Virus record (IMG/VR): IMGVR_UViG_3300044701_004558
Location: 1 to 51,766 of that record
DNA: 51,766 bases
Strand: one strand, 5' to 3'
From: a virus
Shown here: one piece after another, positions 1-51,766 of the stretch
Position numbering within the stretch: position 1 is the stretch's first letter
Layout: each line of letters opens with the position of its first letter
Notes under the pieces: model-generated
Told to the model about the DNA's origin: nothing
The model's input: the letters and a program-made list of their open reading frames with translations, nothing else
Database searches by the model: none
Program-made: the position numbers and the translations under genes

Positions 1-3000
1 CAGTGCCGCCACCAGCAGTGCCGCCAGCAAAGCCAGTATTAAAATTAAAACCCCAATTAACGCCGCCATTGCTATTAAATCCACCGTACATTCCACCGCC
101 GCCAGCCCCGCCAGCGCCAGGAGCAACGATATCCCAAGGGCCATTCCCAGCTGATCCTCCAGACCATTGATATCCAGGACAGCAAGAAGTAATACATGAG
201 CAGATAGTTTCTCCAAGCTCTTTAATTTTTTGCCCAATTAGATCTCCAAGGTTTGAAATTTCATCTCGCACATAACCAAATTCATCAGAGCATGCACATT
301 CAGAATCAGAATCTTTTTTATCTTTTTCTGCTTTGCCTTTTTCATCTTTTTTTATTCTATCATCTTCTGGCTTGTCATCCTTGGGTTTGTCATCTTTTGG
401 CTTATCTTCATCTTTCTTGCCATCATCTTTTTTATCATCATCTTTTTTATCATCTTTACCGCCCAATGCCGAATTTAATTTAGCAGCACTTTCACGTAAA
501 TTATTCAAACTATCGCTAGCATTTGTGGCGCTTTCTGCCAAAGGATCAATTTTACTAACAATATCGCTAAACTTCTCTGAAAGATCTGCTGCTTTTTTGG
601 CAGCATCTTCTGCTGCCTGATTGAATGGATTTTTCCATTTTTGATCTGACGTTTGTAATCCAAACATAGATCTTAACATATCTTCTGCGTTTTGTGCTCC
701 AATATTTCCAAGGCCCATTTGATTTAAATATGGACTCAGTCCAATTTGGTCTAAATAATACTGGGCCTGCTTTTGAAGATCTGGAAGTAATTGTTGCATC
801 AAGCCCTCTCTCAAAGCAGGATCTTTTATACCTAATGCATCAACAGCTTTTAGCCTTTCAAGACTCATATTCATTTCTTCTTTACGGGCTTCTTTTTGAA
901 GATCTTGCATTTCTCTTTGCAGCCTTTCTCTTTCTCTAGCTGCATTTTCTAATTCAGTTCTTCTTTGTTCTTCGAGATTTACTTCCTCATCTCGAATATC
1001 TTTCATTTGCCTATTATAATCTCTTGGGCCTATATCCCCAAAATCATATGCAGCTTGAAGATCTTCTTTTTCTTCACTGATATTTCTTTTAGATTTATTA
1101 TAATTTCTATCAGATTGCTGAACTTGTAAATTAATATTTTCAAAACTCCTATAAACTTCCTGTATACTTCTTGATATATCAGGCATTCTATTTCCGCTAT
1201 AATTTATTAATCCCTCTACACCGCCACCAAATGATTGCATTTTTTGGATACGCTCTGTAAATTGAGATACGGCTAAATCAAAAGCGGCTTTGACTTTTTC
1301 TGCTTCTGTTTCAAAATTTAAATTTTGCATCGCAAGCTTAAAGCTTTGTAGGCCATCTTGTAGCGATACATCCCAAACCCTCTTTAACGATTCGCCTGCT
1401 TCTCCCAATAATTGATCTAAATCAATACTTTCAATATCACCCAGAGTTACCGCAGATAACACTTTTTCTTTCAAGCCTTGCAATTTTTTTAACAATGCAG
1501 GATCTGGAGAAGTATCTGCTTGTGCAAGCTTTATTTGTTCATCTAATTTTTCTAATATTTTTTCTCTTACCGTATCTAGCGTTTCAGAACTTATTTGCAA
1601 TGTTTTGACTTTTTTAGAAAAATCAATATTTACGTTTCGATATTCTAGCTGCTCATCGGTTGTAAAATCTCTATTTTGCATCATCGCAGCTTCAAGCCCC
1701 TGAGAAAGGTCTAGCCCCAATTGTTGCATATTTATTCTTTTTATTTTATTTAAATTTCCTGTAAGTTCTGCTTGCTGATTAAATTTCTTTTCATTTTTTT
1801 GAAAGTTATTTATATAATCCTGATCTTCTTTGCTCAATTTAGATACATTTTTAGCGCGCAGATCCATTGCTTCTTTTATTTTTTGAGCGCTTTCTTTTGC
1901 TCCAGCTAATTCTTTTGATAGTGCCTGCAATAACGCTTGATAATCTGCAGTATCTGGATCCATTTCTTGAAATCTTTCCCTTATTTCTGCCACTCTTTCT
2001 TTTAGTAATTTTCCTTCTGCAGTTGAACCATCAATTTGTGATTCAAATTCATCTAAAACATTTTTCATTGCCTGCTCTCCGGCAAATACATTTCTTCCTG
2101 TATCTGGATTAAATACTAAATTATTTCCGTATGTATTTACTTTAGCTAGCGCATCATTTACTGATTTTTCTAAATTTGTAAACGTTTCAGCTTGCTGCTC
2201 TACTGTTTTTGCCGCACTGCCTTCGCCACCAATATCGTAAGAAGCAATTAGTCTTTTAGCTAAAGACTCGGCTTCTTTTTTAGAAGGCGTACTGAAAGAA
2301 GCATTCATTGCTTTTTCAAGATCTGCTGTTAAAGCATCTATCTCTGCTTTGTCAGTAGAATCTTGAGCATACTGAGCTAGAACTTCTTGAGCTGCGGCAG
2401 AGTCAGGTGCCTGCAAATATTTTTGTACATATTCTTTTGGAAGTTTTCCTAAGTCTGATAAATATTTTTGATTTGCTCTGGCAATTTTTTCAGGAGAAGA
2501 TTGCGGATCATTTAGTATATCATCATATGATTGTCTTGAAACAAGCACAGCCTGAACATTATCCGATGCTATCTGGGCAGATTCGGCAGATTTTTGCGCA
2601 GCATTTTCTAGATCAATTATACTAGTAGTAAGAGCATCTAATGTAGGCTTTGCAGAAATTGCTGCTCCAATTAATCCGCCTATTATTGCGCCTGGTATAG
2701 CTCCTTTACCAGCAAATTGAGCGCCAATCATGGCCCCGCTTAAGCCAAAGCTGGCTACATTTCCTATAGCTGTTGAAGCCGCTCCAACTTTTGTTTTTTG
2801 TCCGCCAGCAAATTCACTAACAACACCACTAAGAGCCTGAATTGTAAAGCCAGCAGCAAGTCCCTTATCAGCGGCAAATCTTCCAAATTTTTCCGATCTT
2901 GTTTCTTTCGCTCTTTCTCTAGCCAATCCTATAGTTTCTTGTCTTTGTTGTGATCTTTCCTGCGCTGCTTGAATTTGAGCTCTACGATTTTCTCTTTGCG

Positions 3001-6000
3001 CTGCTCCTTTTTCGCCAGCTTTTGTCCATGTTTGAGACTCTTGGTTAAATAGAGCCCTATTTTGCATTGCAATTTGCTCTTGTTGATTAATTTTATTTAA
3101 TTGACGATCTTGCCTTGATATTCTATCACGATTTTGCAAATCAAAATCATCAAGGCTTTTTCCAGATTTTGCTACTTCTGTTTTTAATTTTGATAACGAT
3201 CTCGTGCTATCTTCAAGTGCTCCGCCAAAAAATGCTAGCGCAAATAATAAGCTGGATACGCTTGCGGTAATAGCTGTTAAATCTGTTCCGCCAGAATCAT
3301 AAATATCTGATCCGGCATCGGTAGTTGCAAAATTAGGAATAAAGCCCGAAGATGCCAATAGACCGGCACCTTTCTGCATATCTGCCGAGTCTTTCATTGC
3401 TTTATTTTTTCCGCCATGATCGCGCATTGCAGAAGCAAACGACGGCTGACTTTTGTTTCTTATATGTAAAAACGGCTTTGTTCCCACTATGGCTTTTTCG
3501 CCAGAAACGGATTCTTCTAAAGCTAAAACATTTTTAGCGTATTCATCAGATGTTGCAAAATTGGGAACATAACCTGATGCAAAAGATTCAGAGCGTTGTT
3601 TAAAATTTTGAGTATATGTTCTTAATTGTTGAACAGCAGCTGGATTACTTGCTAAAATTTGCAAATCTTTATCTGATAAACCTAATAGTTTTGCATTTTC
3701 AGTCAGTGGTTTATATTTCAAATCCCCAATTCTAATTGCATCTAAGTTAAAACCAGCATTGGATTTTGATCCGTACAATAATTCTCTAAATTTGCTTAAT
3801 TTGTCTGGCGTGCCTAATTTAAGCAGAGCGCTTGATTGTATTCGCGTCAAAGCTGCCTGCGCAGCCATTCTTTCGCCTTGGGTTGCGCCACGCTTCATTA
3901 ATTCTTGAATGGCTGAAATATTTGGCGCAAAACTTGGAATATATCCAGATGCTGCCCCAGAAGTCTTAAACTGAGCCATTCTTTTTTCTATTTCTTTTTC
4001 AAGTTGCGGACCTCTTCTTAAATTTAATCCCTCTGCGTTGATGCTTTGTATTGCTTTTGCTCTAAGAGCTTGAACTTCGTTAAAACTAGGCCCACTTCTT
4101 ACTCTCTTAACTGCGCCTGGCTTTGCCTCATTAAGTAATTTTTGCATTACTTCATTTACTGCCCCTGGAGAACTTTTCGCATCATACATGCCAGGTGCCC
4201 CATGGAAAAGATTTCTTAATCTTGGGGTTATCCTATTCTGTCTAAAATCAATACCAGCATTTTGAGATGTTTTTTGCAATCCTTGCTGAAGTAAAGTAAT
4301 TAATCCTCCTTCAAAGGCTACACCAACAGCACCCTCCGCAGCGCCATAATTTGGAAGATCTTTTGGTGATTTTAGAAAATTTTTGCCACCTAAAATTTGA
4401 CCAAATTGATTAGCTTCACGAACAAGAAGGTCTCCTAAATTTTTTTGCAAATCAGGAAGCTGACCCTTTAGCATATTTTTGTTAATACCTGCAACAGGTA
4501 TTGTGCCTTTGTATTTTTTTCCAAGATATGTACCTACACCTGGCGCCATATCAAAACCATCTGAAACTCCTGGATGAATAAGAGATAGAACTTTTCCATT
4601 TAACAACTTAGAAGTCCTTGTATCGCCAAGATCAATAATTTCTTCATTTTGTTTAGGTGTGCCAGCAAAATTTGGAATGTAGCCAGATGCAGCATTTGGC
4701 ACTACTAATTTATAATTGCTTGGCATCTTGATATTATCAAAAGCTGGCGGATCTTGTTTAAGCGTTTTTTGATAATTAGTTTCAATTACTTTAGAAATTA
4801 AATTGTCTTTATCGATTCTACCAAATTTAACTTCAGCTGCTGGCTTACCACTTTTATCTAACAAATCCATTCTTGCATTTTGCTTTTGTGCAATTTGTAG
4901 CCCAAGCCTATTTGCTGCAAATCTTTCAAAATATTTTCCTAATAAACTATTTTTAACGCCAGATAATTGCCCGCTTTTACTTACATAGTCTTTATTATCA
5001 GCTAATAAGCTTGGAACCTTTTTTTTGCTAGTAAGTAGGTTTTGTTTTAGTTGATCGACCTGACTCAGTGAATATCCATTTCTAGTAAAATATTTTGATG
5101 CTGCTCCTGCTAATTTTGGATCTTCTGAATTTAAATTATTTAATTGCTTATCAAACTGCTTTTCAAATCCCGCTTTGCTACCAATCGATACAACATCGAA
5201 AGAAAATGCAGAATGCATATCCAAATTAGCATTAGCTACTTGAGATGACTGTCGCCCTGAAATTACTCCGCCAGGAAAAGACTTTGTTTCTTGCGGTTGT
5301 GCAAAGTTTGGAATATAACCAGACGCTGAAATTTTACGAGCACCATCAGGTAGCCCATATTTTTGTTTCATTTCTCTGTTCCAAATTGCAGTTCCATCAC
5401 CGCCCCCATAATTAGGGACAGCCCATTCTCCAGTATGTGCTGTTATGGGTCCCTTTTTGCCGCCACCAAATGGAAAATTTTTGATAGTGACGGGCTTATC
5501 TGTTCTTGGGTTTGCGCCGCCAACTCTGTTACCAATATTTGCTGCCTCACTAAATTGCTCTGGTGGCAAATATCCACCAGCAGCACCTTTTATTTTTGCA
5601 CCTTTTTGAGTTATATATTGTTTACCAGCAACGCTTTGTATTCCAACTTGTGATGATACTGCTTTTGCTACTTGAGCAGCTACTGTGCCTTGCTTTTGCA
5701 ACTCTGCAGTTTGCATTTTAATTACGTTTAAATAAGCATTTGCCGCAGATGTCGCGCTTGTTTGTCCAGCGACTATTGATTTATAAACACCAGCATTGCT
5801 TTGCAAAAACTTAATTACGCTTTGCTGAATAGCTGCTTGTTCTTTTGATGCTTGATTTACTCCCAATATACTTCTAAATGCTTCAACTCCATATTTAGAA
5901 AATTGAGCAAACATTTTAACAATTGCAGCTGTTACAAGAGCGAGACCAGGTCCGCCTATAAAGTTTCCTATACCAGAAACTACGCCTCTTCCAATTTTTG

Positions 6001-7222
6001 CACCAACGCTAGAAGAGTCTGTATCATTTACAGCTCCGGTTATCAAATCTGTTATATTTAAAACATTTTTAGTGGCAGGACCAAATAGCTGAGACCCAAC
6101 ATTCGCTCCTGCTTCCTGCAATCCTGCTAAAGTTTTTAGACCTCTAGCAGATAAGGTTTCATTTAATTTTTCATTTCTTCTAATTGCTTCATCAGTAGAA
6201 CTTAAAGATGTTTTTAAAGCTTGGTCATAAATAGAATATTCTTTACCCAAATCTCCTAAAGCTGCCTTTAAAACGTTTATTTGAAAAACTCCACCAACCT
6301 GTTCGGCAACGTAATTTTTTTGAGTAGCACTTAATGTATCATAAATACTGGCTAATTCTTTTAAAAGTTGAACTTGATTTTTAACATTGCCCTGCTCATC
6401 TGTTGGGCTTACTCCTAAACCGCCCAATACATCTTGAACTTTTTCTCTACCAAGTCTAGTAAATATAGTTTTTAAAGAGTTACCTATAACAGATCCTCCT
6501 CTAGCCGTAACTTGTTGAGCTGTAGTAACTAAAGCTATTAATTCATCAAAAGAAACGCCAGCGTCAGAAGCTGAAGATCCAACCCTACTTAATGCATTAG
6601 CCAAGTCAGCAGAACTAACAGCAAATGCAGCATCAACATTTGCTAATTTATTCACAATCTCTTCGGCTTCAAGAGCAGATGTGCCAAAAGAATTTATAGC
6701 AGAAGTAAGAGCGGAAACGCTAGCTGCAGCATCTAAGCCACTCAATCGAGTTAAAACCAAAGCTGCCTCTGTTCTTTTTAGAGTTTCTTCTACGCCTAAA
6801 CCCTGACGCGCCAATTCTGTAGCTGCTTCAGCAACTACATCAAATGATTGAGCGGTATTGCCTGCAATATCAAAAAGTGCTGATCCAAACTTTGCTATAC
6901 TTGCGCTTGAAGCATTTAGTAAAACATTAATATCCGTTAATTTTTTCTCTACATTTACAAAAGAATCAAAAACTGCTTTTACAGCAGCCTGTATGCCGTA
7001 TATAGCTGAAGCGGACGCAGCAAAAGCTACTACACGAGCATTTGCCGCAGCTAATGACTTATCTAATTCGGCAACTTGCCCTGTTATACGGCCAAGTGGT
7101 GCCGCAGCTGCCCCAGCAGATCTTACATCTAGAACTATTGGTGTTTTTGCAATGTCGTCAATTTGGCGCCTTAGTTTCGCCGTATTGCCGTCTACATCAA
7201 CTCTAATATTTGGGTTTGCCAT
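1..7222 (-). CDS. Tail tape measure protein with embedded nuclease-like domains (3' end beyond window)
   Basis: The open frame starts with MANPNIRVDVDG at 7222 and is open for over 2,400 codons to the left edge, so the C-terminus is missing. Residues about 90-270 look like the TP901/PhageMin_Tail tape measure core (ELARQGLGVEETLK, followed by TARGGSVIGNSLKTIFTRLG). Hydrophobic stretches lie near residues 410-430, 1310-1330 and 1490-1525; such segments are usual in tape measure proteins that enter the host membrane. Between about 630 and 1300, five SGYIPNFA-like repeats separate compact domains, two with nuclease-like residues. The later part is Gln/Glu/Lys-rich coiled coil. It ends in a Lys/Asp-rich tract (about + strand 330-460), a Cys-rich patch and a Gly-rich tail. 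The protein should set tail length and be ejected with the DNA. The family call is firm; the cargo idea is inference. Confidence 0.92.
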   Translation of the reverse strand, partial: MANPNIRVDVDGNTAKLRRQIDDIAKTPIVLDVRSAGAAAAPLGRITGQVAELDKSLAAANARVVAFAASASAIYGIQAAVKAVFDSFVNVEKKLTDINVLLNASSASIAKFGSALFDIAGNTAQSFDVVAEAATELARQGLGVEETLKRTEAALVLTRLSGLDAAASVSALTSAINSFGTSALEAEEIVNKLANVDAAFAVSSADLANALSRVGSSASDAGVSFDELIALVTTAQQVTARGGSVIGNSLKTIFTRLGREKVQDVLGGLGVSPTDEQGNVKNQVQLLKELASIYDTLSATQKNYVAEQVGGVFQINVLKAALGDLGKEYSIYDQALKTSLSSTDEAIRRNEKLNETLSARGLKTLAGLQEAGANVGSQLFGPATKNVLNITDLITGAVNDTDSSSVGAKIGRGVVSGIGNFIGGPGLALVTAAIVKMFAQFSKYGVEAFRSILGVNQASKEQAAIQQSVIKFLQSNAGVYKSIVAGQTSATSAANAYLNVIKMQTAELQKQGTVAAQVAKAVSSQVGIQSVAGKQYITQKGAKIKGAAGGYLPPEQFSEAANIGNRVGGANPRTDKPVTIKNFPFGGGKKGPITAHTGEWAVPNYGGGDGTAIWNREMKQKYGLPDGARKISASGYIPNFAQPQETKSFPGGVISGRQSSQVANANLDMHSAFSFDVVSIGSKAGFEKQFDKQLNNLNSEDPKLAGAASKYFTRNGYSLSQVDQLKQNLLTSKKKVPSLLADNKDYVSKSGQLSGVKNSLLGKYFERFAANRLGLQIAQKQNARMDLLDKSGKPAAEVKFGRIDKDNLISKVIETNYQKTLKQDPPAFDNIKMPSNYKLVVPNAASGYIPNFAGTPKQNEEIIDLGDTRTSKLLNGKVLSLIHPGVSDGFDMAPGVGTYLGKKYKGTIPVAGINKNMLKGQLPDLQKNLGDLLVREANQFGQILGGKNFLKSPKDLPNYGAAEGAVGVAFEGGLITLLQQGLQKTSQNAGIDFRQNRITPRLRNLFHGAPGMYDAKSSPGAVNEVMQKLLNEAKPGAVKRVRSGPSFNEVQALRAKAIQSINAEGLNLRRGPQLEKEIEKRMAQFKTSGAASGYIPSFAPNISAIQELMKRGATQGERMAAQAALTRIQSSALLKLGTPDKLSKFRELLYGSKSNAGFNLDAIRIGDLKYKPLTENAKLLGLSDKDLQILASNPAAVQQLRTYTQNFKQRSESFASGYVPNFATSDEYAKNVLALEESVSGEKAIVGTKPFLHIRNKSQPSFASAMRDHGGKNKAMKDSADMQKGAGLLASSGFIPNFATTDAGSDIYDSGGTDLTAITASVSSLLFALAFFGGALEDSTRSLSKLKTEVAKSGKSLDDFDLQNRDRISRQDRQLNKINQQEQIAMQNRALFNQESQTWTKAGEKGAAQRENRRAQIQAAQERSQQRQETIGLARERAKETRSEKFGRFAADKGLAAGFTIQALSGVVSEFAGGQKTKVGAASTAIGNVASFGLSGAMIGAQFAGKGAIPGAIIGGLIGAAISAKPTLDALTTSIIDLENAAQKSAESAQIASDNVQAVLVSRQSYDDILNDPQSSPEKIARANQKYLSDLGKLPKEYVQKYLQAPDSAAAQEVLAQYAQDSTDKAEIDALTADLEKAMNASFSTPSKKEAESLAKRLIASYDIGGEGSAAKTVEQQAETFTNLEKSVNDALAKVNTYGNNLVFNPDTGRNVFAGEQAMKNVLDEFESQIDGSTAEGKLLKERVAEIRERFQEMDPDTADYQALLQALSKELAGAKESAQKIKEAMDLRAKNVSKLSKEDQDYINNFQKNEKKFNQQAELTGNLNKIKRINMQQLGLDLSQGLEAAMMQNRDFTTDEQLEYRNVNIDFSKKVKTLQISSETLDTVREKILEKLDEQIKLAQADTSPDPALLKKLQGLKEKVLSAVTLGDIESIDLDQLLGEAGESLKRVWDVSLQDGLQSFKLAMQNLNFETEAEKVKAAFDLAVSQFTERIQKMQSFGGGVEGLINYSGNRMPDISRSIQEVYRSFENINLQVQQSDRNYNKSKRNISEEKEDLQAAYDFGDIGPRDYNRQMKDIRDEEVNLEEQRRTELENAARERERLQREMQDLQKEARKEEMNMSLERLKAVDALGIKDPALREGLMQQLLPDLQKQAQYYLDQIGLSPYLNQMGLGNIGAQNAEDMLRSMFGLQTSDQKWKNPFNQAAEDAAKKAADLSEKFSDIVSKIDPLAESATNASDSLNNLRESAAKLNSALGGKDDKKDDDKKDDGKKDEDKPKDDKPKDDKPEDDRIKKDEKGKAEKDKKDSDSECACSDEFGYVRDEISNLGDLIGQKIKELGETICSCITSCCPGYQWSGGSAGNGPWDIVAPGAGGAGGGGMYGGFNSNGGVNWGFNFNTGFAGGTAGGGT
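3956..4663 (-). other. PD-(D/E)XK nuclease-like domain 2 inside the tape measure protein
   Basis: This segment lies between the second and third SGYIPNFA repeats. It shows GAVGVAFEGG (Glu 971), AGIDFRQ (Asp 992) and MYDAKSS (Asp 1014, Lys 1016). These fit an E...D...DxK arrangement of a PD-(D/E)XK nuclease with a longer spacing (about 22 residues) than domain 1. The two domains share no obvious sequence outside the putative catalytic residues, so they would be separate acquisitions rather than a tandem duplication. The case is weaker than for domain 1. Confidence 0.45.
4693..5300 (-). other. PD-(D/E)XK nuclease-like domain 1 inside the tape measure protein
   Basis: This segment lies between the first and second SGYIPNFA repeats. 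It contains a helix with GKYFERFAANRLG (Glu at residue 766), then ARMDLL (Asp 786), then AAEVKFG (Glu 797, Lys 799). An amphipathic stretch and a hydrophobic strand (YKLVV) follow. The order Glu in a helix, Asp at the start of a strand, and ExK about 11 residues later is the signature of the PD-(D/E)XK nuclease fold. The residues are seen directly; the fold and any activity are inferred. Confidence 0.6.
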
Positions 7223-7247
7223 AATCCTAATTTATACCTTTTACCTG

Positions 7248-7260
7248 TATATAAATTACA
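7248..7260 (-). promoter_or_regulatory. TGTAATA-type late promoter before the tape measure gene
   Basis: The minus strand reads TGTAATTTATATA, with its first base 38 bases before the start codon. It is a one-mismatch member of the TGTAATA family found before other transcription units here. It sits in the 75-base gap between the tape measure gene and the upstream gene. No shared -35 element is visible. Confidence 0.4.
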
Positions 7261-7297
7261 GATTTAAAATATAAAAATCGCAAAATCAAACCTTAAT

Positions 7298-8293
7298 TTA
7301 TGATTTATTAGCTAAATCATATATGCCCATACCGCCCTTACTCTGAGATTCTCTAATAATCCTATCTCCACTTATTTCTCCACCCGTCATATTTTTAATT
7401 TCGTTTCTGTCCCCGAATAGGAATTTTGAACCACCATCGCCCTTACTTTTTGGCGGCTTTTTTGACGTATTTTTACTGTTTTTTACAGACTCAAACCATT
7501 CTTCAAGCTTATCTGGATCTTCATAAACATCATCTGGAACTTTAGTGGTCGAATTTTTAATTATATTTTGATAATATTTACCCCACACAAGCAAATCATG
7601 CTGATATCTTGTTAGTTTAATTATACATGTGCCAAATATTTCACTAGAAGAAGATCCTATAAATAAAATATTTTGAAAATGCGTAGATATAGCAACAGTT
7701 TTTATTATTTTATTACTATATTCAGATAAGTATTTAAAATAATAAGCTGTTACTAAATCAACCAATTCTTCATCTTCGTCTAGATTCTCGCCAAAAATTT
7801 TATCTGATAAACCTGAATTTTTAAAAGCAAAATTTGATATAAAAAAATCTGATGTTTTTCTTGTGGCCCACTCTTCAGCCGTCATTATAATATAAGAACT
7901 GCGCTCTTTTTTTAATTTATTTAATTTATTTCGCTCGGTATCTATTTGTTCATTAATTCTATCTTTATCTGAATTATAAATTAATTTAGATTTTGTTATA
8001 TTTAATCTTTTGATCGTAGAGTCAATTGATGCAATTTCAGACTCTTTACCTTCTGTCCACCAGCCTTTTTCGCTAGCTAATTTGATTTGATCTGACTCTG
8101 AAAGAATACCACTTTTAATTGCCTCATCAAAGAAAATTTCATAATTAATCTTGATACCTAAAGACTCTGGGTAGGTTAAATGTTTAAAATATATTTTATT
8201 TATATTTTTTAAATTCTGATCTATATCATAAACGGAATAACCATTACAAATACTATCAAAAACGGCCAATATATCTATTTTTTGGCCCACCAT
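7298..8293 (-). CDS. Putative tail assembly/minor tail protein
   Basis: This 331-residue protein is not recognised by sequence. Residues about 85-130 are a charged probable coiled coil (RINEQIDTERNKLNKLKKE). The C-terminus is basic and Gly/Ser-rich (KKPPKSKGDGGSK) and then flexible. It lies between the tail tube gene and the tape measure gene, where tail assembly chaperones or tape-measure-binding proteins are normally encoded. Its ATG follows the preceding stop codon in the same frame after five codons, with no Shine-Dalgarno sequence. A tail-assembly role is inferred from position only. Confidence 0.6.
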   Translation of the reverse strand: MVGQKIDILAVFDSICNGYSVYDIDQNLKNINKIYFKHLTYPESLGIKINYEIFFDEAIKSGILSESDQIKLASEKGWWTEGKESEIASIDSTIKRLNITKSKLIYNSDKDRINEQIDTERNKLNKLKKERSSYIIMTAEEWATRKTSDFFISNFAFKNSGLSDKIFGENLDEDEELVDLVTAYYFKYLSEYSNKIIKTVAISTHFQNILFIGSSSSEIFGTCIIKLTRYQHDLLVWGKYYQNIIKNSTTKVPDDVYEDPDKLEEWFESVKNSKNTSKKPPKSKGDGGSKFLFGDRNEIKNMTGGEISGDRIIRESQSKGGMGIYDLANKS

Positions 8294-8308
8294 ATGAAAT
8301 TTAAGTTG

Positions 8309-9166
8309 TTATATAATTTCTTCTTTAACTTCTGTTGCTACCAAATTTGCAGCCTCGGTTTTTTCTAGATTTTGAATTTCAGTAACGGGATTATTTTCTA
8401 CAACCGTATCTTCAGAAGAAATAGTGTCTTCAGAAATTTCAGGAGTTTCTGTGATAGGCTTAGATGGCCCCGAATCACTTTCTTTAAAATCCTCCCAGCT
8501 TGTAATCCTATTCAAGAACCATAGGGTGATTAAATAATTAAATCTTTGACCAGTTTTTATTAAAAATGCCTCCTCTTCGGAATCATTTGATAGCCCATCA
8601 TACCAATCAAGCATTTCATCAAAATTCTTTCCTTTGAAAAACTTCTCATTCTCTGTTTGGTATGACAATTGCGTAAGCCACCACTGTATAGTTGCATTTC
8701 TGGCTTTTGCCTCTGCTGTGTTTTCGAAAATATAGATCTGTTCTAGCTCAAAAGTCTGAATTTCTCTCTTTGCCTCTTCTATATCAAGTTCAAATTTTAT
8801 CTTGTCTAATTTTTGCTTTTCTGAGAGTTCAGGAAGCTGATTTAATTTATTCAACTCTATACTTGATTCAAAAAATAATTTTTTTGCACTAGTATAAGAC
8901 TCAGCCTCTGATATAGAAACTGTTCCACCTAAATTTTCTAAAATCGTATTCCATGCGGCTTTTGGCAATAATCCTGCCTTTACAAAGCCAGCAAGTTGTT
9001 TCGCATATTCTACTTCGCCTAGCTGTCTGAGACTTCTTGATGGTTTTAGAATATAAAATCGCTTCTCTTCGCCCTCATTATTTTTAGCAATAAACGAATA
9101 TAGCCATTTCTTTGTATCAAAATCTGGCTTGTTTTCTGTAACTTCTTTAGATGTATCTTTAGTCAT
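8309..9166 (-). CDS. Putative tail assembly chaperone-like protein
   Basis: This 285-residue acidic protein has a Trp-containing folded N-terminal part (KKWLYSFIAKN, RFYILKPSRSLRQLG). A helical middle rich in Glu/Lys follows, then an acidic Thr/Glu/Val tail (about residues 235-285) that is probably disordered. The start codon overlaps the end of the 81-residue upstream gene by eight bases (stop 9159, start 9166), suggesting translational coupling. Genes in this slot between tube and tape measure usually encode chaperones that coat the tape measure protein. No sequence family was recognised. Confidence 0.6.
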   Translation of the reverse strand: MTKDTSKEVTENKPDFDTKKWLYSFIAKNNEGEEKRFYILKPSRSLRQLGEVEYAKQLAGFVKAGLLPKAAWNTILENLGGTVSISEAESYTSAKKLFFESSIELNKLNQLPELSEKQKLDKIKFELDIEEAKREIQTFELEQIYIFENTAEAKARNATIQWWLTQLSYQTENEKFFKGKNFDEMLDWYDGLSNDSEEEAFLIKTGQRFNYLITLWFLNRITSWEDFKESDSGPSKPITETPEISEDTISSEDTVVENNPVTEIQNLEKTEAANLVATEVKEEII

Positions 9167-9404
9167 AATTTTTATTATTATCGTCTTTTGTCAATATAAA
9201 ATCAAAATTTTTTAATTCTTTGTTAATTTCTCTTATTGTATTATTTCCATAATCAAGTATCCTCTTCCTTAATCTTTCAAATTCCTCTTCTGATATTTTA
9301 TTATCAGCCACTAGATCTTCTAGTATATATATGAAGGATAGAAATAGTCTTGTAATAGACTTTTTTACAAAATTAAATATAAATTCCTGAATATCGAATT
9401 TCAC
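9159..9404 (-). CDS. Small helical tail-module protein, function unknown
   Basis: This 81-residue protein begins MKFDIQEFIFNFV, has an amphipathic/hydrophobic N-terminal helix, and continues with charged helix (ISEEEFERLRKRILDYG). It overlaps the next gene by eight bases. It has its own TGTAATA-type element 37 bases upstream and a strong hairpin behind that, so it probably opens a new transcription unit covering the tail assembly genes and perhaps the tape measure gene. The short-then-longer pair recalls the G/T arrangement of lambdoid tails, but I see no convincing slippery site. Confidence 0.55.
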   Translation of the reverse strand: MKFDIQEFIFNFVKKSITRLFLSFIYILEDLVADNKISEEEFERLRKRILDYGNNTIREINKELKNFDFILTKDDNNKNYD

Positions 9405-9422
9405 CTTTATTAACCTTTAACC

Positions 9423-9436
9423 TATAAAGTATTACA
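9423..9436 (-). promoter_or_regulatory. TGTAATA-type late promoter
   Basis: The minus strand reads TGTAATACTTTATA, starting 37 bases before the ATG of the 81-residue gene and directly after the terminator at 9449-9474. A new promoter right after a terminator is good positional support. Confidence 0.55.
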
Positions 9437-9448
9437 CCGTAAAAACAA

Positions 9449-9474
9449 AAAAGGGCAGGAAAACCTGCCCTTTT
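9449..9474 (-). terminator. Intrinsic terminator after the tail tube gene
   Basis: An 11-base-pair perfect stem (arms 9449-9459 and 9464-9474, core GGGCAGG/CCTGCCC) encloses a four-base loop. On the minus strand the right arm runs straight into TTTTTTG. It lies about 20 bases beyond the stop of the tail tube gene and before the next promoter. It would also fold on the plus strand, but no plus-strand gene ends here. Confidence 0.85.
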
Positions 9475-9496
9475 CTTGTTTTTATATAGCTTATTA

Positions 9497-10609
9497 TTAT
9501 ACTAGTGCTGTCGTTGGATAGCTTCCAGAAATAAATATACCACGGGATACATCTTCTGGTCCGCCAATCGGCACTTCAAAGCTTGCTGTTAGAGAAGCAT
9601 TGTCACCAATTGATGTGGATATGCTTTGGCTTACTAGTTTTGCTCCCTTTAGGGAAGCTGACATGGCCAAATCTCCAGCGCCGGAACAATTAATTTTCTT
9701 GAGCTTTAATGTCAAGTCGTATGTTCCTGTTTCGCACAATAAGTTAGAGAAGTTACCATCAGCTAAATCTCCAATTTGTGCCTCTACGTCAAGAGTAGCG
9801 GTTACAGGGAAGTCAATTTCACGAGCAAATGAGAAACGGCTACCTAATTTATTTAATGGCGTTCTTGAAAGATCAAAGCTTAATGTTGCTGATTGAACTT
9901 TCAAGTCGTTTGTATTGTAACCAACGATACCAACAATATCAATAGTTGCATCTCCTGGCAGCAATGCCGTTGGCTGTGTTCCATAAGAATTTGTTAAATG
10001 TTGTGGTATTGAAAATGCTGCTCCAGTAATAGGAAGTCCATTTTGTGGGTCTACAGCTGGTACATCATTTGATCCGTTTGCGTTAGCATAAACTCTTGCA
10101 TTCAATGCTTCCATTTCAACTGTTGCTGTTGGAATATCGCCAACCGCTACAGCTAGCTCATATGATGTAATATAGCTGTTGCCAATACCGATAACTCCAG
10201 TAGTAGATCCTTGATAGCTTGAAGCATCGCTACCCTCTGATGTTACTAATAGATAAACGTTCTTTTCGTCTGTTTTCTTTTGTAGAATATCTTTTACGCA
10301 AGATACTCCAGCTTGCGTTCCTGTTGTTACAGTTAGCCCTAATAGTCTTTCATTCAAACCATCAGTTGCGTAATAAGATACGCTAGCTGTTACTGTAGGG
10401 GCTTCTGTATCTAAACGATCAATTGCTGCAAGGTTACCAAATTGGTTGATATCTTGCAAATTTCTCGTGAAATCAGAATCAAATGATTGAACACGCGTAA
10501 GCTGTTTAATATCAGCTGATCCAGTTTGTGCAACCCTAGCACCGTTTAAACCAGTTACTTGGCTTGCAAATACTCCTAGTGATTGATATATAATGCGATT
10601 TCTGCTCAT
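9497..10609 (-). CDS. Major tail protein (tail tube)
   Basis: This 370-residue protein starts MSRNRIIYQSLGVFASQ. It is rich in Thr, Ser, Ala and Val with alternating beta-type patterning throughout, as expected for a tube subunit. Expression features fit an abundant structural protein: its own promoter-like element about 45 bases upstream, a strong terminator behind it, and a more GC-rich, even codon use than its neighbours. Its place between the neck genes and the chaperones plus tape measure is the standard tube position. No separate sheath gene is seen nearby. The assignment rests mainly on gene order and composition. Confidence 0.7.
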   Translation of the reverse strand: MSRNRIIYQSLGVFASQVTGLNGARVAQTGSADIKQLTRVQSFDSDFTRNLQDINQFGNLAAIDRLDTEAPTVTASVSYYATDGLNERLLGLTVTTGTQAGVSCVKDILQKKTDEKNVYLLVTSEGSDASSYQGSTTGVIGIGNSYITSYELAVAVGDIPTATVEMEALNARVYANANGSNDVPAVDPQNGLPITGAAFSIPQHLTNSYGTQPTALLPGDATIDIVGIVGYNTNDLKVQSATLSFDLSRTPLNKLGSRFSFAREIDFPVTATLDVEAQIGDLADGNFSNLLCETGTYDLTLKLKKINCSGAGDLAMSASLKGAKLVSQSISTSIGDNASLTASFEVPIGGPEDVSRGIFISGSYPTTALV

Positions 10610-10642
10610 AATTTTATAATTTTGTTAGTAAATATTACTCTC

Positions 10643-10654
10643 TATACTATTACA
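10643..10654 (-). promoter_or_regulatory. TGTAATA-type late promoter for the tail tube gene
   Basis: The minus strand reads TGTAATAGTATA, 45 bases before the ATG. A second, weaker AGTAATATT lies closer to the start. It fills the 74-base gap upstream of the tail tube gene. Confidence 0.5.
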
Positions 10655-10683
10655 TCTAAAATTTTTGAAAAAACCTATTTTTT

Positions 10684-11556
10684 TTAATTTATTCTTGGCT
10701 CTCTAATATATTTAACTGTAAAATCGGCAAATGCCCCATAAGAATTATTTCCAATAAGCTTATTAACAGATGGTGCAAATCTTGATATGGTTACAGATGA
10801 AATCATTGCCATTAAGCTGCCAGTTTGTGAATACTGGTAACATAAATTTAAATAATTATAATTATTTGATTTATAATCACCATACATATTAAACGGCATA
10901 TCTTTCGGATATAATACTGGAAAATATTTCCTTCCCACATCTGCAGCTATAGAAGCTCCCGCATCTAGCAAATAAGGTGAATCTGCTAAAAATATAGCTC
11001 TTATATTGACTATGCTTTCGTCTAGTCCACCAAAAGCAAATGGGACATTTTCAGTATATTGAGTTTTAATAAATATGGCTGGGTATGTTAGTTGGTCATA
11101 GCTCAAGGCCTTTTTAGCATCACTACCTAAAGAATCTGTTGGTCTAACTGGATATTTAGCTTCAAAAATCAAAGTGTCATCTTGAGATTCTGTATAGTAT
11201 ACATTATATTCTTTATAAGCATAAGAGCACCTTACATTTTGCAAAGATTCTGATACTGAATTATTTAACAAAACCCTTCCAAGCTCATAATCAATATATA
11301 AACCATTAGTACCCTTTGGATTAAATGTATTGGCAATATTTACGCCAGAAGGAATATTTGCACCATTAATTGAATTATCAGAAACAAATTGCCTGTAAGG
11401 GCTACCATATATAGTTTTATTTGGAAAACTTGGATCTTTTGTACTGTAAAGAGATCCGCTATTTATATTAGTATAAGCAGAGCCCTTACGCAACATTTCA
11501 TGATCTATAAAATGTGTAAAGCTAGGAGCAATTCTATTTAAAAATTGAGGTATCAT
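10684..11556 (-). CDS. Putative neck/tail-completion structural protein
   Basis: This 290-residue protein starts MIPQFLNRIAPSFTHF. It is aromatic-rich and beta-patterned, without signal peptide or membrane segment. It follows three connector-type genes and precedes the tail tube gene in the same direction, one base after its upstream neighbour. This fits a neck, tail-completion or tail-terminator protein, although it is longer than typical tail terminators (about 130-200 residues). Not recognised by sequence. Confidence 0.55.
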   Translation of the reverse strand: MIPQFLNRIAPSFTHFIDHEMLRKGSAYTNINSGSLYSTKDPSFPNKTIYGSPYRQFVSDNSINGANIPSGVNIANTFNPKGTNGLYIDYELGRVLLNNSVSESLQNVRCSYAYKEYNVYYTESQDDTLIFEAKYPVRPTDSLGSDAKKALSYDQLTYPAIFIKTQYTENVPFAFGGLDESIVNIRAIFLADSPYLLDAGASIAADVGRKYFPVLYPKDMPFNMYGDYKSNNYNYLNLCYQYSQTGSLMAMISSVTISRFAPSVNKLIGNNSYGAFADFTVKYIREPRIN

Positions 11557-11557
11557 T

Positions 11558-12142
11558 TTATTCCAAATTTGTTAAAAACTTTTTCCATATGGATGTCCAA
11601 TATTTTGTTCTTGAATATTGCCCAGATCTAACTCTATGATTTGATTGGACACCTCCTCCAGATCTGCCCAATTTTTTAGAAATATAAAAAGAAAATCCAG
11701 ATATGCCTTGCTCTATGGCTTTTATCCATGATCTGCCTGGTTCCCAAGGCATAGGCGACACAGATGTAAAATCTCCATCACTTACACCATCAACTTCGAA
11801 CCTAAACCCAACAGTATCATTGTCGCTATATTTAGATGATCTGCTTTCATTGATTTTTATCTTAGATTCTAAAAATCTTATCCACTTGTCAACTGGTGAG
11901 TTGCCAGATTCAAAACCAATAAAAGAAAACAAATTGCCATAACCGCCTAATGTTCCAGAAACATTACCGGCGCTTGCACCGCCTTTTATTTCTTGCGATA
12001 CAGGATGAGAAACAAAATCATCTATTAATTTTGCTTTGGCTAAATTAAGTTTTTTTTGAGCCACAAGCATAAATTTTTTCTTGACTTTAGAATCCGAAAG
12101 TATAGCAGAATTCAAGTCTTTAGAATTTACACCCCTAGCCAT
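11558..12142 (-). CDS. Putative head-tail joining (neck) protein
   Basis: This 194-residue basic protein starts MARGVNSKDLNSAILSDSKV. Its N-terminal helix is Lys-rich (KLNLAKAKLIDDFVSH). A Gly/Ser segment and a C-terminal part with SWIKAIEQGISGFSFY follow. Length, basic helix and gene order resemble HK97 gp10-type neck proteins. It shares a TAATG stop/start overlap with the upstream gene, so the two are probably translationally coupled. The family assignment is inferred from context. Confidence 0.5.
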   Translation of the reverse strand: MARGVNSKDLNSAILSDSKVKKKFMLVAQKKLNLAKAKLIDDFVSHPVSQEIKGGASAGNVSGTLGGYGNLFSFIGFESGNSPVDKWIRFLESKIKINESRSSKYSDNDTVGFRFEVDGVSDGDFTSVSPMPWEPGRSWIKAIEQGISGFSFYISKKLGRSGGGVQSNHRVRSGQYSRTKYWTSIWKKFLTNLE

Positions 12143-12588
12143 TATTGCATATCCCTTCTTTTGGCATATATTGTATAGAATTTTACATCGAACAATCCGT
12201 GAAGTCTTGGAACACCAACCATTTCACAGGGTATGTTATCAACATAAAAAGACTGTGATCCATTTAAAAATTCATACGCATCTTTTTTCATCTTTAATCG
12301 ACACACCTGACCCGGTAATCTATTTTCTATTCCTGGTATTAAATCTTCATCTCTTGGATCAAGCCACTTTATTCTCATTGTAAATTGTCCAGTAACTGGA
12401 ATAGTATCAAATGTAAAATTATTTCCCTGCCTATAGTCTCTATAAGCAGAAATATAATCATCTGTAGTTATAACATCTGTTCGTTCGGGATCACGATATA
12501 TAACCACATTTCTACCAAATGTTTCGTGCAGATTATCAAACTGAGATGACATTTCTGCTTTTTCTGCTGCTGATAAGAATGATGGCAT
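12142..12588 (-). CDS. Putative head closure/head-tail connector protein
   Basis: This 148-residue protein has an N-terminal helix (FLSAAEKAEMSSQFDNLHET) and a beta-rich body (VVIYRDPERTDV, FTMRIKWLDP). The size and layout match head-completion proteins that plug the connector. It lies two bases after the adaptor-like gene and overlaps the next start codon by one base. The call comes from size and order in the connector block, not from a recognised motif. Confidence 0.5.
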   Translation of the reverse strand: MPSFLSAAEKAEMSSQFDNLHETFGRNVVIYRDPERTDVITTDDYISAYRDYRQGNNFTFDTIPVTGQFTMRIKWLDPRDEDLIPGIENRLPGQVCRLKMKKDAYEFLNGSQSFYVDNIPCEMVGVPRLHGLFDVKFYTIYAKRRDMQ

Positions 12589-12590
12589 AA

Positions 12591-13172
12591 TTATAAACCT
12601 GGTTCGCTTCTTGGATAGTATACACTACGATTTGCTTCTGCCCAATATCCACCATCAGTCGTGTCAGTTCCATCAACTGATTGTGGTCTTGATTTTGATT
12701 TTAAATATTGTTTTACTAAATTATTGACATTATCTTGAGCATCTTTGCGAAATATTTGATATGTTCTTGCCAACTCTGAGCGATTTACACGAGTAACTGT
12801 AGAATCTGCTTCTTTTAATGTTGTCCAAGATGCTAGATTGTATGCGCCAGAAAGTGCCATTTTAGCCTCTCTGCTGTAAAAAAAAGTGTCAAAATTAGCT
12901 TTATATATTGCTTGTTCTTGATTTCCAAGAGGAGGCTCTATTCCAACCCCAGTCACCTTACCGACATTTGAATAATATGGCGTAACTTGAAAACAACCAT
13001 CGATTTGATTGTTTAAGTACCCCAAATTAGCTGAATCTAAAAACCACCCAAACAAATATGTGGGAGAATAATCATCCCTTTCACCTAAATCAGAAGCGAC
13101 ATTATTAACAAAATCATTTAACCATTTTGGATATTGCATGCTATTAATTACACGCAATTGGCTCTTAATCAA
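12591..13172 (-). CDS. Putative head-tail adaptor protein
   Basis: This 193-residue protein starts MIKSQLRVINSMQYPKW. The start is placed eight bases after the previous stop. The C-terminal third is helical and basic (ELARTYQIFRKDAQDNVNNL) and ends in a flexible Ser/Thr/Asp segment. It is the second gene after the capsid gene, where portal-adaptor proteins are normally encoded. No motif allows a firm family name. Confidence 0.45.
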   Translation of the reverse strand: MIKSQLRVINSMQYPKWLNDFVNNVASDLGERDDYSPTYLFGWFLDSANLGYLNNQIDGCFQVTPYYSNVGKVTGVGIEPPLGNQEQAIYKANFDTFFYSREAKMALSGAYNLASWTTLKEADSTVTRVNRSELARTYQIFRKDAQDNVNNLVKQYLKSKSRPQSVDGTDTTDGGYWAEANRSVYYPRSEPGL

Positions 13173-13181
13173 TCTATAAAA

Positions 13182-13547
13182 TTAAGCACCTTCTCGGAGT
13201 ATCTTATTAATATTTTTTGGAACTGACGATGGTGCAGATGTTACATTAACCTGTCCAGATTTAAAAGAGGCCACGTGCCTTAAAAACTCATTGACTAACC
13301 TTTCTCTTAGCAAATGTGGTTCAGCATCTGGCCGTAAACCAACATCTCTAGCATGATTTTGAAGATCTACAGGGAGCATATCATTTAACTTTGCTGTGTA
13401 AATATCAAGATCCATAGTGCCATATTTTGACAAGCCATCAGAGCCCCAAATTTGCTCTAATGCTGTTGGTTTATTTGAGGCAATTTTGCCATCAATTTCA
13501 ATATTTTTGTTCAATACTTCTTTAGATGTTTTCTTTTTTCTTGGCAT
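13182..13547 (-). CDS. Small SAP/HeH-like protein next to the capsid gene
   Basis: This 121-residue protein has a basic N-terminus (MPRKKKTSKE). Residues about 52-90 (LPVDLQNHARDVGLRP, then HLLRERLVNEFLR) have the helix-turn-helix spacing and Leu pattern of SAP or HeH nucleic-acid-binding domains. Such small proteins occur between capsid and connector genes in several phages. It lies after the capsid terminator, with TCTAATATTTTTATAAT about 40 bases upstream that may be a divergent promoter. It may bind packaged DNA or the capsid interior. Confidence 0.5.
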   Translation of the reverse strand: MPRKKKTSKEVLNKNIEIDGKIASNKPTALEQIWGSDGLSKYGTMDLDIYTAKLNDMLPVDLQNHARDVGLRPDAEPHLLRERLVNEFLRHVASFKSGQVNVTSAPSSVPKNINKILREGA

Positions 13548-13621
13548 AATATTATTTATTTAATTTATTATAAAAATATTAGACCACATTTCTAATTTTA
13601 TATTTAATAAAAAAAAAGAAA

Positions 13622-13643
13622 AAGCCCTGATTTCTCAGGGCTT
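13622..13643 (-). terminator. Intrinsic terminator after the major capsid gene
   Basis: A nine-base-pair stem (AAGCCCTGA at 13622-13630 with TCAGGGCTT at 13635-13643) encloses a four-base loop. On the minus strand it is followed by TTTTTCTTTTTTTTT. It lies about 27 bases beyond the capsid stop codon. It isolates the abundant capsid message from the connector genes. Confidence 0.88.
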
Positions 13644-13669
13644 AATCTTTGATTATTTTTTAATTTTGA

Positions 13670-14785
13670 TTAGACAATCAAGCCAACTACTGCGCGGCTA
13701 TCGAGACATACGCGACCTTCGCGTAGTTTCATGTACCAGCCCATTTTGTTTGCGCGAGCTTGGAATTGATCATCGACCAATGTTTGAACTTGTCCACCAT
13801 TGTCATCATATGTTTCAACAGGGCGTAGGAAAGCTCCACGAGCCATATCAAAACCAACAAGAAGTTCATCTGTTGAATTTGTGAAGGCCAATGCTCCTGT
13901 TCCATCTGCTTTTGTGAATGTTTTTGCTCCAGCGAAGTAGTCAAAAAGTTCATTGTAACGCTTGCTTTCGCCAAGTTCTAGCAATTCGTGGATTGTTACT
14001 CCGAAGATTTCGGATGTTCCAGCGCTGCGATAGATTTGGCTGCGAACTTCGTCAGGAAGAGCAACGTTTCCAGCGCTTGTTCCAGCGCCACTGCGGGTAT
14101 TAACTGGATTGTAAGCGAAAGAACGAATTTGTCCTTTGATTTCTGGGCTTACATAAATATCTGTAAGTCCAGCAGCCGAAGCTGTTGAGGTTCCGCCTAG
14201 GTAGTCGCTGTTGAAGCGGCTTACTAGTGTCCATAGCGAGCTAAGATCGTCAGGGATGAATGATCCGGCTGTTGCTGAACGGAAAACATGATTTTTTCCA
14301 TTTGAGCTTGCATCGGCAAGAACTTTCATGATAACAGCCCATGCATTGCGCTCTTGTTTTACTAAGAGTTGGTTAGCTGCGAATTCGATGTAGCGAGCTA
14401 CAACGTTTAGGCGTGCTCTGCGAGCATAACGCTTATCGAAGCTGATTGCGCTGTCGAGGTCATATGTGCGAAGTTTGATTTCGCTTGCTCCAGCAACTTC
14501 ATTTGTTGGGAGACCGCCACCGACTGTTTGTGACCAGATGGAGATATCTCCGTATCCTTGTCCAAAGAGAGTGTCGATTGGGAACGAAGGAGAATCATCT
14601 TCATTGTATGCTTCATCACGATAGATTTGAGCAGCTGATCCAGCATGCATCAAAACTTCTTGAACAACTGGGCTTAAGAAAGCTGCAAATGCCTCTTGAG
14701 CTTCAGCGGCTTCGACTTTATTGTTAGAAGCCATGGCCTTGATTAGGGCTACTTGCTCTGGTGTATTTTTGAATTCGATTTTCAT
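13670..14785 (-). CDS. Major capsid protein (HK97 fold)
   Basis: This 371-residue protein starts MKIEFKNTPEQVALIKAMAS. A short N-terminal helix is followed by a long body with AYNEDDSPSFPIDTLFGQGY and a C-terminal domain ending REGRVCLDSRAVVGLIV, a pattern typical of HK97-fold capsid proteins. It lies directly after protease-scaffold and a decoration-like gene and is followed by a strong terminator. Codon use is more GC-rich and regular than in the fibre genes, as expected for the most abundant virion protein. A purine-rich AAGGAG lies about 18 bases before the ATG, too far to be a normal ribosome binding site. Confidence 0.88.
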   Translation of the reverse strand: MKIEFKNTPEQVALIKAMASNNKVEAAEAQEAFAAFLSPVVQEVLMHAGSAAQIYRDEAYNEDDSPSFPIDTLFGQGYGDISIWSQTVGGGLPTNEVAGASEIKLRTYDLDSAISFDKRYARRARLNVVARYIEFAANQLLVKQERNAWAVIMKVLADASSNGKNHVFRSATAGSFIPDDLSSLWTLVSRFNSDYLGGTSTASAAGLTDIYVSPEIKGQIRSFAYNPVNTRSGAGTSAGNVALPDEVRSQIYRSAGTSEIFGVTIHELLELGESKRYNELFDYFAGAKTFTKADGTGALAFTNSTDELLVGFDMARGAFLRPVETYDDNGGQVQTLVDDQFQARANKMGWYMKLREGRVCLDSRAVVGLIV

Positions 14786-14816
14786 ATTTTTAATTTTTTA
14801 TATTCTCCTTGATTAA

Positions 14817-15356
14817 TTAGTTAAGATTGAATTCTAAAGGAGCATATCCTTCGTCATTTTTAGGACCTAGGAAACGCCCGATTGCTTTTGCGTCTGTTGC
14901 GGCTACAACTTTGAGTGAGCCATCACCAGCGTCTGCGATTGCTGCACCAGAACCAAATGCTGGTGTTCCAACAATTCCATTGTAAAGAACAAAGCCTTTT
15001 GTTGCAACTGGAGCGGCTTGTCCGCTTACTGTTACATCCATTTCGGCTGCTTTACGTGGATCGTAAATTAGTGGGTAGCCATTTTCGTCAACTGTGCGGA
15101 CATCTTTAAGAAGCATTCCGAGAACGCTTGCTTTTGCTGCACCAGATGGGGCTGCTTCTACGAGCCAAGGAACATTGAATGTTGCTGAAAGTGTACCATC
15201 AACAGATGATAGATTTTCAAGAGTTAGCTCGTCTTTTAAGTTTAGACCAGAACCAACAGCGGTAACAAATGTACCTTTGTTGGCTGTTGCTCCGTCATAT
15301 GAGAAGAACGGAACAATGTCGTATTGATTGACTGCACGTAGAGGTTTGATATTCAT
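14817..15356 (-). CDS. Putative head decoration/capsid-associated protein
   Basis: This 179-residue protein starts MNIKPLRAVNQYDIVPFF. It is rich in Ala, Gly, Val and Thr with beta-type patterning. It sits between the scaffold and capsid genes, 31 bases before the capsid start, and shares the capsid gene's GC-rich codon use. A TGTAATA-type promoter lies 31 bases upstream, so it probably heads the capsid transcript. These features fit a decoration or head-stabilising protein made in amounts close to the capsid protein. Confidence 0.6.
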   Translation of the reverse strand: MNIKPLRAVNQYDIVPFFSYDGATANKGTFVTAVGSGLNLKDELTLENLSSVDGTLSATFNVPWLVEAAPSGAAKASVLGMLLKDVRTVDENGYPLIYDPRKAAEMDVTVSGQAAPVATKGFVLYNGIVGTPAFGSGAAIADAGDGSLKVVAATDAKAIGRFLGPKNDEGYAPLEFNLN

Positions 15357-15376
15357 AGTGTTTTAATTTTTCTTAG

Positions 15377-15387
15377 TATATATTACA
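15377..15387 (-). promoter_or_regulatory. TGTAATA-type late promoter for the decoration and capsid genes
   Basis: The minus strand reads TGTAATATATA, starting 31 bases before the decoration gene ATG, in the 61-base gap after the scaffold gene. This is one of the best matches to the family and precedes the most highly expressed structural genes. Confidence 0.6.
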
Positions 15388-15417
15388 GTTAGATTTTATT
15401 TTTTTCCTAAATAATTT

Positions 15418-16122
15418 TTATCGATTTAATTTAATTTTGATGTTGTCTCCACCAAATGCAGAAGCCATACGATCTTTTAATGATTCTACTGCACCCGCAG
15501 CATTGGCTACATCATTTTTTACAGAAGCTTCAGAAACAGCTTCGGCAGCAACTTCTTCTGCTTTAACTTCTTCTTTTACCTCTTCGGTTACAACAACTGT
15601 TTCTTCTGCTGCGACTTCTTCGCTAGCTTTGGCTTCTTTCATTTCTTCTTTTACTTTTTCTTCTTTCATTTTTTCAGCCATAGCTTTTTTAGCAGCTTTG
15701 TTTTTGGCAGATGCCAATGTTGAAAACTTCTTGAACCATTTTTGAAAATCTTCTTCGCTTGCAACGGCTTTTAGATCTTCGGCAATAATTTCACGATCTT
15801 CATCTGTTAGATCATATTCAGAATCAATAGATGCCATACGTGCTTGAAACACTTCTTCAGCTTCTTTTGCGGCAATTTGATTTTTAAGCTCGTTAAGGGC
15901 CACTTCTGAGTCGTCTTTAGACTTTTTAAGTTCGTCTAATTGAGCTTGCAATTGAGCGATTTGCTCATTAAGATTTGTTGCAAGTGTTTCTTTTTCATCG
16001 ACTTGTTTTTTCCATACTTCTGAGTTTTCAGCAATTTTTTCAGCAATAAAATCTGTCACTGCTGAAGCTGAAAGTTCTTTCATGGAATTTTCATTGATAT
16101 CTTTAATGTCTGTTATTTTCAT
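15418..16122 (-). CDS. Possible nested scaffold gene with internal start
   Basis: In frame within the protease-scaffold gene, codon 297 is an ATG (16120-16122) that begins MKITDIKDINENS, exactly where the coiled-coil scaffold part starts. The eleven bases before it (TTAATTTAATT) are as A/T-rich as the leaders of the other genes here. A product of 234 residues would be a free scaffold made in excess over the protease, as Nu3 is made within gene C in phage lambda. Internal initiation is inferred. Confidence 0.45.
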   Translation of the reverse strand: MKITDIKDINENSMKELSASAVTDFIAEKIAENSEVWKKQVDEKETLATNLNEQIAQLQAQLDELKKSKDDSEVALNELKNQIAAKEAEEVFQARMASIDSEYDLTDEDREIIAEDLKAVASEEDFQKWFKKFSTLASAKNKAAKKAMAEKMKEEKVKEEMKEAKASEEVAAEETVVVTEEVKEEVKAEEVAAEAVSEASVKNDVANAAGAVESLKDRMASAFGGDNIKIKLNR

Positions 16123-17010
16123 AATTAAATTAATTGATGCTTCTTCTACTATTACATTTTCTGATTGAATTTTATCACATTTTTTTTCAATCTCTTCAGA
16201 GCCAACCTTGACAAGCTTAAGATCTGCTTGCTCTTCTGAATTATTATCTGTAGTAATAACCCCCCTCACTTCAGCTGCTGGAGTTTCTGTTAGGCCAATA
16301 CCTAAGCTTAAAATTGTTTCGCCAGTAAGATTTAAATAAACAGGTTCTCCGTTTTCATCAGCTCCGTTACCTCCAAATGTTTTAAGACGCCCCTTTAATT
16401 CATTCACTGCCTCGCCATCAACTATTTCGCATTCTTTAAGATATTTAGATCCTTTTGCAATATTAAATTCTTTAAATGCAACTTCCCATGAAGCAGATAT
16501 TGATCCAAATTTATCAGAGGATGCGTCTCCAGCCTCTGAAACAGCATCCGCAAAATCAGGATTTACTGCTCTCCATATGATGCCAGAAAGAACAACATTA
16601 AACACTTTTCCTTCAGCTGCGAGTTCGCTAGCAGTTGTTTCCGTTATTGGCTGATCATCAGGAAACGAAGAGAAGCCATAGTCGGTAATACAACCCACCA
16701 CATTCTTTCTTTCATGTTCGATATTTATGTATTTACCTTTAAAACTTTTTGCAATAGCAATACCTTTTTCGCCAGAAATCATGTGACCATTTTTATTCCC
16801 AAGATTTGGAGTATATGCATTGAATGCAACGCCTAAAATGTCGTAGCTTGATTCGAAATCAAAATCTTTTGGAAGCAAGTTTTTTAATTTATCTGCACTT
16901 GCTTTTGCTATATATTGAAGATCTTCTTTGTCCATTGACACAGCCTTGATTTGAATGCTGTCAAAGCGTACATTGAATGGATATTCTTCTAATTTTTTCT
17001 TTTTTGCCAT
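15418..17010 (-). CDS. Prohead maturation protease fused to scaffold
   Basis: This is a 530-residue protein. Residues about 50-260 resemble the phage prohead serine protease family: YINIEHERKNVVG holds a likely catalytic His (99), and GSISASWEV holds the candidate Ser (172). From about 296 the protein changes to long coiled coil (EQIAQLQAQLDELKKSKDD). An acidic/basic Ala-Glu-Lys-Val low-complexity segment and a short C-terminal KIKLNR follow, as in scaffold proteins whose C-terminus contacts capsid. The fused arrangement matches lambda C/Nu3-type genes. It follows a small gene by one base and precedes the decoration and capsid genes. Confidence 0.82.
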   Translation of the reverse strand: MAKKKKLEEYPFNVRFDSIQIKAVSMDKEDLQYIAKASADKLKNLLPKDFDFESSYDILGVAFNAYTPNLGNKNGHMISGEKGIAIAKSFKGKYINIEHERKNVVGCITDYGFSSFPDDQPITETTASELAAEGKVFNVVLSGIIWRAVNPDFADAVSEAGDASSDKFGSISASWEVAFKEFNIAKGSKYLKECEIVDGEAVNELKGRLKTFGGNGADENGEPVYLNLTGETILSLGIGLTETPAAEVRGVITTDNNSEEQADLKLVKVGSEEIEKKCDKIQSENVIVEEASINLIMKITDIKDINENSMKELSASAVTDFIAEKIAENSEVWKKQVDEKETLATNLNEQIAQLQAQLDELKKSKDDSEVALNELKNQIAAKEAEEVFQARMASIDSEYDLTDEDREIIAEDLKAVASEEDFQKWFKKFSTLASAKNKAAKKAMAEKMKEEKVKEEMKEAKASEEVAAEETVVVTEEVKEEVKAEEVAAEAVSEASVKNDVANAAGAVESLKDRMASAFGGDNIKIKLNR

Positions 17011-17011
17011 T

Positions 17012-17314
17012 TTAGTTTTGAGTTGTTACTGCTGCCCAAAATTGCCCATTGCCAGTGCAAATAGCTCTAATTTCGCTCATTGGCGATGTAGAGTATGTAG
17101 GGTCAGCGTATCCAGAGCTAGTCATTGCTATAGAATGAAATTGTATCCCCTCATCAAAGAATGGGCTTCTGTATTCTAAATCAATACCGCCAGCTCCATT
17201 AGTGTAAAATGTAAACAAATTATCTCTACCTCTACCAACTGGAACCCACTCTCCAGTAAACGGAGCAGTTTTGCCATCAAGCAAAATTGAAGTCTTAAAA
17301 TATAAGTCGCTCAT
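17012..17314 (-). CDS. Small virion-associated protein, function unknown
   Basis: This 100-residue protein starts MSDLYFKTSILLDGKTAPF. It is beta-patterned and rich in Gly, Thr and aromatic residues, with no membrane segment. A TGTAATAAATA element starts 20 bases upstream of the ATG, and the protease gene follows after one base. It therefore heads the head-assembly transcript. It resembles a small beta-sandwich structural protein; no family was recognised. Confidence 0.55.
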   Translation of the reverse strand: MSDLYFKTSILLDGKTAPFTGEWVPVGRGRDNLFTFYTNGAGGIDLEYRSPFFDEGIQFHSIAMTSSGYADPTYSTSPMSEIRAICTGNGQFWAAVTTQN

Positions 17315-17323
17315 AATATTATT

Positions 17324-17334
17324 TATTTATTACA
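17324..17334 (-). promoter_or_regulatory. TGTAATA-type late promoter for the protease-scaffold unit
   Basis: The minus strand reads TGTAATAAATA, only 20 bases before the ATG. It fills the 28-base gap after the LamG gene. If this is a -10 element, the transcript would have a very short leader. Confidence 0.55.
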
Positions 17335-17342
17335 CCTAATAA

Positions 17343-20300
17343 TTAACTTATTCCAAAGATCGATTTGGTATTATTAAAATATGTCAATATCTCAGCATCT
17401 GTTAAAACTCTACTATATAGCGCGGCTGATGAGATACTTCCTTGAAAATATTCACCGGCGCTCCGGCTTCCAATACTATAATTTCCACTACTGCTTGCAA
17501 AAGTAGCTGAATATGATCGCGTAACATCTAAAACCCCATTGATATAAAATTTTGTTTCTGTTCCGGTATGCGATACAGCAAGAAGCTTCCAGTTTGTATC
17601 GAGTATTTGTGAGGCTGAAGATGTAGAGCCTGTACCTACTTTACCAAGTGTAAGAAAATTATTAACAAAATAAAAGCCCCAACCGCCAGTATTAACACTC
17701 ATAAATAATCTGTCAACAGTCGTAGATGTTGTTGTTCTAGCTCTCCTTACCCACATTAAAAGTGTTAATTGGTTATAATCAACATTTGAAAGAGTTCCAT
17801 AGTTGGAGGTCCCATTAAAATATGCATATCTTGCCCCAACGCTTTTAACTTTTTGCACTGGCGTTCCTTCATATGCAGCGTCTGTTCCAAAGCCCATTGT
17901 GTTAAGCAGGGTCACATTCCTACCCTTTCCACTCAAATCATTCCAAAGATTTATGTTCCAAGGCGATGACTTGTGATTAAGATTTAAATATAATTCCAGA
18001 TTAGTTCTATTTATGCTTTCTTGTTCTTGAATTTTTGGCAATTCTTTGTTGTAATTTGCTAAGATTTCGCTTGAAGTTAAAACTTTATTATAAACCGTAA
18101 CAGACGCAATTCTACCACCAAGCTGATCTGTAGTTCCAGTATTCGTTTTGGTAGCACCTATTGATGGAAAAACTGTTGTATTCCATGGAGTAGCTGAGTC
18201 ATTTAAAGTGGCTATTTCTACTCCATTTAGAAAAACTCTCATAACATTACCAGCAAGGCTATGAATAAAAACAAGATTATTCCACTGATTCAACGGCGTA
18301 CTAAATAATAATTGTTTTCTATTTGTTGAGTTATTCGCAGGATTTACAACAAATTCATTAGTTCTTGCCCAAACAGATTCCCAAGATACTGAACCAAGAT
18401 GGTTACTCAATAAAGTTCCATCTTTAGTTTTATAAAACCAAACAGATATTGAAAAGTTTGGCATGGAGCTGGTAAATGGATTGTAATCTAAATTTACATA
18501 ATCATTTGTGCCATCAAAAATTATATTTCCACCATCTTGGCTTGTAAATATTGGAGTGTTTGTTAATGCGAACTCTCCACCATTTCCACTCAAATCGTAC
18601 CACTGGTTTGCAACTGTTGTACCAGGATATGAAGCAGGATTTGACGCATCAACTGTGAAAACTACATTGTTTGTAAATGCAAATCTTGAACTTGTAGCGT
18701 TGTAATTGCTTAAAACCTGTGCTGCGCTGAGCTCTCTGTTATATATTTTATAAATATTACAATAACCTTTGAATTGCGCATTATCTGAGCGACCATGACT
18801 ATTAAACATTTGACCAATTTCTGATGGAAATATGTCTTGTATATTAGCAGTGCTAAGATTTATTTTAGATCCTATCTGTACTCCGTTTTTATATAAATAT
18901 GCTCTTGCATTGCCAATATCCCATGTTACGCACATATGTACCCATTTATTTAATGGGTAATGGGTTTTACGCAATGATCCTATAGCAAAATCTTGATCAC
19001 AACACGTATTTGGTGTTCTTCCTTGTCTCAAGTAAAAAGTATTACCATTATCCCACATCCCAACCCAAAACCAATTCTCTGTGTTTGTAAAATTAGCCCC
19101 ATCTGCATTAACAAACCAGCCATGGGCGCCACCGTCCGAAAGATCTGTTGGCTTCAACCACATTTCTAACGCTCCTTCTATTTTATTAAATCCTTTTAGC
19201 GGAATATTAATTCCAGCGCCATAATAAACACTGTTTGATTCATTATATAAACACATTAATCCAGTATCTGGATCATTTCTAAAAGTCCAATTATTAGACC
19301 TATTCTGAACATTTATATCCCCCATCGTTTCTGATAAATCTTTCCAAATTGTACCACCAGAATATGATTTTGGGTTCGAAGCATCTAGATGTAAAACAAG
19401 ACCATCATTATTTGATGGGGCTCCAAATCTAAGCCTTAAAGTATTAAAAATTTGTGCAATTTCTTCTTGTGAAAATGCTCTGTCATATACCATAAAATGG
19501 CCAACATCTCCAAATGGTTGTACACCAGCATGGTTTCCTAGCTCAAGATGCGCATTTCCAACCAAATTAAAATTTAATGTATTTCCGGTTATTGACCCAT
19601 CATTAATAAACAATTTTGATGTTGCGCCATTTTGGCCAACAAGAGTGTACATGGCCCAACAATTCTCTAATCCTAATGTTCCTAAGTTTAAGCCATAACT
19701 ATTAAAACTATTTGTATTATTATCATAATATCCAACAATATTAGAATTATTTTGCACTATTATTCCATGATCATTTGGGGAAGATCTTAAAAGAGTTCTC
19801 CAGTCACCGACTTTACCATCAGGTAATAATTTTGCCCATACAATTACTGTATAATTTGGCCCATAAGTAAACGTATTATTTGCGTCAGGCCTTAATCTTC
19901 GTTCATTTGATGTTAAATTTACAGCAGTTACGTTACTTGAATTTCTAAAATTTGTGGATGTTAAATAATGATTATAGCCATTTTCCGAAAGATCTTGCCA
20001 TTGAGTCCCAAAATTTTTATAAGATTCTTCTCCCAAATAAAGTATTAAACCATTGGTTGGAATACCTTTTAATATTTTTGGCTCTGGAGATTTTGCGGCT
20101 TCTTTTTGCGGCAGGGGAAGCCCTAACAAATTTATAATAGGAGTAGTACCTCTTGTTACTTTTATATCATCCATGTAGCCATTAAAAAATCCTATACCGC
20201 CATATCCATTTCCTATTTTAAATACTGCTTGAGTATGTGAATATACAGTACCGTCAATTGTTTGATCCAAAACTCCATTAATAAATATTGAATAACGATA

Positions 20301-22736
20301 TTGATTTTTTACAAGAGCAACGTGTGTCCATTGGTTTTGTGGAACATTTGTTATTCCTGAACTTTCGCTCATTCTTGTTCCAGCATTAGCATAAAATCCA
20401 AGCTTTTGGTTGCTTCCGCGATAAAAACAAAAAGCGCCAGTAGCGTCAGAGTTTCCTTGGTTAAAAATACACGCAACAGTATTTGTTGTTGGATATATCC
20501 ATGCTTCTAATACATAATCATCAGAACCAAGTATTAAATTATTATTTGTTGTAGATAGAGATGTTGAGCCATTAAAAAATAATGTATTATTACCATTTCT
20601 TGTTTGTGCATTTGTGGCCTGTGGGCTTCCAACTATCGTGAATTCAGTGAGTGCAAGAGATGAATCTTTGAGAAAATTCACTGCGCTATCAGAAATACTA
20701 GAATTAATTAGTAAAGAAACATTAGCGGAATCATTTTCAAATCTAGATTGCGGAACTGCAAAATTTCCACTATATCTTGCAACGCCCTTTGTTATTCTTA
20801 CGTCATCAATATATCCACCAAGAAGTTGTCCTCCGCCAGAATGAATGGATGCCCCAAAAAAACCAGCTGCTGAGCTTCCCAGATTTGCAGTATTTATGGT
20901 TGAAAATACAGAATTTCCATTTATATAAATATCAAATTTGTTACCAACCCTAACTAAGGCAAGATGATTCCATTGATTTAATGGAAAATTAGCTGCAGGA
21001 TTCCATCCGTAATTAGTACCTGCTATATAAAGCGGATCATTATTTGTAGCCTGCAGTCTAATCATCAAACCATTTTGATAAGCATTTGACCCAGTTCCAA
21101 TCTCAAATACCGTATTCCAATCTGTTATTGAGGAACTTTTAAAAACCCACATTTCTATTGTAAAATCTGCAGATCCAAAACCAAGAGCTGTTGTTGTTGG
21201 AATGTTTACATACCCAGAACTAAAGTTCGCTGATCCGGCACCATATTTTTTTATAGATGTAGATATTTGTGGAGATCCCCCAGTTGTTACTGTTTTTGGG
21301 CTTGAAGATGAATCGGAAAAATTACTATTCATATTTAGTAATAATTCGACATTGTTCCAATACTGATCAGAAGAATTATTTGGAAATTCTGCAGCTGGCG
21401 GTATAAAAGTTAAACCATATCTAGAATATCCCCTTGTTATTCTAAGATCATCGATATATCCTTGGAAAAATGCGTTTGGACTATTTGGGCTTGCACATCC
21501 AACAGCAATCGAAGAGCTGGCATTTGTTACTGTTATTGTTGTGCTTGCCAATGCAATGCCATTTAAAAATAAAGTTAAAATACTACCGTTGTAAGCTAAT
21601 GCCACATGCTGCCAAGTATTAACCTGAACAGATGCTGGCACATCCCAAACCGTGTTAGCATTACTTGTCATGAATTTAAATCTAGCATTATTAAATAGTA
21701 ATAACCAAGATAAATTAACACCATACTGATCTTTTGAAAATATAGTCTGATCTGTTGAAGAAATTGCGGTTGGATAAATCCACGCTTCAATGGTGAATGG
21801 TATACCACTCAAATTAAACACCGCATTATCTGCTAAAGATAAAAAATCGCCATTTCCATCAAAATACGCAGCCTGATTTCTGTTTGGTAACGTAACAGCG
21901 TTAGATATTTGTGCATTTCCATTTGTAGTAATTGTCAAATTATTATTTGAAGAATCGATAAAAGATGTTGACCCATTTGTTCCGTTCATGTTGAGAAGTA
22001 GGGAAACATTGCCAAAATATGAATCGTTAGAGCTAGACATTTCCTCTGTAGGGGGAACAAAATTCAAATTAAAATATCTAGGAACACCTTTTGTCACTCT
22101 AATCGAATCAATATATCCTAGAAATTTTTCTGTATCGTTAGTCAATCCACCAATTGATGTTGTCCAACTGCCAGCATTAGCATTGGCAATAAACGAATGA
22201 ACTTCAACGCCATTTAAAAATAACTTTATTACAGATCCCACTCTAATTGCTGCTACATGACTCCAAGCAAAAGCCTGCGGTGTTGTGGTTGAATTATATA
22301 CGGTGCCATTATAAAAAGATAATACTCCATTTGTTATATTTAAATATAATTGCCAATCACATGAAGATGTATTACTATTTCTTTTCGAAATAATAGTACT
22401 AACAGTACTATAATTACCAAATGGATATATCCACGCTTCTATAGCCCAATTTGTATTATTTAAATTTAAAACAACATTATCTGGAGTAGTAATTCTGCAA
22501 TTTGTTTCTCTATCAAAATACATGCTTGCATTTCCAAACTTTTTAACATTGGATGAAAACCTAACAGTACCATTTGCTGTTAGTGGTAAAGCGTATGATG
22601 AGGTGTCAGAAAAATTTCTTAAATCACTGAATCCAGCAAGCCCATTGCCCCGCAAAAGCAATACCATAGAAGAATAATAATTTATAAATAAATTTTTTAA
22701 TCTACCAGCAACCGCTACTATTCCTTTTAATAACAT
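17343..22736 (-). CDS. Giant multi-domain LamG (concanavalin A-like) adhesin
   Basis: This 1,797-residue protein is built of about eight LamG/jelly-roll lectin-type domains. The landmark strand, x-E-A-W-I-Y-P or a variant (EAWIYP, EMWVFK, VWAKLL, EMWLKP, VWFYKT, LMWVRR), recurs near residues 100, 314, 525, 742, 965, 1190, 1432 and 1660. Domains 1-4 also carry KLFLNGVEV-type and GYIDSIRVTKG-type strands and open with a LLLNMNG-like segment. Domains 5-8 open with LVLHLDASNPxSY-like sequence and form a second subtype. There is no signal peptide. LamG domains bind glycans, so a virion adhesion role is likely. It is preceded by a fibre gene ending one base upstream and probably shares its transcript. 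Confidence 0.8.
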   Translation of the reverse strand: MLLKGIVAVAGRLKNLFINYYSSMVLLLRGNGLAGFSDLRNFSDTSSYALPLTANGTVRFSSNVKKFGNASMYFDRETNCRITTPDNVVLNLNNTNWAIEAWIYPFGNYSTVSTIISKRNSNTSSCDWQLYLNITNGVLSFYNGTVYNSTTTPQAFAWSHVAAIRVGSVIKLFLNGVEVHSFIANANAGSWTTSIGGLTNDTEKFLGYIDSIRVTKGVPRYFNLNFVPPTEEMSSSNDSYFGNVSLLLNMNGTNGSTSFIDSSNNNLTITTNGNAQISNAVTLPNRNQAAYFDGNGDFLSLADNAVFNLSGIPFTIEAWIYPTAISSTDQTIFSKDQYGVNLSWLLLFNNARFKFMTSNANTVWDVPASVQVNTWQHVALAYNGSILTLFLNGIALASTTITVTNASSSIAVGCASPNSPNAFFQGYIDDLRITRGYSRYGLTFIPPAAEFPNNSSDQYWNNVELLLNMNSNFSDSSSSPKTVTTGGSPQISTSIKKYGAGSANFSSGYVNIPTTTALGFGSADFTIEMWVFKSSSITDWNTVFEIGTGSNAYQNGLMIRLQATNNDPLYIAGTNYGWNPAANFPLNQWNHLALVRVGNKFDIYINGNSVFSTINTANLGSSAAGFFGASIHSGGGQLLGGYIDDVRITKGVARYSGNFAVPQSRFENDSANVSLLINSSISDSAVNFLKDSSLALTEFTIVGSPQATNAQTRNGNNTLFFNGSTSLSTTNNNLILGSDDYVLEAWIYPTTNTVACIFNQGNSDATGAFCFYRGSNQKLGFYANAGTRMSESSGITNVPQNQWTHVALVKNQYRYSIFINGVLDQTIDGTVYSHTQAVFKIGNGYGGIGFFNGYMDDIKVTRGTTPIINLLGLPLPQKEAAKSPEPKILKGIPTNGLILYLGEESYKNFGTQWQDLSENGYNHYLTSTNFRNSSNVTAVNLTSNERRLRPDANNTFTYGPNYTVIVWAKLLPDGKVGDWRTLLRSSPNDHGIIVQNNSNIVGYYDNNTNSFNSYGLNLGTLGLENCWAMYTLVGQNGATSKLFINDGSITGNTLNFNLVGNAHLELGNHAGVQPFGDVGHFMVYDRAFSQEEIAQIFNTLRLRFGAPSNNDGLVLHLDASNPKSYSGGTIWKDLSETMGDINVQNRSNNWTFRNDPDTGLMCLYNESNSVYYGAGINIPLKGFNKIEGALEMWLKPTDLSDGGAHGWFVNADGANFTNTENWFWVGMWDNGNTFYLRQGRTPNTCCDQDFAIGSLRKTHYPLNKWVHMCVTWDIGNARAYLYKNGVQIGSKINLSTANIQDIFPSEIGQMFNSHGRSDNAQFKGYCNIYKIYNRELSAAQVLSNYNATSSRFAFTNNVVFTVDASNPASYPGTTVANQWYDLSGNGGEFALTNTPIFTSQDGGNIIFDGTNDYVNLDYNPFTSSMPNFSISVWFYKTKDGTLLSNHLGSVSWESVWARTNEFVVNPANNSTNRKQLLFSTPLNQWNNLVFIHSLAGNVMRVFLNGVEIATLNDSATPWNTTVFPSIGATKTNTGTTDQLGGRIASVTVYNKVLTSSEILANYNKELPKIQEQESINRTNLELYLNLNHKSSPWNINLWNDLSGKGRNVTLLNTMGFGTDAAYEGTPVQKVKSVGARYAYFNGTSNYGTLSNVDYNQLTLLMWVRRARTTTSTTVDRLFMSVNTGGWGFYFVNNFLTLGKVGTGSTSSASQILDTNWKLLAVSHTGTETKFYINGVLDVTRSYSATFASSSGNYSIGSRSAGEYFQGSISSAALYSRVLTDAEILTYFNNTKSIFGIS

Positions 22737-22737
22737 T

Positions 22738-25068
22738 TTATTCGTTAGTTACATCACCGTAAACAATCCAAAAATTTGGACTTTTACAAATAGCTTCCAT
22801 TACAGAATATTGACCAATGGCTTTGAATGCGCTATCGCGCGATACGATCCTACACCCATTGCCAGAAGAAATATACAACTCGCCCGTTCCAAAATTCATC
22901 ATAGAAATATAGTCCCCAGGCTCAAAACCAAGACCGGTTTGTAAAATGCCAGTTTGAGTAGGAATATTTCCGCTAAAAGAAATCATTTTTCCAATATCTG
23001 ATTTTGTAAAATAATACGGATTACCAGTAACATCTTTAATTGTAACATTTGATGGCTCATGACGATTTCCTAAATCTACAAGAATTTTACCATTATTTTG
23101 TGACGTAATTACATATCCAATTCTGACGTATGACGATGTTGCTGGATTTGGTAAAGAATTTACAATATCTCCAGTTTCACCTAAAAACAAAATATCACCA
23201 GCGTTAAAAGAGTTTGTATTAATTCCATTTAATATTCCTCGTGTAGTTACTAAACCCTCATTATTATCTATTATATCATGAGTAGCTACACCAACAAGGT
23301 GCTCAATATGATATCTGTCTGTAGCTAAAGCTGGCCATGCTTTTGGCCTGCTGCCTTGTGCTCCAGATATATAAACAGGAGTACCATTAAAAATTGTTTG
23401 GCTAGTTTTGTTTACTATTCTTATATATTCTTCTTGGCCAATATTTAAAGTGACATCTGGTATATCTAAATATGCGTTAAATGTTTTAGTATCATCGCTA
23501 TAATACAGTCTTCCTTCCTTATGAGGAATATTGGCATCTAAATTTGTAGCAAAATCAATTGTGTTAAAATTTCCGCTTGTATATTTTACGGTAATTATTT
23601 GCGAAGGATATCCGTCTTTGCTTATTTCTACTCCGCTAACACCATCGATATCAACTGCTCCATATGAGTTATTTAAACTTGTCATTCCAGAATTTCCAGC
23701 CTCAACAAGTCCAGTTAAAAATCCAGATAAATAATAAAAATCTCCAGTCATTTGACCAGAAAATGTATTTATTTGATTTTGGAATCCACTTATATTTCCA
23801 GTTATGTATCCAGAAAACGCTTCAAGCGTTCCAGTCATGTATCCAGAAAAATTATCTAAAGCATTCAATACATAGCCCGTAAAAGTACTATAGTCCCCAG
23901 TAACTCCGCCAGAAAAGCTAGATAGTATATTTATTACAGTACCGCTAAAACCAGAATATGCCTCATATACATCTCCAGAAAATGTAATATACTCACCGGT
24001 TATTTGACCAGAAAACGTATCAAATTGATTTTGTAAACCTTCAGCAAATGGTGTAAAATATCCACTTTCAAATGTGCCAGAGTAGTAATCAAATATAGTT
24101 TGTGTAACAACGTTTTTAAAATAGTTAGCTGATGATATTGATCTACCACCCAAAACAATATTTAAATTTTTTAAATTGTATAATCCGTTATAAATATCTA
24201 TTCCAACGATCCTTCTAAAAGGGATATAAAATGGATCATCGAAAGTTCTCCACTCAGCAATGCTTCCAGTTGGCAAATAAAAATTAGATATTGTATATTT
24301 TATATTATCTTTTGGATCTCTGTAATAAAATCTACCAGTAAGTGGTACTGTTGGAATGAAAGGATCTATATTTAGCGTGCCAGAACCTGGTGTCATAGAA
24401 TAAATTCCCCACCTAGTTGCAACAAATTGATTAGAGCTATAATATTCTAATATTCCTTCTCCTGTAATAGCGCCATATTCTAAAAAAAACGAAATAGCCG
24501 CATCTCCACTTGACATTATTACGCCTTGACTAATATTTCCTTCGTAAAGATCATGGTATCTGCCCATTAAAGATACAGATAAATCTTCCGCATTGTTCAT
24601 TCCGGTATATATATCCCAGCCGATTATATGATCACCACTTACTCTAGTTTCTGAAATTAATCCTGAGTTATAGTATTGACCTCCGCTAATATAAAACGGA
24701 GCTATGATTGTTTTTTGATCAGGGCTGGTTAGAGATCTAACATAAACAGCACCGCTTAATGCAGAGCCTAAAGATCCAGGAACCCTTAAACTGCAATTCC
24801 ATCCAGTAGCTAAATAATTACTAGCATTGTATTCTTCATAAAGAGCTATTCCAGTATAAGGAAATGAGGCAAAATAATTTGGAGGCTGAAGGCCTATTTC
24901 TGAAGGAAGAACTACAAATTGATTATTACCAGGAACAACTATAGGCTTTTCATCTAGTAAAAGCGTCTCTCTCCAATCATCTAACCTTATATTAATACCG
25001 CTTAAGTATAATTGAGCGATATTAAGTATAGCATCAGATTTTGAAACTCTTATATTACTGTTATTCAT
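22738..25068 (-). CDS. Tail fibre/spike protein with SG-rich shaft
   Basis: This is a 776-residue protein. Two copies of a module occur in the N-terminal half: LSGAVYVRSL...IGWDIYTGM (about 104-152) and LTGRFYYRD...VGIDIYNGL (about 247-290). The same module occurs twice in the plus-strand gene at 41325. Residues about 340-480 form a shaft of short repeats (TFSGQITGEY, NFSGYMTGTL, AFSGYITGN, TFSGQMTGDF), likely trimeric. The C-terminal region (EEYIRIVNKTSQTIFNG, GVATHDI, ILFLGETGDI) matches a beta-domain common in phage fibre proteins. The start overlaps the preceding fibre gene by eight bases. It is a probable host-binding fibre or its hinge. Confidence 0.72.
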   Translation of the reverse strand: MNNSNIRVSKSDAILNIAQLYLSGINIRLDDWRETLLLDEKPIVVPGNNQFVVLPSEIGLQPPNYFASFPYTGIALYEEYNASNYLATGWNCSLRVPGSLGSALSGAVYVRSLTSPDQKTIIAPFYISGGQYYNSGLISETRVSGDHIIGWDIYTGMNNAEDLSVSLMGRYHDLYEGNISQGVIMSSGDAAISFFLEYGAITGEGILEYYSSNQFVATRWGIYSMTPGSGTLNIDPFIPTVPLTGRFYYRDPKDNIKYTISNFYLPTGSIAEWRTFDDPFYIPFRRIVGIDIYNGLYNLKNLNIVLGGRSISSANYFKNVVTQTIFDYYSGTFESGYFTPFAEGLQNQFDTFSGQITGEYITFSGDVYEAYSGFSGTVINILSSFSGGVTGDYSTFTGYVLNALDNFSGYMTGTLEAFSGYITGNISGFQNQINTFSGQMTGDFYYLSGFLTGLVEAGNSGMTSLNNSYGAVDIDGVSGVEISKDGYPSQIITVKYTSGNFNTIDFATNLDANIPHKEGRLYYSDDTKTFNAYLDIPDVTLNIGQEEYIRIVNKTSQTIFNGTPVYISGAQGSRPKAWPALATDRYHIEHLVGVATHDIIDNNEGLVTTRGILNGINTNSFNAGDILFLGETGDIVNSLPNPATSSYVRIGYVITSQNNGKILVDLGNRHEPSNVTIKDVTGNPYYFTKSDIGKMISFSGNIPTQTGILQTGLGFEPGDYISMMNFGTGELYISSGNGCRIVSRDSAFKAIGQYSVMEAICKSPNFWIVYGDVTNE

Positions 25069-26491
25069 CTGATAGGGATAGATTAAATTGAGTATAATAC
25101 AAATTGGCCATAAAAACTACATCATGTCCAGAATATCCACTAGCTACTAAATATAAATTTGTATCATTTGCTCCGCTTAGAAATACATTATAATTATCAT
25201 TTCCACCAAATAAATCTGCTTGATCTTTTACCTCGATTTGAACGTTTGTAGCTCTCTGCGCGATAAAATATTTTCTACCATAGATACCATCAGATGCAAT
25301 ATCATAACTTGCATAAAAATCCATAATATTGTATCTAGCTGCTACGTAGTCAATATGGCCAACCATTACCGATCCAGTTTGCAAAAATATACCCTCATAA
25401 TTTGTTCTGGGTACGCGCATTTTTTTCAAAGGAATAAAATTTTGCACATTAAATCCATTGATTTTAGCTTTCATGTGTATAGAATTATAAAAAGTATTAA
25501 TGGATGACGTACCAACAGCAAACCCGTATGGGTGGTTGTATGTGCCAGGCTCAAATCTGCCATTTATAACCGTAGATCCAAGAAGGTTATTGAAATAAGA
25601 TCCAGAAGTATTTATAACGGTCAAGTCTTTATTATTTTGTGCAATATTATTTGAGCTATTAATAAGCGACATTCTTCTATTGTTCTCAGATAAATTATTA
25701 GAACCATTAATAAGAACATTAGAATTTCCAGTCATAACGTTATTATTCCCAATGAAAGAAGAATCAAAAACATTACCTGTAGCAATATTGTCTACGCCCC
25801 ATCCGCTACCAATATAATTTATTGTTATATTTTTTTGACTGTCATTGTTAAGAATTTGTATATCTTTACCAGCTGTTAATAAAACTGGCCCATTTTTAAT
25901 TCCATTAAGGGAATTAACTCCAGAAAATGCAGCCGATCCCGCATCAAAATATAATGTTTGACCAGTAGTTGAAATTTCAACTCCGTTCCTTCCAACAAAA
26001 TTAAGAAAGCCCGACATAGAATTAATTCTATAAACTGCATCACTTTCGATTTTAAGAATGTTATTTTGGATATATGTTTTTACTCCAGAAGTTCCAGTAA
26101 TAGTATATCCACTTACAGCAATAGTGTTAAAATTTAACGGCCATACATCAACCGTTCCCTTTCCAATCAAATTTATGTTTCCAGATAAAGTATTTAAACT
26201 TTTAACTTTATTTTCATCACTAGTTGCTATATGTAATGTTGATCCTTGAAAAAATGTAGTTATTCCAGTGCTGCCAGTAATATTTATAGATCCAGTTTTA
26301 GAATTTATATTGTTTACTATACCACGATTTCCATCTTGCAATGTCAAAACCAAAGCTGAACCGCTTTCTATAGCAACAATGCCAGAGGTTGCATAAATAT
26401 TATCATAATTAGGATACATAGGATCCGCATATGTCTTTACAAGACCAGAAATATCAGGATGAAGCTGCGAGGCGCGAATTAATGTTTTCAT
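25061..26491 (-). CDS. Tail fibre protein with repeat shaft and YadA-like head
   Basis: This is a 476-residue protein. The N-terminus [18 protein letters not shown] is a frequent opening of phage fibre proteins and probably the virion attachment part. Residues about 60-230 hold four units of about 50 residues resembling INSKTGSINITGSTGI...LHIATS, a beta shaft. Residues about 240-310 are Asn-rich (FIGNNNVMTGNSNVLING) and recall the left-handed beta-roll of trimeric adhesin heads. The C-terminal 150 residues are a separate globular domain. Its ATG overlaps the portal stop codon by one base (TAATG), which ties its translation to the portal gene. Confidence 0.75.
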   Translation of the reverse strand: MKTLIRASQLHPDISGLVKTYADPMYPNYDNIYATSGIVAIESGSALVLTLQDGNRGIVNNINSKTGSINITGSTGITTFFQGSTLHIATSDENKVKSLNTLSGNINLIGKGTVDVWPLNFNTIAVSGYTITGTSGVKTYIQNNILKIESDAVYRINSMSGFLNFVGRNGVEISTTGQTLYFDAGSAAFSGVNSLNGIKNGPVLLTAGKDIQILNNDSQKNITINYIGSGWGVDNIATGNVFDSSFIGNNNVMTGNSNVLINGSNNLSENNRRMSLINSSNNIAQNNKDLTVINTSGSYFNNLLGSTVINGRFEPGTYNHPYGFAVGTSSINTFYNSIHMKAKINGFNVQNFIPLKKMRVPRTNYEGIFLQTGSVMVGHIDYVAARYNIMDFYASYDIASDGIYGRKYFIAQRATNVQIEVKDQADLFGGNDNYNVFLSGANDTNLYLVASGYSGHDVVFMANLYYTQFNLSLSDE

Positions 26492-28386
26492 TATTTTTTA
26501 GAATGATAAAGTATTGCGGCTTCACTTTGCCCAATTTCATGATGAGCAGCTATATTAAAAATTTCTTTTGTTATTTTATTGTTTGTAACATCTGATATTG
26601 GATTTTCGATATATCTATCTATTGTGGATAACCAATTTGACTTTTCTTCAGAAGAAATAATGATATCTGCTATATCAGAGGCAATTAGCTTTTGCTGTGG
26701 GTTTAATCTTTTAACTTTATATTTTTTCTTTAAGTGCTCTGAAACAATATTTTCTAAATTTTCTTTCTCTTTCAATATCGACGCGATAAGTGTAGTACTA
26801 AATTTATATGAAGCTACAGATTTTTGACCGACAGGAGTTATTTTTTGGGTCGTTTGTTTTGCTGGAGTAGCCTCTGGCCTACCAGACTGTCCAGCTGGCT
26901 GCTTTGGATTTAGCAATGGCTCATAAAATCCCTGTTCTTTTTCTAAAATCATCTCCTTTTGAGACTCAACTAATTCATATGGTTCTGGTAATACGTTTGT
27001 ATTTATAGCTGATATAGCGTCTTTTGGCGATATGGCGCCAAGCTCAAGAAGTCTTGTATAAACACGAGATAACACAGCAGAATCATTTCTGAAATTATGT
27101 GTCTTCCATTTTGGTACAGGAACCGATTTAAAGTTCATTGTTTTTGCGATATCACGAACCTGTGGCTCTAAAAATTTTGTCATAAATTCTTGACGGGCAA
27201 ATTCTAAACGTTTAAAAAATGCATCCATTTTTGCACTTGCATTTGCATACTTGTCATCTCCAAAAATAATATTATTTAACCCTAGTCTTATATCCTTATC
27301 AACAATTTCATATTTTTTAGGATCAAGGATATCGCCAATTTGTGGAATAACAAATTGTGCTTTTGTTGTATAGTCAGCAATTAATACGCGGCCAACACTT
27401 CCATTTTCAAAAATTTTTCGAAGGACTTCTTGACTTTTTTGACTTGGTGGGCCAAGCTCTTCATCTCCTTGAGTAATAAGCAATACGGCTTGCTGTATAG
27501 TTCTAGAAATTGCCATATCGACCTTCTTGAGTTCTAGTTTCCAGTTTATATCTTCTAAAACAGGAAAGCCCATAGGAACCGCAAGCGGCTCATAATCTTG
27601 TTTTTTATAAAAAATACTTACAAGGCGATCAGAATCTAAAGAAATTTCTAAAGATTGATTTTTATTTTTTATATCTTTAAGTTCAGGTATTGTAGATGCT
27701 ATTTTTTTATCTTCATCATTTGATGGTCGCATTAGTGCGCCTAGCTCAAATGAATTTAATCTTTTTCTATATATTGGAGACGTAAAGCTTGACGATGCCA
27801 ATACTTGTATATCATATGGATTCAATATAATATATTTTAAAGGAACTTTTAATGCCGCTTCAGCTATATTCATTTGCTGAAGCTTTCTCAAACTTTCTCT
27901 TGGAAATTCTCCGAATAATTTATAAATAAATACATTCCCACTTCTAAAGTATTCACGGAAAAACATATCCGATAGTTGCCATAGATTTATTTTTTCTGCC
28001 CATGCATTAAAAAAATTTCTCGACTCCTTATTGCCCCCAGAAAAAACAATGTCAGATATAGCAAATTCGGTCATTAAATCAATTGTATTTCTAAAAATTG
28101 GCACATTCCAGTAAGCCTTTTGACACAATAAAATTGTGTCTTGTAATGAAATATTAGTTGCGTATCTGCTGCTATTTTTTTCGTATAAAAACGGAGCAAC
28201 ACCAGCTTCAAGATTAGCAAATCTTTGAATTCTGGTTATACTACCGGCAGAATTCGCCCGAGATCCCCTTTCGGGAGTGGTATCGCAAGACCCAATTAGC
28301 TTATCATAATCGTCTAAGCTAGCTGTTAATGGCTCCGAAATCTCCCTTTTGTTCTTTTTAGACCTTGTACCCTTTTTAGATATCAT
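26491..28386 (-). CDS. Portal protein
   Basis: This 631-residue protein follows terminase, as usual for portals. After a basic N-terminal tail comes a portal-type body: [37 protein letters not shown], then [16 protein letters not shown]. The helical stem region includes [18 protein letters not shown] and [20 protein letters not shown]. From about residue 480 there is a Pro/Gln/Thr linker and an extra helical C-terminal domain of about 120 residues that ordinary portals lack. It makes the dodecameric DNA gate of the capsid. A TGTAATA-type element starts 18 bases before the start codon. Confidence 0.88.
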
Positions 28387-28393
28387 ATGCAGT

Positions 28394-28404
28394 TATTTAT
28401 TACA
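28394..28404 (-). promoter_or_regulatory. TGTAATA-type late promoter for the portal-fibre-LamG unit
   Basis: The minus strand reads TGTAATAAATA, 18 bases before the portal ATG, identical over 11 bases to the element before the 17012-17314 gene. It lies in the 56-base gap after terminase. It would drive portal, two fibre genes and the LamG gene. Confidence 0.6.
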
Positions 28405-28442
28405 GTAATGTATTCTGAAATTCATTTTATTTAAAAATTAAA

Positions 28443-30347
28443 TTAAATTAGAGTTGGTATAAATTGCTCTCGCTTTATCTGTACCTGAGTTTTAACTAAT
28501 TCAAAGTAACACTTTATACCCCAATTACCTAATAATAGCGTGCTGTAGTTATCTTTTCTAGGTTTATTGTTGGCTGTTGAAGTTCTTGCTGATCTTGGCA
28601 AATCAAAGCTTTGGTGACCTCTAGAAGTGGACGTTACTTCAATATTGGCGCACTGCTCTTTTGTTGATAATATTATATCATCCTGAAGTTCTATAAATTC
28701 CCTAATTGATAATTTTCTATTATCCTCTTTTGAGTCCCCTTCTATAATGCCAGATCCGTGTGGAAATACTAATTTTAATGGTATTCTTAAATTAAACATA
28801 TAAGACATATATTCTGGATGGTTACTCGCGCGCGAGGCAAACCATATTTTTTTATGATCAATGCATGATTGTAAATAAGAATTTGCGCGCATAATCCAGT
28901 CAGTTGTCGGTGTTTGTCTAATACACATGCAGCCCAAATCTGGACTATACTGCTTTTTAGAAGCAATAAGCATATCAACTTGATCCTGACCGTCTTTGGT
29001 AGAATCCCACTCAGTTATATATGTTAATTTTATATTAGACCCTTTAAAAAATTCATTTTCATTACATGCATCTATTATAGTATCTAAGTTCGATGAGTCT
29101 GCAACGATTAGCACTACTTTAAAATGGGTTAGTATATAATAGATATATTTAATATGATCTTGAAGATCAGCCCCAACTCTTTGGTAGCCATGAACTAAAA
29201 CGCCCTCTTCTTTTTCTTCGTCAATTTCTATAACTGACATCGCAAAAAAGTCTGAGGATGCGCTTTTTGAATAGTTAGGGTCAATTGAAAGTATATATTT
29301 CTTTAATGGGTCACCCGTTACTTTAGAATGAGGATATTCGCCATCTGGTATTGTGCATTCATTCATTTTTCGCATCGAGAAATATCCATCGCCACCATCA
29401 CGAAATTGTGCTCCATACTCTCGCTGAAACGAATCCTCTGAAATGCTAGCCCTTTGAGACTGAATAAATTCGCGGTTTAAAATTGTAGCTGGTATTGCTT
29501 CCCATCCCATTTGTGATATAAAATATGTTGGTCTTTCTTCTTCTTTTGCGCTCATTGTTAAAAGGTCTGGCCTTTCTACGAAATCTGTCCAATCAGAATA
29601 CATTTTATACAAATGTTGAAACTGATAAGAGGCAGATGATAAACAAATCATCTGTGCTGCATTTTCAAATATCATTTTATTGTTTGGGTGTAATGTTCCA
29701 TTTTTAATTAATTCATCTTCTAATTTTCTAACTTTGATTCTAAATGCCGCATCTCTTGGAGACGAAAGGAACGGCGCCAAAACATCGTTAATCATTTGCG
29801 GCGATAACAATAAAACCTCATCGAGAATAAGCACATCGCAACGCATACCGCGAGTATCTTCCGACAGCGGAATAGCACATATATAACCACCATTCACATC
29901 CCATTGAAATTTATCATTTCTTAAATATGGTTTTTTATCAAAGCAAGATCTGGCCAACTGTGCTTCTTCTGTGTTTAATAACCTAACAATTTCTTCAAAT
30001 ATTCTACGGCTAGTTCTAAAGTTTGCTGATGCAATTACTATTCTTGTGCCCGGCTCAAATATGCACTTTAATATACAATACCATCCAGCTAAGGTAGATT
30101 TACCACCACCACGACTAAAAATAAGCATACAGTTATTTTTTTCAAACATTGCATTTATATGCATAACCTGCATTGGTTCCATATTAATTCCAAGAATCAA
30201 TTGCGAAGTGAAACCAATATTATGACGTAAAAATTTAGCTAAAGTGATTTTAGCTGTCCTGTCGTCAAGTTCACCATTAAGATTTAGCAGCTCTTTATTT
30301 ATATCTGCTATATCTTTTACTGGTTGGTTGCCTGCCCAAATAGCCAT
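28443..30347 (-). CDS. terL: Terminase large subunit
   Basis: This is a 634-residue packaging motor ATPase and nuclease. The N-terminal ATPase has Walker A FSRGGGKST (about 77-85), Walker B DVLILDEV (171-178) and a likely coupling motif LSSASYQ (about 236-242). The C-terminal RNase H-like nuclease shows LSIDPNYS (Asp 356) and VADSSN (Asp 418). The C-terminal 60 residues are basic and flexible. The start at 30347 leaves one base to the stop codon of the nuclease gene upstream. It cuts concatemeric DNA and drives it through the portal encoded by the next gene. Confidence 0.95.
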   Translation of the reverse strand: MAIWAGNQPVKDIADINKELLNLNGELDDRTAKITLAKFLRHNIGFTSQLILGINMEPMQVMHINAMFEKNNCMLIFSRGGGKSTLAGWYCILKCIFEPGTRIVIASANFRTSRRIFEEIVRLLNTEEAQLARSCFDKKPYLRNDKFQWDVNGGYICAIPLSEDTRGMRCDVLILDEVLLLSPQMINDVLAPFLSSPRDAAFRIKVRKLEDELIKNGTLHPNNKMIFENAAQMICLSSASYQFQHLYKMYSDWTDFVERPDLLTMSAKEEERPTYFISQMGWEAIPATILNREFIQSQRASISEDSFQREYGAQFRDGGDGYFSMRKMNECTIPDGEYPHSKVTGDPLKKYILSIDPNYSKSASSDFFAMSVIEIDEEKEEGVLVHGYQRVGADLQDHIKYIYYILTHFKVVLIVADSSNLDTIIDACNENEFFKGSNIKLTYITEWDSTKDGQDQVDMLIASKKQYSPDLGCMCIRQTPTTDWIMRANSYLQSCIDHKKIWFASRASNHPEYMSYMFNLRIPLKLVFPHGSGIIEGDSKEDNRKLSIREFIELQDDIILSTKEQCANIEVTSTSRGHQSFDLPRSARTSTANNKPRKDNYSTLLLGNWGIKCYFELVKTQVQIKREQFIPTLI

Positions 30348-30348
30348 A

Positions 30349-31269
30349 CTATATTATTTCCTTTTCGATGCAATATTGCAAATCTATTTTTTTAACCTCA
30401 TCGCCAAGCCCTAAAATTTTTAGAATTAAATCTGTCATGTGCTTTCTGCCATCACAAAATACAATTTGAAAACATTCATATTTTTTATACAAATCTCTTA
30501 CTCTATGAAATATATATTCCGGACTAGTAGCAAACCAACGTTTTTTATTATATGCTAATGAACTATATGAAGCTTCCACCATTATAACAATATATCCGTT
30601 ATTATTTTGCGCTCTTAACAATTCTTTTTCAAATCTTTCAAGATTGGCACCAAATGTGCCAAAAAAATCACTAAAACTTTTTCTTTCTATTACAATTCTA
30701 GATGCTGGAGAAAGTGCATAATCACCATAATCAAGAGCAACATTTACTCGTCTTAATTCTTTGCTAAATTTTAATGGTCTTTTTTCTCTGGTATCGACAA
30801 CGATTTGTTTTGCAGGCTTACAATTTGTTGCTCTGGTATCTAAATCAGAATAATTATATTTTGATTCTTTATTGCTTTTTGCCGATATGCTATTGTAATC
30901 TGTTCCGCATAATTTTTCAATAAACCGTATCGATGGTAAACAACTAATTGTTTGAATAAAAAATTCGGGGGGTGCATGTTTTAGATTTTTAACTTCACAA
31001 TATTTTTTAATTTTATTAGATAAGTAATCCAATGCTTTTTCTTTTCCAACAGATGAAAGCCATAATTTCATGGAAGTTTTATCAGCAAAGTCTGATAAGA
31101 AATATTGTTCTATTGATTTAAAATCTATCTTTTTTTTATTCGATAAGTCATGCCTTGGATAAAATTGTTCAAAATATTTTTTTTGCGAAATACGATGTTC
31201 TTTTATATGCTTTGACAAATCTATAACACCAGAAAATTTTTCACTACAAAACTCACATTTGATTTCCAT
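30349..31269 (-). CDS. C2H2 zinc finger-ERCC4 family nuclease
   Basis: This is a 306-residue protein. Residues 5-25 form a textbook C2H2 finger (Cys5, Cys8, His21, His25; spacing C-x2-C-x12-H-x3-H). A helical linker follows. Residues about 153-290 carry an ERCC4/XPF-type nuclease core: VVDTREKRP (Asp159, Glu162), DYGDYAL (Asp183) and VIERKSFSDF (Glu195, Lys197, Asp201). This family cuts branched DNA. Beside terminase it may clear recombination junctions or forks from the concatemer before packaging. It abuts terminase (one-base gap) and the coiled-coil gene (three-base gap). Confidence 0.85.
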   Translation of the reverse strand: MEIKCEFCSEKFSGVIDLSKHIKEHRISQKKYFEQFYPRHDLSNKKKIDFKSIEQYFLSDFADKTSMKLWLSSVGKEKALDYLSNKIKKYCEVKNLKHAPPEFFIQTISCLPSIRFIEKLCGTDYNSISAKSNKESKYNYSDLDTRATNCKPAKQIVVDTREKRPLKFSKELRRVNVALDYGDYALSPASRIVIERKSFSDFFGTFGANLERFEKELLRAQNNNGYIVIMVEASYSSLAYNKKRWFATSPEYIFHRVRDLYKKYECFQIVFCDGRKHMTDLILKILGLGDEVKKIDLQYCIEKEII

Positions 31270-31272
31270 ATA

Positions 31273-32385
31273 TTACCCCACTAACTCTTCTACTGTTGCT
31301 CCTCGCAAAAGAGCTTTAATTTCTGACATTGAGTTGATGCGCCCAGCCTCTTCTTTAACTTTCATTTTTTCAAGCTCCGCAAGATGTATTGTTTTTTTTC
31401 TAAATTCTTCATCTTTCCATGCCTGAACAAGATTTATAAGCTTTTCAAATCCGTCAGTTTTTTCTTCTAACCGCTTATTTCTTTTAGTAGTTAAATCATT
31501 ATAAAGTTTCGTTTTAATATTTTCGCAAGAATTTAATTCTGTCTGAAGCACATTTATTGCCTCATTCATTTTCATTGAAATTTCTCCTGCTGCCATTGTT
31601 GCACGCAGTGACTCTATTCTTCTTTGAATTTCAGCGGCCCTTACAATTTGATTGCAAAGAGTTATAAATTGATCCAAGTCTTCTTGTGTTAAATCTGGCT
31701 TATCATGCGTATATCTAATAAAAGCATCTTCAAATAAATCTCTATCACCCTTTGTTTTGTAAGTATTAATTTGATATATAAATCTGAAAATATTAAGATA
31801 TTTTTTAAGCTGCTGCATTTCAAATAGCTGTTGCTTTTTTAAATTTTCTTCTTGATATCCATAATTCAAGTAATGGTTTACTTTTTCAATGGTTTGTTTA
31901 AGTGTTTTCGGCGGCCTATATTCAGATCTTACAATATCTTCTGGGTCATAACTTATTGAAACAATCTCGATTTCATCTCTTGACTGAACCGTGTTATCTT
32001 TTTTAATTGTTTCTTTTATTTCTTCTATTTTAGAATTTACAGTCCTATATTCTTGACTTAAATTTGTCAATTCATCGTTATTAAAAAGCTCTTTAGCAAT
32101 TTCTAATGCGCTTTTTACTCGAAAATTGTTATTAATATAAATGACTTGTTCTTCTGTTAAATCCAATAATCCTTTCAATACAACGGTTCTGGTTTTGAAC
32201 TTTAAACCCTGCTCATTGCAAAATGCTTTAATTGCTCTTGCTTCTTTTGTTTTTCCATCAAGCTCGTTATTTTCAAAAACACTTTTTACAAGCTTTGAAA
32301 GCTCGGGCTCCAAATCAATAGAAAAAAAATCTAATACCCTTTTTTTGTGCTCTTCGGACAATTCGAATTGGACAGAGTCAGACAT
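31273..32385 (-). CDS. Coiled-coil protein upstream of terminase; possible small terminase
   Basis: This is a 370-residue, mostly helical and highly charged protein. Residues about 75-115 (LTEEQVIYINNNF, SALEIAKELFNND, LTNLSQEYRTV) look like a compact DNA-binding helix-turn-helix of the kind seen in regulators and some small terminases. The rest is coiled coil (QLKKYLNIFRFIYQ, EINVLQTEL-like stretches), suggesting an oligomer. It lies two genes upstream of terL in the packaging operon, and no other small-terminase candidate is visible. That function is inferred from location and general shape only. Confidence 0.45.
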   Translation of the reverse strand: MSDSVQFELSEEHKKRVLDFFSIDLEPELSKLVKSVFENNELDGKTKEARAIKAFCNEQGLKFKTRTVVLKGLLDLTEEQVIYINNNFRVKSALEIAKELFNNDELTNLSQEYRTVNSKIEEIKETIKKDNTVQSRDEIEIVSISYDPEDIVRSEYRPPKTLKQTIEKVNHYLNYGYQEENLKKQQLFEMQQLKKYLNIFRFIYQINTYKTKGDRDLFEDAFIRYTHDKPDLTQEDLDQFITLCNQIVRAAEIQRRIESLRATMAAGEISMKMNEAINVLQTELNSCENIKTKLYNDLTTKRNKRLEEKTDGFEKLINLVQAWKDEEFRKKTIHLAELEKMKVKEEAGRINSMSEIKALLRGATVEELVG

Positions 32386-32386
32386 A

Positions 32387-33070
32387 CTATCTTATCATTT
32401 CTTTGACAATTTTTTTGGCTTTTACTACAATTTGCGCTCGTATTTTTTTAACAAATTTATATCCAGTTTTAGTAGATCCATTCTTGTAACCAAGCATGGC
32501 AATAACTTCTGTTTCTGGAAATCCGTCAATAAATAAATAAGTATAAACCTTTTGCTGTATTGGTGTTAGAGATTTGAGCATTGTTTCATGAACTTTGGGA
32601 ACAAAAAGTTCAAAATCAAATCCGCTAGAATCTGACGCTTTAGCGTCAAATTCGTTGCCTTCACCGAAAATTCTTTCGTCATTTACGCTTACTGGTAATT
32701 TAACGTCATATGCGTGTTTTTTGGTTTTTTCCCATTTTGCATAATCAGCACATTTATTATTTTGTGTATTATATAATTTGCAGTTATTTCCACCAGCATT
32801 GTGTGGACAACTCAGACATGGCCTTGCATAGTTTGAATAGTTATTTCTAACTAAATTAATAATCTGATTAGTAATTACCGTATTTAGCCAAGGAAGTAGT
32901 GGCATTTCCGGATTCCATTTTTCCCATTTTTTAAAAATATGTAATCTTAATTTTTGCTCTACATCATTAAAATCCATCCATGCTATGGACGTTAATTTCC
33001 ACTGAGAGCGCCTCTTGGCTATCTCCTGATTTATTACATCAAGACAAGATTCGAAAGAAGGGCGATCCAT
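32387..33070 (-). CDS. Phage sigma-70-family factor with Cys-rich insert
   Basis: This is a 227-residue protein. Residues about 25-80 fit sigma region 2 (DFNDVEQKLRLHIFKKW, then PWLNTVITNQIINLVRN). Residues about 167-220 fit region 4, a helix-turn-helix (LTPIQQKVYTYLFIDGF, ETEVIAMLGY). Between them is an unusual Cys cluster (Cys85, 88, 97, 107) that could hold zinc, followed by an acidic loop. It should redirect host RNA polymerase to late phage promoters, the role T4 gp55 plays. It lies in the same operon as terminase. The TGTAATA elements listed here are its most likely targets. Confidence 0.78.
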   Translation of the reverse strand: MDRPSFESCLDVINQEIAKRRSQWKLTSIAWMDFNDVEQKLRLHIFKKWEKWNPEMPLLPWLNTVITNQIINLVRNNYSNYARPCLSCPHNAGGNNCKLYNTQNNKCADYAKWEKTKKHAYDVKLPVSVNDERIFGEGNEFDAKASDSSGFDFELFVPKVHETMLKSLTPIQQKVYTYLFIDGFPETEVIAMLGYKNGSTKTGYKFVKKIRAQIVVKAKKIVKEMIR

Positions 33071-33072
33071 AT

Positions 33073-33546
33073 TTATTCTTCGTTATCTATAATATTGACA
33101 TCTTCGTAATTTTGGTAATTTCGCCCAGACATTTTAGCTTCAGAAACGAAACTATCAGGAAGAGACCTTGCTATTTTCTTCCTGCCCCTACGCGATTTAT
33201 TAGCTTTTTTATTAGCTGTCATTTTTGTTTTTACCGGCTCGTCAGAAACAAGCTCTCCAAGCTTTATGCCATTATCTTGACCATACTTTTCAATATTAAC
33301 GTCAAGTCCTTTCATAGAACTATAGTCCTGAACTTCTTCTTGTTCAAAAATTTCAGACCGATTTTCAATATTTCTATTAATTGATTTATTGGGACTTATA
33401 TTAACTTCAAACTGATTTGATTTAACATTAGTTGAAGCTGGAATAGATCCTAAAACAAAACTGGATCCGCAATGGGAACAGAATTTAGGTTTTTGAAATT
33501 GGTAAATATTTTTACCCCCACAATTTGAGCAGAAATAACTTAACAT
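33073..33546 (-). CDS. Zinc-ribbon protein with basic C-terminal half
   Basis: This is a 157-residue protein if started at MLSYFCSNCGGK (33546). The frame is open for 13 more codons upstream, but this ATG directly precedes the ribbon and has the usual AATT leader. The zinc ribbon uses Cys6, Cys9, Cys23 and Cys26 (CSNC...CSHC). The rest is low complexity, with a strongly basic patch (KKANKSRRGRKK). It sits two bases before the sigma factor gene. It could be a transcription accessory protein, a co-activator or nucleic-acid binder; this is inferred from domain type and neighbour. Confidence 0.6.
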   Translation of the reverse strand: MLSYFCSNCGGKNIYQFQKPKFCSHCGSSFVLGSIPASTNVKSNQFEVNISPNKSINRNIENRSEIFEQEEVQDYSSMKGLDVNIEKYGQDNGIKLGELVSDEPVKTKMTANKKANKSRRGRKKIARSLPDSFVSEAKMSGRNYQNYEDVNIIDNEE

Positions 33547-33572
33547 AATTAAAATAAATTTATTATGTAATA

Positions 33573-33595
33573 TTTTACTCAACAAAAGAGTAAAA
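33573..33595 (-). terminator. Possible weak hairpin terminator after phoH
   Basis: An eight-base-pair stem (TTTTACTC at 33573-33580 with GAGTAAAA at 33588-33595) has a seven-base loop and lies about 20 bases past the phoH stop. It lacks a clean T-run on either strand, so termination would be weak. Confidence 0.3.
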
Positions 33596-33614
33596 ATCTA
33601 ATTTTAATTTATTT

Positions 33615-34466
33615 TTATGATTTTTGATTGGGCGACCAGCTATCCTGATATACTTGGGATATACTATGATTATTATGGGTTTTATTTTTTTTCTCTTTTT
33701 CTGCCAATCTAATCGCTTCTTCTTTTTTATGCTCTGTAATTTTTCTCACAACAAATTTGCACAACTCTGAACGTAAAATATCATCTTCTGTAAAATGAAA
33801 ATGATGAACGCCCATCTTTTTCGATTCTTCACAAGAAAATAATTCTACGATTTTTTCAAAAGCCCCTTGCTTATTGAATGGGAGATCTGACTGTGAAGGA
33901 TCTGCACATACAATCATTTTTGTAAATTTTCCAATTCTTGTCAATAATGTTCCAAACTCTGACAGTGTAGCATTTTGCATTTCGTCCATCAATATAACTT
34001 TGGCAGCAAAACTTAAACCGCGACAAAAATTGATTGGCTGGTTTGTTATCCTATTATCGCCTTTTAGTCTTTTGATTTGATCTATTGGCAAAAGCTCTTC
34101 AAGCTTATCCGCAAATGGCATCATATAAACATCATATTTTGATTGTAAATCGCCAGGCAAATAGCCAAGTTTAGAATCGGCACTTTCAACTGCGGCTCTC
34201 ACGCAGATAATATCTGACGCTTTTTTATCACTAAGCATTTGAAGCGCTGCTCTAACGGCTACTAGGGTTTTAGAAGAGCCTGCTGGGCCACTTACAAAAA
34301 CAATCCTAGTATCTTTGTTATTAATTAAATTAAAAAACTCTTTTTGCCTATCTGTCCACTCCAATTCTCTTATTTTTAAATCAAAATCTATCTTATCTCT
34401 CTGATAAACCTTTGGACTCGTATCTTCAGTTTTACGCATACTACGCGCAGGATGTTTTTTAGACAT
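33615..34466 (-). CDS. phoH: PhoH-like P-loop ATPase
   Basis: This 283-residue protein matches the PhoH family of NTPases, common in marine and freshwater phages. The Walker A motif is GPAGSSKT (60-67) and Walker B is VILMDEMQN (157-165). The family pattern between them is clear (IICVRAAVE, LGYLPGDLQ), and CADPSQSDLP follows. The C-terminus is a charged Lys/Glu helix plus a flexible tail. The role in phages is unsettled; PhoH proteins are linked to RNA metabolism. It is the first gene of the leftward arm, diverges from the rightward fibre operon, and has a TGTAATA-type element 14 bases before its start. Confidence 0.92.
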   Translation of the reverse strand: MSKKHPARSMRKTEDTSPKVYQRDKIDFDLKIRELEWTDRQKEFFNLINNKDTRIVFVSGPAGSSKTLVAVRAALQMLSDKKASDIICVRAAVESADSKLGYLPGDLQSKYDVYMMPFADKLEELLPIDQIKRLKGDNRITNQPINFCRGLSFAAKVILMDEMQNATLSEFGTLLTRIGKFTKMIVCADPSQSDLPFNKQGAFEKIVELFSCEESKKMGVHHFHFTEDDILRSELCKFVVRKITEHKKEEAIRLAEKEKKNKTHNNHSISQVYQDSWSPNQKS

Positions 34467-34473
34467 ATAACAA

Positions 34474-34480
34474 TATTACA
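34474..34480 (-). promoter_or_regulatory. TGTAATA-type promoter for phoH
   Basis: The minus strand reads TGTAATATTG, beginning 14 bases before the phoH ATG. With a -10 role, transcription would start at or very near the start codon, giving a nearly leaderless message. Confidence 0.5.
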
Positions 34481-34554
34481 TTAATAAAAGTAAATATTTT
34501 TTATAAATCAACTATTTATTTATTATTATTTAATAAGTGTACAGGTAAAATTTA

Positions 34555-34565
34555 TGTAATATAAT
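34555..34565 (+). promoter_or_regulatory. TGTAATA-type promoter for the rightward fibre operon
   Basis: The plus strand reads TGTAATATAAT, beginning 13 bases before the first rightward ATG. With the phoH element it forms a divergent pair in a 101-base intergenic region that is otherwise A/T-rich. TACAGGTAAAA just upstream also occurs near the tape measure start. Confidence 0.5.
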
Positions 34566-34567
34566 CT

Positions 34568-35752
34568 ATGCAAGTATATCCATTAAGAGATATTTTACAT
34601 CCATCAGCTACATTATTTATCCAAAAATGTTTTGATATAGGCATTCAATTAACGCCAAGCGAAATAGAGGGGATTAATTATTTAACTACGATGCTTATAC
34701 AAACTAATTTGTGGAACAAATTTAGAGTTATATATCCGTTCGTTGGAAGAAGTGAAAGATCTCATTCTATAAATTTAAGAAATCCTTTTAGGCATACGAT
34801 TAGATGGTTTAATGGATCTTTAATACATGATAAGTTGGGGGTAACCAATACCGGAAATGGTTTTGGAAATACTTATTTTGCACCAGGATGGTTAAGTGAT
34901 AACGATATACACGTATCGGCTTATACAGGCACTGACTGGGGTTTAGCAAGCACTACATGTCCGTTAATATGTGCAACTTCTGGTGGAAGCTCTTCATGGA
35001 TACATGCAATATATTTAAGGGCACGAGAGGGGCGCTTAGACGCCTATGCACCAGCTGATCAAGCTCCAATTTTTACTTATTCTTGCGCAACCGCTAAATA
35101 CGGGACATCAGTATTTACAGGAACAGATGCTTCAGATAGATTTCATTCTGAGGTTAGAGGCTTAATCGTTGGTGTAAATGGAAAAACTTGCTATGTGTAT
35201 GGGGAAAAATATGGCAGAGAAGTTATTGGGAATCCGCCTTTTCCAATGCGAATCAATCCAACCACCAATAACGATCCAATAGAAGGCATTAGAACACTCT
35301 ATACCCAACACCCATTTTTACTATTTTCAAATCAGATATTTGGCCCATCCACAGTTGGCCAGGCCAGAGCAAATTTGCGCTTTATAAGCTTTGGCTATGC
35401 CTTAAATCAGCAAGAGAATAAAATTTTTTATGAAATTATTGAAAAATTTCAAGAAATTTTATCTAGAAATGTTGGAAAAATTGTTCTTGGACCTATAGAT
35501 GTAAAAGTGGCAGATAATGATGCTTCTGTAGCATTAATGAAAATAAATCGTTCAAGAAAAAGTATTGGAAGATATATTAGACCAATTAATGATATAAGAA
35601 AATTAGATCCAGAAGAGTCAAAAAGATATAATGTAGATGCATTATCCGCATCAATACAAATTAAATCATGTGCAGTGTTTGGGGCCAGAAGGGTTTATTT
35701 AACTGATGCGGCCGAAGCCGCTGTGTCTGTTTTAAGCTTTGTAGAGAATTAA
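34568..35752 (+). CDS. Family Y virion surface protein with extra C-terminal domain
   Basis: This is a 394-residue protein. Residues about 25-75 carry the family Y signature (IEGINYLTTML, LWNKFRVIYPFVGR), followed by a beta-rich body (IHVSAYTGTDWG, RANLRFISFGYAL) that resembles a widespread phage virion family of unknown function. Paralogs are the gene at 40482 and the N-terminal part of the gene at 44466. Residues about 305-394 are an additional domain missing from the 277-residue paralog (DVKVADNDASVALMKINR). It heads the rightward operon, four bases before the next ATG (TAATTA spacing). It is probably part of the host-recognition apparatus. Confidence 0.6.
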   Translation: MQVYPLRDILHPSATLFIQKCFDIGIQLTPSEIEGINYLTTMLIQTNLWNKFRVIYPFVGRSERSHSINLRNPFRHTIRWFNGSLIHDKLGVTNTGNGFGNTYFAPGWLSDNDIHVSAYTGTDWGLASTTCPLICATSGGSSSWIHAIYLRAREGRLDAYAPADQAPIFTYSCATAKYGTSVFTGTDASDRFHSEVRGLIVGVNGKTCYVYGEKYGREVIGNPPFPMRINPTTNNDPIEGIRTLYTQHPFLLFSNQIFGPSTVGQARANLRFISFGYALNQQENKIFYEIIEKFQEILSRNVGKIVLGPIDVKVADNDASVALMKINRSRKSIGRYIRPINDIRKLDPEESKRYNVDALSASIQIKSCAVFGARRVYLTDAAEAAVSVLSFVEN

Positions 35753-35755
35753 TTA

Positions 35756-36883
35756 ATGAATTTAATTTTAAAAAAATTTCAAGAATTTACCGTTGAGCCT
35801 AATATTTATATTGGCGGAGAATGGAACATATCAATTGTTCATAAAAACGGCATGGAGGAATTTCCATTTGGCGAACATATGAAAAAAAATATGATTGTCA
35901 ATCAGGGGCTTGATATTTTAGCTTCAAACATGTATCATACAAGCTATAATGGATTAAATTGGAATACTGTTCCTGCATTCTTGTTAGGGGATGCTGTTAA
36001 TGGTAGTTCAAGTATACCAGTTAGCGCAACCGATACACAATTGTTTAATCAGTTACAGGCCACATCAACCATAGATGACTTCTCTTGCACTATTGATGAC
36101 GATTATATAAATGGTTCAAGGATGTTCAAAAAAATATATTTATTTAATGAGCCAATTACTCCAATACAGGTTAGAGAAATTGGAATTAGAACAAGATTTA
36201 ACCAGCTAAATGATGAAAACAGAATGTTTTCAAGATTTGTTTTACCATACAATATTAACCTTATGCCTGGGCAATATATTAAATTATTTTATAATTTTAA
36301 AATAAGTTGCCCAGCTTTGATCAATTCAATACCAATTTCATTATCATCTGGAACCGTAAATGCGAATGGCAGTTTAAAACTTTGCGGAAGATACGATGAT
36401 ATTTTCGGAACATTTGATTCTAATGGAAATCCTTTTATTTTATATGGAGATTCTCCACAATCAACCTTTATGCCATTTTGTGAAAATTTTTGTGTAGAAT
36501 TGAATGGCTGCGAAAATGAGTGTTTTGGTACTGGATATTTAATAGCAAATATATTTGTTAATCCAACCATCAACGCACCAATTGTTTCAGAATGGATAGG
36601 CTTTAGAGCTACCAAAAATAGTGGAAATATAGTCACCCCACAATATATAAATGGTAATTTTTATAGAGATATTACGTATAAGTTTGGATCTGGGAACCCA
36701 ACACAAACAAAACAAATCGAAGGGTTTTTATTTACAACTACCAAATTCGATAGAGAAAATACAATTAGTGGATGGCTTTGGAGATTAAATAATAAACAAA
36801 CGAAATTAATAGAAAAAGAAATTGTAATACAGATAAGGCAATCTATGTCAAGATCAGGTACAGATATAATAGAAGTCGTATGA
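35756..36883 (+). CDS. Family X virion protein
   Basis: This is a 375-residue protein. The family X signature is near the N-terminus (GGEWNISIVHKNG, then FPFGEHMKKNMI). The second conserved block is in the middle (SRFVLPYNINLMPGQYIKL, CPALINSIP, GSLKLCGRYDDIFG). A Cys cluster (CENFCVELNGCENECFG, about 241-257) is peculiar to this copy and may be metal-binding or disulfide-bonded. Paralogs are the flanks of the 36885 gene and the genes at 47825 and 48971. It forms a tight operon: four bases after the preceding gene and one before the next. Structural role inferred. Confidence 0.6.
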   Translation: MNLILKKFQEFTVEPNIYIGGEWNISIVHKNGMEEFPFGEHMKKNMIVNQGLDILASNMYHTSYNGLNWNTVPAFLLGDAVNGSSSIPVSATDTQLFNQLQATSTIDDFSCTIDDDYINGSRMFKKIYLFNEPITPIQVREIGIRTRFNQLNDENRMFSRFVLPYNINLMPGQYIKLFYNFKISCPALINSIPISLSSGTVNANGSLKLCGRYDDIFGTFDSNGNPFILYGDSPQSTFMPFCENFCVELNGCENECFGTGYLIANIFVNPTINAPIVSEWIGFRATKNSGNIVTPQYINGNFYRDITYKFGSGNPTQTKQIEGFLFTTTKFDRENTISGWLWRLNNKQTKLIEKEIVIQIRQSMSRSGTDIIEVV

Positions 36884-36884
36884 T

Positions 36885-39800
36885 ATGATAAATCAATCTG
36901 AATATGTAAATAATATTAATATATCTGCAGATGCATACTTATCTGCGGAATGGAATATTCAAATTTGCAAATCTGGAGATACGGATGGTATTTATACAAA
37001 ATACCCATTTGGAACTGGGATGAAAAAGAACGCAATTTTAGATTCTTGGCTATCTTCTGTAATCTTCATGTGCTCACAACAAGCATCAGCTCTCAGATTT
37101 TTAGGTGGTGTTGCCAGCTTTGCTACTCTTACCGAGGGATATATGCAACTTGGCACCGGAATCAAACCTATTGAATATTCTGATTTAAGCCTTTCAAGAT
37201 TTAAAAAAGAAACAGATTATATTCGGCCATTTTATGCCAGAAGAACAGGTTTTTATATTGTTGAATCTGGAATGGCAAAATTTAGAAGAAGCTATGACTT
37301 TACATCGGAAATAGAACCTATTAAATATACTGAAGCTGGATTTAGATCATATGCATCTTCTGTCTGGGGATATGGGCCACAAAATAATGCTATCTGGTCT
37401 AGATTTTTATTTACTGCCGAAACTGGATCCCCATGCTTTCTTAGCGGTTATATGGATGATAGTGGTATATTTAGAATGTTTCCGCATGAAATAGATCAGG
37501 TTAGTGGCGTCTTCGTTAATGGCGCTAAACATATCATAGGTCCATACAAAAGCAGAAAAAATGAAAAAATACTTGGTTTCAGAAGCGGATATATGGATCA
37601 GTTTGGAATTTTTACTCCAACCAATGAAGATGTAAGATATAACCTTAGCGGGTACTTTGTAAGCGGTGTTAAGTATAATTTTAATCCAATAACAGAGGTA
37701 AGAACAGACCCAATTACAGGCTTCATTTCTGGATTTTCTGACGAATTTGGTAATTTTTCTGGATTTAATGATAGGTCTATTTCTGGAACAAGCGGCTATT
37801 TTACTTTTAGCCAATCATACAATTTTAAACCAACAAGATATTTCGATTCTGAAAAAATTACAGGCTTTATAAGTGGTTCAATTGATAAATTTAATAATTT
37901 TTCTGGACATACAGATAATCCAGTTAGCGGATATAATATCAGCGGTCAAAAATATGTTTTTCCAACAGGAGATATGTTTTCTGGCTTTTCTGGTCAAGAA
38001 TATTTCTATGATGATTGGGGTTATAATTATAGTGGATTTAACAATATCAATAGTGGATTTTCTGGAGATAACAAGTTTAATGAAAAAATAATTGGATATA
38101 TAAGTGGATATTTAAATACATCAGGCGTTTTTTCTGGCTTGCATCGTTTAAATCCATCATCTGGTTCGAGCGGCTATTTTATAGATGATAGAAGATTTCA
38201 ATTCCCATCTGTTGGATTTAATGGTTTTGAAAATCAATACTTATTTAATAAAAGTTTTGGATATAAATATACAGGTTTTAGTTTTGTAGAAGGAAGTGGT
38301 TTTTCTGGTATGGAATTCGGAGATTCTGGCCTATGTATGGTCACCGGATTTATTGGCGATAGAAATTACTATACTGGCAGTGGGGATTATACAAGTGATA
38401 TTGGAAATAGAGTATTATTAAAATATAGCGGTACATTTAATCAATTTAATGGTGAACCATTCACATTTGATATTTCAACACAAACATATTCTAATGTTCA
38501 GTTTTTTTTAAGCGGAACTAGTGGATTTAGTGGAATAGACGGTACAACTTCTGGATATGGCATATTAACAGGATTAATTGGTCACAAAAGAACATTTTAT
38601 AAAAGTGGCTCTTTCGATGCTTTTGAAAATAAATATCCACTTTTTGAAAAATATTTAGGTTATAAATTTACAGGATTTGCTTTACCAGAGGGCTCGCAAT
38701 TTTCAGGAGCAGAATATTCTAATTCTGGATATGGCCAAATTATTGGCGCAATTGGTGATAGAAACACTGTAAATTTTGTTGGATCATATAGTGGATTAAG
38801 TGGAATACCTACACATGAATATGGCTGGTATTATATAAATAGCGGATTTTTTAGATCAGGATTGCCAAACTTTACTGGAGTATTTACTGGTGGAAGTTTT
38901 GATATTAGATTAACTGGATTTAGCGGTGACCCATTCAAATCTGGACAAAAAATAATTGGCTTCAGAAGTGGTTTTATAAATGAAATTGGGTCATTTGTAG
39001 CATTTACCAATACAAACATAGAAAATTTTACAGGATACAGCGGTTACTATTTAAATAACAAACAAGTATTTTTTCGTACAGGAATAAATTTTTCCGGATT
39101 TAGTGGGGAGAATGGATTCGACTCTAGTCTTGGATTTAGATATACTGGATTTTCATTTCCTGAAGGAACTGGCTTTTCGGGATACAGTTGGCCAGTTGTG
39201 CAAAAAGAAATGGTATTTGGTTTTTTAAGTGGCTTCATGAATGAATACCAAGAATTTTTTCCATATCAAAATATATATCCGGAACTATCATCAAGCGGCT
39301 ATTTTGTAAATACAAATAGGCTATTTTTTAAAACAGGAAGTTTATTTTCTGGATTTGATGGTGAGAACATACCAGACAGTCAAAATTATGAATTTTCTGG
39401 ATTTTTTATTGGTGGGCCAAGCGGTTTTAGTGGTATAAGCTTTACTAATTCTGGAAGTGGTATAGTTACAGGACTTATTGGATACAAAAATATTTTTCAG
39501 TACCCAATAAGTGGCAGTGGTATTTTGACTGGATTTATTGGAGATAGAAATGTTTTACAATTTTCTAAAACTGGCGTTTTAACTGGCTTGGCTGCAATCA
39601 AAAATTATATTTCAGGAATCGAGCTTGAAGTTGGAGATTTTGTTAGATTAACTTACGAAACAGCAATGCGAATACCAGCCCTTGTAGAAGAGGTTCCAGT
39701 AACAGGAAATAATCTTGTTTACGGAGACTTTAACGCAAGCGGAAGATTAAAATTAGTTGGTTTGTATAGTAAAATTTTTGGAAGTTCTGCCGTAGACGGC

Positions 39801-40478
39801 GAATCTGTTTTGGCAAATGAAGGCTTTTGGTGGCCAATGCTTATATATCATCATGCCCGATATGATAGCCCATATGATTTATATCATTTATCAGCAAATA
39901 TGCTGGCTTCGGGAGTAAATCAATTTCCCCCACCAAATCAAATTAGAAAAATGACTGCGGTTCCTTTTCCAGGAGATGAAGAATCGTGCCTTGAAGAAAG
40001 CGTAGGTGTAGATTGCAGTACCACTTTTCGCGTTTATAGGCCAGTAGTTTGGGCAGAGGATTATGATAGGCCTGCGTATCCATTAGCAAGCAATGGATTA
40101 GCCATAGAGTATTACAATGGTGGCAGAAATGGCCCATATCCAATGTATAATGACTTCAAATTGATATTTCCAGCAGAATATCCAAATGTAACCGTAACAG
40201 GATTTAATGGGTTTATGATTTCATATTCATATGATGGCTGCCCATCATGTGGTACCTCTAGATGCTCAAACCAAAAATATAAGCCATATCCTGGTGACCC
40301 AGAATGGTGGGCATATCCATGTACCCCAAACTGGACTCCTGCATCTGGAGTTCAAAATGGAATTACTGGCACAAAAGGCGTTGGTTGGGTATATATATTT
40401 GATACTCCACAATTAAAATACGAAGATCAAAAAATAGAGTTAGATTTTAGATTTTCTATGACCAGAGAGGTTTATTAA
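36885..40478 (+). CDS. Family X virion protein carrying a large repeat-array insertion
   Basis: This is a 1,197-residue protein. The N-terminus has the family X signature (SAEWNIQICKSG, KYPFGTGMKKNAIL), and the SRFLF strand follows at about 175. The second conserved block resumes only at about 915 (LEVGDFVRLTYETAMRIPAL, GRLKLVGLYSKIFG). Between them lie about 730 residues of Gly/Ser/Phe repeats (about seven A and seven B units). In the plain paralog at 35756 these two blocks are almost adjacent. The C-terminal 280 residues are Cys/Trp/Tyr-rich (CPSCGTSRC). It is likely an elongated adhesin. Its start is one base after the stop of the upstream gene. Confidence 0.72.
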   Translation: MINQSEYVNNINISADAYLSAEWNIQICKSGDTDGIYTKYPFGTGMKKNAILDSWLSSVIFMCSQQASALRFLGGVASFATLTEGYMQLGTGIKPIEYSDLSLSRFKKETDYIRPFYARRTGFYIVESGMAKFRRSYDFTSEIEPIKYTEAGFRSYASSVWGYGPQNNAIWSRFLFTAETGSPCFLSGYMDDSGIFRMFPHEIDQVSGVFVNGAKHIIGPYKSRKNEKILGFRSGYMDQFGIFTPTNEDVRYNLSGYFVSGVKYNFNPITEVRTDPITGFISGFSDEFGNFSGFNDRSISGTSGYFTFSQSYNFKPTRYFDSEKITGFISGSIDKFNNFSGHTDNPVSGYNISGQKYVFPTGDMFSGFSGQEYFYDDWGYNYSGFNNINSGFSGDNKFNEKIIGYISGYLNTSGVFSGLHRLNPSSGSSGYFIDDRRFQFPSVGFNGFENQYLFNKSFGYKYTGFSFVEGSGFSGMEFGDSGLCMVTGFIGDRNYYTGSGDYTSDIGNRVLLKYSGTFNQFNGEPFTFDISTQTYSNVQFFLSGTSGFSGIDGTTSGYGILTGLIGHKRTFYKSGSFDAFENKYPLFEKYLGYKFTGFALPEGSQFSGAEYSNSGYGQIIGAIGDRNTVNFVGSYSGLSGIPTHEYGWYYINSGFFRSGLPNFTGVFTGGSFDIRLTGFSGDPFKSGQKIIGFRSGFINEIGSFVAFTNTNIENFTGYSGYYLNNKQVFFRTGINFSGFSGENGFDSSLGFRYTGFSFPEGTGFSGYSWPVVQKEMVFGFLSGFMNEYQEFFPYQNIYPELSSSGYFVNTNRLFFKTGSLFSGFDGENIPDSQNYEFSGFFIGGPSGFSGISFTNSGSGIVTGLIGYKNIFQYPISGSGILTGFIGDRNVLQFSKTGVLTGLAAIKNYISGIELEVGDFVRLTYETAMRIPALVEEVPVTGNNLVYGDFNASGRLKLVGLYSKIFGSSAVDGESVLANEGFWWPMLIYHHARYDSPYDLYHLSANMLASGVNQFPPPNQIRKMTAVPFPGDEESCLEESVGVDCSTTFRVYRPVVWAEDYDRPAYPLASNGLAIEYYNGGRNGPYPMYNDFKLIFPAEYPNVTVTGFNGFMISYSYDGCPSCGTSRCSNQKYKPYPGDPEWWAYPCTPNWTPASGVQNGITGTKGVGWVYIFDTPQLKYEDQKIELDFRFSMTREVY
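37430..39620 (+). repeat. Gly/Ser/Phe repeat array 1 (inside the family X gene)
   Basis: Two unit types recur. Type A is about 40 residues (KITGFISGFxDxxGxFxxF, ending SGYFVxxxKYxFPTG). Type B is about 50-60 residues (xFSGFSGxxxF, GYKYTGFSFPEGSGFSG, then SGxGIxTGFIGDRN). About seven of each are present, often in the order A-B. DNA copies have drifted at synonymous positions while the peptide pattern is kept, which points to old duplications under selection rather than recent slippage. Confidence 0.85.
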
Positions 40479-40481
40479 AAA

Positions 40482-41315
40482 ATGTTTAATAGAAAAAGTA
40501 AAGACTTTTTAAATCCTTTAGTTTATCCATTTATTATCACTGGTGGTGGCGAAAAAAACTTTTTAAGGCAAGAAATAAGAGCCGTTTCTCAATTAATTGA
40601 TGGATTAATTCAATTCAATCTGTGGAATAAATTTATAGCCGTATACCCGCTTGTTGGTAGGAGTAGCATATCTACGGGTACGAATTTGATTTTACCTGGT
40701 AAGTACAGAATATCTTGGGGTGGTGATATAACTTACAATAGCTTTGGTGTAACTAGCAATGGCGGATATGGATTAACTGGAATTCCATTGACGTTGTTTT
40801 CCCAATATCAAAATGTTCATATAGCTGCATATAACAGAACAAATATAGCTTCTGTAAGTGATGATGGTAGAATGGTGGGTGTTAATACTTTAGAAATAGA
40901 AAAAAATATAGAAGAGATGGGAGCTTTTGAATTAAATTTTGGAAATAACAACGGAATTATTGGTTATGTTTATAATAAAATTAATAATATGGGCGGATTT
41001 GGAATGTTGCGACAAGAAATGATTAACAAAAATATTACCGGTAAAGGTTTTTTTATAGGCAATAATACTTCAAAATGCTATTTGAATGGCCAAATTTTTG
41101 GCGAATGGTTCCCGCTTTTACCAACAGAAATTCATCCTAAAAATGATAAAACTATAGCTGTTTTTGGAAACAGATTTAGTCCACAAATCACCTCTGCGGC
41201 AAAAATAAATTTGTCGTTTATTAGCCTAGGATATGGCTTTAATGAGTTAGATATTATGAATTATACAAATATTGTAGAAAATTTTCAAAAAGCAATGTCA
41301 AGATCGGCACTGTAA
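40482..41315 (+). CDS. Family Y virion protein, short form
   Basis: This is a 277-residue protein. It contains the family Y core (LIDGLIQFNLWNKFIAVYP, NLSFISLGYGF, then NIVENFQKAMSRS at the end) and aligns with the first 300 residues of the gene at 34568, but lacks that gene's C-terminal domain. It begins after a GAGAGG purine tract about 11 bases upstream, the closest thing to a Shine-Dalgarno sequence in the operon. It separates two repeat-array genes. Function is probably structural. Confidence 0.55.
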   Translation: MFNRKSKDFLNPLVYPFIITGGGEKNFLRQEIRAVSQLIDGLIQFNLWNKFIAVYPLVGRSSISTGTNLILPGKYRISWGGDITYNSFGVTSNGGYGLTGIPLTLFSQYQNVHIAAYNRTNIASVSDDGRMVGVNTLEIEKNIEEMGAFELNFGNNNGIIGYVYNKINNMGGFGMLRQEMINKNITGKGFFIGNNTSKCYLNGQIFGEWFPLLPTEIHPKNDKTIAVFGNRFSPQITSAAKINLSFISLGYGFNELDIMNYTNIVENFQKAMSRSAL

Positions 41316-41324
41316 TAAAAATAT

Positions 41325-44300
41325 ATGCCAAGCGTATTATCCATAGAAAAGATCAATTTAAACGGATCTATATTAACGGCTCAAAATAACTCTTTGTACA
41401 TTGACGGCCAACAAGTCAAGAATGTTTCTGGGGTTCAAGTTAGCGAAAACTTTTTTATTAAAGGGTATGCCCCCGTATCTTTTTATAGCAGATGGCCAGC
41501 AAGAGGCCCATATCTAAATGAAACTTTATTAAATGATTTTTTTATGGCAACAGGATATGCGATTAGCTGTGCATATCCAGCAACTGGCTCTCAATCTTTG
41601 CAGGGAAGATTTTATTCAAGAAATTTAAACTCTGTTATCGATTCAGAAACTATAGCAAATTTTGAATTACCATCAAGAGAAGTTTATATACAAAAACCAA
41701 TTTCTAAAAAAATATACCCTAATCATATATTAGGCTTAGATATCGTGACCGCACCAAATGAAATGAAATCCATTTCATACCACTTGCTTGGTTACTTTCC
41801 GGCAGCATCTCATTTTGACAGGATGCCAAGAACATTTAATTTTTATAACAAAGGACAGCTTAATACTGGCAACAATATTTATGAAGAATATTGCCAGCAC
41901 GATGCAACATTTACTGGATTAATAATACAATGCGGAAATTCTGGTGCTGGGCCAACAACATACAAACAGGAAATAACGGGATATATAAGTGGGTATTTAA
42001 ATGAATTACCAATATATATACCACAAAATCAAGGAGTTATACTTCAAACCTGTGATCCCTGCTATCAACAACCAAACATGTCAGACTGGAGCGGCTATTT
42101 TATTAATGGTAAAAAATATAATTTTCCAACTGGATTAAATTTTTCTGGATTTAGCGGTTTAGGTAATAATTTTTCTCAATCTTCTGGGTTTGATTATTCT
42201 GGCTTTAAGTTAAGTCAAAATGAAAATATAATTTTTAGCGGTTATAAACCAGACAAATATACAGCTGGAGAACTTTTAGAAACAATTGGATGGAGAGTTG
42301 CCCCATATCCAGAAGTGATTTCTGGTTTTCTAAGCGGATATAGAACTTCTGGCGGAAGCTTTATATCTTTAAATAATATTAGCGGGTCAGGCGTTAGCGA
42401 TTTTCCGCTGGATCCAACTGGTTATATAATTGGTTCTAGTGGATATTTTATAAGTGGCCAAGCATATTTTTTCCGAGACATGATGCCAAGAAAGCAAAAG
42501 GTGATTGGATTTTTAAGCGGATTTGTAAGTAGTGAAGGTATATTTACCCCATACCATGTAACAAATCCATTTACAAGCGGTAGTAGCGGTTATTTTATAA
42601 GCAGACAGTATTTTTTCCCGACTGGAAGATTCTTCTCTGGGTTTTCTGGGATGCCTGGTTTTTTAAATAACGTTACTGGTTATGGATTTGTTTATTCTGG
42701 ATTTTCATTCCCAGAAGGTAGTGGATTTTCTGGAACGCAATTTCCAACATCTGGCTCTGGTATAATGACAGGATTTATTGGAACAGGCGTTGTTATTCCT
42801 GATACAAGATTTACAGCATTTAGCGGAATGTATGGATTTGAAGAATACATGGGCTATCAATATTCTGGAATATTTTCTGATGTGCAAAATAATTTCTTTT
42901 CTGGTCAATATCCAGATAGTAGCGGTGGAAATACTGGTATTTTAATAGGAAAAATTGGATACAGAAATGTGCCAACAAGGCAAGAAGTTTCTGGATTTAT
43001 AAAAGCAAATACAATATATGATTTTTCTTTTAGTACAAGCGGTTATAATTATACTGGTCAAAATATATCCGGAGTAAGTGGTTATTTTATAGATAATTTA
43101 CAAATCAGATTCTTAACTGGAATAAACGATACAGATTTGGGAACTAAAGGGTTTGATAATTTCAATAATCAAAGCGGATTTGACAATTTTGGTTATATGT
43201 ATGATGGGTTTTTTAAAAAAGCAAGCGGATTCAGTGGCATTGGTCAGCCATATTTATATCAGGAAATTGTTACTGGCTTTGTTAGCGGATTTTTAAGTGG
43301 AACAAACAATACATTCATTTTGTATACTGGATTTTCAGGATCAAGCGGTTACATATTAGATAATAATAAATATCATTTCTTACCATTAAAATTAAAAAGT
43401 GGCCAAAATATATCTGGCTTTCAAAGCGGATTTGTAGATATATCAACAGAGCAATTTGTTCCATACACATACCCAAATTCATCTAGTGGATATTTTATAA
43501 ATAATACAAGATACTTTTTTGCTACTGGTACAGGAATTAACGATAGTTTTCGAGGATTTGACGGCCTATCTGGATTTGATGCTTCAATTGGTTATTCGTA
43601 TACTGGATTTGGTATATTTAATTCTATCAACAACTATAATCAGACGCCAAGATTACAAAAAGTTATTGGATATATAAGTGGATTACAAGATACGTTTAAT
43701 AGATTTACCGGCTTTCAACTTCTTAATACAGTTTCTGGATCTAGCGGATATTTTATTAATGGTAGAAGATATGTATTTCCAACAAACAATATGAGTGGTT
43801 TTTCTGGGCTTAGCAATTTCTTTTATGAACAGCTAGGATTTGCTTATACAGGATTTTCATTTCCAGAAGGCAGCGGCTTTTCTGGAACAACAGCGCAGAC
43901 GTATACTCGCGGCATTATGACAGGATTTATAGGATACAGAATGCTACCATCTGGAAGCGGTGCAATTACTGGAATTATAGGTAGTAGAAATATTTCACAA
44001 AGCTCTGGAAATTTTAATGGATTTAATGGTCTTAGCGGTTTTAGTGCTATAACTGGTTTTCAATATATAGTTAATCAAGATACATTTAACTATAATAACG
44101 AAAACTTTATATCAGATAATGGTACGGATGGGCCTGGAATTATTACTGGAAACATAGGTTGGAGAAATGTTTTAAGATATGATAGAACTTACGGAACAGG
44201 AATTTTTACTGGTATTATTGGTTATAGAAATGTTCCTAAAATGATTCCATTGTCAGGATCGCTATATTACAAAGATAGATACGGTAATAAATATTCATTT

Positions 44301-44459
44301 TTTCCTTTTTCAATTAATTCTGGAGAAATGTATAACGAATATTTCGGATATAATATAGGATTTTTTATTACTGGAAAAAATAGAGTTGGATTTGATATAT
44401 ATAATACCCTATCTGGTTTAGAAGATGTCAATATTGTTATGGAAGGTTATTACAATTAA
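41325..44459 (+). CDS. Repeat-array fibre/adhesin with split N- and C-terminal modules
   Basis: This is a 1,044-residue protein. The N-terminal 190 residues contain the module LQGRFYSRN...ILGLDIVTA (about 91-135), and the last 70 residues contain its second copy, LSGSLYYKD...VGFDIYNTL (about 976-1022). The same pair occurs in the leftward fibre gene at 22738, separated there by only about 140 residues. Here about 760 residues of Gly/Ser/Phe repeats stand between them. It follows the short family Y gene by nine bases. No membrane or signal segment is seen. It is probably a long receptor-binding fibre. Confidence 0.7.
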   Translation: MPSVLSIEKINLNGSILTAQNNSLYIDGQQVKNVSGVQVSENFFIKGYAPVSFYSRWPARGPYLNETLLNDFFMATGYAISCAYPATGSQSLQGRFYSRNLNSVIDSETIANFELPSREVYIQKPISKKIYPNHILGLDIVTAPNEMKSISYHLLGYFPAASHFDRMPRTFNFYNKGQLNTGNNIYEEYCQHDATFTGLIIQCGNSGAGPTTYKQEITGYISGYLNELPIYIPQNQGVILQTCDPCYQQPNMSDWSGYFINGKKYNFPTGLNFSGFSGLGNNFSQSSGFDYSGFKLSQNENIIFSGYKPDKYTAGELLETIGWRVAPYPEVISGFLSGYRTSGGSFISLNNISGSGVSDFPLDPTGYIIGSSGYFISGQAYFFRDMMPRKQKVIGFLSGFVSSEGIFTPYHVTNPFTSGSSGYFISRQYFFPTGRFFSGFSGMPGFLNNVTGYGFVYSGFSFPEGSGFSGTQFPTSGSGIMTGFIGTGVVIPDTRFTAFSGMYGFEEYMGYQYSGIFSDVQNNFFSGQYPDSSGGNTGILIGKIGYRNVPTRQEVSGFIKANTIYDFSFSTSGYNYTGQNISGVSGYFIDNLQIRFLTGINDTDLGTKGFDNFNNQSGFDNFGYMYDGFFKKASGFSGIGQPYLYQEIVTGFVSGFLSGTNNTFILYTGFSGSSGYILDNNKYHFLPLKLKSGQNISGFQSGFVDISTEQFVPYTYPNSSSGYFINNTRYFFATGTGINDSFRGFDGLSGFDASIGYSYTGFGIFNSINNYNQTPRLQKVIGYISGLQDTFNRFTGFQLLNTVSGSSGYFINGRRYVFPTNNMSGFSGLSNFFYEQLGFAYTGFSFPEGSGFSGTTAQTYTRGIMTGFIGYRMLPSGSGAITGIIGSRNISQSSGNFNGFNGLSGFSAITGFQYIVNQDTFNYNNENFISDNGTDGPGIITGNIGWRNVLRYDRTYGTGIFTGIIGYRNVPKMIPLSGSLYYKDRYGNKYSFFPFSINSGEMYNEYFGYNIGFFITGKNRVGFDIYNTLSGLEDVNIVMEGYYN
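41967..44250 (+). repeat. Gly/Ser/Phe repeat array 2
   Basis: This array has about seven type A and eight type B units of the same two kinds as array 1, for example KVIGFLSGFVSSEGIFTPY, SGSSGYFI, GFSFPEGSGFSGTQ and TGIIGYRNVP. Several units lack one half, and the spacing is irregular near 43,000-43,400. It gives the protein's middle about 760 residues. Confidence 0.85.
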
Positions 44460-44465
44460 CAAAAA

Positions 44466-47400
44466 ATGCTACATAATGATATTATCAATCCTCTTGTTGA
44501 TGACTTTATTACCCGTGTAACTGGGCAGGGTATAAATTTTTTCAATGGGGCAGAAATTACAAGACTAAATGATTTTGTAGAATATTTATGCTCTATTGTT
44601 CCTGATAGAAAGTTTGCTTTTTATCCTTTTAGGATTAGTCAAAACATAGGCGTTGGAAACAGAGCTTTTGGTATAGGCGAACTTGCATCCGGCACTCCCG
44701 TTGTTTTTCCGGGCCTGGCTCTGTGGAACGAAAGTGGTATACAAGTTGGTTCGAATGTGCAAGTTGGTGGAAGGTTTGGGCCAATATACCAAACATCGGC
44801 AATAATCAATTTTTCTGGAAATGTTGAGGGTGATTTTCAATTTAGAAAAGATGAGTCAACTATATTTTATTTTTTTAAACATCTGCGCTCAAATGAATAT
44901 GCAAGAAGTCTTTACAGGGGAAATGCAGTATGCCCATATTTTGTTTGCGATAACTCTCCAGATTGGTTTCAGGTTATTGCCCCACAATTTTCAGATAGTA
45001 GATTTAGACCGCAAGGAACAACGTATATTTATGATGAAATATTTGGAGAAGATAAAAAAGGCTTTCAAATGGATTGGTCAGAAAAAGAGACACAAAAATA
45101 TTATGGCCCACAATCCATATCTTTTTATGACCCAGAACTAGGATCAACGCCAAATCGCTTTTATTGTTTTAATGTAGGAGTTAATTTTGATAATTATACA
45201 TTGAAATCGTTTTATGGAAGGGATGAAAGATTGTATTCGGGAAAATTTGTTTCACCATACGTAAGAAGAGAAATTAGACCTGGCGTATATGATTACGATC
45301 TTCCAAGAAGAATTGTTATTGGTGCCGGATGCACAAATTTAGCGTCAAAAGTTTACAATTTAGAGGGCCTTGATCACTTAGTTCCTGGAATTTTAATTAT
45401 AAAAGGTAATTATTCAAATTTTGCTGAAGAAATTGCATTTAATATGGGCTTAACGGTAGGCGCAATAGACGAATCATTTCCTGCATTGCTCTCTGGAATA
45501 AGCGATACTGCCAGCAAAATCGTCACAGCCAATATTACCGAACTTGATTATTATAGAGTTTTTCCAATCGAATACAAAGGTTACCCAAAAGAATTTTCAA
45601 ACATAACAGCAACTATAGCGTCAATATTTGTTGAAGATTTCGGCAAATGGGAATGGTTTTACGATCCATTGCTTTGCGGACAGCTTGGTTGCTTTGGTGG
45701 CTGGCCTGGCAGATCTCCGGTTGAAAAAACACAAATAAATTCTAATATAACAAGTGGACTTTATCTTACAGGATACCAATCAACGGGAACTTATGGAAGT
45801 TTAAGGCTGGGAGAAAGCCTGTCAAATAATGGGATATTAGGTTTTTGGAGCGGTTATCGTGATGTTTCTGGAAATTTTAGCGGATTTAATAGAAATACAA
45901 TTTCTGGCTATAGTGGTTTTTATTATAACAACAATACGATAGTATTTCCGCCATATAGAAAATTTGAGATAGATAAGATAACAGGATACATAAGCGGAAT
46001 AATGGATTCAGCTTATAATTTTCGTCCATTCAATTCTTCTGAACAAAATTACGGCAGTGGTTATTTTCTAGATAGCCAGCAAATCGATTTTACATACACA
46101 GGGTCGGTACAAGTACCAATATCAGGATTTTTAAGTGGCTATTTGGATCCTGAGAATGGCTGGTCTGGTTTTGATCTGTATAATTTAAATTCACAAAGCG
46201 GATATTATATTGGTAATAATAAAATTGAATTCTCGCCAATAAAAGTAATTAAAAAATCTCCAGTTACTGGTTTTTGGGTTGGCTTTATGGATGGTTTTGG
46301 TAAGTTTTCTGGCTATACCAGCGGAGATGGACTGAGTGGCGTACTCCTAACTAACAATGTAGAGTCTAATGATCCAATAGATAGATATTTTTATCCAAGC
46401 GGTGGGGATTTTGTTGGGTTTGAAAATATAGATGGATTAGATATTACTTACGGTTATGAATACAGCGGATTCTTTTTTGGAAATAGTGGATTTATAGGAG
46501 AAGACCCCAATAACCCGTTTTTAGGGATTGGTGAAATGACCGGATTTATTGGCTATAAAAATATATTAACATTCTCTGGAACATTTTTAGGAAAAGAGTC
46601 TATAACTGGTATAGATGATGGTTATGGATATGAGTATAGTGGATTTTTCGATGGTGGAACTGGCTTTTCAGGAATAGAATTTGATTTTCTTGCAAATCAA
46701 TTTAAAAATTATGGCACGGGAATATTATATGGATATATAGGTTCTAAAAACATATTAAAGTATTATTCAGATGAAGGGTTTGTTGGAAGATCTGGATTTA
46801 ACGAGGAAGATGGTTACAAATACACTGGATTTAGTTTTCCAGAAGGTAGTGGATTTTCTGGCATAAATAATCAACCAACAGGCTCCGGAGTTATTACTGG
46901 CTTTATTGGTTCAAGAAATTTTGTATATTATACTGGTGTATATTCTGGATTTTCTGGGTTATTAGAAAATTATAATCAATACTTGCCGCGAGTAGTATAC
47001 GCAGATTTCAACTTCACAAGAGGTAGCGGATTTTTAGGAAATTCAGCCTCTGGATATGGATTGCTTACTGGTATCATAAGTAAAAGCAATATTGATGGTG
47101 AATTTGCATATTTTGGAGATGTTAAAATAACCAGCGGTCGTTATTTTACTGGCTGGATTGGTACTGGAATTACGCTGACTGGTATTCCAGGGGGTGTACT
47201 AGATTACTCGCTTACAAACATATCTGGAAACATTAGTGGCGTATCATACACTTTAGCTATTATTTCTGGCGGCACGTTTGAAGAAACTGGAGTCAATGTA
47301 AGCGGCACAATTAATAATGTTAATTATTTAAGCGGATTCCTAGAAATTGGAACAGGATTACAGACTGGGTTTATTGCCGAAACTGGAACAATTCAAGCCA

Positions 47401-47774
47401 CAATATCTTCTGTAACTTTGACTGAGGCAATAGCTGTTCTTTTTGCTACTGACCCAATTGAACAATCATCACTCACAGCAAGCGTTCCTTCTGTTAATTA
47501 CGAAGAAGCTGTAAGAAGTACTGGATTCAGCACTGAATACCAAAACATATCTGGCAGTATTACATCACTCTATCACTACACATATTCTAGAAATGACTTT
47601 ACTGGAATTGAAAGCGGCGGCTACTCTGTAACTGGACTATACAGAATTAACACCGGAATCCAGCCAATAACTGGAGAATCTGCCTCTTATTCAATATCTG
47701 GTAGGTTTATGGTGGTACCATTATATTTTGAGAGTGTAAATTATAGCCTATCTGGAATATCGATGACAGTTTAG
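44466..47774 (+). CDS. Family Y-derived protein with C-terminal repeat array
   Basis: This is a 1,102-residue protein. The N-terminal region has a diverged family Y core (NDFVEYLCSIVPDRKFAFYP) and a unique beta-rich domain to about 440, including a Cys/Trp segment (LLCGQLGCFGGWPG). Residues about 456-873 hold roughly four type A and four type B repeats. The last 230 residues are a different, Thr/Ser/Ile/Val-rich repeat region (LDYSLTNISGNISG, VSYTLAIISGG) without the FSGFSG motif. It starts six bases after the preceding stop. It is likely a tail-tip or fibre protein. Confidence 0.65.
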   Translation: MLHNDIINPLVDDFITRVTGQGINFFNGAEITRLNDFVEYLCSIVPDRKFAFYPFRISQNIGVGNRAFGIGELASGTPVVFPGLALWNESGIQVGSNVQVGGRFGPIYQTSAIINFSGNVEGDFQFRKDESTIFYFFKHLRSNEYARSLYRGNAVCPYFVCDNSPDWFQVIAPQFSDSRFRPQGTTYIYDEIFGEDKKGFQMDWSEKETQKYYGPQSISFYDPELGSTPNRFYCFNVGVNFDNYTLKSFYGRDERLYSGKFVSPYVRREIRPGVYDYDLPRRIVIGAGCTNLASKVYNLEGLDHLVPGILIIKGNYSNFAEEIAFNMGLTVGAIDESFPALLSGISDTASKIVTANITELDYYRVFPIEYKGYPKEFSNITATIASIFVEDFGKWEWFYDPLLCGQLGCFGGWPGRSPVEKTQINSNITSGLYLTGYQSTGTYGSLRLGESLSNNGILGFWSGYRDVSGNFSGFNRNTISGYSGFYYNNNTIVFPPYRKFEIDKITGYISGIMDSAYNFRPFNSSEQNYGSGYFLDSQQIDFTYTGSVQVPISGFLSGYLDPENGWSGFDLYNLNSQSGYYIGNNKIEFSPIKVIKKSPVTGFWVGFMDGFGKFSGYTSGDGLSGVLLTNNVESNDPIDRYFYPSGGDFVGFENIDGLDITYGYEYSGFFFGNSGFIGEDPNNPFLGIGEMTGFIGYKNILTFSGTFLGKESITGIDDGYGYEYSGFFDGGTGFSGIEFDFLANQFKNYGTGILYGYIGSKNILKYYSDEGFVGRSGFNEEDGYKYTGFSFPEGSGFSGINNQPTGSGVITGFIGSRNFVYYTGVYSGFSGLLENYNQYLPRVVYADFNFTRGSGFLGNSASGYGLLTGIISKSNIDGEFAYFGDVKITSGRYFTGWIGTGITLTGIPGGVLDYSLTNISGNISGVSYTLAIISGGTFEETGVNVSGTINNVNYLSGFLEIGTGLQTGFIAETGTIQATISSVTLTEAIAVLFATDPIEQSSLTASVPSVNYEEAVRSTGFSTEYQNISGSITSLYHYTYSRNDFTGIESGGYSVTGLYRINTGIQPITGESASYSISGRFMVVPLYFESVNYSLSGISMTV
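45831..47085 (+). repeat. Gly/Ser/Phe repeat array 3
   Basis: Four type A units in a row (ILGFWSGYRDVSGNFSGF and variants) are followed by four type B units ending with GFSFPEGSGFSG, TGFIGSRN and TGIISKSN. Unlike arrays 1 and 2, A and B are grouped rather than alternating, so rearrangement of unit order between genes is likely. Confidence 0.8.
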
Positions 47775-47824
47775 TAAATTAAATTTTAAAAAAATAAAAA
47801 ATAAACTATTATAAATATAACGCA

Positions 47825-48916
47825 ATGGAAAAAAATATAGAAAATATAGAGCTAAATAGTTCTAATATAGCTGGCGTAAAAGGAGAGTATTTAATTGAGG
47901 TTTTAAAAGCTGATGGCCGAATAGAGTACCCATTTGGAAAAGAAAAAAGAAAAAATTTAATACTTGATTCGTTTTTCGCATCAATACTGCGTGGTTACAA
48001 GTTTGGAATACAATCTTTCATTCAAACATGTCGTGCTGGAAATAGTTTACAAGCCGCATCAAGAGGAGATACTGGACTTGTTGGAACTCTTATAGCTCAA
48101 ACATATAAGAGCGATAGTTTTACAGCGTCTATAAATCCAGCAAATAATTCTATTTCTTTAAGTAGGGATTTTATATTCAACACGATACCCGGCGGCATTA
48201 CTGAAGTAGCATATTCAGAAATTTTAATAGGCAGCTTTGCAATAAACGACATTCAAGATATTGCAACCAGTAGATTTACTTTTCCTGGCACATTAATTCT
48301 ACAAACCGGAGACAGGTTAAAAGTTCAATATACACTAACAATATTTCTTGCCCATTTGAACTCTGATGTGCCAATTGTGCTTACTGGCGGTGGGCTAGAT
48401 TTTACTGGAAAAATAAGACTGTCCGCAAATACCACTGGAATATTATCTCAATTAAGCGGTAATAATACATATATACCACTTGGCGACAGCAACATTACGC
48501 TATTTAGGGATTTTACTCAAAACAGCAATACATTTTCACAAACAACAGAATTTAGCAATTACGGAAGATATCAAAATATTTTTGGCACACCCCTTTGGGC
48601 AAATAATGTGGGCTTTTATCCTTCGGGTCATGAGCCGGTAAATTATCCAATAGGAAGATTGGACTATACGCCAACAGGCGACAGAGCAGTTGTAACAACC
48701 GGAGCTTTAATACAAACAAATTCATCAAGCACTATTGAAGCTAATTATCATTTTTCTGGTTTTTCGCAAGTTAGAGAGGTTGGCGGTATATACTTATGGC
48801 ATCACAATACAGGATCATCATATTCGGCCATTTATTACAAATTTAATACGCCACAAGCAATTCCAGCAAATACACCAGTAACAATAAATTTGCAGTGGGG
48901 ATTTAATAGAATTTAA
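47825..48916 (+). CDS. Family X virion protein
   Basis: This is a 363-residue protein. The family X signature is at the N-terminus (KGEYLIEVLKADGRIEYPFG, KRKNLILDSF) and the second block is SRFTFPGTLILQTGDRLKV. It has no repeat insertion. It is the most diverged of the four family members. A TATTATAAATATAAC stretch lies directly upstream in a 50-base gap, so it may have its own promoter. Probable virion surface protein. Confidence 0.55.
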   Translation: MEKNIENIELNSSNIAGVKGEYLIEVLKADGRIEYPFGKEKRKNLILDSFFASILRGYKFGIQSFIQTCRAGNSLQAASRGDTGLVGTLIAQTYKSDSFTASINPANNSISLSRDFIFNTIPGGITEVAYSEILIGSFAINDIQDIATSRFTFPGTLILQTGDRLKVQYTLTIFLAHLNSDVPIVLTGGGLDFTGKIRLSANTTGILSQLSGNNTYIPLGDSNITLFRDFTQNSNTFSQTTEFSNYGRYQNIFGTPLWANNVGFYPSGHEPVNYPIGRLDYTPTGDRAVVTTGALIQTNSSSTIEANYHFSGFSQVREVGGIYLWHHNTGSSYSAIYYKFNTPQAIPANTPVTINLQWGFNRI

Positions 48917-48942
48917 AAAATAAATATTTTAATTAATTTAAA

Positions 48943-48955
48943 TGTATAATATAAT
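48943..48955 (+). promoter_or_regulatory. Possible promoter before the last rightward gene
   Basis: The plus strand reads TGTATAATATAAT, related to TGTAATATAAT at 34555, within a 54-base gap and 28 bases before the ATG. It also contains a perfect TATAAT, so host sigma-70 could use it. Confidence 0.35.
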
Positions 48956-48970
48956 AGGTAAATAAAATTT

Positions 48971-50191
48971 ATGGCTAATTTAATAATTAATAGGACAAGA
49001 GAAGTTACTTTGGGGACAGAGACTTTTATTAAGGGCATGTGGAAAGTTGAAATTGTACATCCAAATGGCGAAATAGAAAAACCATTTGGTGATGAAATGC
49101 GCCCAAATCTTTTAATGACCAGAGGATTACTATCGTTGGCCGGAACACAGGTTGGATGGGGAAGTATTGCGCGACTTATGGTTGTTGCACAATATGGTAA
49201 TGATATAACGGCATCTACAGATAGAAATTATAAAAGCGGCGTAATAAACGGATGGAATACAACAACTAGCGATGCGAACACGGGAATTTTTAACTGGAGC
49301 GGCTACAGTTCTGTAACCTCAAACACTGTCAGTACTGATACTGTAAATGGTACTCGTGTATTTACTAAAGTTTATGATTTTTTAGCAACAACATACCAGC
49401 ATACGGTAAGAGAGATTTTAATTACTGATTATAATGATCCAGGAAATAGAGGTGCTGGTAGAGCATATCAGACTAATAGCGGAATAGGAACAACTGTACT
49501 GTCAAGATTCGTTCTTCCGGCTCCGGTAACGTTGCAACAATATCAATTTTTAAGATTGACCTACTCTTTGCAGGTTACAATACCAGCAATCGTTACTCCT
49601 ATAAATATTGATGTTAGCAGCGGTAGTTTTAGTGGCCTTGGTCTTTTAAAATGCGTTGGCGGTTACACCAACATCTTTGGCTCAATGAATAGTGCTGGTA
49701 CCCCACTAGATGCGTCTTATAGATATTACGGTAGCTCCACCGGGAAGCCAACGCCATGGTGTATGGTTGGTCAGGCAGGAACTTCTGGCTATTTAATGCC
49801 AGGTGGAGATTCTAGCGGCTCTACCCAAGTTGCTTTTCCAGCCGTAAATGTAGACTTTCATAACATAGGGGCGCAGGCTTCAAGTGTTCGTGTTGGTACC
49901 AGTAGTGCTGGAAGCAGCATTACAAATATTGGATATTCAAATAGCAATTTATCTTATACGAGAGGGGCTACATTGCTTTTCCCAGCAACAAATCCAAACA
50001 TATCTAATGCTTTTATAGGTGGCATATTCTTTACTGCCATAGATGATTCGGGCGGCATGCAAGCAGCTGCTACAGACTATGCTGGATGGTACTGGCGCTT
50101 TGTTGATGGTGCTAACAATCCTCGCGGCCAACTCAAAGATATCAACTTTGCTCTTGCCGTTAATATACAGCACACAGCATCTATTACCTAA
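48971..50191 (+). CDS. Family X virion protein
   Basis: This is a 406-residue protein. The signature is clear (KGMWKVEIVHPNGEIEKPFG, EMRPNLLM). The middle block is SRFVLPAPVTLQQYQFLRL with GLLKCVGGYTNIFG. It is closest in layout to the 35756 gene but lacks its Cys cluster. It is the last gene of the rightward block, facing the leftward metalloprotease unit 85 bases away, with no clear terminator between. Structural role inferred from paralogy. Confidence 0.58.
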   Translation: MANLIINRTREVTLGTETFIKGMWKVEIVHPNGEIEKPFGDEMRPNLLMTRGLLSLAGTQVGWGSIARLMVVAQYGNDITASTDRNYKSGVINGWNTTTSDANTGIFNWSGYSSVTSNTVSTDTVNGTRVFTKVYDFLATTYQHTVREILITDYNDPGNRGAGRAYQTNSGIGTTVLSRFVLPAPVTLQQYQFLRLTYSLQVTIPAIVTPINIDVSSGSFSGLGLLKCVGGYTNIFGSMNSAGTPLDASYRYYGSSTGKPTPWCMVGQAGTSGYLMPGGDSSGSTQVAFPAVNVDFHNIGAQASSVRVGTSSAGSSITNIGYSNSNLSYTRGATLLFPATNPNISNAFIGGIFFTAIDDSGGMQAAATDYAGWYWRFVDGANNPRGQLKDINFALAVNIQHTASIT

Positions 50192-50276
50192 TAGATTTGA
50201 ACAATAATTTAGGATAAAAATCCCGGCGGAACACTCTTTTCTCCGAAAACTCGACGGCCATTTTTATTAGAAAAAA

Positions 50277-50450
50277 TTAAAACTCACCAGTCAATATAGC
50301 AGACATGGTATTTGTATCCATATTAAAAGTTGCTATTTTTTGTGGCTCGTGATCGTGATCATGCTGACCGCAACCACAATTTTTGTAAAAAACCGCATCA
50401 TCTGGAACGTGTGATCCACTATGTTGTATGTTTATATTTTCTTCGCTCAT
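50277..50450 (-). CDS. Small His/Cys-rich protein downstream of the metalloprotease
   Basis: This is a 57-residue ORF, MSEENINIQHSGSHV..., with the likely metal-binding stretch NCGCGQHDHDHE and an ending LTGEF. It begins five bases after the metalloprotease stop codon, in the same direction, so the two are probably co-transcribed. The Cys-x-Cys and HxHxH pattern could hold zinc or another metal. Possible roles are a metal donor or a small partner of the protease; neither is shown. Tight spacing and the absence of any competing gene support it as real. Confidence 0.6.
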   Translation of the reverse strand: MSEENINIQHSGSHVPDDAVFYKNCGCGQHDHDHEPQKIATFNMDTNTMSAILTGEF

Positions 50451-50455
50451 ATTTA

Positions 50456-51331
50456 TTAACTATTAACTAATGTTGGTACGCCCTCATTGGCGCCAGCATT
50501 TTTCTCAAAATAACCAAAATCTACCAATGTTTTAATTGATAGATCTGATATTACAAAATTAGTTGAAGGAGAATAAAAGCCAACCATTAATTCGTTCTGT
50601 AATCCGGGATAATTGAATCCATCCGAACCAGCGGCGCCAGAAGGTCTAAAACTATTCTCCCAGTGAGCAGAAGCCGTACCCCCACCACCCTCATTCTCTA
50701 AAGAAATCTTTGGTCGGCTTGATCCTAATATTGTATTATATGCACTTCCTGCTGATGGATAAGCTGTGCTAGAAAGGAAAGCATCGGTTGGCGGTACAGC
50801 CCCACCAGCTTGGAAGAATGTTCCCCAATATATGCCAATACCCAATGCATGTCCAAGTTCGTGGGTCATTACATTCGCCCAGTCAGTTGGACTATAAATA
50901 CTTGCATAATAAAGATTAACAAATAAGTTGAAATTATAAGTGTTAAACTTCACACCCCCGCCCGATTGTATATCAATGTATTGATTTACACCACATGCAG
51001 CTATATATGATTGTGAGTCATTGATTGTAGTATAATTATTTATTCTAATACCATTCCAGTTTGGATTTATATTAGCCTTTATTGAAGCTACAACATTTGG
51101 ATTAAATTTTATGTATGTTGACCATCTTACCACTGCACTGTTTAAAGCTGTTAAATAAGGTTCTGGCACAACACCCACAAAAGAACTTGTATCAAATAAT
51201 ATATTATCGTTTGGATTTGGTGGTGGAATTATATTTTTTTTAAATATGTTTTTTTTACCATTATTAAGCCCCTTACGACCTCTGAATAAGAAGATGCGCT
51301 GTTTATCTGTGGTGGCGCCTATAAATTTCAT
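50456..51331 (-). CDS. Leishmanolysin-like zinc metalloprotease (metzincin)
   Basis: This is a 291-residue protein starting MKFIGATTDKQ; the frame extends 16 codons upstream, but that extension would overlap the promoter-like element. The active site is THELGHALGIG (His157, Glu158, His161, Gly164). The third zinc ligand is probably His223 in ASAHWE, and the Met-turn is ELMVG (Met249), the layout of bacterial M8-type enzymes. Cys130-region and N-terminal sequences are unremarkable, and there is no signal peptide. It could be a virion-associated protease acting on host surface proteins or on phage fibres. It faces the fibre operon. Confidence 0.85.
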   Translation of the reverse strand: MKFIGATTDKQRIFLFRGRKGLNNGKKNIFKKNIIPPPNPNDNILFDTSSFVGVVPEPYLTALNSAVVRWSTYIKFNPNVVASIKANINPNWNGIRINNYTTINDSQSYIAACGVNQYIDIQSGGGVKFNTYNFNLFVNLYYASIYSPTDWANVMTHELGHALGIGIYWGTFFQAGGAVPPTDAFLSSTAYPSAGSAYNTILGSSRPKISLENEGGGGTASAHWENSFRPSGAAGSDGFNYPGLQNELMVGFYSPSTNFVISDLSIKTLVDFGYFEKNAGANEGVPTLVNS

Positions 51332-51357
51332 ATACAAAACCCTATACCATTTTACCC

Positions 51358-51368
51358 AGATTATTACA
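51358..51368 (-). promoter_or_regulatory. TGTAATA-type promoter for the metalloprotease
   Basis: The minus strand reads TGTAATAATCT, 37 bases before the chosen ATG. The next 287 bases (51369-51655) hold no credible gene: A/T-rich inverted stretches near 51390-51420, a run of seven G near 51570, and the hairpin at 51621-51638. Confidence 0.5.
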
Positions 51369-51620
51369 CTAATAATCAATTTAATTATCTAATATAATAT
51401 CATATTATATATCCATGTATTTTAATTCATTTTTATTATATGTATGTGGTTTTTATTGGTTTATGGATACCCTGATAAGTAAAAGAGAGATGGATTTATA
51501 GGTTGTAGAGTTTTAAAAATAGGCCCCAGCGACCAAACATTCAAACGCTCGTATGAATTTTTTTCAAAAATAGGGGGGGTGTTGTCAAGCAAAAAAGTTT
51601 CAAAAAAAATAAAAAAATCT

Positions 51621-51638
51621 CTTGCGTTTTCGCGCAAG
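51621..51638 (-). terminator. Hairpin with T-run on the minus strand, or an operator
   Basis: CTTGCG (51621-51626) and CGCAAG (51633-51638) form a six-base-pair stem with a six-base loop. On the minus strand it is followed by AGATTTTTTTATTTTTTTTG, so it could end a leftward transcript entering from beyond the right edge. On the plus strand the same palindrome overlaps a possible promoter for the edge ORF and might be an operator. Confidence 0.4.
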
Positions 51639-51655
51639 TGTGATACCTTGAATAC

Positions 51656-51766
51656 ATGAAGCAATACACGTTCATCCTCACCAACAAAGAAACCAAAGCC
51701 CACGTGCTGAACATCACTGTCAGCGCGTCCAGCTTTCTAGTGGCTTCAAGGCAAGCCGCTCGTGAG
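51656..51766 (+). CDS. Partial GC-rich ORF at the right edge
   Basis: The frame MKQYTFILTNKETKAHVLN... is open from 51656 to the window end (37 codons). It is clearly more GC-rich than the rest of the window, especially at third positions. A sigma-70-like pair, TTGCGT (51622) and TACCTT (51644) with 16 bases between, lies just upstream and would give a nearly leaderless message. The protein is not recognised. It could be the first gene of a different phage module. Confidence 0.45.
   Translation, partial: MKQYTFILTNKETKAHVLNITVSASSFLVASRQAARE

Follow-up and report, generated by a model that had tools for sequence, protein, structure and literature searches.

The tape measure protein (TMP) of phages is usually regarded as a ruler that helps the host membrane to open. 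Its length sets the length of the tail, and it exits the virion ahead of the DNA or forms a conduit for it. Phages are known to send proteins into the cell along with their DNA, and peptidoglycan-hydrolase domains occur in TMPs, where they act on the cell wall during penetration. The role of the TMP as a conduit for the DNA has been described (PMC7824862).

The polyvalent proteins of phages and conjugative elements have many enzyme domains per polypeptide, which are predicted to enter the host along with the DNA and to act there early (Iyer et al. 2017, PMC5512222). TMPs go unmentioned in that paper. In the MuF polymorphic toxins of temperate phages, the toxin is a variable C-terminal part of a head protein (Jamet et al. 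2017, PMC5576092). The Sle1-type effectors of actinobacterial contractile injection systems are remotely homologous to TMPs, are packaged in a tail-like particle and have diverse swappable domains, one of which is presumed to act on nucleic acids and has a cognate immunity protein (PMC13277306, 2026). According to the same study, TMP-related proteins can serve as reconfigurable effectors of a contractile particle. In a large study of phage protein mosaicism, signals were seen in TMPs and real cases were left unconfirmed (PMC10684548).

The motif-bounded TMP cassettes described here address the gap left by the mosaicism study. The protein resembles the polyvalent proteins in being a single polypeptide with many enzyme-like domains, apparently for early action on the host, but its cassettes ride on the TMP rather than on a separate protein, and its units are bounded by a peptide motif. 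With the MuF toxins it shares the combination of a virion protein with variable enzyme domains (many of the MuF ones are nucleases) and a proposed delivery with the DNA. The MuF carrier, however, is a head protein of temperate phages with a C-terminal toxin, whereas here several internal cassettes sit in a tail protein and no integrase was found. The Sle1 effectors are also TMP-related proteins with swappable functional domains, but they belong to a bacterial nanomachine and vary in a C-terminal domain, whereas the array studied here is internal, has multiple cassettes and lies in the phage's own TMP. TMPs with peptidoglycan hydrolases likewise have an enzyme domain built in; their target is the cell wall, whereas the present cassettes look aimed at the cytoplasm. 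We regard the array as an extension of the theme of injected multi-domain effectors and not as a separate category. No such cassette array was found among 50,697 phage records or in the literature searched. The string GYIPNFA was in no paper of that literature, outside which most subscription journals and preprints lie.

Results

A motif-bounded array in the TMP

We analysed a stretch of 51,766 nucleotides, hereafter the window (positions 1 to 51,766 of IMG/VR virus record IMGVR_UViG_3300044701_004558). The TMP ORF (Table 1) encodes at least 2407 aa; it is open at the window edge and its C-terminus is missing. It has a TP901-type TMP domain according to TIGR01760, PF10145 and the PHROG TMP family. 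The original prediction had placed two nuclease-like segments, delimited by three SGYIPNFA repeats, inside a TMP. The identity of the protein was confirmed by the three libraries. The three repeats and two segments were correct, but the full count is five SGYIPNFA-type motifs bounding four cassettes. The eight residues that had been singled out (E766, D786, E797, K799, E971, D992, D1014 and K1016) are all where they were said to be. To speak of two nucleases in a TMP undersells the case: the protein exemplifies arrays of shuffled cassettes that are delimited by a motif. Nothing above the cut-off was found for the four segments in the Pfam, PHROGs, NCBIfam and PDB sequence libraries.

Table 1. 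Features of the TMP and its cassette array in the window (L123 is contig 3300044638_008494)
Feature	Position in window	Strand	Evidence or remark
TMP ORF	2..7222	minus	TIGR01760 5.1e-37, PF10145 1.4e-30, phrog_4211 1.6e-47
Conserved N-terminal tape-measure domain, PhageMin_Tail (res 121-311)	6290..6862	minus	profile match
Motif 1, SGYIPNFA (res 634-641)	5300..5323	minus	
Cassette 1 (res 642-845), candidate divergent PD-(D/E)XK domain, E766, D786, E797-x-K799	4688..5299	minus	residues; single relative L123 at 70%; dN/dS 0.14; model pLDDT 37
Motif 2, SGYIPNFA (res 846-853)	4664..4687	minus	
Cassette 2 (res 854-1091), predicted PD-(D/E)XK-type nuclease domain, E971, D992, D1014-x-K1016, K1028	3950..4663	minus	83/83 aligned rows; 34/34 held-out rows; AF2 pLDDT 88.7
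Motif 3, SGYIPSFA (res 1092-1099)	3926..3949	minus	L123 has two extra cassettes at this site
Cassette 3 (res 1100-1215)	3578..3925	minus	family common to about 10 other TMPs
Motif 4, SGYVPNFA (res 1216-1223)	3554..3577	minus	
Cassette 4 (res 1224-1291), small, ~60 aa	3350..3553	minus	recurrent last unit of many arrays
Motif 5, SGFIPNFA (res 1292-1299), array end	3326..3349	minus	

The family of the last unit has a consensus like PLxxAIxREixAGVPxSQIRV...NPxGLxVxNTRDEP, of which cassette 4 is a variant, and it carries no enzyme signature. This cassette may mark the end of the array.

Cassette 2, a predicted nuclease

The pattern E-x12-26-D-x8-26-[DE]xK was present in 42% of the shuffles of segment 1 and 38% of those of segment 2. 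As shuffles show it so often, the pattern alone is not above chance and is no evidence by itself. Segment 2 rises above chance because its residues are conserved in distant homologues, a support that segment 1 does not have.

Close relatives of cassette 2 were found on two contigs (80% and 70% identity). With an alignment as the query, 17 loci were obtained, and iterated profile searching of all the ORFs fetched raised the number of matches to about 100. The search for this domain between the motifs of other phages thus revealed a widespread TMP-borne family. In the alignment of 83 rows, residue 971 is E in 76 and D in 7. D at 992, D or E at 1014 and K at 1016 hold without exception, and 82 rows have K or Q at 1028. 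Columns of the wider alignment are on average 18% identical. Among loci fetched later, which lay outside the profile, the signature was kept in all 34 unique rows, 32 of them less than 60% identical to any training row, although profile searches favour rows that retain the profile's strongest columns. The E, D and (D/E)xK of PD-(D/E)XK enzymes therefore occur in order in every row of both sets. Loss of the acidic and Lys residues in homologues would have spoken against the original prediction, and the homologues of segment 2 have kept them.

The AlphaFold2 model of cassette 2 (54 rows) had a pLDDT of 88.7 and a pTM of 0.72, with pLDDT 77-98 at the positions of the catalytic residues. A helix carries E971, a short bridge follows D992, D1014-x-K1016 is placed at a strand, and K1028 belongs to the helix after it. 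Between the helix with E971 and the strand with D1014-x-K1016, the model shows no obvious beta1-beta2 hairpin. Structure prediction of this segment thus gave a confident fold with the residues on the expected elements, but Foldseek found no significant match in PDB and BFVD and no known PD-(D/E)XK structure. Comparisons by hhalign with a small Mrr_cat alignment, the only family compared, and with cassette 1 were not significant either. Judging from dN/dS (0.14 for segment 1, against L123; 0.10 for segment 2; and 0.11 for the TMP N-terminus), both segments are under purifying selection.

Cassette 2 is well supported as a putative metal-dependent nuclease, and it is probably one of the PD-(D/E)XK type. 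We predict this identity because of the residue invariance and the secondary-structure placement: the E-D-(D/E)xK-[KQ] signature sits on the expected elements, whereas sequence, profile (Mrr_cat tested) and Foldseek matches to the superfamily are absent. Alternatively, the domain might represent a new metal-dependent enzyme fold that shares the E-D-(D/E)xK-K signature and is not PD-(D/E)XK. A high-confidence model that matches nothing in PDB or BFVD and a profile unlinked to Mrr_cat are what a new fold would give. However, the spacing, order and placement of the residues are as expected of PD-(D/E)XK enzymes, and this superfamily is notorious for undetectable sequence similarity. We consider a new fold unlikely. 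It would concern the identity of the domain and is compatible with any functional reading of the array.

Cassette 1, a weaker candidate

Three viral-contig scans, one of which returned none, gave a single relative of cassette 1, that in L123 (70% identity). E766, D786, E797 and K799 are kept in both copies, which carries little weight at such identity. The AlphaFold2 model built from the two sequences was unusable (pLDDT 37). Separate modelling of segment 1 therefore failed and the search for its domain in other phages ended at L123; of the two nucleases first proposed, the invariant residues favour the second, and the first has one relative and no usable model. Profile matches of cassette 1 to other arrays were dropped, as they were due to the shared motif only.

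The same slot in neighbouring phages holds PD-(D/E)XK-like segments, recognized by profile in L124, L070, L130 and L138 and by eye in L128, L129, L131 and L132. This is a positional argument only. The dN/dS of cassette 1 indicates that it is under constraint. From these sequence comparisons it is a plausible candidate for a divergent nuclease, with about an even chance of being one.

The motif in uncultured phages

IMG/VR was scanned twice for the motif DNA, the second time for a variant, and each scan returned at least 120 loci. Together they placed the motif in TMP-like ORFs on uncultured viral contigs, at least about 190 in number; a few of the collected motif ORFs may encode other virion proteins or match by chance. 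The first set and its relatives comprised at least 131 motif ORFs (115 nonredundant) and, counting those of at least 40 aa, 258 segments between motifs. The second set added at least 79 motif ORFs, with 124 segments that were at least 70 aa long. The motif has the consensus [AS]xG[YF][IV]PNFA and little is conserved outside it. As the copies were collected by a regular expression, per-position figures are limited in meaning.

The 324 copies of the motif DNA represent 206 distinct sequences, and only one of 398 within-genome pairs is identical. Since copies of the motif within a genome are unlike in their DNA, selection acts on the peptide, not on the DNA. For the same reason, the motif is supported neither as a DNA recombination site nor as a product of recent duplication. 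Eight records of 104-178 kb contain 46 motif matches in total, which in each record are confined to a single locus, the TMP; a reversed-pattern control gave 0. This restriction to the TMP leaves a genome-wide protease site unsupported. In the cassette 2 model, both flanking motifs had low confidence and no secondary structure, which fits the expectation for linkers.

No integrase was found in the window record or the eight long relatives. This suggests that the carriers are lytic phages, although the records may be incomplete. The same records contained no N6/N4 DNA methylase, which would be one possible means of self-protection, and no Pfam sheath protein. The array-flanking region and two members of the cassette 2 family had no match among the 50,697 phage records. 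A genome collection yielded 11 motif matches. Four were TMP-like and came from MAG bins of Flavobacteriaceae (two), Verrucomicrobiales and Woesebacteria; the rest were apparently chance matches or unrelated proteins. In the Chloroflexi/Anaerolineae MAG proteins L145, L147, L149 and L152, A[DE]GYIPNFA lies about 30 aa before the C-termini; these proteins do not seem to be related to the TMPs of phages.

Cassette exchange at the motifs

Cassettes change their order, and are gained or lost, at the edges of motifs. The order is P-loop, PD-(D/E)XK, PD-(D/E)XK, HAD-like, s3 in L018; PD-(D/E)XK, c8, GNAT, P-loop, s3, HAD-like in L133; and s3, P-loop, PD-(D/E)XK in L085. We measured 494 alignment ends within the arrays of 18 TMPs. 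Their median distance to a motif edge was 2 aa and 73% fell within 15 aa, compared with 40 aa and 23% for random positions, although such clustering is partly expected as the conserved motif draws alignments. The exchange is clearest between the window and L123, whose TMPs share 76% identity across residues 4-1104. Beyond residue 1104, L123 has about 299 extra residues between two motif copies, a 56-aa cassette and a 225-aa kinase-like cassette, and then homology returns.

Cassette repertoire

Between the motifs we found PD-(D/E)XK-like, staphylococcal-nuclease (SNase), P-loop, HAD-like, GNAT, GHKL-ATPase, nucleotidyltransferase, ART-like and kinase-like cassettes. The labels HAD-like (DWDGTI), ART-like, zincin-like and protein-kinase-like come from reading motifs by eye, with no database match above the cut-off. 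The PD-(D/E)XK cassette was the commonest, in 92 of 131 motif ORFs among the matches listed. The SNase cassette (1.8e-9, and in three more phages by profile) and a nucleotidyltransferase-associated cassette in L224 (HIGH_NTase1_ass, 3.3e-8) were above the cut-off. The GNAT cassette had a database match at 4e-7, and the P-loop cassette matched at 3.2e-4 and a PDB profile at 9.7e-6. A GHKL ATPase cassette between motifs (L284:10454-12154, minus) was just below the cut-off (HATPase_c_3, 3.7e-5). No PDB chain was found with the HAD-like cassette profile, and no convincing one with the ART-like and kinase-like cassettes (one each). The cassettes at L131:6646-8091 (plus) and L224:4892-6145 (minus) combine P-loop-like and nucleotidyltransferase-like regions.

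The scanned cassettes gave no convincing match to a peptidoglycan hydrolase, and their targets therefore look cytoplasmic. A constant carrier with several interchangeable enzyme-like domains, as in polyvalent and polymorphic effector proteins, is what the array presents.

Discussion

Our best reading, to which we give somewhat better than an even chance, is a modular effector array ejected with the TMP. We favour delivered effectors because the enzyme-like domains are mostly of nucleic-acid, nucleotide or protein-modifying kinds and are swapped at peptide borders; cargo delivery would fit both the repertoire and the swapping. The middle of the TMP consists of interchangeable cassettes separated by copies of a linear peptide motif. 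On our reading this array would be carried in the virion as part of the TMP and would pass through the tail ahead of the DNA. In the host cytoplasm the domains, either freed or tethered by flexible motif linkers, might target the DNA of the host or of competitors, or the host's enzymes and defences. The PD-(D/E)XK domain would serve as the shared core cargo, accompanied by the remaining cassettes as a rotating accessory set. The motif may be a flexible linker or a processing site; that it serves the processing or handling of cassettes is speculative. Against the array reading, a DNase made late in infection would have to stay inactive. The tail lumen measures about 4 nm, and folded domains of 20-25 kDa in several TMP copies would be hard to fit into it, so the domains may be unfolded in transit or located elsewhere.

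We propose a fuller version tentatively, as one that may well prove wrong: the TMP of a large group of uncultured phages would be a tail-delivered polyprotein of swappable enzymes, with the motif as a processing or handling signal and the nuclease as standard cargo, in a class distinct from head-packaged effectors.

The nuclease cassettes might instead process the phage's own DNA (its ends, ejection, early repair or recombination) rather than foreign DNA, with the P-loop and HAD-like cassettes of the same arrays as end-repair partners. As expected of a core function, no cassette is more frequent than the PD-(D/E)XK one (in 92 of the 131 motif ORFs, among the matches listed), and P-loop and HAD-like (DWDGTI) cassettes accompany it in one TMP in L018, L122, L115, L133 and L136. 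However, many arrays lack the P-loop and HAD-like cassettes, the ART-like, GNAT and kinase-like cassettes are better matched by host targets, and a core function at DNA ends would not usually show high turnover. We therefore think own-DNA processing improbable. The combination of P-loop, HAD-like and PD-(D/E)XK cassettes recalls a nucleic-acid end-repair set of kinase, phosphatase and nuclease.

Equally improbable in our estimation is that the cassettes are specifically effectors of anti-defence or superinfection exclusion and not general takeover enzymes. They would nick or degrade plasmid, prophage or rival phage DNA, or modify defence proteins. The rapid turnover and mixed chemistry of the cassettes resemble an arms race, and injected multi-enzyme proteins have been read in this way (PMC5512222), but sequence cannot tell this role from host takeover. 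A structural role, in which inserted domains with residual catalytic-looking residues pad or organise the tape or serve as assembly chaperone sites, would suit the general dependence of tail length on TMP length, the small cassettes (s4 type) and motif linkers that lack a catalytic signature, and the absence of a fold match for cassette 2, but it is very unlikely given the strict E, D, (D/E), K invariance of cassette 2, the SNase and GNAT domains among the cassettes and the purifying selection on the segments.

If the array is indeed delivered with the TMP, the tape measure protein would be a general cargo carrier, and what tails deliver would become a directly testable question. GYIPNFA would then offer a simple sequence handle for discovering many phage effector domains.

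Elsewhere in the window, a 1797-aa protein (17343-22736, minus) matched several baseplate-wedge and virion-protein PHROGs, the best at 1.3e-143; most of the surrounding ORFs tested had no match. Near the visible C-terminus of the TMP (window about 100-420, minus), a long Lys/Asp-rich stretch (KDDKKDDDKKDD...) is followed by a cysteine-rich segment (SECACSDEF...ETICSCITSCCPGY) and then by a Gly-rich tail.
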